Below, one piece after another: positions 1 to 64,000 of a DNA stretch of 64,000 bases (position 1 is its first letter; each line of letters begins with the position of its first letter). The notes under the pieces are model-generated. The model did not search any database. It saw only the letters and a list, made by a program, of their open reading frames with translations, and was not told where the DNA came from. The DNA lies in assembly GCA_015059545.1 (NCBI GenBank), contig SVAG01000001.1, positions 1 through 64,000 on the forward strand, given 5' to 3'. A program made the position numbers and the translations under genes. Origin of the DNA: Lactobacillales bacterium (lineage in GTDB: Bacteria > Bacillota_I > Bacilli_A > RF39 > UBA660).

Positions 1-397
1 CTTTTGCTTTTTCATTTTCATATGTTACCATATATCCGTTTATACACATATTTGCATATATTATATTTTTATTCTTTATTTCTATTTCTCCATATGTTGG
101 TTTTGTTCCTTTTACGTTTATATCTAAATTTTCTACATCTTCTTTTCCGTCTTTAAATCTATTTTTATTTTTTAATTCATCTAATCCTATTTCATATTCT
201 ACTGCTTTTATATATCCATATGCACTATCTACTGCAGCACTTTTTCTTGCATCTTCTATCATATTTAATACAATTGGTACTGCGATAAGTGCGATGATTG
301 CTAGTATTACTATTACCGCTAAAAGTTCTATTAGTGTAAATCCTTTTTTATTGGTATTTTTTAAATACCCCCCCCCGAAGTTACTATTTGCTACCAT
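1..397 (-). CDS. Type IV prepilin-like protein (3' part outside window)
   Basis: The reading frame is open from the ATG at 397 to the window edge, so the C-terminus is missing. The N-terminus has a 19-residue basic leader ending in glycine followed by FTLIELLAVIVILAIIALI, the class III signal and hydrophobic helix of type IV prepilins and pseudopilins. The predicted cleavage is G19/F20, and Glu at mature position 5 is present, as needed for prepilin peptidase processing and assembly. Such proteins build pili, secretion pseudopili or the DNA-uptake pilus. The start has a good AGGAG ribosome site. Codons 8-10 (GGG GGG GGG) form an uninterrupted G9 tract in the leader (positions 368-376), which is striking in such AT-rich DNA. 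Which pilus system it serves cannot be told, because its neighbours lie outside the window. Confidence 0.85.
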   Translation of the reverse strand, partial: MVANSNFGGGYLKNTNKKGFTLIELLAVIVILAIIALIAVPIVLNMIEDARKSAAVDSAYGYIKAVEYEIGLDELKNKNRFKDGKEDVENLDINVKGTKPTYGEIEIKNKNIIYANMCINGYMVTYENEKAK

Positions 398-424
398 ATT
401 TTTACACTCCTTTACTATATATAT

Positions 425-453
425 AGTATATAATAAAAAAATCAATTTTTCAA
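425..453 (-). promoter_or_regulatory. Predicted sigma-A promoter of the prepilin gene
   Basis: TTGAAA (448-453) and TATACT (425-430) are separated by exactly 17 bp, about 30 bp upstream of the prepilin start codon. This gives the prepilin gene its own promoter, separate from the ribosomal operon that ends just upstream. Confidence 0.7.
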
Positions 454-480
454 CAAAAAAAAAGACACTATTTTGTGTCT
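454..480 (-). terminator. Intrinsic terminator of the ribosomal protein operon
   Basis: The arms AGACAC and GTGTCT (463-468 and 475-480) form a hairpin followed on the - strand by a run of nine or more T. The stem overlaps the rplQ stop codon. It closes the long S10-spc-alpha operon. Confidence 0.8.
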
Positions 481-824
481 CCTTCAACTAATTCTAAGAT
501 TACCATTAACGCATCGTCTCCTCTACGTTCTTCTAATTTTAGAATTCTAGTATATCCACCGTTTCTATTTGCGAATCTTACTGCTAAGTCATCAAATACT
601 TTTTTAGTGGCTTCTTTATCATTTTGCATAAAAGCTAAAGCTTTTCTTCTTGAAACTAAATCACCTTTTTTACCATAAGTAATCATTTTATCAACAAATT
701 TACGAGTTTCTTTTGCTCTTGTTTCTGTTGTTTCAATTCTTTCATTCATAATAAGGTTTTTAGTTAAATTAGCAAGCATACTTCTTCTATGTTTACATGT
801 ACGTCCTAATTTTCTATAAGCCAT
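468..824 (-). CDS. rplQ: 50S ribosomal protein L17
   Basis: The 118-residue product begins [16 protein letters not shown], the conserved L17 N-terminus, and has the usual length for the bacterial protein. L17 binds near the peptide exit tunnel of the large subunit. It is the last gene of the operon, 14 bp downstream of rpoA as in most Bacillota, and its stop codon lies inside the terminator hairpin. Confidence 0.97.
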
Positions 825-838
825 AATATACCTCCTTA

Positions 839-1789
839 TTAATCGTCTTCACGGAATTTAAGTCCCATATCTTTAATTTTGTCGATAACTTCTTTTAAAG
901 ATTTTTTACCTAAATTACGTATTTTCATCATTTCTAATTCTGATTTTTCAGTTAAATCACCTAATGTGTTAATTCCAGCTCTTTTTAAACAATTGTAAGC
1001 TCTTACTGAGAAATCTAAATCATCGATTGATGTTTCTAATTTCTTAAGTTTAGAATCTTCTTGTTTAGCTGTCATTATACCAGTCATATCAGCTATTTCT
1101 GAAAGTTCTGTTAAAACATTAAAATGTTCAATTAATATTTTAGCACCTAAAGCCATAGCTTCTTCTGGACGAATAGATCCTTTTGTACTTACATACATAA
1201 TTAATTTATCGAAATTAGCATCTTGTCCAACACGTGCACTTTCTACATCATAACTTATTCTTTCTACTGGTGAATAATTTGAATCTATAGGCATAAATCC
1301 TATTTTTAGATTTTCAATGAATTTTTTATTTTCGTTAGCTTGAGCATATCCTCTACCATTAGCAACGATTAATTCCATATTTAATTTTCCACCTTTTGAT
1401 AATGTAGCTATTACATGATCTGGGTTAATTATTTCTACATCAGCATCTCCTTTAATTGAAGCTGCTGTTACAGTTCCTTCTTCTTCAACATTTAAAGTTA
1501 AAGTTTTTACTTCATCTGAATTATTTTTTAAAACTATACCTTTTAAGTTTAAGATTATTGAAGTAACATCTTCTCTTACACCTTCGATAGTTTGGAATTC
1601 ATGCATTACTCCATCAATTCTAACTGCTACTATAGCACTACCTGGCATATTTGATAACATTACTCTTCTTAAAGCATTACCGATTGTAGTTCCGAATCCT
1701 CTTTCAAGTGGTTCTAATTCAAATTTTCCATAATTATTGTTTTCAATATAATCAGTTATTTTATACATTGGTTTTTCAAAATTTAACAC
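839..1789 (-). CDS. rpoA: DNA-directed RNA polymerase subunit alpha
   Basis: Alpha nucleates RNA polymerase assembly through its N-terminal domain and contacts UP elements and activators through its C-terminal domain. Both are visible: [17 protein letters not shown] in the N-terminal domain and [19 protein letters not shown] plus [12 protein letters not shown] in the C-terminal domain. I chose the GTG at 1789, which gives 316 residues beginning (M)LNFEKP. It has an AAGGGAG ribosome site 9 nt upstream and aligns with B. subtilis RpoA, which begins MIEIEKP. A longer in-frame ATG at 1840 would run 31 bp back into rpsK and adds residues that no family member has. The gene sits between rpsK and rplQ, as usual. 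Confidence 0.95.
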
Positions 1790-1809
1790 TTTTGTACACT
1801 CCCTTTCTA

Positions 1810-2193
1810 TTATCCACGTGGACGTTTTGGTGGACGACATCCGTTATGTGGTACAGGTGTTACATCATTAATTGAAGAAATTTCAAGACCAGCTGTTTGT
1901 AGTGAACGAATAGCTGTTTCACGTCCAGATCCTAATCCTTTTACATAAACTTCAACTTTTCTCATTCCCATATCGAAAGCTGCTTTTCCAGCTGCTTCTG
2001 CTGCCATACCTGCAGCAAATGGAGTTGATTTTTTACTTCCTTTAAATCCTAAAGTACCAGCTGAAGCCCAACTAATTGCATTACCTTCTTTATCACTAAG
2101 TGTTACTATAGTGTTATTGAAAGTTGAATGAATGAATGCTTTACCTTCTGGTACATTCTTTTTAACTTTACGTTTTCTTGGTTTATAAGCCAT
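1810..2193 (-). CDS. rpsK: 30S ribosomal protein S11
   Basis: The 127-residue protein contains the S11 hallmarks [37 protein letters not shown] and the basic C-terminus [12 protein letters not shown]11 lies on the platform of the small subunit near the mRNA exit. A strong GGAGG site precedes the ATG. Order rpsM-rpsK-rpoA is standard. Confidence 0.97.
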
Positions 2194-2218
2194 TTTATAA
2201 CCTCCTTTTCAGTTACTA

Positions 2219-2584
2219 TTATTTTTTCTTATTAGCTACTGTTTTTCCTTTTCCTTTACGAGTTCTAGCATTTCTACTAGTTCTTTGACCTCTTACAGGT
2301 AAACCTTTTTTATGACGAGTTCCTTGATATGAATTTATTTCCATTTTAGTTTTAATATTCATATTTACTTCACGTCTTAAATCACCTTCGATTGTATATT
2401 TTTCAATTTGTTCACGAATACGATTTAATTCATCATTGTCTAATTGTCCAGCTCTTTTAGTTGGATCAACTTTAGCATCTTCTAATATTTGTTTTGATAA
2501 ACTTCTACCAATTCCATAAATATAAGTTAATGCGATTTCAATTACTTTTTTGTCTGGTATATCTACACCTTTAATACGTGCCAT
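2219..2584 (-). CDS. rpsM: 30S ribosomal protein S13
   Basis: The 121-residue protein begins [19 protein letters not shown] and ends in a basic tail ([15 protein letters not shown]), typical of S13. S13 forms intersubunit bridges and contacts P-site tRNA through this tail. It is preceded by an AGGAGG-type site, and lies between rpmJ and rpsK as in other Bacillota. Confidence 0.97.
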
Positions 2585-2598
2585 AAAACACCTCCTTA

Positions 2599-2712
2599 TT
2601 AACCTTGTCTTTGTTTATGTTTTGGATTATTACAAATTACTATAACTTTTCCGTTTCTTCTGATAATTCTACATTTATCACACATTTTTTTTACTGATGG
2701 TCTTACCTTCAT
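2599..2712 (-). CDS. rpmJ: 50S ribosomal protein L36 (zinc-binding form)
   Basis: This 37-codon gene encodes a protein beginning [19 protein letters not shown] and ending NPKHKQRQG. The three cysteines at 11, 14 and 27 and the histidine at 32 make the zinc ribbon of the C+ form of L36. It fits exactly between infA and rpsM, its normal place, and has an AGGAGG-like site just upstream of the ATG. Confidence 0.96.
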
Positions 2713-2722
2713 ATTATCCCTC

Positions 2723-2983
2723 CTATTTTCTATAGGTTATACGCCCACGTGTTAAGTCATATTCTGATAATTCGATAGTTACTGTATCACCTGGTAAAAT
2801 GCGAATATAGTTCATTCGGATTTTACCAGAAACGTGAGCTATTACAGTATGTTTGTTTTCAAGTTCTACCCTGAATTGACCTCCTGGTAAAACATCTAAT
2901 ACTTTACCTTCTACTTCTATAGCAGACTTTTTTGAAGTATTATCTTCTACTTTTTGTCCTCTATTTTGTTGTTTTTTTGGCAT
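2723..2983 (-). CDS. infA: Translation initiation factor IF-1 with N-terminal extension
   Basis: Residues from about 21 to 86 are an intact S1-type OB fold with the conserved [17 protein letters not shown] and [13 protein letters not shown]-1 binds the A site of the 30S subunit during initiation. The protein is 86 residues against about 72 in most bacteria. The extra N-terminal stretch ([20 protein letters not shown]) is polar and basic. The start is supported by an AGAGGTG site 6 nt upstream, and no later ATG is available before the OB fold. The gene follows adk directly; the methionine aminopeptidase gene often found between them is absent. Confidence 0.95.
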
Positions 2984-3010
2984 TTTTTCACCTCTTTGTT
3001 TATTTTATAA

Positions 3011-3056
3011 ACCCATCTATACTAGTCAGTATATTTTTAATGCCTGTTAGATAGGT
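3011..3056 (-). other. Imperfect inverted repeat in the infA leader
   Basis: The arms ACCTATCTA and TAGATGGGT (- strand reading) can pair over nine positions with one G-U pair, closing a 28-nt loop between adk and infA. No T run follows, so it is not a simple terminator. It could be an mRNA processing or translation control structure, but this is only inference from pairing. Confidence 0.35.
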
Positions 3057-3062
3057 AAGCAT

Positions 3063-3698
3063 TTAAGATATTATTTTAACTATTTCGTTAAATATTTCAT
3101 CTTTATCTAATAAATTAATTGTATATAATTTATTCTTTTCTTTATAAAATTCTAATATTGGATATGTTTCTTCTAAATATGTGTTATATCTATTATTAAA
3201 TATTTCTACAGTATCATCTATTCTTTTTTCTAATTTAGAATTACATTTATCACATATATTGTTATTAATAGGCATTAATTCTTCAATTAATTCACTATAT
3301 GAAGCACCGCATGTTTTACATACTAATCTTCCAACAATTCTACGTTCTAATTCTTCCTTTGAAACTTCTAAATATATTACTGCATCTATTTTATCTGTGA
3401 TTTTATCTAAGTTAATTGCTTGATTAATATTTCTAGGAAATCCGTCTAGTATAAATCCATTATCTAAGTCAGATTCATTTAATCTTTTTTCCATGATTTT
3501 TAATATTAATTCATCTTCAACTAGTTTACCACTTTGCATTCTTTGTTTTAAAGATTCGCTTAGATCATTACCTTTTTCGATTTCTGATCTAAGCAAATCC
3601 CCAACAGAGATATGAACCATATTAAATTTACTACAAAGCATTTTTGCTTGAGTACCTTTCCCTGCACCTGGTGGTGCGATTAGAATTATATTTTTCAT
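3063..3698 (-). CDS. adk: Adenylate kinase
   Basis: It interconverts ATP + AMP and 2 ADP in the cytoplasm. The 211-residue product has the P-loop APPGAGKGTQ at the N-terminus, the NMP-binding segment with GDLLR and GFPRN, and a LID domain with CKTCG and CDKC. These four cysteines indicate the zinc-binding LID typical of Gram-positive enzymes. The ATG overlaps the secY stop in an ATGA arrangement, so the two are translationally coupled. Confidence 0.97.
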   Translation of the reverse strand: MKNIILIAPPGAGKGTQAKMLCSKFNMVHISVGDLLRSEIEKGNDLSESLKQRMQSGKLVEDELILKIMEKRLNESDLDNGFILDGFPRNINQAINLDKITDKIDAVIYLEVSKEELERRIVGRLVCKTCGASYSELIEELMPINNNICDKCNSKLEKRIDDTVEIFNNRYNTYLEETYPILEFYKEKNKLYTINLLDKDEIFNEIVKIIS

Positions 3699-4960
3699 TT
3701 ACGTTTTCCTCTTCCTCTTGTGTAATTACGTGTCACAAGTTCACTTTCTAATTGTTTGTATACTTCTAGAGCAACACCTACAACGATTAATAAACTAGTT
3801 CCCCCGATACTTACACTAGAAGGTAAATCTGAGAATGCACTAAATAATACAGGAATAGCTGCGATAATTGCTAGGGCAGTTGCTCCTAAAACAGTGATTC
3901 TTTTTAATACACCTTTAATGTATTTTGTTGTTTCTTCTCCAGGTCTAACTCCAGGAATAAATCCTCCATTTTGACCTAAATTTTCTGATAACTCATCTGG
4001 TTTAATTTGTAAGAATGTATAGAAGTAAGCAAATACAAATATACATACAATATAAAGTATAAATCCAGTTGGAGTTGTCATTGTTAACCATTTTTCTACA
4101 AATGTAGTTATTGCCGCTTTTTTAGCTACTGCTGATACTATACCTGGAATAGTAAGTATAATAGAAGCAAAAATTACTGGCATAACTCCTGCAGAGTTTA
4201 ATTTAAATGGTATATAACTATTTTGTTTACCATACATACTTGTTGTTTTATTAGCATATTGTATTGGAATTCTTCTTTCAGAAGTTTCTACAAATACTAC
4301 ACCAAGCAGAATGATTATATAAAGTAATACAAATCCTACAAATTTTAATATTCCCATTGTTCCACCATCTGGTACAAATGAATTATAAGTTACATAGAAC
4401 ATATTTGGAAGTGTTGCAATTATACCTGCCATGATTATCATTGAAGTACCATTTCCAAGTCCTTTTTCAGTAATTCTATCACCCATCCAAAGAAGTAGTG
4501 AAGTTCCTGCTGTAAGGATTAAAGCAAATGTTAAATAATCCATAGGTGTTCCGTTATTTACGAATGCAAATGAGAACACATATCCTTGTACAAATGCTAG
4601 TACAATTCCTATATATCTAGTAATTCTATTTAATTTATTTCTACCTGTTTGACCTTGTTTACCAAGTTCTGAGAAATATGGAATAATATCCATTTGTAAT
4701 AATTGCATTACGATAGATGCATTGATGTAAGGTATAACCCCTAGAGCAAATATTGAGAATTGTTCTAAAGCTCCTCCACCCATAGCATTTAATAGTTCTA
4801 AGAAGCCTAAACTAGTGTCTCCTAAACTATCTCTATCAATTCCTGGAACAATTATTGTAGTTCCTAATTTAAATATAAATAACATAAGAAATGTGAAATA
4901 AATTCTCTTTCTTAAGTCTTTATTTTGAGGTTTGAATAATTGTCTCATTTTCTTAAACAA
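3695..4960 (-). CDS. secY: Protein translocase subunit SecY
   Basis: The 421-residue membrane protein forms the central pore of the Sec translocon and is predicted to span the membrane ten times. Recognisable segments are FTFLMLFIFKLGTTIIVPGID near the N-terminus, the cytoplasmic loop with SERRIPIQYANK and the C-terminal LESELVTRNYTRGRGKRK, which contact the ribosome. The stop codon is TGA and lies within the adk start, showing that TGA is a stop in this organism. It follows rplO with no gap, as in the usual spc operon. Confidence 0.97.
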   Translation of the reverse strand: MFKKMRQLFKPQNKDLRKRIYFTFLMLFIFKLGTTIIVPGIDRDSLGDTSLGFLELLNAMGGGALEQFSIFALGVIPYINASIVMQLLQMDIIPYFSELGKQGQTGRNKLNRITRYIGIVLAFVQGYVFSFAFVNNGTPMDYLTFALILTAGTSLLLWMGDRITEKGLGNGTSMIIMAGIIATLPNMFYVTYNSFVPDGGTMGILKFVGFVLLYIIILLGVVFVETSERRIPIQYANKTTSMYGKQNSYIPFKLNSAGVMPVIFASIILTIPGIVSAVAKKAAITTFVEKWLTMTTPTGFILYIVCIFVFAYFYTFLQIKPDELSENLGQNGGFIPGVRPGEETTKYIKGVLKRITVLGATALAIIAAIPVLFSAFSDLPSSVSIGGTSLLIVVGVALEVYKQLESELVTRNYTRGRGKRK

Positions 4961-5404
4961 TTAGATCACCTCTACTTTTCCACCTAATTTTTCTATCTCA
5001 TGTTGAGCTTTTTCTGAAAATTTGTGTGCTTTAACTGTTAATTTCTTTTCTAAAGTCCCGTTTCCTAAAACTTTAACACCATCTAATTGATTTTTTAATA
5101 ATCCCATTTCTTTTAATAATTCTGGTGTAATAACTGCATCGTTTTCAAATTTATTTAAATCATCTAAGTTAATAACTGCATATTCTACTTTAAATCTAGC
5201 ATTAGTAAATCCTCTTTTAGGTAATCTTCTATATAGTGGTAATTGTCCACCTTCAAATCCTGGTTTACGACTATATCCACTTCTTGATTTTTGACCGTTT
5301 TCTCCACGTCCAGAAGTTTTTCCTAAACCACTACCTGGTCCACGTCCAACTCTTTTACGTGTTTTAGTTGCTCCATAATTTGGAGAAATTGTATGTAATT
5401 TCAT
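4961..5404 (-). CDS. rplO: 50S ribosomal protein L15
   Basis: The 147-residue protein has the glycine- and arginine-rich N-terminus ([20 protein letters not shown]) that threads into 23S rRNA, and the C-terminal globular part. The last base of the rpsE stop is the first base of its start, so it follows S5 directly. The rpmD (L30) gene that normally separates the two is missing. Confidence 0.97.
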
Positions 5405-5943
5405 TAAATTATTTCCTCAACTTTCTTACCTCTTAAAGCTGCGATTTCTTCAGCTGTTCTTTGAGATTTTAATGCTTCTAAAGTTGCATATGCCATATTA
5501 ATTTTTGTATTTGAACCTAATGATTTAGATAAGATATCTTTAACACCAGCAAGTTCTAATACTGCACGAACTGGTCCACCAGCTTTAACTCCTGTACCAC
5601 GTCCTGCAGGTTTAAGCATTACTTTACTTGCTCCTCTTACACCGATTGCTTCATGTGGGATTGTTCTATCTTCAATTAAAGAAATTCTAGTTACATTTTT
5701 AGTTGCTGCACTAACAGCTTTTTTAATTGCATCTGGTACTTCGTTAGCTTTTCCAGTACCTAAACCAACTTTACCTTTTCTATCTCCTACTACTACAGTA
5801 GCTGAGAAACGAAAATGACGACCACCTTTAGTTACTTTTGTAACACGACCAATATTAATTACTTCTTCATCGTAAATCTTTTGTTGTCTTTCTCTTGGTT
5901 GTCTTTGAACTTTTTTACGTGGTTCTCTTGTTTTTTCTTCCAT
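5404..5943 (-). CDS. rpsE: 30S ribosomal protein S5
   Basis: S5 helps decoding fidelity and mRNA unwinding at the entry pore. The protein (179 residues) has a basic N-terminal extension, then the double-stranded RNA-binding fold ([36 protein letters not shown]) and the C-terminal ribosomal fold ([18 protein letters not shown]). It overlaps rplO by one base, without an intervening rpmD. Confidence 0.97.
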
Positions 5944-5957
5944 TGGTTTACCTCCTT

Positions 5958-6320
5958 TTAGAATTTTAATCCATTTTCACGTGCTGCTTCTGCTAAAGCT
6001 TTAACACGTCCATGATATAGGTATCCACCTCTATCAAAAACTACTTCAGTTATTTTAGCATCTTTTGCTCTTTTAGCTAAAACTTCTCCAACTTTAGTAG
6101 CTGCCTCTACATTTCCACCATTTGTTAATTTTAATTCTTTGTCAATAGAAGAAGCACTTACTAATGTAGTTCCGTTTTCATCATCTATTATTTGAGCAAA
6201 TATATTTCCATTTGATCTAAACACATTTAATCTTGGTACACTAGTTGTTCCAGAGATTTTGTTTCTTACACGAGTGTGTCTAGCTTTACGAACATCATTA
6301 CGAGCTACTTTTTTAATCAT
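5958..6320 (-). CDS. rplR: 50S ribosomal protein L18
   Basis: This 120-residue protein carries the L18 signatures [20 protein letters not shown] and the C-terminal [21 protein letters not shown]18 binds 5S rRNA with L5 and L25. Position between rplF and rpsE is standard. Confidence 0.97.
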
Positions 6321-6344
6321 GAGTATGCATCTCCTTTACTTAAG

Positions 6345-6875
6345 TTATGCTGCTTTCTTTCCTTCTTTACGACGAACAACTTCATCTTTATAACGAATAC
6401 CTTTACCTTTGTATGGTTCAGGTTGTCTTATTTTTCTGATGTTTGCAGCAAATTCACCAACAAGACATTTATCTATACCTGAAATAGTAAGTTCTGTATT
6501 ACTTTGAACTTCAATTTTAAGTCCAGCTGGAACTTCTACTTCTACTGGATGAGAATATCCTGCGTTAACAACTAAGTTTGAACCTTTTTGTTGAAAACGA
6601 TATCCAACACCAATAATTTCTAATTTTCTTTCATATCCTTCAGTAACACCAATAATCATATTTTTGATATTAGCATTTGTAGTTCCATGAAAGTTTTTAA
6701 AATTGTCATTTTTTCTTGTAACAGTTAATTCATTACCGTTAACTTCGATATTAATGTTTTCATTAATTTCAGTAGAAAGTTCACCTTTAGGACCTTTTAC
6801 TGTAACAACATTACCATCTACAGTTACTGTTACATTTTCTGGTACGGTAAGTACTCTATTACCAATACGACTCAT
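6345..6875 (-). CDS. rplF: 50S ribosomal protein L6
   Basis: The 176-residue protein has the two repeated L6 folds. It begins MSRIGNRVLTVPENVTV and ends with the C-terminal signature EPYKGKGIRYKDEVVRRKEG. L6 lies near the sarcin-ricin loop and the factor-binding site. The spc operon order rpsH-rplF-rplR is kept. Confidence 0.97.
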   Translation of the reverse strand: MSRIGNRVLTVPENVTVTVDGNVVTVKGPKGELSTEINENINIEVNGNELTVTRKNDNFKNFHGTTNANIKNMIIGVTEGYERKLEIIGVGYRFQQKGSNLVVNAGYSHPVEVEVPAGLKIEVQSNTELTISGIDKCLVGEFAANIRKIRQPEPYKGKGIRYKDEVVRRKEGKKAA

Positions 6876-6893
6876 ATTTATCCTCCTTACTTT

Positions 6894-7286
6894 CTACCAA
6901 ATGTAAGCTAATACTTCTCCACCTAGTGATTCTTTTCTTGCTTCTCTATCTACCATTAAACCTTTTGATGTAGAAATGATTGCAATACCAAGTCCATTAA
7001 GTACTCTAGGAAGTTCTTCAGCTTTTGCATAAACACGTAATCCTGGTTTTGAAATTCTTTTTAAACCTGTAATTACACGTTCTTTATTTTGTCCATATTT
7101 TAAATTTAAAACGATGATATCTTGTACATTATTTTTCTTAATTTTATAATCTGCAACATATCCTTCATTTTTTAAGATTTCTGCGATTGATATTTTCATC
7201 TTAGAAGCAGGTACTTCTACTTCTTTGTATCGCATTTGGTTAGCATTACGAATTCTTGTAAGCATATCTGCGATTGGATCTGTCAT
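6894..7286 (-). CDS. rpsH: 30S ribosomal protein S8
   Basis: The 130-residue protein begins [16 protein letters not shown] and ends with the conserved [23 protein letters not shown]8 binds the central domain of 16S rRNA and is a classical translational repressor of the spc operon in other bacteria; no such site was searched for here. Confidence 0.97.
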
Positions 7287-7298
7287 CTAAATCCCTCC

Positions 7299-7484
7299 TT
7301 ACCAACTTGATTTTTTCATTCCTGGAATTTGTCCTTTGTATGCTAATTCTCTAAAACATATACGGCAGATTCCATATTTTTTAAGTACTGAATGTGGTCT
7401 ACCACATCTATTACAACGAGTATATTCACGTACTTTGAATTTATTTGGTTTACTAGCCTTTACGACCATACTTTTTCTTGCCAT
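7299..7484 (-). CDS. rpsN: 30S ribosomal protein S14, zinc-binding type
   Basis: At 61 residues this is the short zinc form of S14 (type Z). It carries two CxxC pairs, [20 protein letters not shown], and ends [11 protein letters not shown]. It sits in its normal spc operon place between rplE and rpsH. Confidence 0.96.
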
Positions 7485-7503
7485 AATTTCCTCCTAATAA
7501 TAA

Positions 7504-8043
7504 TTACTTCTTAAACGGCATACCGAAACCTTGTAATAAAGCAAATGCTTCTTCGTTTGTTTTTGCAGTTGTTACAAAAACAATATCCATACCGCGTACT
7601 TTTACTACTTTATCATATTCTATTTCTGAGAAAATTAATTGTTCTGTAAGCCCTAATGTATAGTTTCCTCTACCATCGAAAGCTTTATTAGATATTCCTC
7701 TAAAATCTCTAACACGTGGTAATGTTATACTAATTAATTTATCTAAGAAGTTGTACATGTTATCTCCACGTAAAGTAACTTTACATCCGATTCCTTGTCC
7801 TTCTCTTAATTTAAATCCTGCGATAGCTTTTTTAGATTTTGTAACAACTGGTTTTTGACCTGTTATTATTTCTAAATCTGCTACTGCTGCATCTAATAAT
7901 TTAGAATTTGTAGTTGCATCACCAACACCCATGTTAACAACTATTTTTTCAAGTTTTGGAATTTCCATTACATTTGAATAATTAAATTTTTCTCTTAAAC
8001 TAGGCATGATTTCTTCATTATATTTTGCTTTTAGGCGGTTCAT
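7504..8043 (-). CDS. rplE: 50S ribosomal protein L5
   Basis: The 179-residue protein shows the L5 signatures [11 protein letters not shown], the [20 protein letters not shown] segment and a conserved C-terminus ([17 protein letters not shown]). L5 binds 5S rRNA and P-site tRNA. Neighbours rplX and rpsN are as expected. Confidence 0.97.
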
Positions 8044-8060
8044 AATTACCCTCCTTCCAA

Positions 8061-8369
8061 TTAATCAAGACTTTCGTTTGATTTTTTAGAAATTCTTATT
8101 TTTTTACCATTTTTATCAACAGTATGTCCTATTCTGGTTCCTTTTTTAGTTTTAGGATCTATTATCATAACATTTGAAGCATGTATAGGTGCTTCCATTT
8201 CTTCAATACTTCCAGCATTTCCACCAGCAGGTTTGATGTGTTTTTTAATCATATTTACACCTTCAACTACTACTTTGTTATCAGCTCTAAGTATTTTTTT
8301 GATAAGACCTTCTTTACCTTTATCTTTACCAGCAATAACAACTACTTTATCTCCAGTTTTAAAGTTCAT
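8061..8369 (-). CDS. rplX: 50S ribosomal protein L24
   Basis: The 102-residue protein opens with a KOW motif ([20 protein letters not shown]), the RNA-binding signature of L24, an early assembly initiator of the large subunit. It follows rplN directly. Confidence 0.96.
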
Positions 8370-8387
8370 ACTTTCCTCCTTCGAAAA

Positions 8388-8756
8388 TTATAATACTTCT
8401 TTTGCAAGTGAAACAATTTTCATATAATCTTTGTCACGTAATTCACGTGCTACTGGTCCAAATACACGAGTTCCAACTGGGCTCTTATCATCTTTAATAA
8501 TAACACAAGCGTTATCATCAAATTTAATATAAGATCCATCTTCTCTTTTTAGACCAAATTTACTTCTAACTATTACAGCTTTTACTACTTTTCCTTTTCC
8601 AACTGTACCGTTAGGAATTGCTTTTTTAACAGTTACTACAACTGTATCTCCAATATTTCCGAATTTTCTTTTACTTCCACCAAGTACACGTATAACACTA
8701 ACTTCACGAGCACCTGAGTTGTCAGCAACTTTTAAACGGCTTTCTTGTTGAATCAT
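8388..8756 (-). CDS. rplN: 50S ribosomal protein L14
   Basis: The 122-residue protein begins [19 protein letters not shown] and ends in [11 protein letters not shown], both diagnostic for L14. L14 helps form the bridge to the small subunit and is the target of the silencing factor RsfS in other bacteria. It lies between rpsQ and rplX. Confidence 0.97.
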
Positions 8757-8781
8757 ATATTGATCCTCCTCCCAGTTTCAA

Positions 8782-9036
8782 TTATAAAATAATTGCTTTT
8801 TCTACTACTTCTACTAATCTAAAATGTTTTGTTCTAGATAGTGGTCTAGTTTCCACTATACGAACTGTATCACCCATTTTAGCTTCATTTTTTTCATCAT
8901 GAGCAGCGTATTTTTTTGAAGATTTAACACGCTTTCCATATAATGGATCTTTTTTATAAGTTTCAACTAAAACAGTAATTGTTTTATCTGTTTTATCACT
9001 TACTACTTTTCCTACTAATTCACGTTTATTTTGCAT
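8782..9036 (-). CDS. rpsQ: 30S ribosomal protein S17
   Basis: The 84-residue OB-fold protein has the signatures [17 protein letters not shown] and [20 protein letters not shown]17 binds 16S rRNA early in assembly. It shares one base with the end of rpmC. Confidence 0.97.
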
Positions 9037-9251
9037 TATTTAACCTCCTCACCTAGTTCACGTTCACGTAAAACTGTTTTCATACGTGCAACTAATTTTC
9101 TAAGTTCATTTATTCTTGAAGGTTTTTCTAAATTTCCAGTTGCTTGGCTAAAACGTAAATTGAATAATTCTTCTTTTGCAGATTCAATTTCTTTTACGAT
9201 TTCTTCATCTGATAATTTTCTTATTTCATTAATCTTCACGTTTTTCACCAT
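9036..9251 (-). CDS. rpmC: 50S ribosomal protein L29
   Basis: The short two-helix protein contains [16 protein letters not shown] and [17 protein letters not shown], typical of L29 at the exit of the peptide tunnel. The start is uncertain. The ATG at 9251 gives 71 residues, but the GTG at 9239 gives 67 residues beginning (M)KINEIRKL, closer to the family length and with GGTG about 6 nt upstream. Both overlap the 3' end of rplP. Confidence 0.93.
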
Positions 9252-9657
9252 CCTTCATAACAAATTTACATTTGATTGGAAGTTTATGCATAGCAAGTCT
9301 TAATGCTTCACGAGCAACTTCTTCGCTAACTCCTCCAACTTCAAACATTATTTTTCCTTTTTTTACAACTGCAACCCATTTTTCTGGTTGACCTTTACCT
9401 TTCCCCATACGAGTTTCTAATGGAATTTTAGTTAATGAAAGGTGTGGGAAGATGTTAATCCATACTTTTCCTCCACGTTTCATGTAACGAGTCATAGCAA
9501 CACGAGCAGCTTCAATTTGTTGTTGAGTTACCCATGCACCTTCACATGCCATTAAACCATACTCACCAAAATGTAATTCAGTATTTCCTTTGGCTACACC
9601 ATCATAACGTAATCTATGTGGTCTTCTATATTTAGTTCTTTTTGGAATGACTGCCAT
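9229..9657 (-). CDS. rplP: 50S ribosomal protein L16
   Basis: L16 organises the A-site tRNA region of the large subunit. I chose the ATG at 9657 (142 residues, [15 protein letters not shown]), which has a GGAGG site 8 nt upstream and matches the family start. An in-frame start 30 bp further upstream would only add family-foreign residues. Signatures [20 protein letters not shown] and [20 protein letters not shown] are intact. The start lies 26 bp inside the end of rpsC. Confidence 0.96.
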
Positions 9658-10309
9658 TGTTATTACCTCCTTCATTTTTTGAGGCAAGGATTTCTCCTTT
9701 ATAAATCCATACTTTTACACCGATTTTTCCATAAGTTGTATCAGCTTCTTTATGAGCATAATCAACATCAGCTCTTAAAGTATGAAGTGGAATATTACCT
9801 TCTGTATATCCTTCAGTTCTTGCCATATCAGCTCCACCAAGACGTCCAGAAACTGCAGTTTTAATTCCTTTAGCTCCTGCTTTCATTGCATTTCTGATTG
9901 CTTTCTTTTGAGCAACTCTGAATGAAACACGTCCTTCTATTTGATGAGCTATATTTTCAGCAACTAATGCTGCATCAATGTCTGGATTTTTAATTTCCAT
10001 AATTGATATTTCAATATTTTCATCAACTAATTTTGATAATTCTTTTTTTAATTTTTCGATATCATCTCCACCGTGTCCAATTACTACACCTGGTTTTGCA
10101 GTATTGATGATAATTTCAGTCTTAGTAGCATTTCTTTCAATAAGAATGCTTGAAACTGCTGCGTCTTTTAATTTACCGAATAAAAATTTTCTGATTTTAA
10201 CATCGTTATCTAAGAACTTTGCAAAATCTTTTTTATCAGCATACCAATTTGATTCCCAAGTTTTATTGATTCCTAATCTTAATCCGACTGGACTTACTTT
10301 TTGACCCAT
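9632..10309 (-). CDS. rpsC: 30S ribosomal protein S3
   Basis: The 225-residue protein has the N-terminal [18 protein letters not shown], a KH domain with the GxxG-like loop [10 protein letters not shown], and the C-terminal domain ([12 protein letters not shown]). S3 lines the mRNA entry channel. Its C-terminal tail is asparagine/glycine rich and overlaps the start of rplP. Confidence 0.97.
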
Positions 10310-10325
10310 CAGTTATCCTCCTTTA

Positions 10326-10661
10326 CTATTTTTCATCACTTACAACTATTGTTATGTGACTTGTTCTTTTCATAATTGGATCGATTCTTCCTCTTGATCC
10401 AAATCTCATTCTTTTCATAGTTTGACCTTCATTAACATATGCTTGTTTAACATATAAATTAGCTTTGTCTAATTTTAAGTTATTTTCTGCATTTGCTACT
10501 GCTGAAGTTAAAACTTTTTTACTAATTCTAGCAGCTTCTTTATTTAAATTGCTTAATATTTTATCTGCTTCTACTACGCTCTTACCACGTATTAAATCTA
10601 TTACTAAACGGGCTTTACGAGGTGCAATTCTAACTGTTTTTGCAATCGCTCTTGCTTCCAT
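10326..10661 (-). CDS. rplV: 50S ribosomal protein L22
   Basis: The ATG at 10661 gives 111 residues beginning [20 protein letters not shown], the family start, and has AAGGAGG 7 nt upstream. The ATG seven codons earlier includes the ribosome site itself in the coding part and is rejected. The conserved C-terminus [11 protein letters not shown] is present. L22 has a hairpin that lines the exit tunnel. Confidence 0.96.
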
Positions 10662-10689
10662 TTTAGTCCTCCTTCCTGGCAATTAATTA

Positions 10690-10959
10690 TTATTTTTTCT
10701 TGTCGTCACCATGTCCACCAAATTTACGTGTTGGTACAAATTCTCCTAATTTATGTCCAACCATATCTTCTGTAACATAAACAGGAACGAATTCTTTACC
10801 ATTATGAACAGCAAATGTGTGTCCAATAAATTCAGGATAAATTGTTGAACGGCGAGACCAAGTTTTAATTACTTCTTTTTTTCCTGATTCGTTTACAGCT
10901 TTAACCTTTTTCATTAGATGTCCATCTATAAAAGGTCCCTTTTTTAAACTTCTAGCCAT
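10690..10959 (-). CDS. rpsS: 30S ribosomal protein S19
   Basis: The 89-residue protein begins [19 protein letters not shown] and contains [21 protein letters not shown], diagnostic for S19 at the head of the small subunit. Its tryptophan is coded by TGG. It lies between rplB and rplV. Confidence 0.97.
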
Positions 10960-10974
10960 TATATCATCCTTTCA

Positions 10975-11805
10975 CTATTTTTTACGACGACGAACAATTA
11001 ATTTATCAGAATCTTTTTTGTTCTTACGTGTCTTATATCCTAATGCTGGTTTACCCCAAGGAGTAACTGGTCCTTTACGACCGATTGGTGCTCTACCTTC
11101 ACCACCACCATGAGGGTGATCATTAGGGTTCATAACAGAACCACGAACTGTTGGTCTAATACCCATATGTCTTTTACGACCAGCTTTACCAACGTTTACT
11201 AATTCATGATCTGCATTTCCTACTTCTCCAACTGTAGCTCTGCAAGCACTTAACACTTTTCTAACTTCACCACTAGCTAAACGAAGTAATGTATATTTTC
11301 CTTCACGTCCTAATATTTGAACGCTTGATCCAGCTGAACGAGCCATTTGCCCACCTTTACCAGCTGTCATTTCAACATTGTGTACTAAAGTACCTTCTGG
11401 AATATTTGCAAGTGGTAAGCAGTTACCAACTTTGATATCAGCATTTTCTCCACTTTCAATTTTATTTCCAACTTTTAAACCTTTTGGAGCAATTATGTAT
11501 CTTTTTTCACCATCTGCATATGTAATTAAAGCAATATTTGAACTTCTATTTGGATCGTATTCAATTGATGAAACAGTTCCAACAACACCGTCTTTATTTC
11601 TTTTGAAATCAATGATACGGTATTTTCTTTTAGCTCCTCCACCATGATGTCTTACTGTAATTCTACCAGTATTATTACGTCCACCTTTTTTCTTTAAAGT
11701 TACAACTAATGATTTCTCTGGAGTTGATTTAGTAATTTCTTCATTAACTAAAGTTGACATTCCACGTTGACCATTAGTCATTGGTTTATACGTTTTTATA
11801 GCCAT
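10975..11805 (-). CDS. rplB: 50S ribosomal protein L2
   Basis: The 276-residue protein contains an OB fold, an SH3-like fold and the conserved C-terminal segment [20 protein letters not shown], with the histidine implicated in peptidyl transfer support. L2 is one of the primary 23S rRNA binders. Length and position after rplW are normal. Confidence 0.98.
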
Positions 11806-11822
11806 ATATATCCTCCTTTAAA

Positions 11823-12101
11823 TTATAGTTCAATAGAACTTCCTTCTGCTAATTTTACTATTGCTTTTTTAACACGAGTAGTTTTTCCTACATAACGTCC
11901 AACTCTTTTTTTCTTAGGTTTAACATTAACAGTATTAACACTTTCAACTTTAACATCGAATATTTTTTCTACTGCTTGTTTGATTTGTGTTTTATTTGCA
12001 TTTACATCAACACTGAATGTAATTACATTATTTTGTGCTAATGCTGCACTTTTTTCTGTTATAATTGGTGCTTTAATAACATCTCTGTAATTGCTTTTCA
12101 T
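11823..12101 (-). CDS. rplW: 50S ribosomal protein L23
   Basis: The 92-residue protein has the L23 features [15 protein letters not shown] and [21 protein letters not shown]23 is the docking site at the tunnel exit for trigger factor and the signal recognition particle, whose RNA gene is also in this window. It overlaps rplD by one base. Confidence 0.96.
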
Positions 12102-12724
12102 TAAACAAGCACCTCCTCAATTGATTTAACTGCGCTTTCTGTAATTATCATATTATCAGCTGAGATAACATCTAATGTATTAATTTCATCAGCTTGTAAT
12201 AAGATTACATTATCTAAGTTACGAGTAGCTAAAATTACATTTTCAGTTAATTCATCTACTACGATTAAGATATTTTTTGTTGCTTTTAAGTTTTCTAAAA
12301 CTTTAATAGCATCTTTTGTTTTATTTGATTCTAAATTAAAGTTGTCAACAACGATTAATTCTTTATCAATACATTTATAAGATAAAGCAGATTTTAAAGC
12401 AAGTCTTCTTTCTTTTCTGTTCATCTTTTTGTCATAACTTCTTGGATGTGGTCCGAATACGATTCCACCATGTCTCCAATGTGGTGCACGAGTACTACCT
12501 TGTCTAGCACGTCCTGTACCTTTTTGTCTCCATGGTTTTCTTCCTCCACCACTAACTTCTGCACGTGTTTTTGTGTCATGTGTACCTTGTCTCATTGAGT
12601 TTCTAGCTAATGTAATAGCATCATATAAAACTGCATCATTTGGAACAATTCCCCAAACTTCAGCATTTAATTGTAAATCACTTACTTTTTCACCTTTTAT
12701 ATTTAATACAGATATTTTACTCAT
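12101..12724 (-). CDS. rplD: 50S ribosomal protein L4
   Basis: The 207-residue protein contains the long internal loop [19 protein letters not shown] that reaches into the exit tunnel, and the [21 protein letters not shown] helix. In gamma-proteobacteria L4 represses the S10 operon; in Bacillota the control is different and largely unknown. Confidence 0.97.
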
Positions 12725-12736
12725 CTATATAACCTC

Positions 12737-13516
12737 CTAGTTTTCTTCTGTAGTTTCTACAGTTTCTTCTGCAGTAACTTCTTCTACTGTTTCTACAACT
12801 TCTTCTGTAGTAACTTCTTCTACTACAGGAGTTTCTTCTACAACAGGTTCAGTAACGTAAGTATTTAATTCTTCTATTTCATTAACTTTGTTTTGATTTT
12901 TAACAGCTGTTTTAATAACAACTAATGATTTTTTAGCTCCTGGAACATTTCCTTTAACTAAAATAATATTATTTTCAACATCTACAGATACAACTTCAAG
13001 ATTTTGAACTGTAACTGTAAGTCCACCCATATGACCTGGTAATTTTTTACCTTTAAATACACGCATTGGTCTCATAGTTCCCATTGAACCTGGTCCTCTA
13101 TGATAATGAGATCCATGTCCCATAGGTCCTCTACTTTGGTTATGTCTTTTAATAACCCCTTGGAAACCTTTTCCTTTTGTAGTTCCTGTAACGTCTACAA
13201 CTTCACCTGGTACAAAAATATCAGCTTTGATTTCTTGTCCTAATGAATATTCGTTTACATCTACACCTCTAATTTCTTTAAAGAAGCGCTTAGGTGTAGT
13301 GTTTGCTTTGTTGGTAATTCCAACAGAAGCTTTTGTCGCTAACTTTTCTCTCTTTGTATCAAAACCTAATTGAATTGCTTCATAACCATCATTTTCTTTA
13401 GTTTTAATTTGAGTAACAACATTTGGTTCTACTTCAATAACAGTTACTGGAATCAATTTACCTGATTTTGTAAATACTTGAGTCATTCCTAATTTACGAC
13501 CTAAGATTCCTTTCAT
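12737..13516 (-). CDS. rplC: 50S ribosomal protein L3 with acidic C-terminal tail
   Basis: Residues 1 to about 210 are a normal L3: [13 protein letters not shown] at the start, [20 protein letters not shown] and [15 protein letters not shown] further on. L3 nucleates the 3' domain of 23S rRNA near the peptidyl transferase centre. The protein is 259 residues instead of about 210. The last 45 or so residues are a Glu/Val/Thr-rich low-complexity tail made of short repeats such as VVEE and TVEE. The reading frame is open and terminates in frame, 12 bp before rplD, so the tail is real as sequence. Confidence 0.96.
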
Positions 13517-13533
13517 TTCATTTCCTCCTTAAA

Positions 13534-13842
13534 TTATAACTTTATTTGAATATCAACACCACTTGGAATTTCTAGATGTTGTAACGCATCTATTGTTTCT
13601 TTACTTGGGTTATTGATAACAATAAGTCTTTTGTGTGTTCTCTTTTCGAATTGTTCACGTGAATCTTTATATTTATGAACAGCTCTTAAGATTGTTATTT
13701 TTTCAACTTCAGTTGGTAGTGGAATTGGTCCACTTATTTCTCCACCTGTTCTTTTAACAGTTTCAACAATTTTCATACAAGCATTATCTAAATTTTTGTG
13801 TTCAAATGCTTTTAATTTGATGTTTACTTTTGTTTTAGACAT
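13534..13842 (-). CDS. rpsJ: 30S ribosomal protein S10
   Basis: The 102-residue protein contains [20 protein letters not shown] and [14 protein letters not shown], typical of S10, which also takes part in antitermination as NusE. It is the first gene of the long ribosomal operon, preceded by a promoter and a structured leader of about 130 nt. Confidence 0.97.
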
Positions 13843-13858
13843 ATTGTATCCTCCTTTC

Positions 13859-13970
13859 GCCTATATCTCTGTATAGACTAGCTCCGTGTAAAAACCCGAT
13901 ACTGAATTTAAATTTATTTACAACTTAACCTGGCGTATCGACAACCTCACACATCTCCGCTTGTCACACA
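13859..13970 (-). promoter_or_regulatory. Structured 5' leader of the S10 operon
   Basis: The untranslated leader can form three local hairpins: GACAA/TTGTC (13961-13965 with 13940-13944), CGATAC/GTATCG (13935-13940 with 13897-13902), and CTATA/TATAG (13861-13876) just upstream of the rpsJ ribosome site. The GC content is well above the surroundings. A ribosomal-protein autoregulatory element is a reasonable guess; the ligand cannot be named. Confidence 0.5.
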
Positions 13971-13976
13971 TTCAAA

Positions 13977-14005
13977 ATTATACAGTAAAATCATATGAAA
14001 ATCAA
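13977..14005 (-). promoter_or_regulatory. Strong promoter of the S10-spc-alpha operon
   Basis: TTGATT (14000-14005) and a perfect TATAAT (13977-13982) are 17 bp apart. Transcription would start near 13970 and produce the structured leader. This appears to be the main promoter for the 13-kb run of ribosomal genes down to rplQ. Confidence 0.8.
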
Positions 14006-14026
14006 GCCTTTTTTATGTTTTTTTAC

Positions 14027-14053
14027 AAAAAAAATAAAGCTTTAAGCTTTATT
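14027..14053 (-). terminator. Terminator after the first LicD-like gene
   Basis: AATAAAGC and GCTTTATT pair around a 5-nt loop and are followed on the - strand by a T run. It separates the LicD-like gene from the S10 promoter. Confidence 0.8.
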
Positions 14054-15093
14054 TATCTATCAATGAATAATATTACAGAAAATCCTATAAACATAATTCC
14101 TATTCCTAAAAGTTTTAAACTAAAATCATTAAATAATAGAAGTGCTAACAAAAATACAAAAAGAGCTATTGTTATTCCTTTAATTAATCTTGAACCTTTA
14201 TTTTTAGTTATAACATCAGGTATATCACTTTTTAAATTTATATTAGCTATATGTTTTGGTTTTCTTTTTTCAACAGGTAATGTTTCTTCCCATTCTTTAC
14301 CATTCCATTTTTTTAAACAATTGGGTCCATACCATTCTTTCATTACTTTTTCAATGTTGTTATAAGAATAGTACTTTCTACCTTCAAACTCATAAAGTTT
14401 AAATGGGTATACATCTTCTTTTAAGAAAATTGGTTCTTTCATAAACTTTTCCCATGGTATAGCTATAGTTTGAGATGTATATTTACTATCTTTATATTTT
14501 TTTCCATATTTTTCTGCTTTTCTTAAAATTATATTTTTCAACCATTTAGCTTCAAAACCTAAATTATCTAAAAATACTAATAAAGGCATTAACAATCTTA
14601 TTGGTGTTCTATATAATTCATCAATTACTTTATTATCTGCAACATTATCATATATTACAACATCTATAAATATTCCATCTCCATCACATCTATTTTCAAG
14701 TAAATAATTTACCTCTTGAATATAAGTATCTTTCATTCTTACTTTCATAGATGGAATTAAAATATTATATCGTTTATCATTTTCATAACAATGAAAATAA
14801 AATTTATCAGATAAATCATTCGACATTGCTTCTACAAATCTATTCCAATCTTCTTTTTTTATACAAATATCCATATCATCATCCCATGGAATAAATCCTT
14901 TGTAATTGCATATTCCTAAAGCTGATCCCGCTATTAAACAATATTCTATTTTATTTTTTTCACATACACGATGAATTTCATCCATTATTTCTAATATTCT
15001 AAGTTGTAATTCTCTTACTGTTATTTTAGAACCATCATCAAATGTTTTTAATATATATTCATCATTACTTATAATACAATCTTTCTTTTTCAT
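14053..15093 (-). CDS. LicD-family phosphotransferase, membrane-anchored
   Basis: The 346-residue protein belongs to the LicD family (nucleotidyltransferase fold), whose members add phosphocholine or similar groups to surface polymers. The active-site signature is clear: AGSALG about residue 56 followed by GFIPWDDDMDI, with the aspartates expected to bind metal. Two hydrophobic segments in the last 50 residues (around IALFVFLLALLLF and LGIGIMFIGFSVILF) would anchor it to the membrane, with the catalytic part in the cytoplasm. It is a paralogue of the next gene and is likely in the same direction but separated by a terminator. The transferred group and acceptor are unknown. Confidence 0.8.
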   Translation of the reverse strand: MKKKDCIISNDEYILKTFDDGSKITVRELQLRILEIMDEIHRVCEKNKIEYCLIAGSALGICNYKGFIPWDDDMDICIKKEDWNRFVEAMSNDLSDKFYFHCYENDKRYNILIPSMKVRMKDTYIQEVNYLLENRCDGDGIFIDVVIYDNVADNKVIDELYRTPIRLLMPLLVFLDNLGFEAKWLKNIILRKAEKYGKKYKDSKYTSQTIAIPWEKFMKEPIFLKEDVYPFKLYEFEGRKYYSYNNIEKVMKEWYGPNCLKKWNGKEWEETLPVEKRKPKHIANINLKSDIPDVITKNKGSRLIKGITIALFVFLLALLLFNDFSLKLLGIGIMFIGFSVILFIDR

Positions 15094-15134
15094 TTTATTT
15101 CTCGCCTCATTAAATATATAATATCTTAATACAT

Positions 15135-15165
15135 AAAAAAAAGCAAGTAAACAAAAGCTTACTTG
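15135..15165 (-). terminator. Terminator after the second LicD-like gene
   Basis: CAAGTAA and TTACTTG form a hairpin followed by eight T on the - strand. It lies between the two LicD-like paralogues, so they are probably separate or only partly coupled transcripts. Confidence 0.75.
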
Positions 15166-15170
15166 ACATA

Positions 15171-16157
15171 TTAATACTTATTCTTTTTATATAAAACTAT
15201 TCCAATTAATAATAAAGCTATACCAATTGGACAAATAAATAAACTAACTATATTTCTTAAAAAAATAGCAATTATATTAAGTAGTAATCCTAAAACAGCA
15301 ATTCGTAAAATTTTTTTATCATCTTTAACTATAATTTCTGCCTCTGAAGATTCTAAATTAATATCTAAAGTATGTTTTGCAAATCTTTTTCCTTCTTTTG
15401 GAGGAGTCATGTATGTTTCTCCATAATTTTTCCTTAAATATTCATGATAATTTCCTGGTACCGGAAATTTAGTATCTTCAAATTCTATATATTTAATTGG
15501 ATAAATATCTGAATATTTATATTTAAAAGGATTTTTTAAACGAAATGTCCAAGTCAATTCATCTCCAAAATAATCTGATTTTCTACACAATTTACCATAT
15601 ATTCTTGCATTAAAACGATATATTTCTTTTAGTGGAATAAAATTGATACCCATATTTTCAAAAAAGACAATTATAGGCATTAATATAGTGTTTGCAAACC
15701 TAAGTGGAAAATCTAATATTTTATTATTAGACATATAATCATAAATAAAAACATCTATAAATATTCCATCACAATCTTTGCAAGTATTTGGAAGCAATAT
15801 ATTAATTTCCTTTATATATGTATTTTTCATACGAATTTTCATTGCAGGCCAAGTTACAGGAAATCTTTTGTTTTTCTCATAACAATGAAAAACATAATCA
15901 TCTCCTAAATCTTTTTCTAAAGCATTTATAAATTTTTTATATTCACTTCTAGACATAGCAATATCCATATCATCATCCCATGGAATAAATCCTTTATGTC
16001 TTACTGCTCCCAAACAGGACCCCCCTGCTAAAAAATATTTAATATCATTTTTTTTACATACTCTATCAATTTCCTTCATCATAGTTAATAATTTCAATTG
16101 CAACATTCTTACTGTCACTGTTGTTCCATCTTTTTTTTCTTTTATTATATAATCCAT
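15171..16157 (-). CDS. LicD-family phosphotransferase, membrane-anchored (paralogue)
   Basis: The 328-residue protein has the LicD signature GGSCLGAVRHKGFIPWDDDMDI split over residues 45-68 and the downstream metal-site context GIFIDVFIYD. The last 55 residues hold two hydrophobic segments. It is clearly related to the neighbouring gene along its whole length (MK[VI]RMK[DN]TYI, DGIFIDV, IYP motifs in the same order), so the pair arose by tandem duplication. Function is likely decoration of a teichoic acid, glycolipid or capsule, but no surface-polymer genes lie nearby to narrow this. Confidence 0.8.
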   Translation of the reverse strand: MDYIIKEKKDGTTVTVRMLQLKLLTMMKEIDRVCKKNDIKYFLAGGSCLGAVRHKGFIPWDDDMDIAMSRSEYKKFINALEKDLGDDYVFHCYEKNKRFPVTWPAMKIRMKNTYIKEINILLPNTCKDCDGIFIDVFIYDYMSNNKILDFPLRFANTILMPIIVFFENMGINFIPLKEIYRFNARIYGKLCRKSDYFGDELTWTFRLKNPFKYKYSDIYPIKYIEFEDTKFPVPGNYHEYLRKNYGETYMTPPKEGKRFAKHTLDINLESSEAEIIVKDDKKILRIAVLGLLLNIIAIFLRNIVSLFICPIGIALLLIGIVLYKKNKY

Positions 16158-16177
16158 CTACCACACCTACTACTTAT

Positions 16178-16205
16178 AAAAAAAAGTAAATTAAAAATTT
16201 ACTTT
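16178..16205 (-). terminator. Terminator of the rpsF-ssb-rpsR operon
   Basis: AAAGTAAA and TTTACTTT pair around a 7-nt AT loop and a T run follows. The stem includes the last codons of rpsR. Confidence 0.75.
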
Positions 16206-16417
16206 ACGAATGGTAAAAGTCCCATAAAACGAGCTTTTTTTACTTCATTAGCTATATGTCTTTGGTGTTCTGCGCAAGCACCTGTTACTCTTCTTGGTAA
16301 GATTTTACCTTTATCAGCACTTACATATTTTTTAACGATATCAGCATCTTTATAATCTACTGATTTACCAGCACACATTTGACATATTTTTTTCTTTTTT
16401 CTATAAAATTCTGCCAT
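16199..16417 (-). CDS. rpsR: 30S ribosomal protein S18
   Basis: The 72-residue protein has [16 protein letters not shown] and the C-terminal [11 protein letters not shown] typical of S18, which forms a heterodimer with S6 on the platform. CQMC plus a later cysteine suggests a zinc-binding variant. It is the last gene of the rpsF-ssb-rpsR operon. Confidence 0.96.
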
Positions 16418-16434
16418 TATTATATCCTCCTTTA

Positions 16435-16890
16435 TTAATCTAGGAAGTTTTCATCTATTGAAACGCTATCTCCAAAATCTGCAAATGGATCTTCATCAAC
16501 ACTTACATCATTTGTCGGTACATCTCCTTGATAATCATATGGAGTTACATCGTTTGAACGGTTTTGAGCTTGTGATCTTGATTCTAAGAATTGAACACTA
16601 TCAGCTACAACATCAGTTGTATATCTTTTATTTCCGTCTTTATCATCATAACTACCAGTTTGAATTCTTCCTTCTACTGAAACTAGACTACCTTTGTCTA
16701 AATAATTACATACATTTTCTGCTTGTTTTCTCCATATTACACAGTTGATAAAATCTGTTTCTCTTTCACCATTATTATTACTGAAAGTTCTATTTACAGC
16801 AACTGTAAATCTTGAATATGGAACATTTGAACCAGTATATCTTAATTCTGGTTTAGCTGTTAATCTTCCTACTAACATTACTCGATTCAT
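16435..16890 (-). CDS. ssb: Single-stranded DNA-binding protein
   Basis: The first 105 residues form the OB fold ([49 protein letters not shown]). A flexible linker leads to an acidic C-terminus ending [20 protein letters not shown], where the usual terminal DDDIPF is replaced by a looser acidic end; an internal DPFADF may serve for partner binding. It coats single strands in replication and repair. Its place between rpsF and rpsR is standard. Confidence 0.95.
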
Positions 16891-16905
16891 TTTATTACCT
16901 CGCTT

Positions 16906-17196
16906 TTATTTTTCGATTTTAGTAATTAAATGACGAATCATATCACTACTAATTAAACCTAAACGATCAAATTCTTTAATAGCTTTGTCATCATTAGCTT
17001 CTACTTCAAATACGAAATAGTATCCACTTTTGAATTTTTTAATTTCATAAGCTAATTCTCTTTGACCTATTTCTTTAACTTCTGTTACTTTAGAACCATT
17101 ATCAGTGATTACTTTTTTGAAGCTATCAACTACTTTTTTAACTTCATCTTCACTTAATGTTGGTCTAACGATAAACATAATTTCATAGTTTCTCAT
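16906..17196 (-). CDS. rpsF: 30S ribosomal protein S6
   Basis: The 96-residue protein begins MRNYEIMFIVRPTLSEDE and has the conserved GQRELAYEIKKFKSGYYF segment. S6 pairs with S18 on the small subunit platform. It is the first gene of the operon and has an AGGAGGTGG site. Confidence 0.97.
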   Translation of the reverse strand: MRNYEIMFIVRPTLSEDEVKKVVDSFKKVITDNGSKVTEVKEIGQRELAYEIKKFKSGYYFVFEVEANDDKAIKEFDRLGLISSDMIRHLITKIEK

Positions 17197-17221
17197 TTTT
17201 CCACCTCCTTATGGTCTTTTG

Positions 17222-17253
17222 GCAATTTCTTGCAAGGAGTAAATTTCTTACTC
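17222..17253 (-). promoter_or_regulatory. Two small hairpins in the rpsF leader
   Basis: GAGTAA/TTACTC (17237-17253) and GCAA/TTGC (17222-17233) can form in the 5' leader just before the rpsF ribosome site. In other bacteria the S6:S18 complex binds such a leader to repress the operon; whether this one has the required motif is not established here. Confidence 0.4.
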
Positions 17254-17260
17254 GCTTTAG

Positions 17261-17289
17261 ATTATAACAAAAACTTTAATTTTTGTAAA
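17261..17289 (-). promoter_or_regulatory. Promoter of the rpsF-ssb-rpsR operon
   Basis: TTTACA (17284-17289) and TATAAT (17261-17266) are 17 bp apart. The -35 box lies in the last codons of the upstream deoxyribonucleotidase gene. Confidence 0.75.
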
Positions 17290-17854
17290 TACTTTTTTTA
17301 AGAACTTTATTACCTATATCATTCCAATCACTTACTCTTAATATTTGTTTGTTTTCTAATTCTTCATTTTCTATATTCTTATTATGATATGCTGAAAATA
17401 ATAAATTAATTCCATCACCACCAAGGTTACTTATACTATCATCTATTCTTAAATCTGCATCCATCATCAATTTATCATTTATAAATATATAATTTTTTGT
17501 CGGTATAAATGGATAATTTCTTTGTAAAAATTCACATTTATATGGAAGTAATTCTGGAATTATTATTTTGTCAATATCTGAATAATATTTACTTGTTGGA
17601 TATATATCATATCCTTCTAACATCATTTGCATCAAAACTTCTTTTGAATATGGTGCTACTCTAGCATATTTATATATATCAATTTCTCGCATAAATTTTC
17701 TAAATGATGCTATTTTTTCTTCTGGGATTAAACTTTCTACATAATAACCTTTTACATCTTCATATTTAAAATTTGATTTATTAAAATCATTCAATGCATT
17801 TAAAAATGCATCAAGAGCTAAAACATCATCTACATCTATAATTGCTTTTTTCAT
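17276..17854 (-). CDS. Putative 5'(3')-deoxyribonucleotidase (HAD family, NT5C-like)
   Basis: The 192-residue protein starts MKKAIIDVDDVLALDAF, the DxDxV motif I of HAD phosphatases with the nucleophilic and acid/base aspartates. The C-terminal part has DADLRIDDSISNL, consistent with motif IV (a DD pair after a loop). This arrangement fits the NT5C-type enzymes that dephosphorylate dUMP, dTMP and related nucleotides. Substrate cannot be fixed from sequence; other HAD nucleotidases are possible. It has its own promoter and stands between the sigma-helicase pair and rpsF. Confidence 0.65.
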   Translation of the reverse strand: MKKAIIDVDDVLALDAFLNALNDFNKSNFKYEDVKGYYVESLIPEEKIASFRKFMREIDIYKYARVAPYSKEVLMQMMLEGYDIYPTSKYYSDIDKIIIPELLPYKCEFLQRNYPFIPTKNYIFINDKLMMDADLRIDDSISNLGGDGINLLFSAYHNKNIENEELENKQILRVSDWNDIGNKVLKKSIYKN

Positions 17855-17876
17855 GCTAACACTCCTTTGTTTTGTT

Positions 17877-17904
17877 AGTATAACACAATTTAAAAAGAAA
17901 GCAA
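17877..17904 (-). promoter_or_regulatory. Predicted promoter of the deoxyribonucleotidase gene
   Basis: TTGCTT (17899-17904) and TATACT (17877-17882) are 16 bp apart, 23 bp upstream of the start codon. Confidence 0.55.
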
Positions 17905-17932
17905 GAAAAAATTCTAGATTTCACTAGAATTT
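17904..17932 (-). terminator. Terminator of the helicase-sigma operon
   Basis: AAATTCTAG and CTAGAATTT form a perfect 9-bp stem with a 6-nt loop followed by T residues, immediately at the stop of the sigma factor gene. Confidence 0.8.
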
Positions 17933-19370
17933 ATATTGTTCTTCCATTATAATCTTTATCCACATCTACTATATCTTTTTTTATTTCTATAACAGAACCT
18001 TCATTTCCATTTGATAAATCTAAATAACAATAACCTTTTATTTGACTTGAACGAGCAGGATGTCTTAATTTTCTTAAAGCTTTTGCTTCTATTTGTCTAA
18101 TTCTTTCTCTTGATACTTTAAGCATTTTTCCTATTTCTTCCAAAGTTCTAGTTTTTCCATCTTCAAGTCCAAATCTTAAATTAATTACAGTTTGTTCCTT
18201 CGTAGTTAATGTATTTACTACATTTTTAACATCTTGTCTTAATAATTCATACATTGCATTTTCTTCAAGATTTTCTGATGATACTATTTCAATATCATCC
18301 ATTTCCACTTTTTCTTCCATAGCATTAATCAATCGTATATATTGATATTTAGCAGATTCTGATCGTATTACACCTAATTTTTCTAACAATTCTATTACAT
18401 CTTCAAACATATCTGCTTCTTTAACAGAAAATTTTGTTCCATAATCTTGTTCAACAACTCTAATTGCTCTTCTAATATTATCTCTTACTGCTATTGGAAT
18501 ATTAAACCTTTGATTTTGATTTATTTCATTTAGCATATGCCCTTTCAAACATTTAAATGCATAACTTGAAAATTTAAAACCCGTTAAAACATTAAATTTT
18601 TCTACTGTAGGTATTAATGCTGCATATCCTACTGATTCTAATTCATCTTTAGGATATCCTGTTATTTTATGCATTCTGTAAGCAACATATGGCACCAATC
18701 TTAAATTTGATAAAATTAACTTTTCTTTTATAATTGGATCTTTTGTCTTTTGATATGCCAAAAACAAATTATATTGTTGATCCCATGGCAATGTTTCTGG
18801 AAGCATTGTATAATGATATGTACTAACATAATCGTAATTTTCAAATTCTTCCATATCTTGAGACATTCCACGTACAATAATTTCTTGTTCTTTTAAAACT
18901 TCTAAAGCATGCTTCATTTCTTCTTCATTTAATTTTAATTTAACTAATTTATTTAATTGAATAGATGGATATGGTTCTTTATTTTTTGAACGAACTGTTA
19001 CCATATGAACATTTTCTGGTATAAATTCATCTATTAAATATTCTTCTAATTCTGTAAAATCAGCAAAAACTAATTGTTCGTTTTCATATTCTAATTCACT
19101 CATTGTAGGTTTATCTGTACTTTTCGTTTGTAAAGTTTCCATTTTACCATATTCAAAATTTCTTACTAAGTCAGATCTTTCATCCTTAGTTGTTTCATAT
19201 ATAGAAATTTTATGCTTATTTAACACTAAATTCAAAAAAATTGTTTCTGATGGTGTTAATTTTAATTTCTTTAAATCAGATTCTAACAAATATGTTTTCC
19301 CTGTCGAATCTGTTTTTTTAATTTTATTTATAACATTATTTAAAATATATTCTTCTAATTTTAGTTCCAT
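17931..19370 (-). CDS. Divergent sigma-70 family factor with long unknown N-terminal part
   Basis: The 479-residue protein has a recognisable sigma region 2 at about 217-285 (NLRLVPYVAYRM, DELESVGYAALIPTVEKFN, FKFSSYAFKCLKGHMLNEI) and a strong region 4 at about 382-438, with the helix-turn-helix TRTLEEIGKMLKVSRERIRQ followed by IEAKALRKLRHP, much like RpoD. Region 2.3-2.4 differs from vegetative sigma A: the aromatic ATWWIRQAI-type segment is replaced. Residues 1-190 match no sigma domain I know and include an acidic central stretch. It lies 3 bp downstream of a large helicase and ends in a terminator, so the two form a two-gene operon. A specialised or alternative sigma factor is likely; the main sigma A is presumably elsewhere. 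Confidence 0.8.
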   Translation of the reverse strand: MELKLEEYILNNVINKIKKTDSTGKTYLLESDLKKLKLTPSETIFLNLVLNKHKISIYETTKDERSDLVRNFEYGKMETLQTKSTDKPTMSELEYENEQLVFADFTELEEYLIDEFIPENVHMVTVRSKNKEPYPSIQLNKLVKLKLNEEEMKHALEVLKEQEIIVRGMSQDMEEFENYDYVSTYHYTMLPETLPWDQQYNLFLAYQKTKDPIIKEKLILSNLRLVPYVAYRMHKITGYPKDELESVGYAALIPTVEKFNVLTGFKFSSYAFKCLKGHMLNEINQNQRFNIPIAVRDNIRRAIRVVEQDYGTKFSVKEADMFEDVIELLEKLGVIRSESAKYQYIRLINAMEEKVEMDDIEIVSSENLEENAMYELLRQDVKNVVNTLTTKEQTVINLRFGLEDGKTRTLEEIGKMLKVSRERIRQIEAKALRKLRHPARSSQIKGYCYLDLSNGNEGSVIEIKKDIVDVDKDYNGRTI

Positions 19371-19373
19371 CTT

Positions 19374-22115
19374 CTATTTTCTTCCTCTCTTACTTTCTTT
19401 TAATGCTGCGTATACTCTTTCAAATTGTTCATTTTTACTAATACTATCTATTACTTTTTTTATTTGTGCTAACTGTTCTTTTTCAAAATAAGGATACCAT
19501 CTATTAAAACTATACACCAACTCTATTTCATATTCATTATCTAAAATAATTGGTTTTCTTCTATTTACTCTAACAAAATTAATATATTCCTTAAATATTT
19601 GATTTCTTCTTTCAATATTTTTTACTATTTCATCAGATAACATATTTTTTACAATTTCTGAATAGTTTTTCATATTATTTTTTAATTTATTAGCTAATCT
19701 TTGTTCAATGATATCAGGATTTTGTGATGATGGCATTTCTCCATTATGTTCATTCATAAAATCAATAAATAAATTCAATTCTTCAAAATAAACATTATCA
19801 TTATAATTTGTAATAGCATTTAAATATATATCATCTAATCTTCGCAAATACCCTTTTTTATCTAAATCATTTTTAAATAAAATTTTTTTACAAAGCAATT
19901 CGTTTTCATATAAAATTTTATTATATTCTTCTTTTTTTATATTCTTTTTTGTACTATGATAGCTCGGCTCTCTTTTATGTAATTGTATAAAATTTTTTAA
20001 TTCTTGATATAATTCATCTAATATTTCATCTATACTCCTAGTTTTTAATTCAATCAAACAATTATTAGTAACTTGATTAAAATAATCTTGAAAATATATC
20101 TGATCTATTTTTTTATCAGTCATTGTTTCATTAAAAGACAAATTATCTAATTCTTCTTTTATAGCTTCAGGCACTTCTATTGTTTTATTTTGATAATATA
20201 TCTTATCTAAAAGATCACTTGTCAAATTTGTATATATTTCATCATACGATTTTATAAACATTTCTTTTTCATTAGAAGCATTTTTTTTATAACCAGTTAA
20301 TCTTTTTCTTATCAACTCAGATATATTTGAATTAATATAAATAGGATTATCAAAAATGAATTTTAATTCTGAAGCTAATAAATTATAATCTATTTCTTCT
20401 TCTATATATCCGTAACTTATTTTTTCAAATAAACTTAAATCATCACTTACATTACTAATTATATCTTGTTTTTGATTTGAAGTGAAAAGTTCAATTTTTT
20501 GAAATATTTTATTAGCAAGTGCAACTTCTTCTGTATCATCAGACATTATAGAAGGCAACATATTATTCTCTTTAATAAATTGCATACATTCATTATATAT
20601 TTTATCTATTTGTCTTCTATTTTTTTCTTTTATACATGATGCACCATCTAAATATTCCTCAAATTGTTCTAACGTTAAACTAAATAATTTAGGTTTTTCT
20701 ATATTTTGTAATTGAGAAATTCTTTTAAACAATTCTACAGTTATATAGCGCTGATATTTAAACAATGTCATATTAGCTTGCATTTTTATAATGTCATTAA
20801 TATTATTTTGTTCTAATATTTCAACTGCATCCAAAAGATTAATTTTGTTTAAATTACTAATTGAATATTTTTTTTGTAATTCATCTATTTTGGCATATAA
20901 ATGAGTACTTTTATCTACGATTTTAAATCTTTTTATTATATTTTCATATCTTTCTTTATTTGAAGGATCTTTTTCTATTAATATTTTTGCTTTTTTTATT
21001 AAACTTTCATAAAGCTCATATATTACAGGATAGTTTTTTATATTATTTACTAAATCAAAAACTACAACTTCGTCTTTTCTACTTGAATAAGATAAAAGCC
21101 TACCTAATTGTTGAAAATAAATTATTGGTGAAGTTGTTGGTCGAAGCATAAAAATAGAATCAATATCTTTTACATGAACTCCTTCATTTAATATATCTAC
21201 ACTATACAAAACAGAACTTTTTGATTTATCATTTTCTCTAAATTTTTTTAATTCTTCTTTGTTTTGTTCATGACTTTGATATGAATGAATTTGATAATTT
21301 AACACTTCATTTCCTTCAAATAGTTTATTTATTCTTCGTTTATCATCTTTGATTGAACTAATATTTGAAGAAAAAACAAGATATTTTCCAGGAGGTTTTA
21401 AATATTGTTCTAAATTTCCTATTTTAAATAAGTCTTCTAATGCATGTTTTAAGGAAAATATTTCCGATAACATTTGTCTCTTTTTTTCTTCATTTACAAT
21501 AATTCTAGTTATTCGTTTTTCTAAAGCATATAATTGTTCCAACAAATTATAATTTATAGTTATATATACTGGAGCTGGTAGAATACCTTGTAATATAGCA
21601 TCTGACAATTCAAGTCGAGATGCTTCAACACCATCAAATAAAATTTTATTCATATTTTTTTCATTATCTAAATATCTTATTTCTGTTGCAGTTGTTCCTA
21701 TTACTTTTGTATTTAAAAAATTAGTTTTGACTGAATGTAACAATTCATTTATTTTTTTACCCCATTTTTTAGCACCACATCTATGATATTCATCTAAAAC
21801 TATAACATCATATTTGCTTGCTAGCGACTCCATATCCATAGATAATAAAGTTCTATATATCATGGTATCTACATTTTTTATAGTTTCCATTCCTAATTCT
21901 TTTGTATGTTCATGTAGCAATTGATCTAATATTGGATATGTAGGAGCTAAATATAATATCTTTTTATCTGGATTTTCTGAAATATATTTCAAAATTATAA
22001 AAGATTTACCTGTACCTGTAGCATGATTAATAGAAACCAATTGATTATCTTCTAAACAATTGATCAATTTATTATATGCTTTCTCATTATGAGGTAATAA
22101 CTTAACTTCTGACAT
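19374..22115 (-). CDS. SF2 DEAH-type helicase with C-terminal repeats
   Basis: The 913-residue protein has an SF2 helicase core in residues 1-370: Walker A HATGTGKS (31-38), DEYH (108-111), TTAT (141-144) and motif VI QQLGR (335-339), similar to the Res/UvrB type of restriction and repair helicases. The remaining 540 residues are helical and contain four spaced copies of a pattern hhxFhxxxxxxPS followed by a conserved ALANK-like helix: about 508-541, 703-745, 780-815 and 840-875. These resemble the repeated helicase-associated domains seen at the C-terminus of some bacterial helicases. No nuclease or methylase motif is visible. It is the first gene of an operon with a divergent sigma factor, suggesting a role in transcription or nucleoid access rather than restriction. 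Confidence 0.8.
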   Translation of the reverse strand: MSEVKLLPHNEKAYNKLINCLEDNQLVSINHATGTGKSFIILKYISENPDKKILYLAPTYPILDQLLHEHTKELGMETIKNVDTMIYRTLLSMDMESLASKYDVIVLDEYHRCGAKKWGKKINELLHSVKTNFLNTKVIGTTATEIRYLDNEKNMNKILFDGVEASRLELSDAILQGILPAPVYITINYNLLEQLYALEKRITRIIVNEEKKRQMLSEIFSLKHALEDLFKIGNLEQYLKPPGKYLVFSSNISSIKDDKRRINKLFEGNEVLNYQIHSYQSHEQNKEELKKFRENDKSKSSVLYSVDILNEGVHVKDIDSIFMLRPTTSPIIYFQQLGRLLSYSSRKDEVVVFDLVNNIKNYPVIYELYESLIKKAKILIEKDPSNKERYENIIKRFKIVDKSTHLYAKIDELQKKYSISNLNKINLLDAVEILEQNNINDIIKMQANMTLFKYQRYITVELFKRISQLQNIEKPKLFSLTLEQFEEYLDGASCIKEKNRRQIDKIYNECMQFIKENNMLPSIMSDDTEEVALANKIFQKIELFTSNQKQDIISNVSDDLSLFEKISYGYIEEEIDYNLLASELKFIFDNPIYINSNISELIRKRLTGYKKNASNEKEMFIKSYDEIYTNLTSDLLDKIYYQNKTIEVPEAIKEELDNLSFNETMTDKKIDQIYFQDYFNQVTNNCLIELKTRSIDEILDELYQELKNFIQLHKREPSYHSTKKNIKKEEYNKILYENELLCKKILFKNDLDKKGYLRRLDDIYLNAITNYNDNVYFEELNLFIDFMNEHNGEMPSSQNPDIIEQRLANKLKNNMKNYSEIVKNMLSDEIVKNIERRNQIFKEYINFVRVNRRKPIILDNEYEIELVYSFNRWYPYFEKEQLAQIKKVIDSISKNEQFERVYAALKESKRGRK

Positions 22116-22139
22116 AACAAAATCCCCCTATCATAGTAT

Positions 22140-22168
22140 AGTATATATAACAAATTTAACATATTTAA
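22140..22168 (-). promoter_or_regulatory. Predicted promoter of the helicase-sigma operon
   Basis: TTAAAT (22163-22168) and TATACT (22140-22145) are 17 bp apart. A second TATACT follows immediately (22135-22140). The ribosome site is AGGGGGA. Confidence 0.55.
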
Positions 22169-22180
22169 GCCTTTTTTTCA

Positions 22181-22210
22181 ATAAATAAAAGTGATATATA
22201 CTATCACTTT
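22181..22210 (-). terminator. Terminator of ychF
   Basis: AAAGTGATA and TATCACTTT pair around a 5-nt loop at the ychF stop codon and are followed by TTTATTTATT on the - strand. Confidence 0.75.
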
Positions 22211-23309
22211 ACACATTAAATCTAAATAGACAGATATCTCCATCTTGCATTAAATATTCCTTTCCTTCTAAACGAAGTTTTCCAGCTTCTTTTACTTTTA
22301 ATTCTGTACCTTGTTCTTTTAAATCTGTATAACTCATTACTTCTGCTTTTATAAATCCTCTTTCAAAATCTGTATGAATAATTCCCGCACAAGCTGGTGC
22401 TTTCATACCTTTTTTAAATGTCCAAGCACGACATTCATCTGTACCTGCAGTAAAGTAAGTTGCTAAACCTAAAAGATCATAAGTTTCTTTTATTAATGTA
22501 TCTAAACCACTTTCTTTAATACCTAAATCATTTAAGAATTCTGTTTTTTCTTCTTGTGATAATTCACCTAACTCTGATTCTATTTTAGCACTCACAATAA
22601 TTACTTTTGAATTTTCTTTAGAAGCATATTCTTTTAATTTTTCTACATATTCGTTTCCTTCTTCTATTAAATCTTCTTCACTTACATTTGCCATATATAT
22701 AATAGGTTTAATAGTTAAAAAATTAAAATGTTTTAATAATTCTCTTTCTTCTTCCGTAAATTCTATACTTCTTAAAGGTTTATTCTGTTCTAATGCTTCT
22801 TTAGCTTTAGTAAGAATATTTACTTCATTTTGTATATCTTTATCACGTGTCATAGCTGCTTTTTTACCAATACGACCGATTCTATTTTCTACTACTTCTA
22901 AATCTGCAAGCATTAATTCTACATTTATAATTTCAACATCTCTAATAGGATCTACATCACCTTCAACATGAATTATATTTGTATCATTAAAACATCTTAC
23001 AACTTCTACAATAGCATCTACTTCTCTTATATGTGATAAAAATTGATTACCTAATCCTTCACCTAAACTTGCTCCTTTAACAAGTCCAGCTATATCTGTA
23101 AATTCAAATGTTGTTGGAACTAAACTTTTAGGTTGATATAATTCATTTAAAAAATCTAATCTATCATCTGGTACTGTTACTACACCTACATTTGGTTCTA
23201 TAGTAGCAAAAGGATAGTTAGCCGCTAAAATATTCTTTTTTGTAATTGCATTAAAAAGTGTTGACTTACCGACATTTGGTAAACCTACTATTCCTGCTGT
23301 TAAACTCAT
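22209..23309 (-). CDS. ychF: Redox-regulated ATPase YchF (Obg-like)
   Basis: The 366-residue protein has the Obg-family P-loop GLPNVGKSTLFNAIT, a switch DIAGLVKGASLGEGLGNQFL, the NxxE type specificity motif (MANVSEEDL) that favours ATP, and a C-terminal TGS domain ending MQDGDICLFRFNV. YchF associates with ribosomes and is linked to stress and oxidative responses. Length is typical. Confidence 0.96.
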   Translation of the reverse strand: MSLTAGIVGLPNVGKSTLFNAITKKNILAANYPFATIEPNVGVVTVPDDRLDFLNELYQPKSLVPTTFEFTDIAGLVKGASLGEGLGNQFLSHIREVDAIVEVVRCFNDTNIIHVEGDVDPIRDVEIINVELMLADLEVVENRIGRIGKKAAMTRDKDIQNEVNILTKAKEALEQNKPLRSIEFTEEERELLKHFNFLTIKPIIYMANVSEEDLIEEGNEYVEKLKEYASKENSKVIIVSAKIESELGELSQEEKTEFLNDLGIKESGLDTLIKETYDLLGLATYFTAGTDECRAWTFKKGMKAPACAGIIHTDFERGFIKAEVMSYTDLKEQGTELKVKEAGKLRLEGKEYLMQDGDICLFRFNV

Positions 23310-23336
23310 ATAATCATCTCCATTTAAATCTTTTTT

Positions 23337-23365
23337 ATTTTATCATTAATTATTAATTATGTAAA
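23337..23365 (-). promoter_or_regulatory. Predicted promoter of ychF
   Basis: TTTACA (23360-23365) and TAAAAT (23337-23342) are 17 bp apart, about 28 bp upstream of the start codon. Confidence 0.6.
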
Positions 23366-23400
23366 CAAAAAGACGAATTATAAATTTTTAAATTCATCTT
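23366..23400 (-). terminator. Terminator after the histidine phosphatase gene
   Basis: AAGATGAATT and AATTCGTCTT pair with one G-U pair around an 11-nt AT loop, followed by TTT on the - strand. Confidence 0.65.
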
Positions 23401-23404
23401 TTTT

Positions 23405-24025
23405 CTATAAATTTTTTATACTAATTAATTCATGATTATCATTAAATTCTAATTTAAAAATTTCACAAAAATCTATTTTTTTTGAAAAGAAAATATCATT
23501 ATTAAATTTAAATCTTGGCCCATTATTTGTTAATTCAAGTTCACATAATTTCATAAGTAAGAAAAACATAGCATTTGCATGAAATACAATAGCAATTTTA
23601 TTATCATCTTGATTCAAAATATTAATCAAGGAAGAATATATTCTTTCTGTTACTTCTTTTCTTGATTCTCCATTTGGATATTTTAAATTTTCATCTAGCA
23701 CCTGGTTAAAAGCAAAATTTAAATCTCTCTTTTCTTCTTCTATACCAAATTTTCTTTCTCCTAAATTACTATCTATTATTAATTTTGTATTACCTTTTAA
23801 TAAATATTTTGCAGTTGATATAGCTCTTACATAATTAGATGAATAGACTTTGTCCAAATCATTAAATTCATCTATATTTAATTTCTTTTGAGCTAACAAT
23901 TCTCCATCTATAGATAAAGGTTGTTTTTCATTTCTTAATTGAAAATCATCAATATTAAATTCATTATTCATTTCCTTTTCAGAATTCATGAACTTTGAAT
24001 GTCTTATTAAATAAATCGTTTTTAT
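23405..24025 (-). CDS. Histidine phosphatase superfamily protein, apparent ATA start
   Basis: An ATG at 23989 gives 194 residues but lacks the essential N-terminal RH motif. Reading the same frame 12 codons further up gives IKTIYLIRHSKF directly before that ATG, which restores the catalytic histidine motif (RHS) and the family N-terminus. The codon at the expected Met position is ATA (24023-24025). A GAGGTG ribosome site lies 5 nt before it, and an in-frame TGA stands three codons further upstream, so no ATG/GTG/TTG is possible there. The second catalytic histidine is in the segment IVFHANAM, with a Glu motif at LGERKFG. A phosphomonoesterase of the phosphoglycerate mutase/SixA type is likely; the substrate is unknown. 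Confidence 0.7.
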   Translation of the reverse strand: MKTIYLIRHSKFMNSEKEMNNEFNIDDFQLRNEKQPLSIDGELLAQKKLNIDEFNDLDKVYSSNYVRAISTAKYLLKGNTKLIIDSNLGERKFGIEEEKRDLNFAFNQVLDENLKYPNGESRKEVTERIYSSLINILNQDDNKIAIVFHANAMFFLLMKLCELELTNNGPRFKFNNDIFFSKKIDFCEIFKLEFNDNHELISIKNL

Positions 24026-24048
24026 AGTACCACCTCAATTTCCACATA

Positions 24049-24077
24049 ATTATATCATTAACACATTATTTAGTAAA
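24049..24077 (-). promoter_or_regulatory. Predicted promoter of the histidine phosphatase gene
   Basis: TTTACT (24072-24077) and TATAAT (24049-24054) are 17 bp apart. It supports transcription of the extended gene that starts at 24025. Confidence 0.65.
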
Positions 24078-24078
24078 C

Positions 24079-24103
24079 AAAAAAACTTTGAAAAATCAAA
24101 GTT
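24079..24103 (-). terminator. Terminator of the AbgT-like transporter gene
   Basis: AACTTTGA and TCAAAGTT form a perfect 8-bp stem with an AT loop, followed by seven T on the - strand. Confidence 0.8.
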
Positions 24104-25625
24104 AAATTGTACTTCCTACTCCTACACCTACAGGTATTCCAATTATATACCATAAAGCTACAAATAATATTAAGAATAGACCAAGTATTATAACTACTGG
24201 ACTTATCATTTTTAAAGTTCCAAATAAACTTATTTTCATATTTTCATCCTTTTTATATTTTTCTAAGAATGCTAACATAATTATAAAATATACAAAGAAT
24301 GGTGTCATTGATTTACCAATTCCATCTGCTATTTTGAATATAAATTGTGTAAAATCTGGTGTTATATTTGCTCTCATGAATAATGGCACAACTGTCGGAG
24401 ATAATAATTGCCATTTAGTTAAAGTATCTGGTATTAATATACTCATTATAATTACAATAAACATAAATATTATAATAAGTGGTAATCCAGATAATGATAT
24501 CGAACTTATAAAATCTACTAAATTAGCACTTATAACTACTCCTATATTTGTCCAATCAAGAATTGAAACCATTATTGATGTAAAAAACATAAGAACAAAC
24601 ATTAATCCTAAATTTTCAAAATTTTTAGATAATGCTAAACTATATTCGTGACTATTTTTAATATTTTTTGATATTTTACCATATATAAATCCTGCTACCA
24701 TCATTATAGATGTAATTATTACTACTATACCTTCTCTAAAAGGAGAATTTTCACCAAACAATTTTGCTATATAATTATCACTCTTAGTATCAAGTAAGAT
24801 TCCTGCTCCTGGTAATTTAATGTCCATAACCATATATGCAACTATTAAAATACATAATATAGTTGCTAAAGTTGCTGCTACCATACCTTTTTGCGATACA
24901 TTTAATTCTTCTTCTTCTATAACTTGTTTTTTAGGAAATTTTATTACTAAAAATCTATTTATAACCATAGAAGCTATAAATGTTAATAAAAATGTTAAAA
25001 ATACCATAATATAAATATTTGATAAAAGATCATATTTATAATTTGGATCTACATTTAAATTTGCTGCTGCTTGAGTTAAAATACCTAATTCATAATCTGA
25101 ATAATTAAATATTAATCCTGCTCCATAACCTAATGTAATACCAATAAATACTGTTAATATTCCAAGTACTGGACTTCTATTTAAATATTTATACATTAAA
25201 GCTATGAATGGAATTAAAAACATATAACTATATTCTCCTATAACAGAAGATATAATTCCTAAAAATAATGTTAGAAATATTACAACTTCAAATTTTATAT
25301 TTTTAATTTTATTGAAAATTGCACTTAATAAACCACTTTTTTCAACTATACTTATACCTACTAATGAAATAATCATTACAGATAATGGTTCAAAATTCAT
25401 AAAATTTGTTACAACATTTCCTATAATAAATTTAATTCCTTCTAAACTTATTATATTTTTAACTACTACAAGTGATGTTTCTAACGAATCATTTCCAATG
25501 TATGTTTTATTTCCTTGAAAACCAATTAAAGACAACACCAAACTTGCTAAACAAATTAAAGATGTTAAAAATAGTATTGTCGAAACTGGTCCTTTAATCT
25601 GTTTTTTCTTTTTTTTCTTTTTCAT
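24102..25625 (-). CDS. AbgT-family transporter
   Basis: The 507-residue protein begins with a lysine run (MKKKKKKKQIKG) and has about eleven hydrophobic segments. The segments GITLGYGAGL with the following TQAAANLNVDPNYKYD, and the C-terminal LLSPTVVPLFMRANITPDF followed by ADGIGKSMTPFFVYFI, match the AbgT family. Characterised members take up p-aminobenzoyl-glutamate or export sulfonamide drugs and folate precursors. The precise substrate is not predictable. It follows DUF951 by 8 bp, so is probably co-transcribed from the parAB-mscS side. Confidence 0.8.
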   Translation of the reverse strand: MKKKKKKKQIKGPVSTILFLTSLICLASLVLSLIGFQGNKTYIGNDSLETSLVVVKNIISLEGIKFIIGNVVTNFMNFEPLSVMIISLVGISIVEKSGLLSAIFNKIKNIKFEVVIFLTLFLGIISSVIGEYSYMFLIPFIALMYKYLNRSPVLGILTVFIGITLGYGAGLIFNYSDYELGILTQAAANLNVDPNYKYDLLSNIYIMVFLTFLLTFIASMVINRFLVIKFPKKQVIEEEELNVSQKGMVAATLATILCILIVAYMVMDIKLPGAGILLDTKSDNYIAKLFGENSPFREGIVVIITSIMMVAGFIYGKISKNIKNSHEYSLALSKNFENLGLMFVLMFFTSIMVSILDWTNIGVVISANLVDFISSISLSGLPLIIIFMFIVIIMSILIPDTLTKWQLLSPTVVPLFMRANITPDFTQFIFKIADGIGKSMTPFFVYFIIMLAFLEKYKKDENMKISLFGTLKMISPVVIILGLFLILFVALWYIIGIPVGVGVGSTI

Positions 25626-25633
25626 AAATCCTC

Positions 25634-25816
25634 CTAATAATTAACAACTTTTTTTAATTTTTTGTTAAATTCTATTCTAGGCATCATGATACTTCTTCCA
25701 CAATTAATGCATTTTATTTTTATATCTGCACCTATTCTAATTATTTCCCATTCATTAGTTCCACATGGATGTGGTTTTTTCATTATAACTATGCTTCCTA
25801 ATTTATACTCTTGCAT
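25634..25816 (-). CDS. DUF951 family protein
   Basis: The 60-residue protein shows MKKPHPCGTNEWEIIRIGAD and IKCINCGRSIMMPR, the conserved core of DUF951 with three cysteines that may bind zinc. Function is unknown. It overlaps the end of the mscS-family gene by 14 bp, and a GGTGGT site precedes its ATG. The pairing of mscS and DUF951 near parAB is conserved in many Bacillota. Confidence 0.9.
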   Translation of the reverse strand: MQEYKLGSIVIMKKPHPCGTNEWEIIRIGADIKIKCINCGRSIMMPRIEFNKKLKKVVNY

Positions 25817-26606
25817 TGTGTACCACCACTTGTTGATAAGGTATTTCTATTTTTTCCTTATCAAATTCTAATTTTATTAATTTTAAAAATTCTCTTTTTA
25901 CAATATATTGTTGCATTGTAGTAGTTTTTAACATAACTCTAAAGTTAACTGATGATGAATCTAAAGTTTCTAAACCTAATAATTGTGCTTCTAATAAAGA
26001 GTCATTTTCTTTTTGTAATTTTTCTATTACTTTTGTAATTATTTTTTCTACTTTTTCTATAGATGTATCATATGAAACAGGTACATCTACAAATTCACAT
26101 GAATCAGCTAAATTGTGATTGATAACCTCTGTTATACTACTATTAGCAACTATTTTAATTTCACCATTTATAGCTTGAATTTTGGTACTTTTAAGACCTA
26201 AATGAATAACTTTTCCTTTAAATGTACCTACAGTAATAATATCTCCTACTGCATATTTATTTTCAAATATAATTGAAAAACCTGCAAGGATATCTTTTAA
26301 AGTATCTTGAAATGCCAACCCTACTACTACTCCAACAGCTCCTAGCGAAGTAATTATTCCACCTGTTGATATTCCAAATACTTCTAAGATTGCTAAAATA
26401 CAAAAGATTATTATTAAATATTTCAATATTTTATTAATTAAATTACATAAACTTTTTGAATGTCTTTGTTCTACCTTACTAATTTTTGATTTAAAAATAC
26501 CTTTTATAGCTCTACTAACAATAAAATATACTAAAAAACCAATTAAAATTATAATTATTGGATAAACCACTTCTTCAATTAACAAGAGTCTATATATTAA
26601 ATCCAT
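25803..26606 (-). CDS. Small-conductance mechanosensitive channel, MscS family
   Basis: The 267-residue protein has three N-terminal hydrophobic segments, the pore-lining third helix region ITSLGAVGVVVGLAFQDTLK, and the beta domain FENKYAVGDIITVGTFKGKV. Such channels release solutes on hypo-osmotic shock. It lies 5 bp downstream of parB, a position seen in other Bacillota. Confidence 0.9.
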   Translation of the reverse strand: MDLIYRLLLIEEVVYPIIIILIGFLVYFIVSRAIKGIFKSKISKVEQRHSKSLCNLINKILKYLIIIFCILAILEVFGISTGGIITSLGAVGVVVGLAFQDTLKDILAGFSIIFENKYAVGDIITVGTFKGKVIHLGLKSTKIQAINGEIKIVANSSITEVINHNLADSCEFVDVPVSYDTSIEKVEKIITKVIEKLQKENDSLLEAQLLGLETLDSSSVNFRVMLKTTTMQQYIVKREFLKLIKLEFDKEKIEIPYQQVVVHNARV

Positions 26607-26611
26607 TTAAA

Positions 26612-27490
26612 CTACTCCTTTATATTTAAAACTTCTAGTATTCTATTTAAATCTGCTGTATTAGTAAATGTTATTTCTATTTTTAAATCTTTTACTTTTA
26701 CTTTAGTATCTAATTTTTCTCTTAACATTTCTTCTACATACTTATATTCATTACTATTTTCTTTTTTAGTTATTGGTTTTTTCTTTTTTTCATTACTTCC
26801 TACTTGTTCTATATCACGAACAGTTAATGATTCTGTAACTATACGATTTGCTAATTCAACTATTTTATCATTATCTTCTAATTTACTTAACATTCTAGCA
26901 TGTCCCATAGTTATTAAATTTTGAATTACCATTTTTTGAACTTCTTTTGGTAATTTTAAAAGTCCTAATATATTTGTAATATGACTTCTACTTTTTCCTA
27001 CTCTTTTAGATAATTCCTCTTGAGTTAAACCTAATTTTTCTAACATTGCAGTATAAGCAACTGCTTCTTCTATTACATTTAAATTTTCTCTTTGTAAGTT
27101 TTCAAGCAATGCTATTTCCATCATTTGAGAATCACTGAAATCTCTAATAATTGCAGGTATTTTTTCTAATCCTGCTAAACGCGAAGCTCTAACTCTTCTT
27201 TCTCCTGCTATTATTTCGTAACCTTTAATACTTTTTTTAGCGATTATCGGTTGAAATACACCATGTTCTTTAATTGAAGATGCTAAATCTTTTAATGATT
27301 CATCATCAAATATTTTTCTTGGTTGATATGGATTTGGTCTTAATTCAGATAAATTAATTTCCACTATTTCCTCATTTGAAGATTCTTCATATATAGTTTT
27401 TTCTATTTGTTCTAAATCAAGATTTTCTCCATTAAATAATTGTTCTAATCCTCTACCTAACGCCCTTTTTTTAGTTTCCATTTCTTTCAA
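26612..27490 (-). CDS. parB: Chromosome partitioning protein ParB (Spo0J type)
   Basis: ParB binds parS sites and spreads as a CTP-dependent clamp that loads SMC and is moved by ParA. The 292-residue protein has the CTP-binding motif AGERRVRASRLAGL (about 95-108), ENLQRENLNVIEEA (130-143) and a helix-turn-helix at about 155-180 (LTQEELSKRVGKSRSHITNI). The C-terminus is the short dimerisation domain. The start is a TTG with AAGGA 5 nt upstream; an ATG three codons later (METKKR) is a fair alternative. It overlaps parA by 20 bp. Its likely target sites lie at 50.9 and 51.5-51.9 kb. Confidence 0.96.
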   Translation of the reverse strand: MKEMETKKRALGRGLEQLFNGENLDLEQIEKTIYEESSNEEIVEINLSELRPNPYQPRKIFDDESLKDLASSIKEHGVFQPIIAKKSIKGYEIIAGERRVRASRLAGLEKIPAIIRDFSDSQMMEIALLENLQRENLNVIEEAVAYTAMLEKLGLTQEELSKRVGKSRSHITNILGLLKLPKEVQKMVIQNLITMGHARMLSKLEDNDKIVELANRIVTESLTVRDIEQVGSNEKKKKPITKKENSNEYKYVEEMLREKLDTKVKVKDLKIEITFTNTADLNRILEVLNIKE

Positions 27491-28256
27491 TCACTTCCTT
27501 AGCTAAATTTAAATAAGCTTCTGTACCACGACTAGTTGGATCATATGCTAATATTGGTTTCCCATGACTTGGTGATTCTGATAATTTAACCAGTCTTGGA
27601 ATAATAGTATCATATACTTTATCTGTAAAATAACTTTTAATATCTTCTACTACTTCTAATCCTAAATTTGTTCTAGCATCTAACATTGTAAGTAATACTC
27701 CTTCAATACTTAAATTTGGATTTAAATTTTTTTGTGCTAATCTTATTGTATTTAATAATTGCATAATTCCTTCAAGTGCAAAGAATTCACATTGTACTGG
27801 TATTATTACTGAATCTGCAGCTGTTAATGCATTTGTAGTAAGAATTCCTAATGATGGTGGACAATCAATTATAACATAATCAAATACTTCTCTAGCTTGA
27901 TCTAAGTATTTTTTTAATTGATTTCCCTTTGAAAAATTAGGATCCATTTTACTCATTTCCATTAATTCAAAATCTACACCTGCTAGATTTATAGTTGCTG
28001 GAATTAAATATAAATTTTTAAATTTAGTTTTAATTATTACTTCTTTTAAACTTGCATCATCTTTTAATAATTCATAAATACTTTTTTGATAATCTGTTTT
28101 ACTAATACCTACACCTGTTGTTGAATTTCCTTGTGGGTCTAAATCTACCAATAAAACTTTCTTTTTTAATACACCCAATGATGCTGCTAAATTGATACTT
28201 GATGTTGTTTTTCCAACTCCACCTTTTTGATTAACTAAAGCAATAATTTTTCCCAT
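27471..28256 (-). CDS. parA: Chromosome partitioning ATPase ParA (Soj type)
   Basis: The 261-residue ATPase has the deviant Walker A KGGVGKTTSSINLAASLG (residues 10-27), the A' motif LLVDLDPQGNST and Walker B DYVIIDCPPSLG. It binds DNA nonspecifically as an ATP dimer and moves ParB-parS complexes; in B. subtilis it also regulates DnaA. It forms an overlapping pair with parB. Confidence 0.96.
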   Translation of the reverse strand: MGKIIALVNQKGGVGKTTSSINLAASLGVLKKKVLLVDLDPQGNSTTGVGISKTDYQKSIYELLKDDASLKEVIIKTKFKNLYLIPATINLAGVDFELMEMSKMDPNFSKGNQLKKYLDQAREVFDYVIIDCPPSLGILTTNALTAADSVIIPVQCEFFALEGIMQLLNTIRLAQKNLNPNLSIEGVLLTMLDARTNLGLEVVEDIKSYFTDKVYDTIIPRLVKLSESPSHGKPILAYDPTSRGTEAYLNLAKEVIERNGN

Positions 28257-28346
28257 ACTATCACCATTTTCTACTAAAAATATCTATTTAACATTTTATC
28301 ATATTTTTTTAATATTTTAAATAGTTTGTATGAAAATATTAAACAT

Positions 28347-28389
28347 AAAAAAAGAATTAGATTAAATCCTTTAAGATTTCTTCTAATTC
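28347..28389 (-). terminator. Terminator of the tilS-ftsH operon
   Basis: GAATTAGA and TCTAATTC form an 8-bp stem enclosing the last codons of ftsH, followed by seven T on the - strand. The loop is about 20 nt. Confidence 0.65.
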
Positions 28390-30348
28390 TCCTCTTGTCA
28401 TTTTTGAATAACCTTTGATTCCTTTTTCTTTAGCTATATCTTTTAATTCTGTTAAAGTTAAGTCTTCTAAAGTTACTTCTTTAAAATTACTTTCATCTAT
28501 TTCATTATCTTCATCAGGTAAACATCCATGTTCTACAAGATAATCAATTTGTTCTTTAGTAATTGTTTCACATTCAAGTAATGTATTGGCAATTAAATCT
28601 AATAATTTTCTTTCTTTTTTTATTATTTTAACTGCTTCTTTATAACATTCATCTAATATTTTTCTCATTTCTTGGTCTATTTCAAATGCAACTTGACCTG
28701 AGAAATTACGACTTTTATTATAATCTCTTCCTAAGAATACACTACCTTCTTGTTGTTCTAATTGCATAGGTCCTAATTTACTCATACCATATTCAGTAAC
28801 CATAGCACGTGCTATTTTAGTAGCTTGTTCAAAATCATTATGAGCTCCTGTAGTTATTTCATTGAATACTAATTCTTCAGCTACACGTCCACCCATTAAC
28901 CCTATTATTCTTTCTGTTAATTCTTTTTTAGTAGCCGTGAATTTTTCTTCTTTTGGAAGCATCATTGTATATCCACCAGCATATCCTCTTGGAATAATTG
29001 TTATTTTTTGAACATCATTAGCACCATCTAATTTAATACCAAGTACTGCATGTCCTGCTTCATGATATGCAACAAGTTTCTTTTCTTGTTCTGTATATTT
29101 TTTAGATTTTTTAGCAGGTCCCATTAATACTCTATCATGTGCTTCATCTATTTCAGCCATACTAATTGCTTTTTTATTTTGTCTTACTGCAAGTAAAGCT
29201 GCTTCATTAAGTAAGTTTTCTAAATCTGCACCACTAAATCCTACTGTACGACTAGCAATATGTGATAAATTTACACCTTTACTAAATATTTTATTTCTTG
29301 CATGTACTGCAAGTATTTCTTCTCTACCTTTTTTATCTGGTAAGTTAACTTGTACTTGTCTATCAAATCTTCCTGGTCTAAGTAATGCAGGATCAAGTAC
29401 ATCTGGACGGTTAGTTGCAGCTATTATAATAATACCTTCATTTTCACCAAACCCATCCATTTCTGTTAGTAATTGGTTTAAAGTTTGTTCTCTTTCATCA
29501 TGTCCTCCACCAATACCAGATCCTCTTTGACGACCAACTGCATCTATTTCATCTATAAAGATTAAACATGGTGCATTGTGTTTTGCTTGTTTAAACATAT
29601 CTCTAACACGACTAGCTCCAACACCTACAAATAGTTCAACAAAATCTGAACCACTTATAAAATAGAATGGAACATTTGCTTCTCCAGCTACAGCTCTAGC
29701 AAGTAATGTTTTACCTGTTCCTGGAGGACCAACTAATAATACTCCTTTAGGTATTCTAGCGCCTAATTTTTGGAATTTTTTAGGGTCTTTTAAGAAATCG
29801 ATTAATTCTTGAACTTCTTCTTTTTCTTCTTTAAGACCTGCTACTTCATTAAATGTTACTTTCTTTTTATCTTCATTTAAACGAGCTCTACTTTTTCCAA
29901 AATCCATTGATTTATTTGCTGAACTCATTTGTTTTGAAATAAAGAAGAATGCAAAACCAACTAAAATAACAATAGGTACAATATTTACAATAATAGCAAG
30001 TAATGTACTTGAAGCTGGATCTGTTGCTGTATTAATTTTAAAATCATATGCTTCTTCTCCAATTAATATTTGCGACATTACTTCTTCTGCAAGTGGAGCT
30101 CTAAAGAAGAAACTTTCTGATTCTTCATATGTTTTTAACTTACCACTTATTTCATATACCCCAGCATTATTTCTTGGTGTTATTTTAACTTCTGATACAT
30201 TGCCTTTATTCATTTGATTTACAAATTCATCATATGTAATATAATTTGTTTTTCTATTCGTAGCATTTATAAAATAAAGTACTCCAAGCATTATTAATAT
30301 TATTCCTAAATATGGAGTAAGTCCTTTTTTTACTGTTTTTTTATTCAT
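28357..30348 (-). CDS. ftsH: ATP-dependent zinc metalloprotease FtsH with Rho_N-like tail
   Basis: FtsH extracts and degrades membrane and short-lived proteins. Two N-terminal membrane helices (about 13-28 and 114-137) flank an extracytoplasmic domain. The AAA module has Walker A GPPGTGKT (207-214), Walker B FIDEIDA, and the second-region GRFDRQ. The zinc site is HEAGH (429-433). Length is 663 residues. Residues 627-662 ([20 protein letters not shown] and the following helix) are not part of standard FtsH and resemble the small helical Rho N-terminal/SAP-like fold. The gene overlaps tilS by 8 bp; hprT, usually between them, is absent. Confidence 0.96.
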
Positions 30349-31684
30349 GTATATCCTCCTTTTTCTGATACTTAAGTATTATATCATATTTTTCTTCTTT
30401 TGTTTTATCAAATTTAGATTTTTTTAAACCTGGTAACCATACTATATTATCGTTAGAATCTACTACTATAGGCCAATTATCTCTTAAATCTTTATCTATT
30501 TTTTCATTTATAAAAATATCTTTTATTTTTTTACTACCATTTAATCCTTTAATAATCATTTTATCTCCATCTCTTCTGTTTCTAATTCTTATTGGAAATA
30601 AAACTTCTTCTTTACTTAATCTACATACGTAATTACTATCTGAATTAATACTATCTATCATTTTAATTTCATAATTATTAGGTAATATTACACTTTCTAT
30701 TAATTCAATATCATAATCATCTATATTTTCTTCTTCTAATTTAAATTCAATATTATTATACTTTTTATTTACTATTAAATTATTTGGTAAATATATTTTT
30801 AAATTAGCTTTATTAGAATTAGTTAATTCTAAAATATTATTTACATGATTATCAGTTATAAGATTTAAATCATCTTGATAAATATTTTCTAATATAAAAT
30901 AAATTATTTTTAATTTTAGTACATATTCTAAATCATTAAATTTATCTAAATCTAATAAATTATTTTTATATACATCTTCTATTATATTTTTTACTTGTTT
31001 TTCTATATATTCATTATATAAAAGTAGAGTATTACTAAATTTATAAAATTTATTATGTACATTTTTATCTTCTTCTTTTAATTTAGGTAATATATATTTT
31101 CTGTAACGATTTCTTGTATAATTATCATCTAAATTAGTTGAATCTACAAAATATTTAATATTATTTTTTTCTAAAAATTTTATTATTTCATCTTTTGTTA
31201 CATTAATTAATGGTCTTATTATTTTATATTCATTCATATCTACTACTTTAGAAAATCCACTATATCCTTTTAATGTAGAACCTCTTACTATTCTCATTAA
31301 AATAGTTTCTATTAAATCATCACCATGATGAGCAGTAAATAAATATTTAGCTTTATATTTATCTATTAATGTTTTAAAAAATTCATATCTTTTATTTCTT
31401 GCTTCACTTTCAAAATTATCATCACCATAATTCGTTATAATTAAAGTTTCACAATTAATATTATTATTTTTACAATAGTTTTCTACATACTCTTGTTCTT
31501 CTAATTGACCAGTTCTTCCTGTATTATGATTTACATGAGCACATATTATTTCTATATTCTTTTTTTCTTTTATTTGTAATAATAAATAAAGTAATGCCAT
31601 AGAATCAGGTCCACCTGATGTAGCAACTACAACACTATCATTTTCTATTAATAAATCATCTAAATATTTATATGAATTTTCCAT
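30341..31684 (-). CDS. tilS: tRNA(Ile)-lysidine synthase
   Basis: TilS converts C34 of the tRNA(Ile) CAU anticodon to lysidine, allowing AUA decoding, which matters in this AT-rich, ATA-rich genome. The PP-loop is VVATSGGPDSMALLYLL near the N-terminus, followed by AHVNH and FTAHHGDDLIET. The C-terminal TilS domain (LFPIRIRNRRDGDKM, LRDNWPIVVD) is present. At 447 residues it is normal. Confidence 0.95.
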   Translation of the reverse strand: MENSYKYLDDLLIENDSVVVATSGGPDSMALLYLLLQIKEKKNIEIICAHVNHNTGRTGQLEEQEYVENYCKNNNINCETLIITNYGDDNFESEARNKRYEFFKTLIDKYKAKYLFTAHHGDDLIETILMRIVRGSTLKGYSGFSKVVDMNEYKIIRPLINVTKDEIIKFLEKNNIKYFVDSTNLDDNYTRNRYRKYILPKLKEEDKNVHNKFYKFSNTLLLYNEYIEKQVKNIIEDVYKNNLLDLDKFNDLEYVLKLKIIYFILENIYQDDLNLITDNHVNNILELTNSNKANLKIYLPNNLIVNKKYNNIEFKLEEENIDDYDIELIESVILPNNYEIKMIDSINSDSNYVCRLSKEEVLFPIRIRNRRDGDKMIIKGLNGSKKIKDIFINEKIDKDLRDNWPIVVDSNDNIVWLPGLKKSKFDKTKEEKYDIILKYQKKEDIHE

Positions 31685-31701
31685 AAAACCACCTGCTTAT
31701 A

Positions 31702-31730
31702 ATTTTATAACAAAATATATTTTTTAGCAA
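31702..31730 (-). promoter_or_regulatory. Predicted promoter of tilS-ftsH
   Basis: TTGCTA (31725-31730) and TAAAAT (31702-31707) are 17 bp apart, in the gap between ung and tilS. Confidence 0.5.
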
Positions 31731-31733
31731 TCT

Positions 31734-32384
31734 TTACCAATTAATTGGCTCAATATTATTTTTACTTAGAAACTCATTTGTTTTTGAAAAAGGTTTACTT
31801 CCAAAAAATCCTCTATGAGCTGATAATGGAGATGGATGAACACTTTCTATAATTAAATGTTTTTTATTTTTTATTAATACTTTTTTACTTCTCGCATAAC
31901 TACCCCAAAAAATGAATACTAAAGGTTCTTCTCTTTCTCCTAATAATTCTATTAATCTATCAGTAAATATTTCCCATCCTTTATCTTTATGAGAAAGTGG
32001 ACTATCTTTAACAACTGTCATTATTGAGTTTAGTAAAAGCACTCCATTTTCTGCCCAATCTGTTAAATCTGTTTTTGTTCTTCTAATACCTAAATCAGAT
32101 TCTAATTCTTTAAAGATATTTAAAAGTGATGGAGGCATCTTAACACCTTCTCTTACTGAAAATGAAAGTCCATGTGCTTCATGTTCACCATGATATGGAT
32201 CTTGTCCTAATATTACTACTTTTACTTTATCATAATCTGTATATCTTAAAGCATTAAATATATTTTTATATTCAGGATATATTATTTTTTTATTATATTC
32301 ATCTTTTACAAAAATACCTAGTTTTTTAAAATAATCTTTTTTCATTTCTGATTCTAATATTACATCCCATTTTTTATTAATCAT
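31734..32384 (-). CDS. ung: Uracil-DNA glycosylase (family 1)
   Basis: It removes uracil from DNA. The 216-residue protein has the catalytic water-activating motif GQDPYHGEHEAHGLSFSV, the uracil pocket LLLNSIMTV, and the DNA-inserting loop HPSPLSAHRGFFG. All family 1 residues are intact. It follows the alanine symporter gene in the same direction. Confidence 0.97.
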   Translation of the reverse strand: MINKKWDVILESEMKKDYFKKLGIFVKDEYNKKIIYPEYKNIFNALRYTDYDKVKVVILGQDPYHGEHEAHGLSFSVREGVKMPPSLLNIFKELESDLGIRRTKTDLTDWAENGVLLLNSIMTVVKDSPLSHKDKGWEIFTDRLIELLGEREEPLVFIFWGSYARSKKVLIKNKKHLIIESVHPSPLSAHRGFFGSKPFSKTNEFLSKNNIEPINW

Positions 32385-32405
32385 ACAACCACCAATTTCA
32401 TTATA

Positions 32406-33692
32406 TCATGTTTTACCAACTTCTATTACATCTTTTCTAAGCATTATAAGTGCATATATATTTATAATTGCTTCTAATGCGACTAATATATCAACAAATG
32501 ACCATAATGTTTCTGATGATATCATACATCCCATAAATAAAATAATTATAGTAGCAATTTTTAAATAGAGTAAATATCTTTTTTTTACATCTTTAAAAAA
32601 ATATTTTAAACTTGCTTCTCCATCATAATATCCAGTTAGTATTGTTGTAAATGAAAAAAGAATAATTGAGATAAAAACTAAATAATTACCGACATTTCCT
32701 AAATGGTGTGTAAATGAAAATTGTGTTATTTCTATTCCATTGACATCATTTAATACTAAATTTTGATAAGGACTAGTTAAAATAATAATTGCGGTTGATG
32801 TACAAATTAACATGGTTGTAATATAAACTCCTATCATTTGAAGATATCCTTGACTACTTGCATCTTCTGTTGCGACTGTTGAAGAAGCTATTGCTCCTGT
32901 ACCTAATCCTGCTTCATTTGAAAAAATTCCTCTTTGTATTCCTATTACCATTGTTCCTAAAAAACCAGAAAAGAATGATTTAAAATTAAAAGCATCTTTT
33001 ATAATATTAATAAATATATCTGGAATAATATCAATATTTATTATACAAATATATATTGCAATTAAAACATATCCTATTGTCATAAAAGGTACTATTTTAC
33101 TAGCAGTATTAGCTATTCTTTTTATTCCACCAAATATTATAAATGAAGTACATATACTTATTATTATTCCAACTATTATAGGAGAAATATCTATTATTTG
33201 ATTTATTGATTTTGTTATCGTATTAGATTGTATACTTAAAAAACCACCCACATAACTAAATATTACTAAACATGCATATATAGCTCCTAACTTTTTATTG
33301 TTTAAGCCTTTTTTTATGTAATAACTAGGTCCACCTTTATAAATATTTTTTTCATCCTTTTCTTTATATAAAATACCGAGTACTGTTTCTGCAAAACTAT
33401 TAGCCGCCCCTATAAAAGCAATTATCCACATCCAAAAAATTGATCCTATTCCACCTAAATAAATAGCAAGAGCAACACCTGCTATACTACCTACTCCTAT
33501 ACGACCAGCTAACACCATCATAAGTGTTTGATATGGTTTTATAACTGACTTTTCATCTTTTTTTAATAAACTTTTTAGCATTCTTTTAAATCTAAATTGA
33601 ACACCTTTTAATTTAAAAGTAAAATAAAATCCTGAGAATACTAAAAATATGGTAGCTATTGCCCAGGAGATTTTATTTATTATTTCTAGCAT
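32406..33692 (-). CDS. Alanine/glycine:cation symporter (AGCS family)
   Basis: The membrane protein of 428 residues has about ten hydrophobic helices and the family signatures GRIGVGSIAGVALAIYLGG, NSFAETVLGILYKEKD, KGGPSYYIKKGL and the FSNEAGLGTGAIASSTV motif around the sodium site. It takes up alanine or glycine with sodium. I chose the ATG at 33692 because it has a GGTGA site, whereas the upstream in-frame ATG at 33710 lies inside a terminator hairpin. Confidence 0.9.
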   Translation of the reverse strand: MLEIINKISWAIATIFLVFSGFYFTFKLKGVQFRFKRMLKSLLKKDEKSVIKPYQTLMMVLAGRIGVGSIAGVALAIYLGGIGSIFWMWIIAFIGAANSFAETVLGILYKEKDEKNIYKGGPSYYIKKGLNNKKLGAIYACLVIFSYVGGFLSIQSNTITKSINQIIDISPIIVGIIISICTSFIIFGGIKRIANTASKIVPFMTIGYVLIAIYICIINIDIIPDIFINIIKDAFNFKSFFSGFLGTMVIGIQRGIFSNEAGLGTGAIASSTVATEDASSQGYLQMIGVYITTMLICTSTAIIILTSPYQNLVLNDVNGIEITQFSFTHHLGNVGNYLVFISIILFSFTTILTGYYDGEASLKYFFKDVKKRYLLYLKIATIIILFMGCMISSETLWSFVDILVALEAIINIYALIMLRKDVIEVGKT

Positions 33693-33701
33693 AGTATCAC
33701 C

Positions 33702-33738
33702 AAAAAACATTTTAAAACAAACTTGTGTCTTAAAATGT
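33702..33738 (-). terminator. Terminator hairpin before the symporter gene
   Basis: ACATTTTAA and TTAAAATGT form a 9-bp stem followed by TTTTTT on the - strand. It ends the transcript of the small hypothetical gene, and sits directly upstream of the symporter ribosome site, so it could also attenuate read-through into the symporter. Confidence 0.65.
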
Positions 33739-33762
33739 CTTTTTGTGTATTTTAATTATATT

Positions 33763-34164
33763 TTATTGTGCTTTTAATTCTTTTTGTGGATATTTATGAC
33801 AAGCTTTAAATAATTTCTTATATTTATAACTTGGATTTGATTTTATTTTTTCGATTATTTCTTCTTTTGTTTTAGTTTCCTTTTCATTATTATACCAAGT
33901 TTGTACTTTCATATAATTATACATATATTCATGACAATTGGTAGCTACTACGGGTATCTTAATTACAATATTTTCTTGTTCAAATTGTTCTTCATCTGAT
34001 ACATCTACATGATATATGTTATCACTATCTAAGTCTAAATAAACATTATAATCTCTTTTTGGATTTTCTTCATATGTTAGATAATCATTAACTAAACCAT
34101 ATTTCCTATCTTTTACATATGTTCCATTATAAAATAATATTTTTTGTGTACTTACTTTTTCCAT
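33763..34164 (-). CDS. Hypothetical protein, 133 residues
   Basis: I do not recognise this protein. It has no signal peptide or membrane segment. It is rich in Lys, Glu, Asn and Tyr, with acidic middle (DLDSDNIYHVDVSDEEQFEQ) and a basic C-terminal third (KSNPSYKYKKLFKACHKYPQ). It follows rsmA by 11 bp with a good AGGAGG site, so is the last gene of the rsmA transcript and ends at a terminator. Codon use resembles its neighbours, which argues for a real gene. Confidence 0.65.
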   Translation of the reverse strand: MEKVSTQKILFYNGTYVKDRKYGLVNDYLTYEENPKRDYNVYLDLDSDNIYHVDVSDEEQFEQENIVIKIPVVATNCHEYMYNYMKVQTWYNNEKETKTKEEIIEKIKSNPSYKYKKLFKACHKYPQKELKAQ

Positions 34165-34175
34165 ATTAAATCCTC

Positions 34176-35003
34176 CTATAAATTATTAGCAATTTCAATA
34201 AATATATCTATATTTAATTGTTCTGCTCTAACTGATAAATCATAATTATATTTTAAAAGAATTTCTTCTATTTTATCTAAATTATATCCTTTTAAATTAT
34301 TTCTTAATGTTTTTCTTTTTTGTTTAAATGAATCTCTTATTAATTTAAAAAATAATTCTTTATTTTTTAATTCTTTTAAATTTTGTTTTTTACTAAATTC
34401 TACTACTATACTATCTACATTAGGTTTTGGAATAAATACATTTTTACTTATATCAAGTACTTTTTTAACATCAAAATAATAATTTAAAAAAACAGATAAT
34501 GAACCATAATCTTTAGACCCAGGACTAGCTTTAAATCTATCCCCTACTTCTTTTTGAACCATTACTACCATTTTATCTACATTTATATTATCTTCTATTA
34601 TTTTAACTATTATAGGAGTAGTTACATAATAAGGTAAATTAGCGACCACATATAGTTTTTTATATTCATATTTTTTTAAATCATCTAATACTGAAGCTTT
34701 TAAAAAATCTTTATAAATAATTTCTACGTTTTCTTTTTCTTTTAATGTTTCTTTTAATACTTCTTTTAATGTTTCATCTATTTCATAACAAACAACATTT
34801 TTAGAATATTCACTTAATTTATAAGTTAAAGATCCTGCTCCTGGACCTATTTCTATTACTAATGTATCTTTATCTATATTTGATACATTTATAATATTAT
34901 TTATAATATTTTCATCTATTATAAAATTTTGTCCAAACATTTTTTTTAAATTAAATCCATGTTTACTTAATAATTCTTTCATTTTTATTGGTGAATAATA
35001 CAT
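34176..35003 (-). CDS. rsmA: 16S rRNA (adenine1518-N6/1519-N6)-dimethyltransferase
   Basis: KsgA/RsmA dimethylates two adjacent adenines at the 3' end of 16S rRNA. The 275-residue enzyme has the SAM-binding VIEIGPGAGSLTYKL, the catalytic NLPYYVTTP and the C-terminal substrate domain. It starts with a good AGGAG site. In B. subtilis rnmV lies between the 3D-protein gene and ksgA; here it is missing. Confidence 0.96.
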   Translation of the reverse strand: MYYSPIKMKELLSKHGFNLKKMFGQNFIIDENIINNIINVSNIDKDTLVIEIGPGAGSLTYKLSEYSKNVVCYEIDETLKEVLKETLKEKENVEIIYKDFLKASVLDDLKKYEYKKLYVVANLPYYVTTPIIVKIIEDNINVDKMVVMVQKEVGDRFKASPGSKDYGSLSVFLNYYFDVKKVLDISKNVFIPKPNVDSIVVEFSKKQNLKELKNKELFFKLIRDSFKQKRKTLRNNLKGYNLDKIEEILLKYNYDLSVRAEQLNIDIFIEIANNL

Positions 35004-35021
35004 AAAATCACTCCTATAAAA

Positions 35022-35050
35022 ATTATATATAATTTTTTAGTAAAAGACAA
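35022..35050 (-). promoter_or_regulatory. Predicted promoter of rsmA
   Basis: TTGTCT (35045-35050) and TATAAT (35022-35027) are 17 bp apart, just downstream of the terminator of the preceding gene. Confidence 0.65.
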
Positions 35051-35080
35051 GAAAAAAAGATGGTTTACCATCCCCATCTT
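35051..35080 (-). terminator. Terminator after the 3D-domain gene
   Basis: GATGG and CCATC, extended by flanking AAGATGG/CCATCTT alternatives, form a hairpin followed by seven T on the - strand. Confidence 0.75.
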
Positions 35081-35784
35081 TGTACACTAAATTTTATATT
35101 TTTACCTGTTAATTTATCTGAACCAGCCATTGCATTTGATGAATAAGCTAAATCCATCCAAACATTACCTTTAGCCCAAGCTTTTCTCATAGATCCACCC
35201 GTATCAAGTACTATTCCTACAAATGGCTCCATTCCTGGTTTTGTAACCATTACAATAGTACCACATTTAAATTTAGAAGTTGCGGCTGCAAGTATTCTTA
35301 CTTTTCCATATTGCTTATCATTATAATAAATACCATCTTTTATTAAACTATGTGCTTTCTTTTCTCTCGTTCTACATGCAACATTTCCAACTTTTGAACA
35401 TCCTACACAATCTGGCCCATACCCTGTAAGTCTACCTGTATATTCTGCTAAAGATGTACCTGTTTTTGAACTAGTTACAACTTTGTTAGAATTTGTTGAT
35501 GGAACTACTTTATTTGTTGTTTTTGATGGTGTTTTCTTTGTAACTGTTGGTGTTGTTGTTTTTTTCACAGTAGTAGGTTGTACTGGTTTATTAACCATAG
35601 GTTTTACTTCTTCTTTTATAACTACTGTATTCATTGCATAAGTATTTGCATTCATAATTGAATTTTCTTTTACTTCTGCATCTTCTGCATATAGTGTTAT
35701 ATTAAATAATGAAATAAATGCTACAAAAATCATTCTTAAAAATTTTAGAAACATTTCGAGCAAATATAGATTCATATTATTCAC
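35065..35784 (-). CDS. Secreted 3D-domain protein (YabE/Rpf2-like)
   Basis: The 239-residue protein has a hydrophobic N-terminal segment (about 13-31) acting as signal or anchor, then a Thr/Pro/Lys-rich linker (about 65-115) and a C-terminal 3D domain with LTGYGPDCVGC and the catalytic-type LDTGGSM. 3D domains are double-psi barrels found in muralytic enzymes such as MltA and Rpf-like proteins. The gene between tatD and rsmA matches yabE of B. subtilis in position, but lacks its DUF348 and G5 domains. A cell-wall hydrolase is inferred. Confidence 0.85.
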   Translation of the reverse strand: MNNMNLYLLEMFLKFLRMIFVAFISLFNITLYAEDAEVKENSIMNANTYAMNTVVIKEEVKPMVNKPVQPTTVKKTTTPTVTKKTPSKTTNKVVPSTNSNKVVTSSKTGTSLAEYTGRLTGYGPDCVGCSKVGNVACRTREKKAHSLIKDGIYYNDKQYGKVRILAAATSKFKCGTIVMVTKPGMEPFVGIVLDTGGSMRKAWAKGNVWMDLAYSSNAMAGSDKLTGKNIKFSVQRWGW

Positions 35785-35807
35785 CTCTTAACGATATAAA
35801 AATCATA

Positions 35808-36566
35808 TCATTTTTTTATCTTTAAGTCAAATTGAGAAACTGCATTAAAAGTCGTTATTTTTTCTACTTCTTCAATACTTATATTTTTAATTTTAGAGAT
35901 TTCTTCTGCTACATATTTTACATATAAAGGTTGATTTTTTTGTCCTCTATATGGAGTTGGAGCTAAATATGGACTATCTGTTTCTAATAATATGTTACTT
36001 AAATCAATTTCATTCACAATTTCTTTTAATTTTAAACTATTTTTAAAAGTTAGTACTCCACCTATACCTATTTTTACACCCATTTTTATTAATTCATTAG
36101 CAATTTCTTTACTATAACTAAAACAATGCATATCTATTTTTAAATCTTTATAATCTTTTAATATTTCTAATGTATCTTGTGCTGCATCCCTACTATGAAT
36201 GACAGCTGGTAATTTATATTTTCTAGCCATTTCTAATTGTTTTTTAAATACTTCTATTTGTAAATCTTTATCTTCTTTTCCATAATGATAATCTAATCCT
36301 ATTTCTCCTATACCTACAATTTTAGGATTACTTAGATTATCCTCTATTATTTTTAAGTTTTCGTCTGTATATTCATCTAATTCTGTTGGATGATAACCTA
36401 TTGTTCCATAAACATGATCATATTTATTACATAATTTAATTACATTAAGTGATGATCTTAAATCAACTCCACTTGCTATTATTATATTATCTTTCATATT
36501 ATTTATTATTTCTTCTAAGTTTTCATAATCTTCTTTATCTAAATGACAATGTGTATCTATTATCAT
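35808..36566 (-). CDS. TatD-family metal-dependent hydrolase
   Basis: The 252-residue TIM-barrel nuclease has MIIDTHCHLDKEDY, the GIGEIGLDYHYGKEDKDLQ segment, PAVIHSRDA and LLETDSPYLAP, which supply the metal ligands. TatD enzymes act as 3'-5' DNA exonucleases in repair. It lies between metG and the 3D gene, as in B. subtilis (yabD). Confidence 0.95.
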   Translation of the reverse strand: MIIDTHCHLDKEDYENLEEIINNMKDNIIIASGVDLRSSLNVIKLCNKYDHVYGTIGYHPTELDEYTDENLKIIEDNLSNPKIVGIGEIGLDYHYGKEDKDLQIEVFKKQLEMARKYKLPAVIHSRDAAQDTLEILKDYKDLKIDMHCFSYSKEIANELIKMGVKIGIGGVLTFKNSLKLKEIVNEIDLSNILLETDSPYLAPTPYRGQKNQPLYVKYVAEEISKIKNISIEEVEKITTFNAVSQFDLKIKK

Positions 36567-36580
36567 AAAATCACCTCAAT

Positions 36581-36611
36581 AAAAAAATTATACCATACCT
36601 TGATATAATTT
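36581..36611 (-). terminator. Terminator after the 56-residue membrane protein gene
   Basis: AAATTATA and TATAATTT pair around a 11-nt loop and are followed by seven T on the - strand, between the small gene and tatD. Confidence 0.6.
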
Positions 36612-36612
36612 T

Positions 36613-36783
36613 CTAACTTTTAAAACTTAAATATACATAATGAATCATACTACTAATTATAAATAGTAGATAAAACATATCTAACAATTTTCCCTCTACT
36701 ATAAAACTACCTAATACTATCAATCCTAATATTGATAGAAATAAAACGACTCCTTTTACTTCTTTAGCATCTTCAGTAGTCAT
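36613..36783 (-). CDS. Small membrane protein, 56 residues
   Basis: A 57-codon frame in the 355-bp gap between metG and tatD. It has an AAAGGA ribosome site, a well-formed promoter and a terminator, so is a complete small transcription unit. The protein has a charged N-terminus (MTTEDAKEVKG) followed by two hydrophobic segments, VVLFLSILGLIVLGSFIV and MFYLLFIISSMIHYVYL, separated by EGKLLD. I do not recognise a family; possible roles include membrane complex regulation. It was below the size limit of normal ORF lists. Confidence 0.65.
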   Translation of the reverse strand: MTTEDAKEVKGVVLFLSILGLIVLGSFIVEGKLLDMFYLLFIISSMIHYVYLSFKS

Positions 36784-36824
36784 ATCACTAGCATCCTTTC
36801 TATTTTTTTAGAAACTACCTTTAA

Positions 36825-36853
36825 AATATAACATATAGAAATATATAATTCAA
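36825..36853 (-). promoter_or_regulatory. Promoter of the small membrane protein gene
   Basis: TTGAAT (36848-36853) and TATATT (36825-36830) are 17 bp apart. The remaining sequence between it and metG is AT-rich without other clear features. Confidence 0.65.
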
Positions 36854-36904
36854 ATACTTTTCTTTATTTTTTATCGACAAATTATTACATTTTACACTTT
36901 TTTA

Positions 36905-36934
36905 CAAAAAAATAGACAAATTTATTGTCTATTT
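36905..36934 (-). terminator. Terminator of the dut-metG operon
   Basis: AAATAGACAA and TTGTCTATTT form a 10-bp stem followed by TTTTTTTG on the - strand. The stem includes the last codons of metG. Confidence 0.85.
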
Positions 36935-38484
36935 AATAATTCTTCTATTTTTTCTTCTTTATTTATACGATTAAATAAAGGTTTTGGTTCATTTAATTTA
37001 ATACCAGCATCCATTCCACTGAAGTTAATACTGTCAATATATTTATTTTCAGTATTTAATTGTCTAAATATTTCTTCAGCTGTTTCTGGTAAGAATGCTT
37101 GTAATAATACTGCTCCACTTCTAATAGATTCAAGTAAATTATATAAAACTGTTTTTAATCTATCTTGTTTTGTTTCATCTTTAGCTAATATCCAAGGCAT
37201 AGTTTCATCTATATATTTATTACATCTTCTAAATATATCAAATATACTATCAATAGCGTCTGCTACTCTTAATTCATTCATTTTTTCTTCTACTTTTGCT
37301 GGTGTTTCTAATACTAATGTTTTAAGCTCATTATCTATTTCTTCAACACAAGTAGGTTCATATACTATACCATCAAAATATTTATGTGACATTGATATAG
37401 TTCTATTTACTAAATTTCCTAGAATATTTGCTAAATCAGAATTTATTCTTTCTATTAATAATTCATACGTGAATGTACCATCTTGAGCATATGGAATTTC
37501 ATGTAATAAGTAATATCTTACTGTATCAATACCAAATTCTTTTACTAAATCATCAGCATATACAATATTTCCTTTTGATTTACTCATTTTATCTTCTCCA
37601 AATAATACCCATGGATGTCCAAATATTTGTTTAGGCATTGGTAAATCAAGTGCCATTAACATAATTGGCCAATAAATTGTATGGAACCTTAAAATATCTT
37701 TACCAATTAAGTGTACGTCAGCTGGCCAATATTTTGTAAATTCTGCACTATCTTCTTTTTCTGGATCATATCCTAAAAAAGTAATATAGTTACTTAATGC
37801 ATCAATCCATACATAAATAACATGTTTATCATCAAATGATACTGGAACTCCCCATTTAAATGAAGTTCTTGAAATACATAAATCTTGTAATCCAGGTTTA
37901 ATGAAATTATTAACTATTTCATTTTTTCTACTTTCTGGTTTAATGAAATCCGGATGACTTTCAATATATTCTTCTAATTGTTTACTATAATTACTTAATT
38001 TTAAGAAATAAGCTTCTTCACTTGCTTCTTTTACTTCTCTACCACAATCTGGACATTTTCCATCTATTAATTGTGATTCTGTAAAGAATGATTCACAAGG
38101 TGTACAATAAAGTCCTTCATATTTTCCTTTATAAATATCTCCTTGATCATATAATTTTTTAAATATTTTACTTACTACTTCTTTATGATTTGGATTTGTT
38201 GTTCTAACAAATTTATCATAACTTGTATTCATACAGTCCCATATTTTTCTAACTTCTAAAGCTACTCCATCTACATATTCTTGTGGTTCTAAATTTTGTG
38301 CATGTGCTTTTTCTTCTATTTTTTGTCCATGTTCATCTGTTCCTGTTTGAAAATAAACATCATATCCTGTTAATCTTTTATAACGTGCTATCGCATCTGC
38401 TAATACTATTTCATAAGTATTTCCTATATGTGGTTTTGCTGATGCATAAGCTATTGCTGTTGAAATATAAAATCTTTTTTCCAT
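36922..38484 (-). CDS. metG: Methionyl-tRNA synthetase
   Basis: This class I synthetase (520 residues) charges tRNA(Met). It has the HIGH-type PHIGN, the zinc knuckle CTPCESFF...CPDC between residues 130 and 155, and the KMSKS loop (DKMSKSKGN). The C-terminal EMAP-like tRNA-binding domain found in many bacteria is absent. I chose the ATG at 38484, which has AGGAGG 8 nt upstream; the GTG seven codons earlier includes the ribosome site itself. It is the second gene of a T-box controlled operon after dut. Confidence 0.96.
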   Translation of the reverse strand: MEKRFYISTAIAYASAKPHIGNTYEIVLADAIARYKRLTGYDVYFQTGTDEHGQKIEEKAHAQNLEPQEYVDGVALEVRKIWDCMNTSYDKFVRTTNPNHKEVVSKIFKKLYDQGDIYKGKYEGLYCTPCESFFTESQLIDGKCPDCGREVKEASEEAYFLKLSNYSKQLEEYIESHPDFIKPESRKNEIVNNFIKPGLQDLCISRTSFKWGVPVSFDDKHVIYVWIDALSNYITFLGYDPEKEDSAEFTKYWPADVHLIGKDILRFHTIYWPIMLMALDLPMPKQIFGHPWVLFGEDKMSKSKGNIVYADDLVKEFGIDTVRYYLLHEIPYAQDGTFTYELLIERINSDLANILGNLVNRTISMSHKYFDGIVYEPTCVEEIDNELKTLVLETPAKVEEKMNELRVADAIDSIFDIFRRCNKYIDETMPWILAKDETKQDRLKTVLYNLLESIRSGAVLLQAFLPETAEEIFRQLNTENKYIDSINFSGMDAGIKLNEPKPLFNRINKEEKIEELLNRQ

Positions 38485-38494
38485 AGTATCCCTC

Positions 38495-38959
38495 CTAATA
38501 GTCACTTACTCTTTCTATAAAATTATCTTCTTCATTATCAACTGTTAAATACTTTACAAACATTCCTTGGCAAATTCCTTCACCTTTTTTAACTATATAA
38601 TCTTTATCACCTTGATTATGTAAAGCTAAAAACATATGACCTTCATTATCTCTATTATTATAATAATCTTTATCTATAACTCCAACTTGATTACAAAGTC
38701 TCACATTATATTTAAATCCCATACTACTTCTAACTAATAATAATAAAACTTCATCATCCATCATATTTGCTTTTATACCAGTTGGAATTTTCTTAATTTC
38801 ACCAGGTCTTAATACAAAATCTTCTACTGCTTCAAAATCATATCCTGCTGCAAACTTTGTTTCTCTTTTTGGTATATTATATGATTCATATAATTTCCTA
38901 TCATTTTTAATGTCTTTACTAAATTGTTCAAAACTTATTTTTTCAAAATATCTTTTCAT
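38495..38959 (-). CDS. dut: dUTP diphosphatase
   Basis: It hydrolyses dUTP to dUMP, keeping uracil out of DNA. The 154-residue trimer-type enzyme has motif 1 AAGYDFEA, motif 2 VRSSMGFK, motif 3 NQVGVIDKDYYNN with the catalytic aspartate, and motif 4 GEGICQGMF. The C-terminal glycine-rich motif 5, which closes the active site in most family members, is not visible: the protein ends ERVSDY. It is the first gene behind a T-box leader and has GGAGG 4 nt before the ATG. Confidence 0.88.
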   Translation of the reverse strand: MKRYFEKISFEQFSKDIKNDRKLYESYNIPKRETKFAAGYDFEAVEDFVLRPGEIKKIPTGIKANMMDDEVLLLLVRSSMGFKYNVRLCNQVGVIDKDYYNNRDNEGHMFLALHNQGDKDYIVKKGEGICQGMFVKYLTVDNEEDNFIERVSDY

Positions 38960-38968
38960 ATTACCTCC

Positions 38969-39190
38969 AAAAAAAAATTACTCCCAAATTAAGGGCGTAA
39001 TTACGCGATACCACCTTATTCATAACTAAAAAGTTACCTCGATCATTTAACGCATGCATACGTCTTAATTTACATATCAATTAAGAGGTTCAGGAGCCAT
39101 TCGAAATATAATTAGTATATCTAGCTTTCACCTTACCTAGACTCTCTATAAAACAATTATATTTTTCTTTCCATCAAAACCTTTAAACGC
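38969..39190 (-). ncRNA. T-box riboswitch, probably methionine-specific
   Basis: The leader has all the T-box hallmarks on the - strand: AGAGAGTCTAGGTAAGGTGAAAG in stem I (39123-39146 region), the T-box AAGGTGGTATCGCG (39004-39017) that pairs with an uncharged acceptor end, and a terminator ATTACGCCC/GGGAGTAAT with a T run (about 38969-38999). The likely specifier is the AUG at 39098-39100, in CGAAUGGCUCC after the stem I pairing AAATATAATT/AATTATATTT. AUG agrees with metG as the second gene downstream. Uncharged tRNA(Met) would allow transcription of dut-metG. Confidence 0.88.
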
Positions 39191-39194
39191 CATA

Positions 39195-39223
39195 ATTGTA
39201 TCACAAAATATTTTAATCTTCAA
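39195..39223 (-). promoter_or_regulatory. Promoter of the T-box dut-metG operon
   Basis: TTGAAG (39218-39223) and TACAAT (39195-39200) are 17 bp apart. The -35 box lies inside the last codons of the spoVT-like gene. Confidence 0.65.
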
Positions 39224-39737
39224 GATATTTTGACAAAAAAATAGACGAGATATTAAATATCTTAGTATCTATATCTTTTATTTCTTTTTCATTATAAAAA
39301 ATTACAAGTCCATTTATATCTCCATTAACATTTATTAAATTTATATTATAATAACAATCTATTTCAAAATCTTCTGTTATTTTTAATTTGTTTTTATCAT
39401 TTATAGATTTTCTGTCTTTTATATACTTAATTAAATTATTACTTATTTCTTTATTTATTACTTCTTTTTTATTATTACCAACTGCCGCAATTACTTTATC
39501 TGTATCTGTTACTACTATATTATATTTATATGAAGAATAAATTGAATCTATAAAAGTTTGAACAAAATCTTTTATATTTTTTACATTTGAATATTTTTTT
39601 AATATTATTTTTTCTTCTTCATCTATATATATTTCTATATTTTCTCCTTCATTAATTTTTAGTTTCTTTCTTATTTCTTTTGGAATAACAATTCTACCTA
39701 ATTCATCAATTCTTCTAATTATTCCAGTTGCTTTCAT
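39213..39737 (-). CDS. SpoVT/AbrB-like transition regulator
   Basis: The 174-residue protein starts with an AbrB-type swapped-hairpin DNA-binding domain (MKATGIIRRIDELGRIVIPK, EIRKKLKINEGE). Residues from about 55 to 170 form a GAF-like domain, the arrangement and length of SpoVT. In B. subtilis SpoVT modulates sigma G genes in the forespore. Nearby mfd matches the B. subtilis pth-mfd-spoVT order. The ligand of the GAF part is unknown, and the presence of this gene alone does not show that the organism forms spores. Confidence 0.85.
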   Translation of the reverse strand: MKATGIIRRIDELGRIVIPKEIRKKLKINEGENIEIYIDEEEKIILKKYSNVKNIKDFVQTFIDSIYSSYKYNIVVTDTDKVIAAVGNNKKEVINKEISNNLIKYIKDRKSINDKNKLKITEDFEIDCYYNINLINVNGDINGLVIFYNEKEIKDIDTKIFNISSIFLSKYLED

Positions 39738-39781
39738 ATTTTACCTCACTCTCTAAAAATATTTTGGATTAAACTATATTT

Positions 39782-39809
39782 TTTATACCTTTTTTATATA
39801 ATGTGTAAA
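39782..39809 (-). promoter_or_regulatory. Predicted promoter of the spoVT-like gene
   Basis: TTTACA (39804-39809) and TATAAA (39782-39787) are 16 bp apart. The -35 lies within a cluster of TGTAAA repeats (39804, 39813, 39825 on the + strand), which may be operator sites. Confidence 0.5.
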
Positions 39810-39855
39810 GAGTGTAAAATTTGATGTAAAGTGTATACAAAATACATTTTTTTAA

Positions 39856-39884
39856 TTGACTAGTAATTTTTGATGTTATAAAAT
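39856..39884 (+). promoter_or_regulatory. Promoter of the 42-residue microprotein gene
   Basis: TTGACT (39856-39861) and TAAAAT (39879-39884) are 17 bp apart on the + strand. It diverges from the spoVT-like promoter across the TGTAAA repeat cluster. Confidence 0.65.
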
Positions 39885-39920
39885 TAAAATAACAAAAGAG
39901 ATAGAAAGAAGGTATTATTT

Positions 39921-40049
39921 ATGATAAGAAGAGACGATTCAATGAGATCATTCAGATTAGAAAAACCAAAAAACCCAGTAGGAAGACCAGCAATTAAAAG
40001 AAGTTTCAAACTTTGTGATGACGTTCCATCATTCAAAATGTGTAAATAA
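39921..40049 (+). CDS. Orphan 42-residue basic microprotein with AT-hook-like core
   Basis: This 43-codon frame starts with ATG at 39921, preceded by AAGAAGG about 9 nt upstream, a good promoter and followed by a strong terminator. The product begins MIRRDDSMRSFRLEKP and continues KNPVGRPAIKRSFKLCDD, ending SFKMCK. The NPVGRPAIKR segment resembles the GRP core of an AT-hook, which binds the minor groove of AT-rich DNA. Charge is strongly positive; two cysteines stand in the last third. It is the only + strand gene left of the origin. I know no family for it. Confidence 0.75.
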   Translation: MIRRDDSMRSFRLEKPKNPVGRPAIKRSFKLCDDVPSFKMCK

Positions 40050-40050
40050 T

Positions 40051-40080
40051 AAAGAGTAGTTTATAACTACTCTTTTATTT
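40051..40080. terminator. Bidirectional terminator
   Basis: AGAGTAGTT and AACTACTCT form a perfect 9-bp stem flanked by AAA and TTTT on both sides. It serves both the + strand microgene and the convergent PHP gene. Confidence 0.85.
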
Positions 40081-40901
40081 TAATCAATAAAATTTAATTT
40101 ATTAATTATTTCTTCACCTATTATTTGATTTGCTAATTGTTCAGTTTTATCAAATGTTAATACTTGATTTCTATGATGTGCATCTATTCCATAAAGTACC
40201 TTTACATCATATTCCGACACTATTTTCCAAAATTCTTTACATGGATAAGTTACATTTTTTAGTCTTTCTGTTATACTTAATTTTCTATTTCTATAAAAAA
40301 TATTTTCATATATATTAGAAAGATTTATTTCAATTGGTATATTATATTTTAATGAAGCTTTACAAATAATATGTGCAACTTCTTTACAAGTATCATCAAA
40401 AGATTCTCTTGTATACATATATAAATCTGGATGTGCTACTATATTTGGAATACCTAATTCCATAGTTTTTTCTATGTAATGAGCATATTCTAAAAGTTCA
40501 GAATCAGAAAATTTATTACCCGGTCTTACAAATCTTAAATTTTTATTATTATCGTATATATAATGTTGTCCTAAAACAATTATATCTGATTCTTCTTTTA
40601 ATTCTTTTAAATTTTCTTCTTCACCTGGTAAGTATTCTACTTCATATCCTACTTTTATTTTTATTTTATCTTTATAATTTTCTTTTAATTTATTTATACT
40701 TTCTAAATATTCTAATCTATCAGAATATTCCATTCTCATATTATTTCTAAAATCTATTTTATTTTTTTGAGGACAATGATCAGTAAAAGCCATTTCTTTA
40801 AAACCAAATTTTATATATTCTAATACATAATCTTCATCTGACATATCTAAATCAGCATGACCACATCTATATGTATGATTATGATAATTAAATTTTTGCA
40901 T
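40080..40901 (-). CDS. PHP-domain histidinol-phosphatase-like phosphoesterase
   Basis: The protein (273 residues) has the PHP metal-binding motifs YHNHTYRCGHAD, FTDHCPQ, LGQHYIY, NIVAHPDLY and GIDAHH. The closest known architecture is the HisK-type histidinol phosphatase, but the window has no histidine biosynthesis genes, so the substrate is uncertain. The start is the ATG at 40901 with GGTGAG upstream; it overlaps no mfd codons other than the shared junction (mfd ends at 40903). Confidence 0.8.
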   Translation of the reverse strand: MQKFNYHNHTYRCGHADLDMSDEDYVLEYIKFGFKEMAFTDHCPQKNKIDFRNNMRMEYSDRLEYLESINKLKENYKDKIKIKVGYEVEYLPGEEENLKELKEESDIIVLGQHYIYDNNKNLRFVRPGNKFSDSELLEYAHYIEKTMELGIPNIVAHPDLYMYTRESFDDTCKEVAHIICKASLKYNIPIEINLSNIYENIFYRNRKLSITERLKNVTYPCKEFWKIVSEYDVKVLYGIDAHHRNQVLTFDKTEQLANQIIGEEIINKLNFID

Positions 40902-40902
40902 A

Positions 40903-43900
40903 CTACTCACCACTTTTCATTGATTTTTTTACTTCTTCTAATAATTCTATTAAATAATATATAAAATGTTTTTCTAATTTTATAGTGTCAAGTGTTATTT
41001 TTAGCATACCTAAACTCATACTAAATCTAAACATTCTACTTATATCACTAACTGACATAAATAATTTTTCTGTATCTAAATTATTTGTCATTTCTTTAGA
41101 TAACATAACTTCTATAAAATTTCTTGTTTGTTTTATATTAGTAATATTAAGATTTGATGCCATTTTTTCAAACAATTCTTCATGCATATATATAATCATT
41201 TTATCTGATAATGTACCAAATCTATCTTCTAGTTCTTGTTTTATATTATATAATGATTCATATGAATTAATTGTATTAATTTTTTTATGTATTTCTATTT
41301 TTAATTCTTCTTCATCTATATAAGTATCATCTATACTAGTTTCAATATTAAGTAAAGGTTTTTCATTTATTTTTTCTGCTTTTATTATTTTATTACCTTT
41401 TAATTTTTCTACTTCTTCATTTAGCATATTTAAGTATAATTCTATGCCTACTGTATCTATAAATCCTGCTTGTTCACTACCTAATATATCTCCTGCACCT
41501 CTTATAGATAAATCTCTCATAGCAATTGAAAATCCACTACCTAATTCAGTAAATTCTTTTATAACATTTAATCTTTTTTTAGCAACATCAGAAAGTATCT
41601 TACCTTTTGTATACATTAAATAACAATAAGCTATTTTATTACTTCTACCGACTCTTCCTCTAATTTGATATAATTGTGATAAACCAAATCTATCAGAATC
41701 TAATATTAATAAAGTATTTACATTAGGAATATCTATTCCTGTTTCTATTATTGTTGTACAAAGTAATATATCTGCTTCTTTATTTATAAATGAATTCATT
41801 ATATTTTCTATTTCTGTTTTATTCATTCTACCATGTGCACTTAATATTCTAGCTTCTGGTATTAATCTTTTTATTTGTTCTACTTTTAAATCCATATTTT
41901 CTATATCATTATATAAAATAAATATTTGTCCATTTCTAGATAATTCTTTATAGATAGCATCCTTAATTATTGCATCATTTTCTTCTAATACATAGGTTTG
42001 AACAGGATATCTATTACATGGAGCTGTTTCTATTAATGATAAACTTCTAATACCAGCCATAGACATTTGTAAAGTTCTTGGTATTGGAGTTGCAGATAAC
42101 GTTAAAACATCTATATTTGTTTTATATTCTTTTATTTTTTCTTTATGTTTTACACCAAAACGTTGTTCTTCATCTATTACAAGCAATCCTAAATCTTTAA
42201 ATTTAACATCATCACTTAATATTCTATGTGTACCTATTAAAATATCTATTTTACCTTCTTCTAAATCTTTTAATATTTTTTTTACTTTAGAAGATGGTAC
42301 AAATCTATTTAATACTTCTATATTAACAGCAAAATCACTAAATCTATTTATGGCATTTTCAAAATGTTGATTAGATAAAATAGTAGTTGGACACAAGAAA
42401 GCTACTTGTTTATTTGACATAATAGCTTTAAACATTGCTCTAAAAGCTACTTCAGTTTTTCCATATCCTACATCTCCACATAAAAGTCTATCCATAGGAT
42501 AAGTATTTTCCATATCATTTTTTATTTCTTCTATAACTTTTAATTGATCTTTTGTTTCTTCATATTCAAATTTACTATCAAATATTGCTTGTTCTTCTGT
42601 ATCTTTATTAAATGAAAATCCAATACTTGCTTCTCTTTTAGCATATAATTCCAATAATTTAGAAGCTATATCTTCTATTTTCTTTTTAACTCTTAATTTA
42701 GTTTTTGCCCATTCAGAACCACCTAATTTATTTAATTTAGGTATTATTCCTTCATTTGATGAATATTTAGAAATTAATTCTATTTTTTCAACAGGTATAT
42801 ATAATTTATCATCACCTTTATATTCAATTAATAAGTAATCTTTTTTCATTCCATTTTGTTCTAATGTTTTAAGTCCTATATATCTACCTATTCCATGAAT
42901 ATTATGAACTACATAATCTCCTGTACTTAATTTAGTAATATTATTTATTTTTTTACCAAATTTAAAATTAGTTTTATATGTAACTATTTTATTTGTTTTA
43001 CCAAATATTTCATCTTCACTTATAAATATATAATTATTATATCTAAATCCTCTTCTGATTTTTTTTATTATTAAATTTATTTTATCCTCATATATCTCAT
43101 CTTCATTAGTAATAACAATATTTTTATTTTCTAAGTTATCTACTAGTTTATTTAATGAATATCTATTATCTAAACATATAATAACTGTACATTCTTTTAA
43201 ATATTTATTAAGTCTTTTATTTATTTCATTAATATCTTTAGAAAATGGTTCAATTTCAACGTTATTTTTATTTTGTGTATTATTAACATTATTATCAAAA
43301 TTACTCAAATAAATGGGATTTTTTACCGGTAATTTTTCCAATTCATTCATATATTTAGTCTTTTTATCTAAATATAATGATACATTATAATCTTCTATTT
43401 CTTGTAATAATCTTGTATATTCTATTTCTATCTCATTATAATTATCAAATATTATATAATTATCATCTACATAATTAGTTATATTATAAACATCTATATA
43501 TTTATTTAAATATTTTTGTTTTCTATCTATATCTTCTTTTGTTTGATTTATTATAAATTCACTATTAGGATTTATTTTTATTTCATATAATTTATCTATT
43601 GTTCTTTGATCATCTGTATTAAATGTTCTAATTGATTCTACTGTATCTCCAAAAAATTCTATTCTTATAGGATTATTTGCATTTATTGGAAATATATCTA
43701 CTACATATCCTCTAATAGCCATTTCTCCTGTTTTAGTTACAATTGTTTCTCTTTTATAACCAATATTATAAAATTTTTCCGTTAATTCTTTTATGTTATA
43801 ATCACTATTTACATTTATTTTTATAAATGAATCTTTAAATAATTGTTTACTAGGTAAATATCTTAAATATCCCATTAAATTAGTAACTATAATTTTCGGA

Positions 43901-44190
43901 TTATTTTCTACTAAACTTGTTAGTGTTTCTATTCTTTTCATTTCAAGTTCTGGAGAAATAGCTAAAGCTTCACTAGTTAAAAAGTCATCCATAGGAAATA
44001 GTAATACATCATTTGTATAACATGATAATGATTGAAATATTTGGTTTGCTTGATATAGTGTATTTGTTACATAAAATATATTTTTACCTTGTTTTTTATA
44101 TAAATTATATGTATATAATACTTTTATTTCATCTGTTACACCATATAAATCATTACCTAATGTTGTTATTAAATTATTAAATACTGACAT
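40903..44190 (-). CDS. mfd: Transcription-repair coupling factor
   Basis: Mfd removes stalled RNA polymerase at DNA lesions and recruits UvrA. The 1095-residue protein has a UvrB-like N-terminal module, an RNA polymerase interaction domain (TGDYVVHNIHGIGRYIGL), and the RecG-like translocase with Walker A CGDVGYGKTEVAFRA, DEEQRFG and the TRG-like region QIRGRVGRSNK. Length is slightly below B. subtilis (1177). It is followed by the PHP gene with 1 bp spacing. Confidence 0.97.
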   Translation of the reverse strand: MSVFNNLITTLGNDLYGVTDEIKVLYTYNLYKKQGKNIFYVTNTLYQANQIFQSLSCYTNDVLLFPMDDFLTSEALAISPELEMKRIETLTSLVENNPKIIVTNLMGYLRYLPSKQLFKDSFIKINVNSDYNIKELTEKFYNIGYKRETIVTKTGEMAIRGYVVDIFPINANNPIRIEFFGDTVESIRTFNTDDQRTIDKLYEIKINPNSEFIINQTKEDIDRKQKYLNKYIDVYNITNYVDDNYIIFDNYNEIEIEYTRLLQEIEDYNVSLYLDKKTKYMNELEKLPVKNPIYLSNFDNNVNNTQNKNNVEIEPFSKDINEINKRLNKYLKECTVIICLDNRYSLNKLVDNLENKNIVITNEDEIYEDKINLIIKKIRRGFRYNNYIFISEDEIFGKTNKIVTYKTNFKFGKKINNITKLSTGDYVVHNIHGIGRYIGLKTLEQNGMKKDYLLIEYKGDDKLYIPVEKIELISKYSSNEGIIPKLNKLGGSEWAKTKLRVKKKIEDIASKLLELYAKREASIGFSFNKDTEEQAIFDSKFEYEETKDQLKVIEEIKNDMENTYPMDRLLCGDVGYGKTEVAFRAMFKAIMSNKQVAFLCPTTILSNQHFENAINRFSDFAVNIEVLNRFVPSSKVKKILKDLEEGKIDILIGTHRILSDDVKFKDLGLLVIDEEQRFGVKHKEKIKEYKTNIDVLTLSATPIPRTLQMSMAGIRSLSLIETAPCNRYPVQTYVLEENDAIIKDAIYKELSRNGQIFILYNDIENMDLKVEQIKRLIPEARILSAHGRMNKTEIENIMNSFINKEADILLCTTIIETGIDIPNVNTLLILDSDRFGLSQLYQIRGRVGRSNKIAYCYLMYTKGKILSDVAKKRLNVIKEFTELGSGFSIAMRDLSIRGAGDILGSEQAGFIDTVGIELYLNMLNEEVEKLKGNKIIKAEKINEKPLLNIETSIDDTYIDEEELKIEIHKKINTINSYESLYNIKQELEDRFGTLSDKMIIYMHEELFEKMASNLNITNIKQTRNFIEVMLSKEMTNNLDTEKLFMSVSDISRMFRFSMSLGMLKITLDTIKLEKHFIYYLIELLEEVKKSMKSGE

Positions 44191-44214
44191 ATTCCACCTC
44201 CATCTAACAATTAA

Positions 44215-44242
44215 ATTATATAATAATTTATATAAAAGTCAA
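44215..44242 (-). promoter_or_regulatory. Promoter of mfd
   Basis: TTGACT (44237-44242) and TATAAT (44215-44220) are 16 bp apart, between pth and mfd. Confidence 0.7.
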
Positions 44243-44243
44243 T

Positions 44244-44266
44244 AAAAAAGAAGATTACTTCTTCTT
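44244..44266 (-). terminator. Terminator of pth
   Basis: GAAGA and TCTTC (50-54 and 60-64 of the 44200s) form a short stem followed by six T on the - strand at the pth stop codon. Confidence 0.55.
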
Positions 44267-44818
44267 ATTATATTTATTCATTAAATCATTAAATGATAAT
44301 TTTAAATAGTCATTAAATATATCTGGTATTATATCTAATATTTTATCTAATAAATCATTTTCTTCTTTACTTATTTTACCTAACACATAATCTTTTGTAT
44401 CTATAAGTTTATTATTAGATATTCCTATCTTTAATCTTTTATATTCTTGTGTTTTTAAATGTAGTTCTATATTTTTAAGACCATTATGTCCTCCTGAACT
44501 ACCTTTTTGTTTTAATTTATATTTTCCTACTTCTTGATCTAAATCATCACTTATTATTAATATGTCATTTATATTTATTTTAAAAAAATCAACATATTTT
44601 TTTATTACTTCTCCTGATAAATTCATATATCTTGCTGGTTTTAAAAATATTACTTGTTCATTATTTATAGTTACTTTTTCATAATATCCATCGAATTTTG
44701 ATTTAGTTACTTCAAAATTATATTTTTTTGCGATTGCATCTATTGCTTTAAATCCTACATTATGTCTTGTATTTTCATATTCACGACCAATATTTCCCAA
44801 ACCTACTACTAATTTCAT
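44255..44818 (-). CDS. pth: Peptidyl-tRNA hydrolase
   Basis: It recycles peptidyl-tRNA from aborted translation. The 187-residue protein begins MKLVVGLGNIGREYENTRHNVGF with the catalytic histidine, and has FLKPARYMNLSG, DDLDQEVGKYKLKQKGSSGGHNGLK. Length is typical. It follows rsmI without gap and precedes mfd, as in B. subtilis. Confidence 0.96.
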   Translation of the reverse strand: MKLVVGLGNIGREYENTRHNVGFKAIDAIAKKYNFEVTKSKFDGYYEKVTINNEQVIFLKPARYMNLSGEVIKKYVDFFKININDILIISDDLDQEVGKYKLKQKGSSGGHNGLKNIELHLKTQEYKRLKIGISNNKLIDTKDYVLGKISKEENDLLDKILDIIPDIFNDYLKLSFNDLMNKYNKKK

Positions 44819-45661
44819 TTAATCACCTCTATGATAAATATTATAAATTTCACTTTTTGGAACATTTCTTTCTTTAGCAACTTTCTTTATTGCTTCTTTT
44901 GAATCGTATCCTTCTTTAATATATAAATTGACATGTTGGGCTATTGTCAAGTTATCATATGTATTTATTTCTGTATTTCCTTCTACTATTAAAACAATTT
45001 CTCCTTTTACTTCTTCTAGTTCTTTTATAACTTCTTCTATGGTACCTCTATATACTTCTTCAAATTTTTTAGATATTTCCCGGGAAATACTGATTTTTCT
45101 ATTTCCCAACACATCTTTTATATCTTCTAAAGTCTTTATAATGCGATGAGGTGCTTCATAAAAGATTAAAGTTGTTTTTAATTGTTTTAATACTTCTAAT
45201 TCTTTTTTTCTTTTTGAATCTTTACTATTTAAAAATCCATAAAAGGTAAATGGACTTGGATTTATACCTGAAACTGTTAAAGCTGGTATTAAAGCTGTTG
45301 GACCAGGTAATGATACTACATTAAAATCATTTTTGATTGCAATTTTAACTAATTCATATCCTGGATCACTAATTACAGGTGTCCCTCTATCTGTCACCAC
45401 ACCAACATTATATCCTTTATTTAAATAATCTAATAATATATTTTCATTTTTTGTTTCATTATAATTATGACTTGAAATTAATTTTTTATTTATATTTAAA
45501 TAATTTAATAATTGTCTTGTAACTCTTGTATCTTCAGAAAATATAACTTCTACTTCTTTTAATATATTTATTGCACGAAGTGTTATATCTTCCATATTTC
45601 CTATTGGAGTTGATATTAAATATAATATTGGCTTATCATTTATATAACTTTTTTGTGACAT
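44819..45661 (-). CDS. rsmI: 16S rRNA (cytidine1402-2'-O)-methyltransferase
   Basis: RsmI methylates C1402 in the decoding centre. The 280-residue protein shows YLISTPIGNMEDITLRA, the FSEDTRVTRQLL segment and VVSLPGPTALIPALTVSG. I chose the ATG at 45661 with AAGGGATG upstream; the longer frame to 45718 only reads the end of the upstream methyltransferase gene in another frame. Confidence 0.95.
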   Translation of the reverse strand: MSQKSYINDKPILYLISTPIGNMEDITLRAINILKEVEVIFSEDTRVTRQLLNYLNINKKLISSHNYNETKNENILLDYLNKGYNVGVVTDRGTPVISDPGYELVKIAIKNDFNVVSLPGPTALIPALTVSGINPSPFTFYGFLNSKDSKRKKELEVLKQLKTTLIFYEAPHRIIKTLEDIKDVLGNRKISISREISKKFEEVYRGTIEEVIKELEEVKGEIVLIVEGNTEINTYDNLTIAQHVNLYIKEGYDSKEAIKKVAKERNVPKSEIYNIYHRGD

Positions 45662-45665
45662 ACTA

Positions 45666-46388
45666 TCATCCCTTAAAATATTTTTGTATTTGTTCTGTAT
45701 AATCACCGTTTTCTTCATGAGAATAAAGTGGTGATAATATTTTTAATCCAGGTTTTCCATTTTTTACACCTTCAATTAATAAAATGTTGGCTTCTTTTTC
45801 TATACCCGGATATACAAATCTTACTTTTTTTGGTTCTATTCCATTCTTTTTCATTTCTGTTACTATATCCATAAATCTTTCTGGTCTATGTACAATAGCT
45901 AAACATCCTTTATTTTTTAATAATTTTCTACTTATTTTCATTATTTGTTCTAAATTTAGTTTTATTTCATGACGAGCTATCGTTTTTGCTTCTTTTTCAT
46001 TTAATTTAGAATCAGGATTTACCTTAAAAAAAGGTGGATTACATGTTATTACATCAAATATTTCTGTTTCTTTATTTTCTGCATATATATTTATATCTTC
46101 ATTTATTATATCAATTTGATTTTCTAATTCATTATGTTTTACTGATTTAATAGCTAAATCATATGATTCTTTTTGTATTTCTACTCCTGTTATTTTAGCA
46201 TCTGTTTTTGTTGAAAGTATAAGTGGAATTACAGCATTACCACATCCTATATCTAAAATATTTTTTATATTTTTATTTAATGTTACAAAATTAGGAAGTA
46301 AAACTGAATCTAATGAAAAGTTAAACATATCTGTATTTTGATATATTTTTAAATCTTTATATTCTAATAAATAATTAATTACTTCCAA
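45666..46388 (-). CDS. tRNA1(Val) (adenine37-N6)-methyltransferase-like (TrmN6/YabB)
   Basis: The 240-residue SAM-dependent methyltransferase has ILDIGCGNAVIPLILSTKT for SAM binding and the NPPF catalytic motif (ITCNPPFFKVNP), typical of N6-adenine methylation. Its position between ricT and rsmI equals yabB of B. subtilis. It overlaps ricT by 14 bp. Confidence 0.9.
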   Translation of the reverse strand: MEVINYLLEYKDLKIYQNTDMFNFSLDSVLLPNFVTLNKNIKNILDIGCGNAVIPLILSTKTDAKITGVEIQKESYDLAIKSVKHNELENQIDIINEDINIYAENKETEIFDVITCNPPFFKVNPDSKLNEKEAKTIARHEIKLNLEQIMKISRKLLKNKGCLAIVHRPERFMDIVTEMKKNGIEPKKVRFVYPGIEKEANILLIEGVKNGKPGLKILSPLYSHEENGDYTEQIQKYFKG

Positions 46389-47163
46389 CTGTTTCTTCCT
46401 CTATTCCAGTTCCAGTTTGTACTTTATATTTTTTATTTAAAATATCTAATGATACAACTTGTCCTTCTTTTCCATCTTTTGTTTTTATTGTTTGTCCCAT
46501 TTTTGGTAATTCTTTTCTACATTCAGTATAACATTCATCTTCATATTTTAAACAACATAAAAGTCTTCCACATAATCCATTTATTTTTGATGGATTAAGC
46601 GCTAAATTTTGATTTTTAGCCATTTGTATAGATACTGAATCAAATTCTTTTATAAATCTTGAACAGCATAATTTTTGTCCACAACTTCCTATTCCACTTA
46701 CTTTTTTAGCTTTATCTCTTACACCTATTTGTCTAAGTTCTATTCTTGTATGATAAATAGTTGCTAGATCTTTAGCTAAATTTCTAAAGTCTATTCTTGT
46801 ATCTGATACAAATTTAAATATTAATTGTTCTCTATCATGTGTATAATATGCTTCTATTATTTTCATATCTAGACCATATTCTTCTGCCAGTGATATACAT
46901 TTTTTCATTGCTTTTTCTGCATCTTTAATATTTTTTTGATTAGTATGATAATCTTGTTTTGATGCTATTCTTATTACTTTATTTAATTTTTTATCTAACT
47001 TTTTTGAATCTATTGGATGAATATCTGTTACTACTTTACCAAATCTTAAAGTTTCTTCTATTTCTACTATTACAGTTATATTTTTATTTAGTTTTAAATC
47101 ATTTACATAAAAATATTCTATTGTATCTCCATTATCTAATGTAATTCCTACTATTTTATCCAT
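46375..47163 (-). CDS. ricT: RicT (YaaT), PSP1-domain regulator
   Basis: RicT is part of the RicA-F-T complex that promotes RNase Y dependent mRNA maturation and affects competence, biofilm and sporulation. The 262-residue protein has the PSP1 domain with the conserved cysteines GSCGQKLCCSRF and INGLCGRLLCCLKYEDECY, which bind iron-sulfur clusters. It overlaps holB by 8 bp. The other Ric genes are not in the window. Confidence 0.93.
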   Translation of the reverse strand: MDKIVGITLDNGDTIEYFYVNDLKLNKNITVIVEIEETLRFGKVVTDIHPIDSKKLDKKLNKVIRIASKQDYHTNQKNIKDAEKAMKKCISLAEEYGLDMKIIEAYYTHDREQLIFKFVSDTRIDFRNLAKDLATIYHTRIELRQIGVRDKAKKVSGIGSCGQKLCCSRFIKEFDSVSIQMAKNQNLALNPSKINGLCGRLLCCLKYEDECYTECRKELPKMGQTIKTKDGKEGQVVSLDILNKKYKVQTGTGIEEETVGSN

Positions 47164-48058
47164 CTATATCACCTCTTGATAATTCAATTATTAATTTATC
47201 TAGTAATAAACTTTGATTAGCATTTATTTTTATATGTTCTTTTAATTCTATTATTTTATTTATTTTATATATTAAGTTATTAAATGTATTATTATTTGCA
47301 ATTACTTCTATTTCTTCTTTATATTCATTAAATAATTCTATTTGCCTATTTAATTTAAAATTAAGTACATCTTTATAATAGATTAATATTAATTCATATC
47401 CATTTATATAATCTTTTCTTTCTTTAAAATATTCATGCCATAATTTTTGAGTCATTAATAGAGTTTCTATTTTTTCTTTTTCTAAATATTTTATAAAATT
47501 ATTAACATATTCTAATTTTTCTTTTATTTCTTCATCTATAATTTCTTTTTCTTTATTTTTCTTAAGTGATATTATTTGACATCTTGACACTATAGTTGTT
47601 AATAATTGATATATATTTTTGGTTACTAATATTGCGATTATATTTTCTTCTGGTTCTTCTAAAAATTTAAGTATTGAATTAGAAGCTTGTACATTTAATA
47701 ATTCTGCATTGTTTATTATATATATTTTTTTATTTGATTCAACACTTTTTTTACTGAATTCCCTTTGTAATTCATCTAATTGTTCTTTTTTTATCCACAT
47801 ACCATCTGGTTCTATTATTTTTATATCTGAAAAGATATTTTTATCTATTTTTTGACATTGTGTACAATTAACACATTGATTGTTATTAGTATAATTATTA
47901 GGACATAATAAGGTTTTTGCAAATGAAATTGCTATATCTAATGCATCTTCATTTCCATTAGTTTCAAATAAATATGCATGTGAATAAGTATTTTTATTTA
48001 CTGCATTTGTTAAAGTTTTATATACTATATTTTGACTTTCCATATACTTATCTAGCAT
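47156..48058 (-). CDS. holB: DNA polymerase III subunit delta'
   Basis: Part of the clamp loader. The 300-residue AAA+ protein has a degenerate P-loop region (SHAYLFETNGNEDALD), the zinc module CVNCTQCQKI, and SNSILKFLEEPEENIIAILV. Absence of a normal Walker A fits delta', which does not hydrolyse ATP. It starts at an ATG with AGGAGG; tmk, its usual upstream partner, is not here. Confidence 0.94.
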   Translation of the reverse strand: MLDKYMESQNIVYKTLTNAVNKNTYSHAYLFETNGNEDALDIAISFAKTLLCPNNYTNNNQCVNCTQCQKIDKNIFSDIKIIEPDGMWIKKEQLDELQREFSKKSVESNKKIYIINNAELLNVQASNSILKFLEEPEENIIAILVTKNIYQLLTTIVSRCQIISLKKNKEKEIIDEEIKEKLEYVNNFIKYLEKEKIETLLMTQKLWHEYFKERKDYINGYELILIYYKDVLNFKLNRQIELFNEYKEEIEVIANNNTFNNLIYKINKIIELKEHIKINANQSLLLDKLIIELSRGDIDG

Positions 48059-48067
48059 ATTTACCTC

Positions 48068-48256
48068 CTAATATATTAATGTTTCAATTAATATTAATGA
48101 AAATAATGATGGGTATCCTAATATTGTTAATATTCCTACTGTTATTATATTAATAGGTATTATTATTCCAAACGATACTGCGATTAAATTATATCCATAT
48201 AATAAAAAAGAACTTAAAATTATTTTTTTTATTGTGTTAAATATTTTTTTTAACAT
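48068..48256 (-). CDS. bofA: BofA-family membrane protein
   Basis: The 62-residue protein is made of two hydrophobic helices with NLIAVSFGIIIPINIITVGI and LGYPSL, matching the BofA family. In B. subtilis BofA inhibits the SpoIVFB protease that processes pro-sigma K. Family members occur in non-sporulating relatives, where the function is unknown. Position directly after recR is the B. subtilis arrangement. Confidence 0.85.
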   Translation of the reverse strand: MLKKIFNTIKKIILSSFLLYGYNLIAVSFGIIIPINIITVGILTILGYPSLFSLILIETLIY

Positions 48257-48293
48257 ATTATCACCTAATAAAAGGTATGATAATTGTTCTTTT

Positions 48294-48893
48294 TTATGAA
48301 ACTGACTTTCTATCTTCTAAAGCCATTTCTAATGTAAGTGTATCTATATATTCCATATCTACACCTATTGGTATTCCATGTGCTATTTTTGTTATTTTAA
48401 CATCTTCTTTTTCTAATAGTTTTGATATATAAAGTGAAGTTGTTTCTCCTTCTATACTAGGTTTAAGTGCTAGTATTATTTCTTTTATATCTTCTTTTTT
48501 TATTCTTTCAATTAATGATGAAATATTAATATCACTTGGATTTATACCATCTAATGGTGATATTAATCCATCTAATACATGATATAAACCTCTATATGTA
48601 CCGACTTTTTCAAAAATCATTACATTTTTTACATCTTCTACTACACATATTGTATTTACATCTCTATTTGTCATTTTACATATTTCACATAAATCTTCTT
48701 CTGATAAGTTATTACATTTATTACATCTTTTAATTTTTGTCTTTACATTTTTTAATGTTTCTGAAAATAGATCTAGTACTTCACTATCTATTTCTAATGT
48801 TGATAAAGCTAATCTCTCAGCTGTCTTTTCTCCTATTCCAGGTAATTTTTTAAAACATTCTATTAAATCTTTAATTGTACGTGGATAATTCAT
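48294..48893 (-). CDS. recR: Recombination protein RecR
   Basis: RecR with RecO and RecF loads RecA at gaps. The 199-residue protein has the helix-hairpin-helix KLPGIGEKTAERLAL, a four-cysteine zinc finger (CNKCNNLSEEDLCEIC) and a TOPRIM domain starting ICVVEDVKNVMIFE. It shares one base with ybaB. Confidence 0.96.
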   Translation of the reverse strand: MNYPRTIKDLIECFKKLPGIGEKTAERLALSTLEIDSEVLDLFSETLKNVKTKIKRCNKCNNLSEEDLCEICKMTNRDVNTICVVEDVKNVMIFEKVGTYRGLYHVLDGLISPLDGINPSDINISSLIERIKKEDIKEIILALKPSIEGETTSLYISKLLEKEDVKITKIAHGIPIGVDMEYIDTLTLEMALEDRKSVS

Positions 48894-49189
48894 TAGAATA
48901 GACCTGGCATTCCTTGTGTATATTTACCCATTCTTTTATCTGTTTCTTTATCAATTTGTTTCATAGCATCATTGATTGCTACTATAATCATATCTTGTAC
49001 CATTTCCATTTCATCTGCTTCTATACTTTCACTATCTATATTTATTTCTAATACTTCTTTTGTTCCTTTTACTTTTACCGTAACTATTGAAGATTTACCT
49101 TCAAATATTTCACTATCTATTTTATTTTTTTCTTCCATCATATCTTTTTGTAATTTTTGTGCTTGTTTCATCATAGCTTGTATATTCAT
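48893..49189 (-). CDS. YbaB/EbfC nucleoid-associated protein
   Basis: The 98-residue dimeric DNA-binding protein has the typical NIQAMMKQAQKLQKDMMEEK start and a C-terminal VAINDAMKQIDKETDKRMG. It lies between dnaX and recR, its conserved location, and probably coats DNA nonspecifically. Confidence 0.95.
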   Translation of the reverse strand: MNIQAMMKQAQKLQKDMMEEKNKIDSEIFEGKSSIVTVKVKGTKEVLEINIDSESIEADEMEMVQDMIIVAINDAMKQIDKETDKRMGKYTQGMPGLF

Positions 49190-49204
49190 ATTTATTCCTT
49201 CTTT

Positions 49205-50830
49205 CTAATTATATTCTATTATATCACTAAATTCTTTATCTATATTATTATTATCATTTTTTTCTAATGTTTTAATAACTGGTTCTTCCATATATGTATA
49301 TGTTTTCTTTTTACTATTAAATTCTTCTTTTATTTTATTCCAATTATCTATATTTGTAGATATTAACAAATATTTTCTATTAAATACTTCATTGAATAAT
49401 TCTTCTATTTTTAATATTTGTTCATTAAATATTTTTGATAATCTATCATTTTCATAAACAAATATCATATTTTCTTCACTCATAGCTTTTAATTCACCTT
49501 CTAATACTAAAGATGCAATTTCACTATATTGTGGGTTCATTAACATTATCCTTATTTCTTCTATTTTAGGTTTCATTTCTAATAATTGTTTTTTGTTAAA
49601 ATTACACAAAGTATTATTTATTCTTATTTTTTCTAATTTTTCTATTAATTCAGAATCTATATTTTCATTTAATTTTATTTTTGGTAATTCTTGTTTTACT
49701 TTCTTTTTAGGTTCTTCTTTTACTATATTTTCTATTTTAATAGGTTCTACATCTTTTTTAGTATTAAGTAATTTAATAATTACTGTTTCAAATATTAATT
49801 TAGGATTATTTGATTTTTTCATATCTGGTATTATTTCATTAAATCCTTTAATATTTTCAATTATTGTTTCTTCTTTTATTAATTTAGTAAGTGATTCATA
49901 TATTTCACTATTAGATATATTATTATTTACATATTCTTTAGCATTCATTGTTAATAATATATTTCTATAGAACGCTATTATTTCTTCTGATAACTTAACA
50001 AAATTTTTACCATTATTATCAAATTCATCTATTTTTTCAAAGATTTTATTATAATCTTTATTATTTATTAATTCTATTAATTCTTTTAATTCATATTGTG
50101 GAATTGTTCCATTTATTTCATGTACTTCTTTTACAGTTATTTTTGAATCTGAATAAGCAATTACTTGATCTAATATACTTAGTGCGTCTCTCATACCACC
50201 ATCTGATAAGCGTGCGACTTCTAATATTGCTTCTTCTTCTATTTCAATATTTTCTGATTTTACTATTTCTTCTATTTTTTGTTTTATTTTATTTATTCCA
50301 ATCTTTTTAAAATCAAATTTTTGACATCTTGATAATATTGTATTTGGAATTTTATGTAATTCTGTAGTTGCTAATATAAATATTACATGCGCTGGTGGTT
50401 CTTCTAATGTTTTAAGTAAAGCATTAAATGCTCCAATAGTTAACATATGAACTTCATCGATTATATATATCTTATATTTACCTGTTGAAGGTACTAAATT
50501 AACGTTATTTCTTAGTTCTCTTATCTCATCTACACCATTATTTGAAGCTGCATCTATTTCAATTATATCAATTGACTGTTTATTTAATATTTGTGTACAA
50601 TTAACACATTTATTACAAGGTGTAAGATCATTTAATTCTAAACAATTTATTGTTTTTGCTATTATTTTTGCTGTACTTGTTTTACCTGTACCCCTTGGTC
50701 CACTAAATATATAAGCATGAGTTAATTTATTATTTTTAATAGCATTCTTAATTGTTTTAATTATAATATCTTGTCCTACTACTTCTTCAAAATTATTAGG
50801 TCTATATTTTCTATATAATGTTTGATACAT
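49205..50830 (-). CDS. dnaX: DNA polymerase III subunits gamma/tau
   Basis: The clamp loader motor. The 541-residue protein has Walker A SGPRGTGKTSTAKI, the four-cysteine zinc site (CLELNDLTPCNKCVNC), Walker B YIIDEVHML and SRCQKF. The C-terminal third is a lysine/glutamate-rich linker and tau-like domain; no programmed frameshift site was looked for. It has an extended -10 promoter upstream. Confidence 0.96.
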   Translation of the reverse strand: MYQTLYRKYRPNNFEEVVGQDIIIKTIKNAIKNNKLTHAYIFSGPRGTGKTSTAKIIAKTINCLELNDLTPCNKCVNCTQILNKQSIDIIEIDAASNNGVDEIRELRNNVNLVPSTGKYKIYIIDEVHMLTIGAFNALLKTLEEPPAHVIFILATTELHKIPNTILSRCQKFDFKKIGINKIKQKIEEIVKSENIEIEEEAILEVARLSDGGMRDALSILDQVIAYSDSKITVKEVHEINGTIPQYELKELIELINNKDYNKIFEKIDEFDNNGKNFVKLSEEIIAFYRNILLTMNAKEYVNNNISNSEIYESLTKLIKEETIIENIKGFNEIIPDMKKSNNPKLIFETVIIKLLNTKKDVEPIKIENIVKEEPKKKVKQELPKIKLNENIDSELIEKLEKIRINNTLCNFNKKQLLEMKPKIEEIRIMLMNPQYSEIASLVLEGELKAMSEENMIFVYENDRLSKIFNEQILKIEELFNEVFNRKYLLISTNIDNWNKIKEEFNSKKKTYTYMEEPVIKTLEKNDNNNIDKEFSDIIEYN

Positions 50831-50851
50831 ATTATCACCTCATACTGTTTA

Positions 50852-50860
50852 ATTATAACA
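50852..50860 (-). promoter_or_regulatory. Extended -10 promoter of dnaX
   Basis: TGTTATAAT gives the TGn extension plus a perfect TATAAT, about 20 bp upstream of the dnaX start. A good -35 is not visible. Confidence 0.55.
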
Positions 50861-50879
50861 TTTTTTAAAACAATAATAA

Positions 50880-50905
50880 AAGAAAATAATTTAATATTTT
50901 CTTTA
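50880..50905 (-). terminator. Weak terminator after tadA
   Basis: GAAAATA and TATTTTC form an AT-only stem followed by TTTTATTATTG on the - strand. It lies just beyond the canonical parS site. Confidence 0.45.
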
Positions 50906-50921
50906 TGTTTCACGTGAAACA
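50906..50921. other. Canonical palindromic parS site
   Basis: TGTTTCACGTGAAACA is a perfect 16-bp palindrome and equals the published Spo0J/ParB consensus TGTTNCACGTGAAACA. It lies immediately at the stop codon of tadA, between it and dnaX. A cognate ParB is encoded at 26.6 kb. Confidence 0.92.
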
Positions 50922-51350
50922 TTATCTTAGTTTTTTAAAAAATTTTTGAACTAATTCTAATATTTCTTTATTATCTATTTTTACTATTTCATACTTATTT
51001 TTTTTGAAATATTCATTATTTTCTATATTTCCAAAACTATTATTACTCATTGAATATACTATTTTCTTTATTCTTGATTGTATAATTGCTCCTGAACACA
51101 TAATACAAGGTTCCATTGTAGAATATAATGTACAATCATCTAAATGCCATGTTTTTAATTTTTTACATGCTTTATTAATTGCTAATAATTCTGCATGATG
51201 TGTTGCTATATTATTTTTTTCCTTTTTATTATAAGCTTTTGCTATTATCTTATTATTTTTTACAATAACACATCCTATAGGAGTATCTCCTTTTTTATAT
51301 GCTTTTAAAGCTTCTTTATATGCTATTTCTATATATTTTTCATCATTCAT
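50922..51350 (-). CDS. tadA: tRNA-specific adenosine deaminase
   Basis: TadA makes inosine at the wobble base of tRNA(Arg). The 142-residue deaminase has the zinc site HHAELLAI (HAE) and the STMEPCIMCSGAI (PCxxC) motif. The start is the ATG at 51350 with GGTGA upstream. It follows the SRP RNA gene, as in B. subtilis. Confidence 0.95.
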   Translation of the reverse strand: MNDEKYIEIAYKEALKAYKKGDTPIGCVIVKNNKIIAKAYNKKEKNNIATHHAELLAINKACKKLKTWHLDDCTLYSTMEPCIMCSGAIIQSRIKKIVYSMSNNSFGNIENNEYFKKNKYEIVKIDNKEILELVQKFFKKLR

Positions 51351-51366
51351 TATAATCACCTACAAA

Positions 51367-51444
51367 AAAAGCACACACACTTAGAGGTTCTTAAGGCTGC
51401 TATCTTCCGATTCTGACCTGGTTCAAACATAAATGTTGTGCTTT
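51367..51444 (-). ncRNA. ffs: Signal recognition particle RNA, small bacterial type
   Basis: The - strand carries GAACCAGGTCAGAATCGGAAG and then ATAGCAGCC, the conserved domain IV with the GGAA tetraloop and the asymmetric loop bound by Ffh. The 5' end AAAGCACA pairs with TGTGCTTT at the 3' end, which merges into a T run acting as terminator. The length of about 78 nt is the short 4.5S-like form without an Alu domain, shorter than the B. subtilis scRNA. It lies next to tadA and dnaX. Confidence 0.93.
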
Positions 51445-51448
51445 AAAT

Positions 51449-51477
51449 AATATACATTATTATTAAATAAATTGCAA
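51449..51477 (-). promoter_or_regulatory. Promoter of the SRP RNA gene
   Basis: TTGCAA (51472-51477) and TATATT (51449-51454) are 17 bp apart, placing the start at the 5' end of the RNA. The -35 ends only 14 bp from the edge of the parS array. Confidence 0.7.
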
Positions 51478-51491
51478 TTATTATTTATTAA

Positions 51492-51880
51492 TATTTTACG
51501 TAGAACATTGTTTTATATTTTATTCTAATGTTTCACGTGGAACATTGTTTTATTCTTTATTCTTATGTTTCACGTGGAACATTGTTTTATTTTTTTATTC
51601 TTATGTTTCACGTGGAACATTGTTTTATTATTTATTCTTATGTTTCACGTGGAACATTGTTTTATTCTTTATTCTTATGTTTCACGTGGAACATTGTTTT
51701 ATTTTTTTATTCTTATGTTTCACGTGGAACATTGTTTTATTATTTATTCTTATGTTTCACGTGGAACATTGTTTTATTCTTTATTCTAATGTTTCACGTG
51801 GAACATTGTTTTATTTTTTTATTCTTATGTTTCACGTGGAACATTGTTTTATTCTTTATTCTTATGTTTCACGTGGAACA
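51492..51880. repeat. Tandem array of parS sites (10 identical copies plus 1 decayed)
   Basis: TGTTTCACGTGGAACA occurs, without any change, at 51529, 51566, 51604, 51641, 51678, 51716, 51753, 51790, 51828 and 51865. The reverse complement, TGTTCCACGTGAAACA, fits the ParB consensus TGTTNCACGTGAAACA exactly. A degenerate copy (TATTTTACGTAGAACA) at 51492 keeps the spacing. The period is 37 or 38 bp. The AT-rich spacers of 21-22 bp come in three types used in the order ABC ABC A'B A, so a 112-bp unit of three sites was duplicated. The array fills the gap between gyrA and ffs. It is expected to be the main ParB loading centre near the origin; this is inference from the sites. Confidence 0.93.
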
Positions 51881-51885
51881 TTGTA

Positions 51886-51915
51886 TAAAAAAAGTAATGT
51901 TATTTAAACATTACT
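51886..51915 (-). terminator. Terminator of the gyrase operon
   Basis: AGTAATGTT and AACATTACT form a 9-bp stem with a 5-nt loop followed by seven T on the - strand. It separates the gyrB-gyrA transcript from the parS array. Confidence 0.85.
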
Positions 51916-51925
51916 CATTATTTTC

Positions 51926-54391
51926 TTATTCTTCTACTGCAGTTTGTTCAATTATTTCATTATTTTCTTCTGGTTCTTCTTCTTGATGTTCAATTATAGC
52001 TACATTACTTACTGTTTGATTATCTTTTAGATTAATTAATCTAACACCTTGAGCAACTCTTCCTGTAGTAGAAATTTGTGATATAGGTAATCTTATAATA
52101 ATTCCATTATTAGTTATAATCATTAAATCTTCGTCACCATTTATTATTTTAAATGATACTATATTACCATTTTTTTCAGTAACATTTAATGCTTTAACTC
52201 CTTTACTTCCTCTATGAGTTTGACGATATTCTTCTACATTAGTTTGTTTTCCATATCCTTTTTCAGTTACTACTAATACATTTTGATCTTGTTCTGCAAT
52301 TTCACAACCTACACAGATACCATCACCAATATTTATACCTCTAACTCCTGAAGCTGTTCTACCCATTATTCTTATTTCAGATTCTTCAAATCTAATCATT
52401 CTACCATTTGAAGCTCCTATGATAATATTTTTATTTCCATCTGTTTTCTTAACAGAAATTAACTTATCATCTTCTTTTAATGTAATAGCAATCTTACCAT
52501 TTTTTCTAATACTATCAAATTCTGATATATTAGTTCTCTTAATTAATCCATTTTGTGTACAAAATACAATAAATTGATTATTATCTTCTCTTTCAATAGA
52601 AAGCATTGCTGTTACTGTTTCATCCTTTTCTATTGGAAGTAAATTAATTATAGGTAATCCTTTAGATTGTCTACTAAATTCAGGTACTTCATAACCTTTA
52701 ATCTTATATACTTTTCCTCTATCAGTAAAGAATAATATATAATCATGAGTTGTCATAGATATTAAGTTTTTAACAAAATCTTCTTCATTTGTTGTCATTC
52801 CTTTAATACCTACACCACCTCTATTTTGAGTTTTATAAGTTTCATTATTTACTCTTTTTACATATCCTTTTTCAGTTAGTGTAATAATTACATTTTCTAC
52901 TGGAATCAATGATTCATCTTCAATATATTCAATTGAAGTCATATCTATATTAGTTTTTCTTTCAGTAGCGTATCTATCTTTTATTTCTAATAATTCTTCT
53001 TTAATTACATTTAGAATTTTTTCATCACTTGATAAAATATCTTTTAAATGAGCTATTAATTTATTTAATTCTTCTATTTCATTTAATATTTTATCTTTTT
53101 CTAATCCTGTTAATCTTCTTAATTTCATTTCAAGAATAGCTTCTGATTGAACTTCATCTAAATTAAATCTAGACATTAATTGTTGTTTTGCTATTTCATC
53201 AGTTTTTGATTCTTTAAGAATTTTAATAACTGCATCTATATTATCAAGAGCAATTTTTAATCCATTTAAAATATGTACTCTATCTTCAGCTTTCTTTAAA
53301 TCAAATTTTGTTCTTCTTATAATTACTTCTTTTTGGAAATCAATATAATTTGAAATTATTGATTTTAATCCTAAAATTTGTGGAGTACCTTGATTTAACA
53401 TTAACATATTAATACCATATGATGTTTGTAATTGCGTATGTTTATATAAATTATTAAGTACTACATTTGGATTAGCATCTCTTTTAAGTTCAATAACAAT
53501 TTTTAATCCATCTGCAAATGATGTTTCTTCTCTAAGATCTGATATACCATCAATTGCTTTATCTCTAACAAGTTCTGCAATTCTTGTTATTAATGTTGAT
53601 GTATTAACTTGATATGGAACTTCTGTTATTACTAATTCAGCTCTATCTTTCTTTTCAATTATATCTACTTTACCACGTAAAGTTATAGTTCCTTTTCCTG
53701 TTTCATAAGCTTTTTTAATTCCACTATTTCCTAAAATAAATCCACCAGTTGGAAAATCCGGTCCTTTAATATGATTCATTAAACCTAATGTATCAATTTC
53801 AGGATTTTCTATGTAAGCTACACATCCATCTATTACTTCACCTAAATTATGTGGTGGAATATTTGTAGCCATACCAACTGCAATACCCATAGTACCGTTT
53901 ACTAATATATTAGGAAAACGGCTTGGTAATACTACTGGTTCTTCACGAGTTGCATCAAAGTTTGGTGTAAAATCTACTGTATTTTTCTTAATATCTCTAA
54001 CCATTTCCATAGCTATTTTTGATATTCTTGATTCTGTATAACGATAAGCAGCAGCTGTACTACCATCGATTGCTCCAAAGTTACCATGTCCATCTATTAA
54101 TGGATGACGATAACTAAAATCTTGTGCCATTCTAACCATTGCATCATAAACAGCTGTATCACCATGAGGGTGATAGTTACCGATAACAGCCCCAACTGTT
54201 TTAGCACATTTTACATATCCTTTATCTGGAGTGAATCCTGATTCTAACATTGTATGTAAAATTCTTCTATGTACTGGTTTTAAACCATCTCTTAAATCTG
54301 GTAAAGCACGTGCAATGATAACACTCATTGAATATTCAATAAATGAATCTTGCATTTCTTTTACTATATTATTTGCTTCTAATCTATCCAT
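51926..54391 (-). CDS. gyrA: DNA gyrase subunit A
   Basis: The 821-residue subunit cuts and rejoins DNA. It has the quinolone-resistance region [20 protein letters not shown] and the catalytic tyrosine in [11 protein letters not shown]. The C-terminal beta-pinwheel shows the repeated GYVKRV, GRMIRF-like blades and the gyrase box-like QTHRGSKG. The last 15 residues are acidic ([13 protein letters not shown]). It follows gyrB by 9 bp. Confidence 0.97.
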
Positions 54392-54400
54392 AATTCACCC

Positions 54401-56326
<1,926 letters not shown>

Positions 56327-56329
56327 TTA

Positions 56330-57430
56330 TTACACTTCTCCTTTTACTTTTCCATTCTTTATTTCAATTATTTTTGAATTTTTAATTACTTTTTTATTTA
56401 TATTATTAATATCTGTTGTTGTTATAATTACTTGAATATCATCATTTATATATTTAAGTAGATTATTTTTTTTCTTCTCATCTAATTCACTAAATACATC
56501 ATCTAATAATAATATTGGTGTATTTTCTTTATATTGTTTAAATATATCTATTTCTCCTAATTTTAATGCGATGATTGCTATTCTTTGTTGACCTTGTGAT
56601 CCATAATTTTTTAAATTTAAATCATCTAAATAAAATTCTAAATCATCTCTATGAGGTCCAACTAAAGTAGTTTTTAATTTTAATTCTTGATTTTTCATAT
56701 CAATAAATTTTTCTTCTAATTTAGTTTTTAAATTATCATAACTTAAATCATCTAATTCTATTGAAGATTTATATTTAATATTAAATTTTTTTAACTTAGT
56801 AATATCATAATAAATTTTTTCCACATTATTATTTAATTTATCTATAAATTTTTTTCTAAGTTTATATATAGTTATTGCTTTTTCTATTAAATAATCTGTT
56901 AATATATTTAAATAATTTTGATCTATATAACTATTTTTTAAATAATCATTTCTCATTTTTAATAATTTATTATAATCATTTAATATAATAAGATAATTAC
57001 TATTTAATTGAGATAATTCTAAATTTAAAAATCTTCTTCTAGAAGATGGAGAACCCTTTATTAATTCTAAATCTTCTGGATAAAATATAATTATATTCAT
57101 ATTTGATATATAATCACTATTTTTATTTATATTATTATTATCTATTTTTAAATTTTTCTTTTTATTTTCTAGTACTATTTCTAATTTTGAAATCATATCA
57201 TTTTTTACTAAATCACCTTTAATTTTACATATTTTTTCATTTTGTTTAATTAAATTATTATCTATAAATGATCTATGTGATTTAGTTAAACCTAATACAT
57301 ATATACTTTCAAGTAAATTTGTTTTACCTTGACCATTATTTCCTATAATAATATTCATATTTGGATTTAAATCTAATTTTAACAAATCATAATTTCTAAA
57401 ATTAGATATTTTCAAACTAGAAATATGCAT
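56330..57430 (-). CDS. recF: DNA replication and repair protein RecF
   Basis: The 366-residue SMC-like ATPase has Walker A IGNNGQGKTNLLESIY, the ABC signature GSQGQQRIAIIALKLGE and Walker B PILLLDDVFSELD. It helps RecA loading at gaps. It lies upstream of gyrB as usual; the S4-domain gene yaaA that normally precedes recF is missing and comK stands in that place. Confidence 0.96.
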   Translation of the reverse strand: MHISSLKISNFRNYDLLKLDLNPNMNIIIGNNGQGKTNLLESIYVLGLTKSHRSFIDNNLIKQNEKICKIKGDLVKNDMISKLEIVLENKKKNLKIDNNNINKNSDYISNMNIIIFYPEDLELIKGSPSSRRRFLNLELSQLNSNYLIILNDYNKLLKMRNDYLKNSYIDQNYLNILTDYLIEKAITIYKLRKKFIDKLNNNVEKIYYDITKLKKFNIKYKSSIELDDLSYDNLKTKLEEKFIDMKNQELKLKTTLVGPHRDDLEFYLDDLNLKNYGSQGQQRIAIIALKLGEIDIFKQYKENTPILLLDDVFSELDEKKKNNLLKYINDDIQVIITTTDINNINKKVIKNSKIIEIKNGKVKGEV

Positions 57431-57506
57431 AAATATACCTTCTTTTTTAATTTTAAGTACTATTTTTTAATTTTTTATAATTTAGCACTACCTATACACC
57501 TTATTA

Positions 57507-57515
57507 ATTATATCA
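57507..57515 (-). promoter_or_regulatory. Extended -10 promoter of recF-gyrB-gyrA
   Basis: TGATATAAT combines the TGn extension with a perfect TATAAT about 77 bp upstream of recF. The leader in between shows no further ORF or clear hairpin. Confidence 0.55.
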
Positions 57516-57545
57516 CAAAAATAGCCTAAAAATAAAGAATTTTAA

Positions 57546-57573
57546 TAAAAAAATACTATAAAATAGTATTTTT
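57546..57573 (-). terminator. Terminator of comK
   Basis: AAATACTA and TAGTATTT pair around a 5-nt loop and a T run follows, at the comK stop codon. Confidence 0.8.
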
Positions 57574-58022
57574 TAGTTATATTTTCTTTTTCTTAGAGTT
57601 GATTCTAACATAGTAGCTCTATAAATTTGATTTTGTAATGATTCATATGAAATATTTAAATTAATCATAAAATCATTTTTAAATATTAATTTACATGTTT
57701 TTTGATTCTTTTGATAATCTTTTATATTATTTAAAGATATCCAAAAACAATTATTAAATCTAGGTGAACTAGTTGGAAAAAATATAATGTCTAGTGCATC
57801 TTCTATAACTATTGGACATTTATAATTAACACCAATTAAATTTTTTGTTCCTTCTAATCGACCAATTAGAGAACTACCAAAATATCTACAACTATTATCA
57901 ATTATTTCTGTTGATTTTTTATTAACTATATATGTATTTTCTTTTTCCACAACTTTAGAAGTTGTTTTATTAATAGGAATAATTAATAAAGTACTTGTAT
58001 TTATTTCATAATTATCTAACAT
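57573..58022 (-). CDS. comK: Competence transcription factor ComK homologue
   Basis: ComK binds AT boxes in the minor groove and switches on the DNA-uptake genes in Bacilli. The protein (149 residues) keeps the family landmarks: SCRYFGSSLIGRLEGTK (44-60), PIVIEDALDIIFFPTSSPR (70-88), CFWIS (92-96) and ISYESLQNQIYRA (124-136). It is shorter than B. subtilis ComK (192), lacking the C-terminal extension. The start is the ATG at 58022 with GGGGAGGTG upstream; the longer frame to 58061 is rejected. It lies between dnaN and recF, an unusual location, with its own terminator. Confidence 0.88.
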   Translation of the reverse strand: MLDNYEINTSTLLIIPINKTTSKVVEKENTYIVNKKSTEIIDNSCRYFGSSLIGRLEGTKNLIGVNYKCPIVIEDALDIIFFPTSSPRFNNCFWISLNNIKDYQKNQKTCKLIFKNDFMINLNISYESLQNQIYRATMLESTLRKRKYN

Positions 58023-58069
58023 AATACACCTCCCCCTGTAAAATTTAATACTCTTATACACTATTTGTT

Positions 58070-58095
58070 TGTCGAAAAAAGATGAATTATGTCGA
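58070..58095 (-). promoter_or_regulatory. Repeat pair in the comK upstream region
   Basis: TGTCGA occurs twice on the + strand (58070-58075 and 58090-58095), exactly 20 bp apart, which is about two helical turns. The surrounding 125 bp are A/T tracts that include AAAA-N5-TTTT ComK-type boxes, but such boxes are common by chance here. No convincing -35/-10 pair was identified. Confidence 0.4.
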
Positions 58096-58134
58096 TTATT
58101 ATAAAAAAATGTAAAAAAATAAAATTTTTTATAT

Positions 58135-58161
58135 AAAAAAACATATTTTATTAATATGTTC
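58135..58161 (-). terminator. Terminator of dnaN
   Basis: AACATATT and AATATGTT form an 8-bp stem with a 5-nt loop followed by seven T on the - strand. Confidence 0.75.
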
Positions 58162-59272
58162 TTATTGGTACTATTAATTGAATTAAATCATCACTATTTG
58201 GATTTTTTAATATAATAGGTTTTATTTCTCCATTAAATAATATTTCTATTTCATCACTTTCTAATGATTTAATAGCATCCATCATATATTTAGAACTAAA
58301 TGCAATATTAATATTATTACCTTTTTCATTTTTTACATTTAAATGTTCTTCTACATTTCCAATTTCTGGTATATTAGAAGATATTTTCATATTTTCTCCT
58401 TTTAATTCTAAATTAATAATATTTTTTTCTTCTTCACTTGTTAATAACGAAGCTCTATCAATTGCATTATAATATTCATTTATATTAGCAACTACTTTTG
58501 TTTCAAATTCTGTTGGTATTAATTTAGAAGTATCTGGAAAATTACCATTTATTAATTTTGTCATCATAATTATATTATTAAATTTAAATATAACTTTATT
58601 AGTAAATATATGCATTAATATATTATCATCATCATTACTATATAATTTAGTTAATTCTATTAAATTTTTAGTAGGAATTATTATATTAACTTCTTCATCT
58701 ACTTTACTATTTAATTCAATAACCTTTTTAGATAATCTATATGAATCTGTAGCTGTACATTCTAAATAATTATCATTTATTTTAAAATTAATTCCTGTTA
58801 ATACTGGTCTTGATTCTTGTGTAGAAGTCGCAAAACTTGTTTGCTTAATTATATTAGATAATACAGTTTTATTAATTTCTATAGGATTTTTACTATCTTC
58901 TAAATCAATATTAGGAAAATCACTAGGATTATTACAATTTAAAGTAAATTCAGATGTAGAAGTTGTAATAATTATTTTATTATCAACTACTTCTTCTATA
59001 TTAATAGTTGAATTAGGTAATTTTCTAACTATATCATATATAAATTTACCTGATACTAATATATCTCCACATCTATCTATATTTTCTATATCATCTTTTT
59101 TAATAAATGTTTTTATAGCTATTTCATTATCTGTACTTAATAAATATAAACCTTCATTAGTTAATTCAAATTTAATACAATTAAGTATAGGTATTATATT
59201 TTTATTTGATATTCCTTTTATTACATAATTTAAATGTTCCATTAAAATATTTTGTTTAATTTCTAATTTCAT
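58151..59272 (-). CDS. dnaN: DNA polymerase III sliding clamp (beta)
   Basis: The 373-residue protein forms the ring clamp. It has the three clamp domains with NIIPILNCIKFELTNEGLYL, SRPVLTGINFKINDNYLECTATD and the C-terminal NPNSDDLIQLIVPIRTY (the conserved P-[MIV]-R ending). An AGGAGG site precedes the start. It follows dnaA as in nearly all bacteria. Confidence 0.97.
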   Translation of the reverse strand: MKLEIKQNILMEHLNYVIKGISNKNIIPILNCIKFELTNEGLYLLSTDNEIAIKTFIKKDDIENIDRCGDILVSGKFIYDIVRKLPNSTINIEEVVDNKIIITTSTSEFTLNCNNPSDFPNIDLEDSKNPIEINKTVLSNIIKQTSFATSTQESRPVLTGINFKINDNYLECTATDSYRLSKKVIELNSKVDEEVNIIIPTKNLIELTKLYSNDDDNILMHIFTNKVIFKFNNIIMMTKLINGNFPDTSKLIPTEFETKVVANINEYYNAIDRASLLTSEEEKNIINLELKGENMKISSNIPEIGNVEEHLNVKNEKGNNINIAFSSKYMMDAIKSLESDEIEILFNGEIKPIILKNPNSDDLIQLIVPIRTY

Positions 59273-59328
59273 AAAAACCTCCTAATTTATATATTTTTAT
59301 TAAATATTATTATTATAAGAGTGGATTA

Positions 59329-59337
59329 TGTGGAAAA
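59329..59337 (-). other. DnaA box in the dnaA-dnaN intergenic region
   Basis: TTTTCCACA on the - strand is a good DnaA box; TTTTCCACT at 59398-59406 (+ strand) is a near match. Many Bacillota have a second box cluster here, giving a bipartite origin. A TATAAT (about 59315-59320, - strand) follows, so a dnaN promoter may be DnaA-controlled. Confidence 0.55.
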
Positions 59338-59404
59338 CTTTTTAAACCTTATTTTTTAACGTTTTTTATAAAAAGTTTTACTGTGTATATTTATTATTTT
59401 TCCA

Positions 59405-60751
59405 CTACTTTATTTCATTTATTAATTTATTAATTTCTAATTCAAATGTTTTATCATTTTTAATTTGTTTTTTAATTTTATCAACAGAGTGCATTACAGT
59501 AGTATGATCTTTTCCACCAAATTCTATTCCTATTTTAGTAAGTGGTTCTTCTAATATTACTCTACATATATACATAGCAATTTGTCTTGGAAAAGCAATT
59601 GTACTTACTCTTTTTTTAGATTTTAAATCTTCAACCTTTATATTATAATGATTAGCAACTAATTGTTGAACTTGATCAATTTTATTTTTAGATATAATTG
59701 TTTTAGAAAAATAATCTTGTAAAGCTTCAATAGCTAAATTAAGAGTTATATCAGAACCACTCATCATAGTAGCATAAGCAACTACTCTAGTGATTGCTCC
59801 TTCTAATTTTCTAATATCACTTGTACAATTACTAGCAATATATTCTTTAACATCTTTTGGAAAAGAATTATTTAACATATTAGCTTCAATTTTTTTATCA
59901 ATAATATTCATTCTAAGTTCAAAATCTGGTGGAAAAATATTTATTGTTAATCCCCAGTTAAATCTTGTTAATAATCTTTCTTCTAATAATTTTAAATCTT
60001 CAGGTGATCTATCTGATGAAATAATAATTTGTTTATTATTTCCATATAAATCATTAAAAGTGTTGAAAAATTCTTGTTGAGTTTGATAAGCATTACCTAA
60101 ATATTGAATGTCATCTATTATTAATACATCAATATCTCTATATTTCTTTTTAAAGATTTCCACATTATCAAAATTATTTTGATTTTTCTTTCTAGTTATA
60201 CCTATAAAATCTTCAACAAATTTTTCACAAGTAACATATAAAACTCTTTCGTTTTTATTTTGTACAATATAATTACCTATAGCATGCATCAAATGAGTCT
60301 TCCCTAGTCCACTATTTCCATATATAAAAAGTGGATTATACATTTGACCAGGGTTTTCAGCAACCGCAACAGCAGTAGCATGTGCAAATTTATTACTTTC
60401 CCCTACTATAAAATTATCAAAATTATATTTACTATTTAAATTAGTTTCAAAATTATTACTTGGTACCCCTATTATATCCGTATTTATTTCAATATTATTT
60501 TCAATTTCTTCTTCTAATAAATATTCAAATTTAAAATTAGAACCAGACACTTCAGTAAAAACTTCTTCAATTAAGTCATTATAATTTTCTTTTAAATTCT
60601 TTTTTTGTATATGCATTTGGACAATAACAATTGCTTTATTATCCTTTATTTCATATAGTTTAGAATCAGAAAACCAAGTGTCATATGAAATTTTAGAAAC
60701 TTTAGTTTTAATAATATCTAAAGTAGCATCCCATAATTTAGAAGTATTCAT
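59405..60751 (-). CDS. dnaA: Chromosomal replication initiator DnaA
   Basis: The 448-residue initiator has an N-terminal domain I (KLWDATLDIIKTKVSKISYD), a short linker, the AAA+ domain III with Walker A YGNSGLGKTHLMHAIGN and Walker B DVLIIDDIQYL, and domain IV with the DNA-binding signature FGGKDHTTVMHSVDKI. The start is the ATG at 60751 with GGTGG upstream. A promoter lies at 60.8 kb next to a DnaA box, consistent with autoregulation. Confidence 0.98.
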   Translation of the reverse strand: MNTSKLWDATLDIIKTKVSKISYDTWFSDSKLYEIKDNKAIVIVQMHIQKKNLKENYNDLIEEVFTEVSGSNFKFEYLLEEEIENNIEINTDIIGVPSNNFETNLNSKYNFDNFIVGESNKFAHATAVAVAENPGQMYNPLFIYGNSGLGKTHLMHAIGNYIVQNKNERVLYVTCEKFVEDFIGITRKKNQNNFDNVEIFKKKYRDIDVLIIDDIQYLGNAYQTQQEFFNTFNDLYGNNKQIIISSDRSPEDLKLLEERLLTRFNWGLTINIFPPDFELRMNIIDKKIEANMLNNSFPKDVKEYIASNCTSDIRKLEGAITRVVAYATMMSGSDITLNLAIEALQDYFSKTIISKNKIDQVQQLVANHYNIKVEDLKSKKRVSTIAFPRQIAMYICRVILEEPLTKIGIEFGGKDHTTVMHSVDKIKKQIKNDKTFELEINKLINEIK

Positions 60752-61061
60752 ATACACCACCCTCTGTTAATAACTAACAATATTTTACCTTAAAAATATA
60801 TAAAATGCAAAGAAAATGTGGAAAAAATATAATAAAAACAAATTATAAACACGTTTTCCACATAAAAAAGTATTAAAAATGAATAAAATTAAAGAAATTA
60901 ACATTTTTTGTGGAAAAATAATTAACATTAAAAAAGATATGTTTAAAAGTTTTCCACAATTTATGTGTATAAATTAATTATATGTATAAAAATTATTAAA
61001 AATAATATATTTTTATTGTGGAAAAAAATTGTATAAAATTTATTTTATTATCTAAAAAGGT
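60752..61061. other. oriC: Replication origin (oriC)
   Basis: At least six DnaA boxes lie between dnaA and rpmH: TTTTCCACA at 60854-60862 and 60950-60958 on the + strand, at 60817-60825, 60909-60917 and 61017-61025 on the - strand, and TTATACACA at 60964-60972 on the - strand. The stretch 60973-61060 is almost pure A/T and is the likely unwinding region. Gene orientation flips here, all genes diverging from this point. No rRNA or other gene is present in it. Confidence 0.9.
60782..60810 (-). promoter_or_regulatory. Promoter of dnaA
   Basis: TTGCAT (60805-60810) and TAAAAT (60782-60787) are 17 bp apart. The DnaA box at 60817-60825 adjoins the -35, so DnaA may repress its own gene. Confidence 0.65.
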
Positions 61062-61090
61062 TTGACAAACGCATAAAAAATATATATAAT
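61062..61090 (+). promoter_or_regulatory. Consensus promoter of rpmH
   Basis: A perfect TTGACA (61062-61067) and a perfect TATAAT (61085-61090) are 17 bp apart, the strongest promoter sequence in the window. It drives the rightward transcript out of the origin. Confidence 0.9.
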
Positions 61091-61133
61091 GTACTAAGCG
61101 AAAGAAAAAATTATCGATACAGGAGGTGTATTT

Positions 61134-61256
61134 ATGAAAAGAACTTATCAACCAAATAATAGAAGAAGAAGTAAAAAACAAGGATTTTTTGCAAGAATGA
61201 AAACTAATATTATAAATAACAGAAGAAGAAAAGGACGTAAAGTATTATCACGTTAA
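61134..61256 (+). CDS. rpmH: 50S ribosomal protein L34
   Basis: The 40-codon gene encodes [20 protein letters not shown] and ends GRKVLSR, the highly basic L34. It is slightly shorter than the usual 44 residues and has lost the HGFR...NGRKVLARRR spacing, being rich in Arg/Asn instead. AGGAGGTG precedes the ATG. The location right of dnaA is universal. Confidence 0.95.
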
Positions 61257-61258
61257 TA

Positions 61259-61288
61259 AAATTCACTGTATTAACAGTGAATTTTTTA
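61259..61288 (+). terminator. Terminator between rpmH and rnpA
   Basis: TTCACTG and CAGTGAA form a stem with a 6-nt loop followed by TTTTTT. It would reduce transcription of rnpA relative to rpmH. Confidence 0.8.
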
Positions 61289-61308
61289 ATTATATAAAGG
61301 GTGATTAC

Positions 61309-61656
61309 ATGAAAAAAATAAATGTATTAAAAGAAAATAGGGATTTTAACAGAATTATAAAAAAAGAACAACCATTTAAATATAAAGGATTTATGGTTTA
61401 TTTAGAAAAAAATACTAATGATTATTATAAATTTGGAATAAGTGTTAGTAAAAAATTAGCAAATGCAGTCGGTAGAAATAAAATTAAAAGGCAAGTAAGA
61501 GAAATAATTTCTAAAAATAACTATGAAAATAACTTTAATTGTATTATAATAATTAGAAGAAGTTATTTAGAAAATGACTTTCAAAAAAATTTAGAAGATT
61601 TAAATTTTATATTTAATAAATTAAAAATAAAAAAGGAGCAACAAAATGAAAAATAA
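61309..61656 (+). CDS. rnpA: Ribonuclease P protein component
   Basis: The 115-residue basic protein helps RNase P RNA cleave tRNA precursors. It has KENRDFNRIIKK, FGISVSKKLANAVGRNKIKR with the RNR motif, and QVREII. It overlaps yidC by 11 bp. Confidence 0.95.
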   Translation: MKKINVLKENRDFNRIIKKEQPFKYKGFMVYLEKNTNDYYKFGISVSKKLANAVGRNKIKRQVREIISKNNYENNFNCIIIIRRSYLENDFQKNLEDLNFIFNKLKIKKEQQNEK

Positions 61657-62602
61657 AAGATTTATAAAGTTATTAACAGTATTAACAATTTTATTAACAT
61701 TAACAGGATGTACAAAATATGGTGAAGATAAAAAAGGTAATCCCATAAAAAATAAAGAAACAGGACAACAATTAGTAACTAATATTTTATGTAAACCAAC
61801 AGATAAAGAAATGTTAAAATTATATGAAAAATATAATAAAGATAATAAAAAGAAACAAGTCAAAATAGAAAAATTAGATGACTGTGAAAATATGAAAATA
61901 ACAGGTAAATATCATGATTTATGGACAAATATATTTGTAAAACCACTTGCTTGGTTCATCATTCAATTAGGAAATATAATAAAAAATTATGGATGGGCTT
62001 TGATACTTGCAACATTAATTATAAGATTAGCTGCATATCCATTTACTAAAAAAGCAGCATTACAATCTGAAAATATGAAAAAAGCAAGTCCAGAATTAGA
62101 AAAATTAGAAAAGAAATATAAAAATAAAAATGATCAAGAATCAATGATGAAAAAATCACAAGAAATGATGTTTATTTATAAAAAATATAATATTAATCCA
62201 ATGAGTACTTGTTTATTCTCATTATTCCAAATTCCATTATTCTTTGCATTCTATGAAGCAATAAGTAGAATACCAATAATATTTGAAGAAAATTTCTTAG
62301 GATTTGATTTAGGATTAAGTCCTATGAATGCAGTAGCAAGAGGAGATTATAAATACTTAATATTTATAGTTATAATTGCAGCAGCTACATATTTCTCATT
62401 TAAATTAAATAGTGGAGCATCAATGAATGCAGAACAAGCAAAACAAATGAATACAATGTCAAAAGTAATGGTAGTAATAATGACAATTACAGCATTCTCA
62501 ATTTCAACAGGTATAGCAATTTATTGGGTAACAACAAATATATTCACTATTATTCAAAATCTAATAGTTAAGAGAGGTAAAAATAATGATCAAAGTAAAT
62601 AA
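61646..62602 (+). CDS. yidC: Membrane protein insertase YidC
   Basis: YidC inserts membrane proteins. The 318-residue protein is of the Gram-positive lipoprotein type: signal peptide with lipobox LTGC and cysteine 22. After an extracytoplasmic stretch come about five helices, the first with WALILATLIIRLAAYPFTKKA, which includes the conserved arginine of the hydrophilic groove, and later IYWVTTNIFTIIQNLIV. It overlaps jag by 17 bp. Confidence 0.96.
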   Translation: MKNKRFIKLLTVLTILLTLTGCTKYGEDKKGNPIKNKETGQQLVTNILCKPTDKEMLKLYEKYNKDNKKKQVKIEKLDDCENMKITGKYHDLWTNIFVKPLAWFIIQLGNIIKNYGWALILATLIIRLAAYPFTKKAALQSENMKKASPELEKLEKKYKNKNDQESMMKKSQEMMFIYKKYNINPMSTCLFSLFQIPLFFAFYEAISRIPIIFEENFLGFDLGLSPMNAVARGDYKYLIFIVIIAAATYFSFKLNSGASMNAEQAKQMNTMSKVMVVIMTITAFSISTGIAIYWVTTNIFTIIQNLIVKRGKNNDQSK

Positions 62603-63200
62603 ATTTGAAGCAAAAACAGAAGAAGATGCATTAAATAAAGCAATGGTAGAATTAAATTGTGAAAGAGCAAATTTATTCTATAAAAGTGAATTTATAGAAG
62701 GAAAATTATTTAAAGGTTCTAAATATATAGTAGAAGTAATAGAAAAATCAGATGTAAAAGAATATATAAATAGTTTCTTTAAAGAATTAGCAACTTCTAT
62801 GAATATATCAATTGAAACAGAAATTTTATATAATAATGAAAGTTTTAATATAACATTAATAACAAGTAATAATTCATTATTAATAGGAAAAGAAGGAAAA
62901 AATTTACAAGCCTTACAAAATATATTAAGACAAAGTTTAAAAGTAAAAACAGGAATATCTATTAAATTAAATTTAGATATAAGTAATTATAAAGTTAAAA
63001 AATTAAGTACTTTAGAAAGAGAAATTAAGAAAATAGCTAGAGAAGTACAAAAAACAAAATTAGATGTTTCGTTAGATCCAATGAATTCATATGAAAGAAG
63101 ACATATTCATAATTTAATAAGTGAATATGAAAATTTAACAACAGAAAGTACTGGAGAAGGAAAAGAAAGACATATAGTAATAAAATATATAGAAAAATAA
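62586..63200 (+). CDS. khpB: RNA-binding protein Jag/KhpB
   Basis: The 204-residue protein has an N-terminal Jag_N domain ([18 protein letters not shown]), a KH domain with [12 protein letters not shown], and a C-terminal R3H domain with [15 protein letters not shown]. Together with KhpA it binds RNA and affects cell division and cell wall synthesis in streptococci. The rnpA-yidC-jag-mnmE order is standard. Confidence 0.94.
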
Positions 63201-63219
63201 ACACGAAAGTGTTTTTTTT
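63197..63219 (+). terminator. Terminator between khpB and mnmE
   Basis: AAACAC and GTGTTT pair around a stable GAAA tetraloop and are followed by TTTTT. Confidence 0.75.
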
Positions 63220-63234
63220 AAAAAGGAGGAATTT

Positions 63235-64000
63235 ATGGACGATACAATAGCAGCAATTTCAACATCAAGTGGAGTAGGTGCAATCTCAATTATAAGAGTA
63301 AGTGGAGAAGAATCTATAAATATAGTAAATAAAATATTTAAAGGAAAAGATTTAAATAAAGTAAATAGTCATACTATAAATTATGGACATATAAAAGAAA
63401 ATGAAAAAATAATAGATGAAGTATTAGTAAGTGTAATGAAAGAGCCAAATACATTTACAAAAGAAAATGTAGTAGAAATAAACTGTCATGGTGGAATTGC
63501 AACAACTAAAAAAATATTAGAATTATTATTATTAAATGGTTGTCGTCTTGCGGAACCAGGTGAATTTACAAAAAGAGCCTTCATAAATGGAAGAATAGAT
63601 TTATTAGAAGCCGAAGCAGTAATGGATATAATTAATTCTAAAACAGAAAAAGCTTTAACACTTGCAATCAATCAATTAAGTGGAAATATATCAAATTTAA
63701 TAAATAATTTAAAACAAAAAGAATTAAAAATATTATCAAATATAGAAGTTAATATAGATTATCCAGAATATGAAGATATTGAAGTATTAACAAATGAAAA
63801 AATATTACCTTCATTAAAAGAATTAGAAGAAGAAATAAAAAAAATAATAAAAAATAGTGAAGAAGGTAAATTAATAAAAGAAGGGATTAATACTGCAATT
63901 ATAGGAAGACCAAATGTTGGTAAAAGTAGTTTACTTAACTTATTATTGGAAGAAGAAAAAGCAATAGTAACAGATATAGAAGGAACAACAAGAGATGTAG
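63235..64000 (+). CDS. mnmE: tRNA modification GTPase MnmE (3' part outside window)
   Basis: The first 255 codons are present. MnmE with MnmG modifies U34 of tRNAs. The N-terminal THF-binding domain shows [20 protein letters not shown] and [31 protein letters not shown]; the G domain begins with the G1 loop [14 protein letters not shown] and EGTTRD (G2). The ATG at 63235 has AAGGAGG upstream. Confidence 0.96.

Follow-up and report, generated by a model that had tools for sequence, protein, structure and literature searches.

A genus-restricted gene for a small basic protein divergent from a spoVT-like gene

Minor small acid-soluble spore proteins (SASPs) of sporeformers are short and basic, and their genes are monocistronic. 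The minor-groove hooks of bacterial DNA-binding proteins are built on a Q/RGR core, QGR in H-NS and RGR in Lsr2 (PMC6936261), and one small-protein catalogue, GMSC, lists 965 million smORFs (PMC11364881). Here we analyze a microprotein, MIRRDDSMRSFRLEKPKNPVGRPAIKRSFKLCDDVPSFKMCK, translated from an ORF in a stretch of 64,000 nucleotides from a Lactobacillales bacterium (contig SVAG01000001.1), hereafter the window (Table 1). Judged from its sequence and that of its homologues, it is a genus-restricted orphan small protein, with a conserved ORF, purifying selection and expression signals of its own, and was not found in the searches made outside this lineage.

Table 1. Positions of the features discussed, counted from the first nucleotide of the window.
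Feature	Position	Strand	Basis or remark
Microprotein gene, 42 aa, basic, ATG...TAA	39921..40049	+	ORF; homologues in 5/5 genus genomes; pN/pS 0.13 with nearest relative
Sigma-A type promoter, TTGACT-N17-TAAAAT	39856..39884	+	TTGAC and TAAAAT unchanged and aligned across five genomes
Shine-Dalgarno (SD) site AGAAGG, 8 nt before ATG	39907..39912	+	sequence; SD-like site before every homologue's ORF
Terminator, perfect 11-bp stem plus U tract	40051..40075	. (bidirectional)	also usable by the convergent PHP gene
TGTAAA direct repeats between spoVT and microprotein starts	39804..39838	.	five genomes share the pattern ATGTAAA...TGTA.A
SpoVT-like AbrB-family regulator, divergent neighbour	39213..39737	-	Pfam SpoVT_C 5e-20, MazE_antitoxin 1e-11
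T-box leader	38988-39186	-	Rfam RF00230, 99.5 bits
Bacterial small SRP RNA	51355-51452	-	Rfam RF00169
Tandem parS array, TGTTTCACGTGGAACA	51529-51880		ten identical perfect palindromes
Further parS site, TGTTTCACGTGAAACA	50906-50921		
dnaA	59405-60760	-	

The preliminary description had presented the gene as complete within exactly these boundaries, with promoter, SD site and perfect terminator, and all of these are present. Taken alone, the promoter pattern occurs at chance level (6 promoter-like sites vs. 5.9 expected). Despite this count, the site is convincing because all five genomes of the genus have ATTGAC and ATAAAAT, unchanged and in the same register, upstream of the microprotein gene, followed in each by an SD site and the ATG. 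Two such perfect-stem terminators were found, one per strand, vs. 0.0 expected from shuffles. The product had also been described as strongly basic, in agreement with a computed net charge of +7 and pI of 10.3 for the window copy; all six homologues are basic, with net charges of +6 to +10 and pI values of 10-10.8.

Within the window, whose GC skew has its turning point near 61 kb, the microprotein gene is indeed the only head-on gene left of the origin, as first proposed. The plus-strand ORFs of at least 100 aa left of dnaA either overlap longer minus-strand ORFs or result from read-through of a parS array (51528-51986). Among the intergenic plus-strand ORFs of 25-99 aa in these 60 kb, only the microprotein ORF is preceded by an SD-like site. 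It should be noted that the array itself, ten palindromes with a spacing of about 37 bp where none is expected by chance, is flanked by the SRP RNA and the 3' end of gyrA; a head-to-tail parS array so regular looks unusual.

A protein search of 98 genomes (its own plus relatives) detected the microprotein in all five genomes of the genus and in none of the rest. The best matches in the four other genus genomes (E 7e-10 to 1.5e-23) belong to proteins 50-93% identical to the window copy, with lengths of 42-47 aa across the family; a scan of GTDB contigs recovered those four relatives again, including MAGs from the rectum of water deer and from rabbit. One genome, G002, has tandem duplicate genes (L009 and L011, G002:C75:1611-1742 and 1854-1985), whose products share about 64% and 50% identity with the window copy; the second contains no cysteine, and its gene carries its own TTGACT-N17-TAAAAT and SD site. 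Among the six homologues, 17 residues are invariant: M1, D5, SMRSF (7-11), L13, E14, PVGRP (19-23), F29, L31 and F38.

Profile searches of 386 family genomes and of 395 class genomes, two partly overlapping sets, gave no microprotein relative above chance beyond the genus. Other genera gave matches with per-genome E values of 0.01-1, which is chance level when several hundred genomes are searched; these were rejected as divergent relatives. The most promising candidate, in G405 (NPVGRPKKK...KKSFKLNNN), lies in a protein of about 70 aa with a hydrophobic tail and without the N-terminal block, and the remaining weak matches are fragments or lack the pattern. A phage or plasmid origin was rejected, since tblastn found no relative in phages or plasmids at E<=5, no viral contig encodes one and the only PHROG match, for one of the six members, is insignificant (E 0.088). 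With no NCBIfam model at E<=1 and no significant match in the PDB, PHROGs or Pfam, the proposal of a family not yet described is upheld.

The gene shows purifying selection, as read from its codon changes. Between the window copy (G000) and its nearest relative (G001), synonymous changes account for 8.5 of 13, against a 19% share of the sites (pN/pS 0.13, binomial P about 0.001). Deeper pairs give pN/pS values of 0.35-0.83 with synonymous sites near saturation; outside the core, the protein therefore seems to evolve rather fast, and it is mainly the closest pair that supports the estimate of selection. The preliminary description had made its case depend on selection against nonsynonymous change and on persistence of the peptide in relatives that keep the surrounding genes; pN/pS is below 1, and relatives that share the neighbouring genes retain the peptide.

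In all five genus genomes, the gene adjoins the divergent spoVT, whose product in the window matches TIGR02851 at 4e-44, but below the equivalog cut-off, and mfd is close by. The latter directly adjoins the microprotein gene in G003 and G004, while a PHP-domain gene in G000 and G001, and another small gene in G002, lies between the two. Elsewhere in the family, several genera have an mfd-like C terminus (KHFIYYLIELL) directly upstream of spoVT and no microprotein; the mfd-spoVT pairing therefore appears older than the microprotein. We fetched 30 spoVT loci, 25 of them with a readable start: a divergent SD-preceded small ORF is present in the five genus genomes and absent in the other 20. From these gene orders, the mfd-spoVT gap is probably where the microprotein arose or was gained. 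On the far side of spoVT, a T-box leader precedes dut-like and methionyl-tRNA synthetase-like genes. The host genome keeps Spo0A and SpoIVA, and is thus probably that of a sporeformer.

The gene is probably well expressed, to judge by its codons. With log-odds for ribosomal-protein usage, the window copy scores +0.164 per codon, compared to -0.14 to +0.006 in 34 other genes, a value reached by none of 5000 draws from ordinary usage, though the sample is small (39 codons). The score is weaker in relatives (+0.076 in G001 and -0.023 in G003, the latter scored with the window's codon tables). The earlier view that its codon usage is that of highly expressed genes is thus supported in this genome, but AGA was wrongly taken as a marker: it is rarer in ribosomal genes than in others (0.58 vs. 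0.83), and TTC and GAC drive the signal.

Our best guess, offered tentatively, is that the microprotein, basic and intrinsically disordered, is expressed vegetatively and binds nucleic acid. The genus-specific gene, with its vegetative-type promoter, would yield a basic peptide of 42-47 aa, probably in quantity; contact with the minor groove of AT-rich DNA, or with RNA, would be made by the invariant PVGRP core plus nearby Lys/Arg, and partner binding or help in assembly would fall to the conserved S-M-R-S-F and F-x-L patches. The homologues in all five genomes, the invariant residues and the selection in the closest pair argue for a genuine genus-specific gene, and the ribosomal-protein-like codons of G000 together with the conserved sigma-A type promoter for a well-expressed one, although the codon bias is not seen in G003. 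Binding to nucleic acid is suggested by the high charge and pI of all six homologues, the invariant PVGRP, whose GRP partly resembles the Q/RGR core of bacterial hooks (PMC6936261), and the surrounding DNA of 20-32% GC, a plausible target for a minor-groove binder. An AlphaFold model from the six sequences has one short helical turn and is otherwise almost unstructured (pLDDT 64, pTM 0.14), which is consistent with disorder, a low pLDDT from six sequences being no proof of it.

Several observations count against this reading. The likeness to AT-hooks noted in the preliminary description extends to a GRP core in a basic peptide, but the R-G-R-P core is replaced by V-G-R-P, preceded by proline, in 6/6 homologues, and no Pfam family matches at E<=1, AT-hook models included, very short motif models being insensitive. 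The basic residues around GRP (NPVGRPAIK in G000) also shift position between homologues, and DNA binding does not explain the conserved SMRSF and SFKL patches. Of the abundant nucleoid- or RNA-associated peptide originally envisaged, a real, conserved and selected member of an undescribed family thus stands; the association with nucleoid or RNA is at best tentative, no fold or database relative pointing to a function. The bolder version, in which a nucleoid- or RNA-coating peptide of high abundance and recent evolution, with PVGRP as its variant hook, was born from intergenic DNA in a small-genome sporeformer, we regard as unlikely.

The main rival is a tie to SpoVT: the microprotein would partner the divergent regulator, modulate it or be one of its targets, and the TGTAAA repeats, a possible SpoVT operator, would be common to both genes. 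We consider this somewhat unlikely. The two genes stay divergent in all five genomes though the gene on the other side changes or is lost, the repeats between their starts are conserved, and SpoVT is probably in use because the host keeps Spo0A and SpoIVA. However, 32 other genomes carry spoVT without the peptide, the microprotein's own promoter is of sigma-A type, and the association may simply be gene order inherited within the genus.

Alternatively, the microprotein could act through short linear motifs, docking on a protein (enzyme, ribosome or polymerase) via its repeated SF-[RKH]-[LIM] patches (residues 10-13, 28-31 and 37-40), its charge being secondary. The invariance of the SMRSF block, F29, L31 and F38, stricter than that of most basic residues, speaks for docking, but the AlphaFold model shows neither strand nor helix at the last two patches, and we find this reading doubtful. 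A minor SASP-like forespore protein would fit a small, basic, monocistronic product encoded next to spoVT in a genome with Spo0A and SpoIVA; this is improbable given a conserved promoter of sigma-A rather than sigma-G type and no match to a known Ssp family (Pfam, NCBIfam, E<=1). A leader peptide was rejected because the gene has its own terminator and no co-directional gene downstream. Least probable is a chance ORF or a conserved RNA, as the shortness of the ORF and the AT-rich region might suggest: conservation of the frame in six copies and of the SD site, with the synonymous excess, speaks against the former, and a fold that is ordinary apart from the terminator (z -1.0), with no Rfam match at the gene, against the latter.

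As lineage-specific small genes go, this is a clean case, and one with the look of good expression; since it is clearly either present or absent at one fixed syntenic position, its origin could be dated. Should the microprotein truly bind nucleic acid, it would count as an architectural protein of very small size that uses a variant hook; for now, it is one orphan more in a very large set of uncharacterised small proteins. With the AT-hook and the hooks of H-NS and Lsr2 (PMC6936261), it shares a GRP core in a basic peptide and an AT-rich host, but has valine for the first core arginine, no H-NS or Lsr2 domain and only 42 aa. Like minor SASPs, it is short and basic and is encoded by a monocistronic gene in a genome with sporulation regulators, and it differs from them in its sigma-A type promoter and in matching none in sequence. 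The family is new to the libraries searched, yet taxon-restricted small proteins are very numerous: the orphans in GMSC (PMC11364881) and sORFdb (PMC11796252) are likewise under 50 aa, taxonomically restricted and free of annotated domains, and the microprotein differs from these only in its particular sequence.
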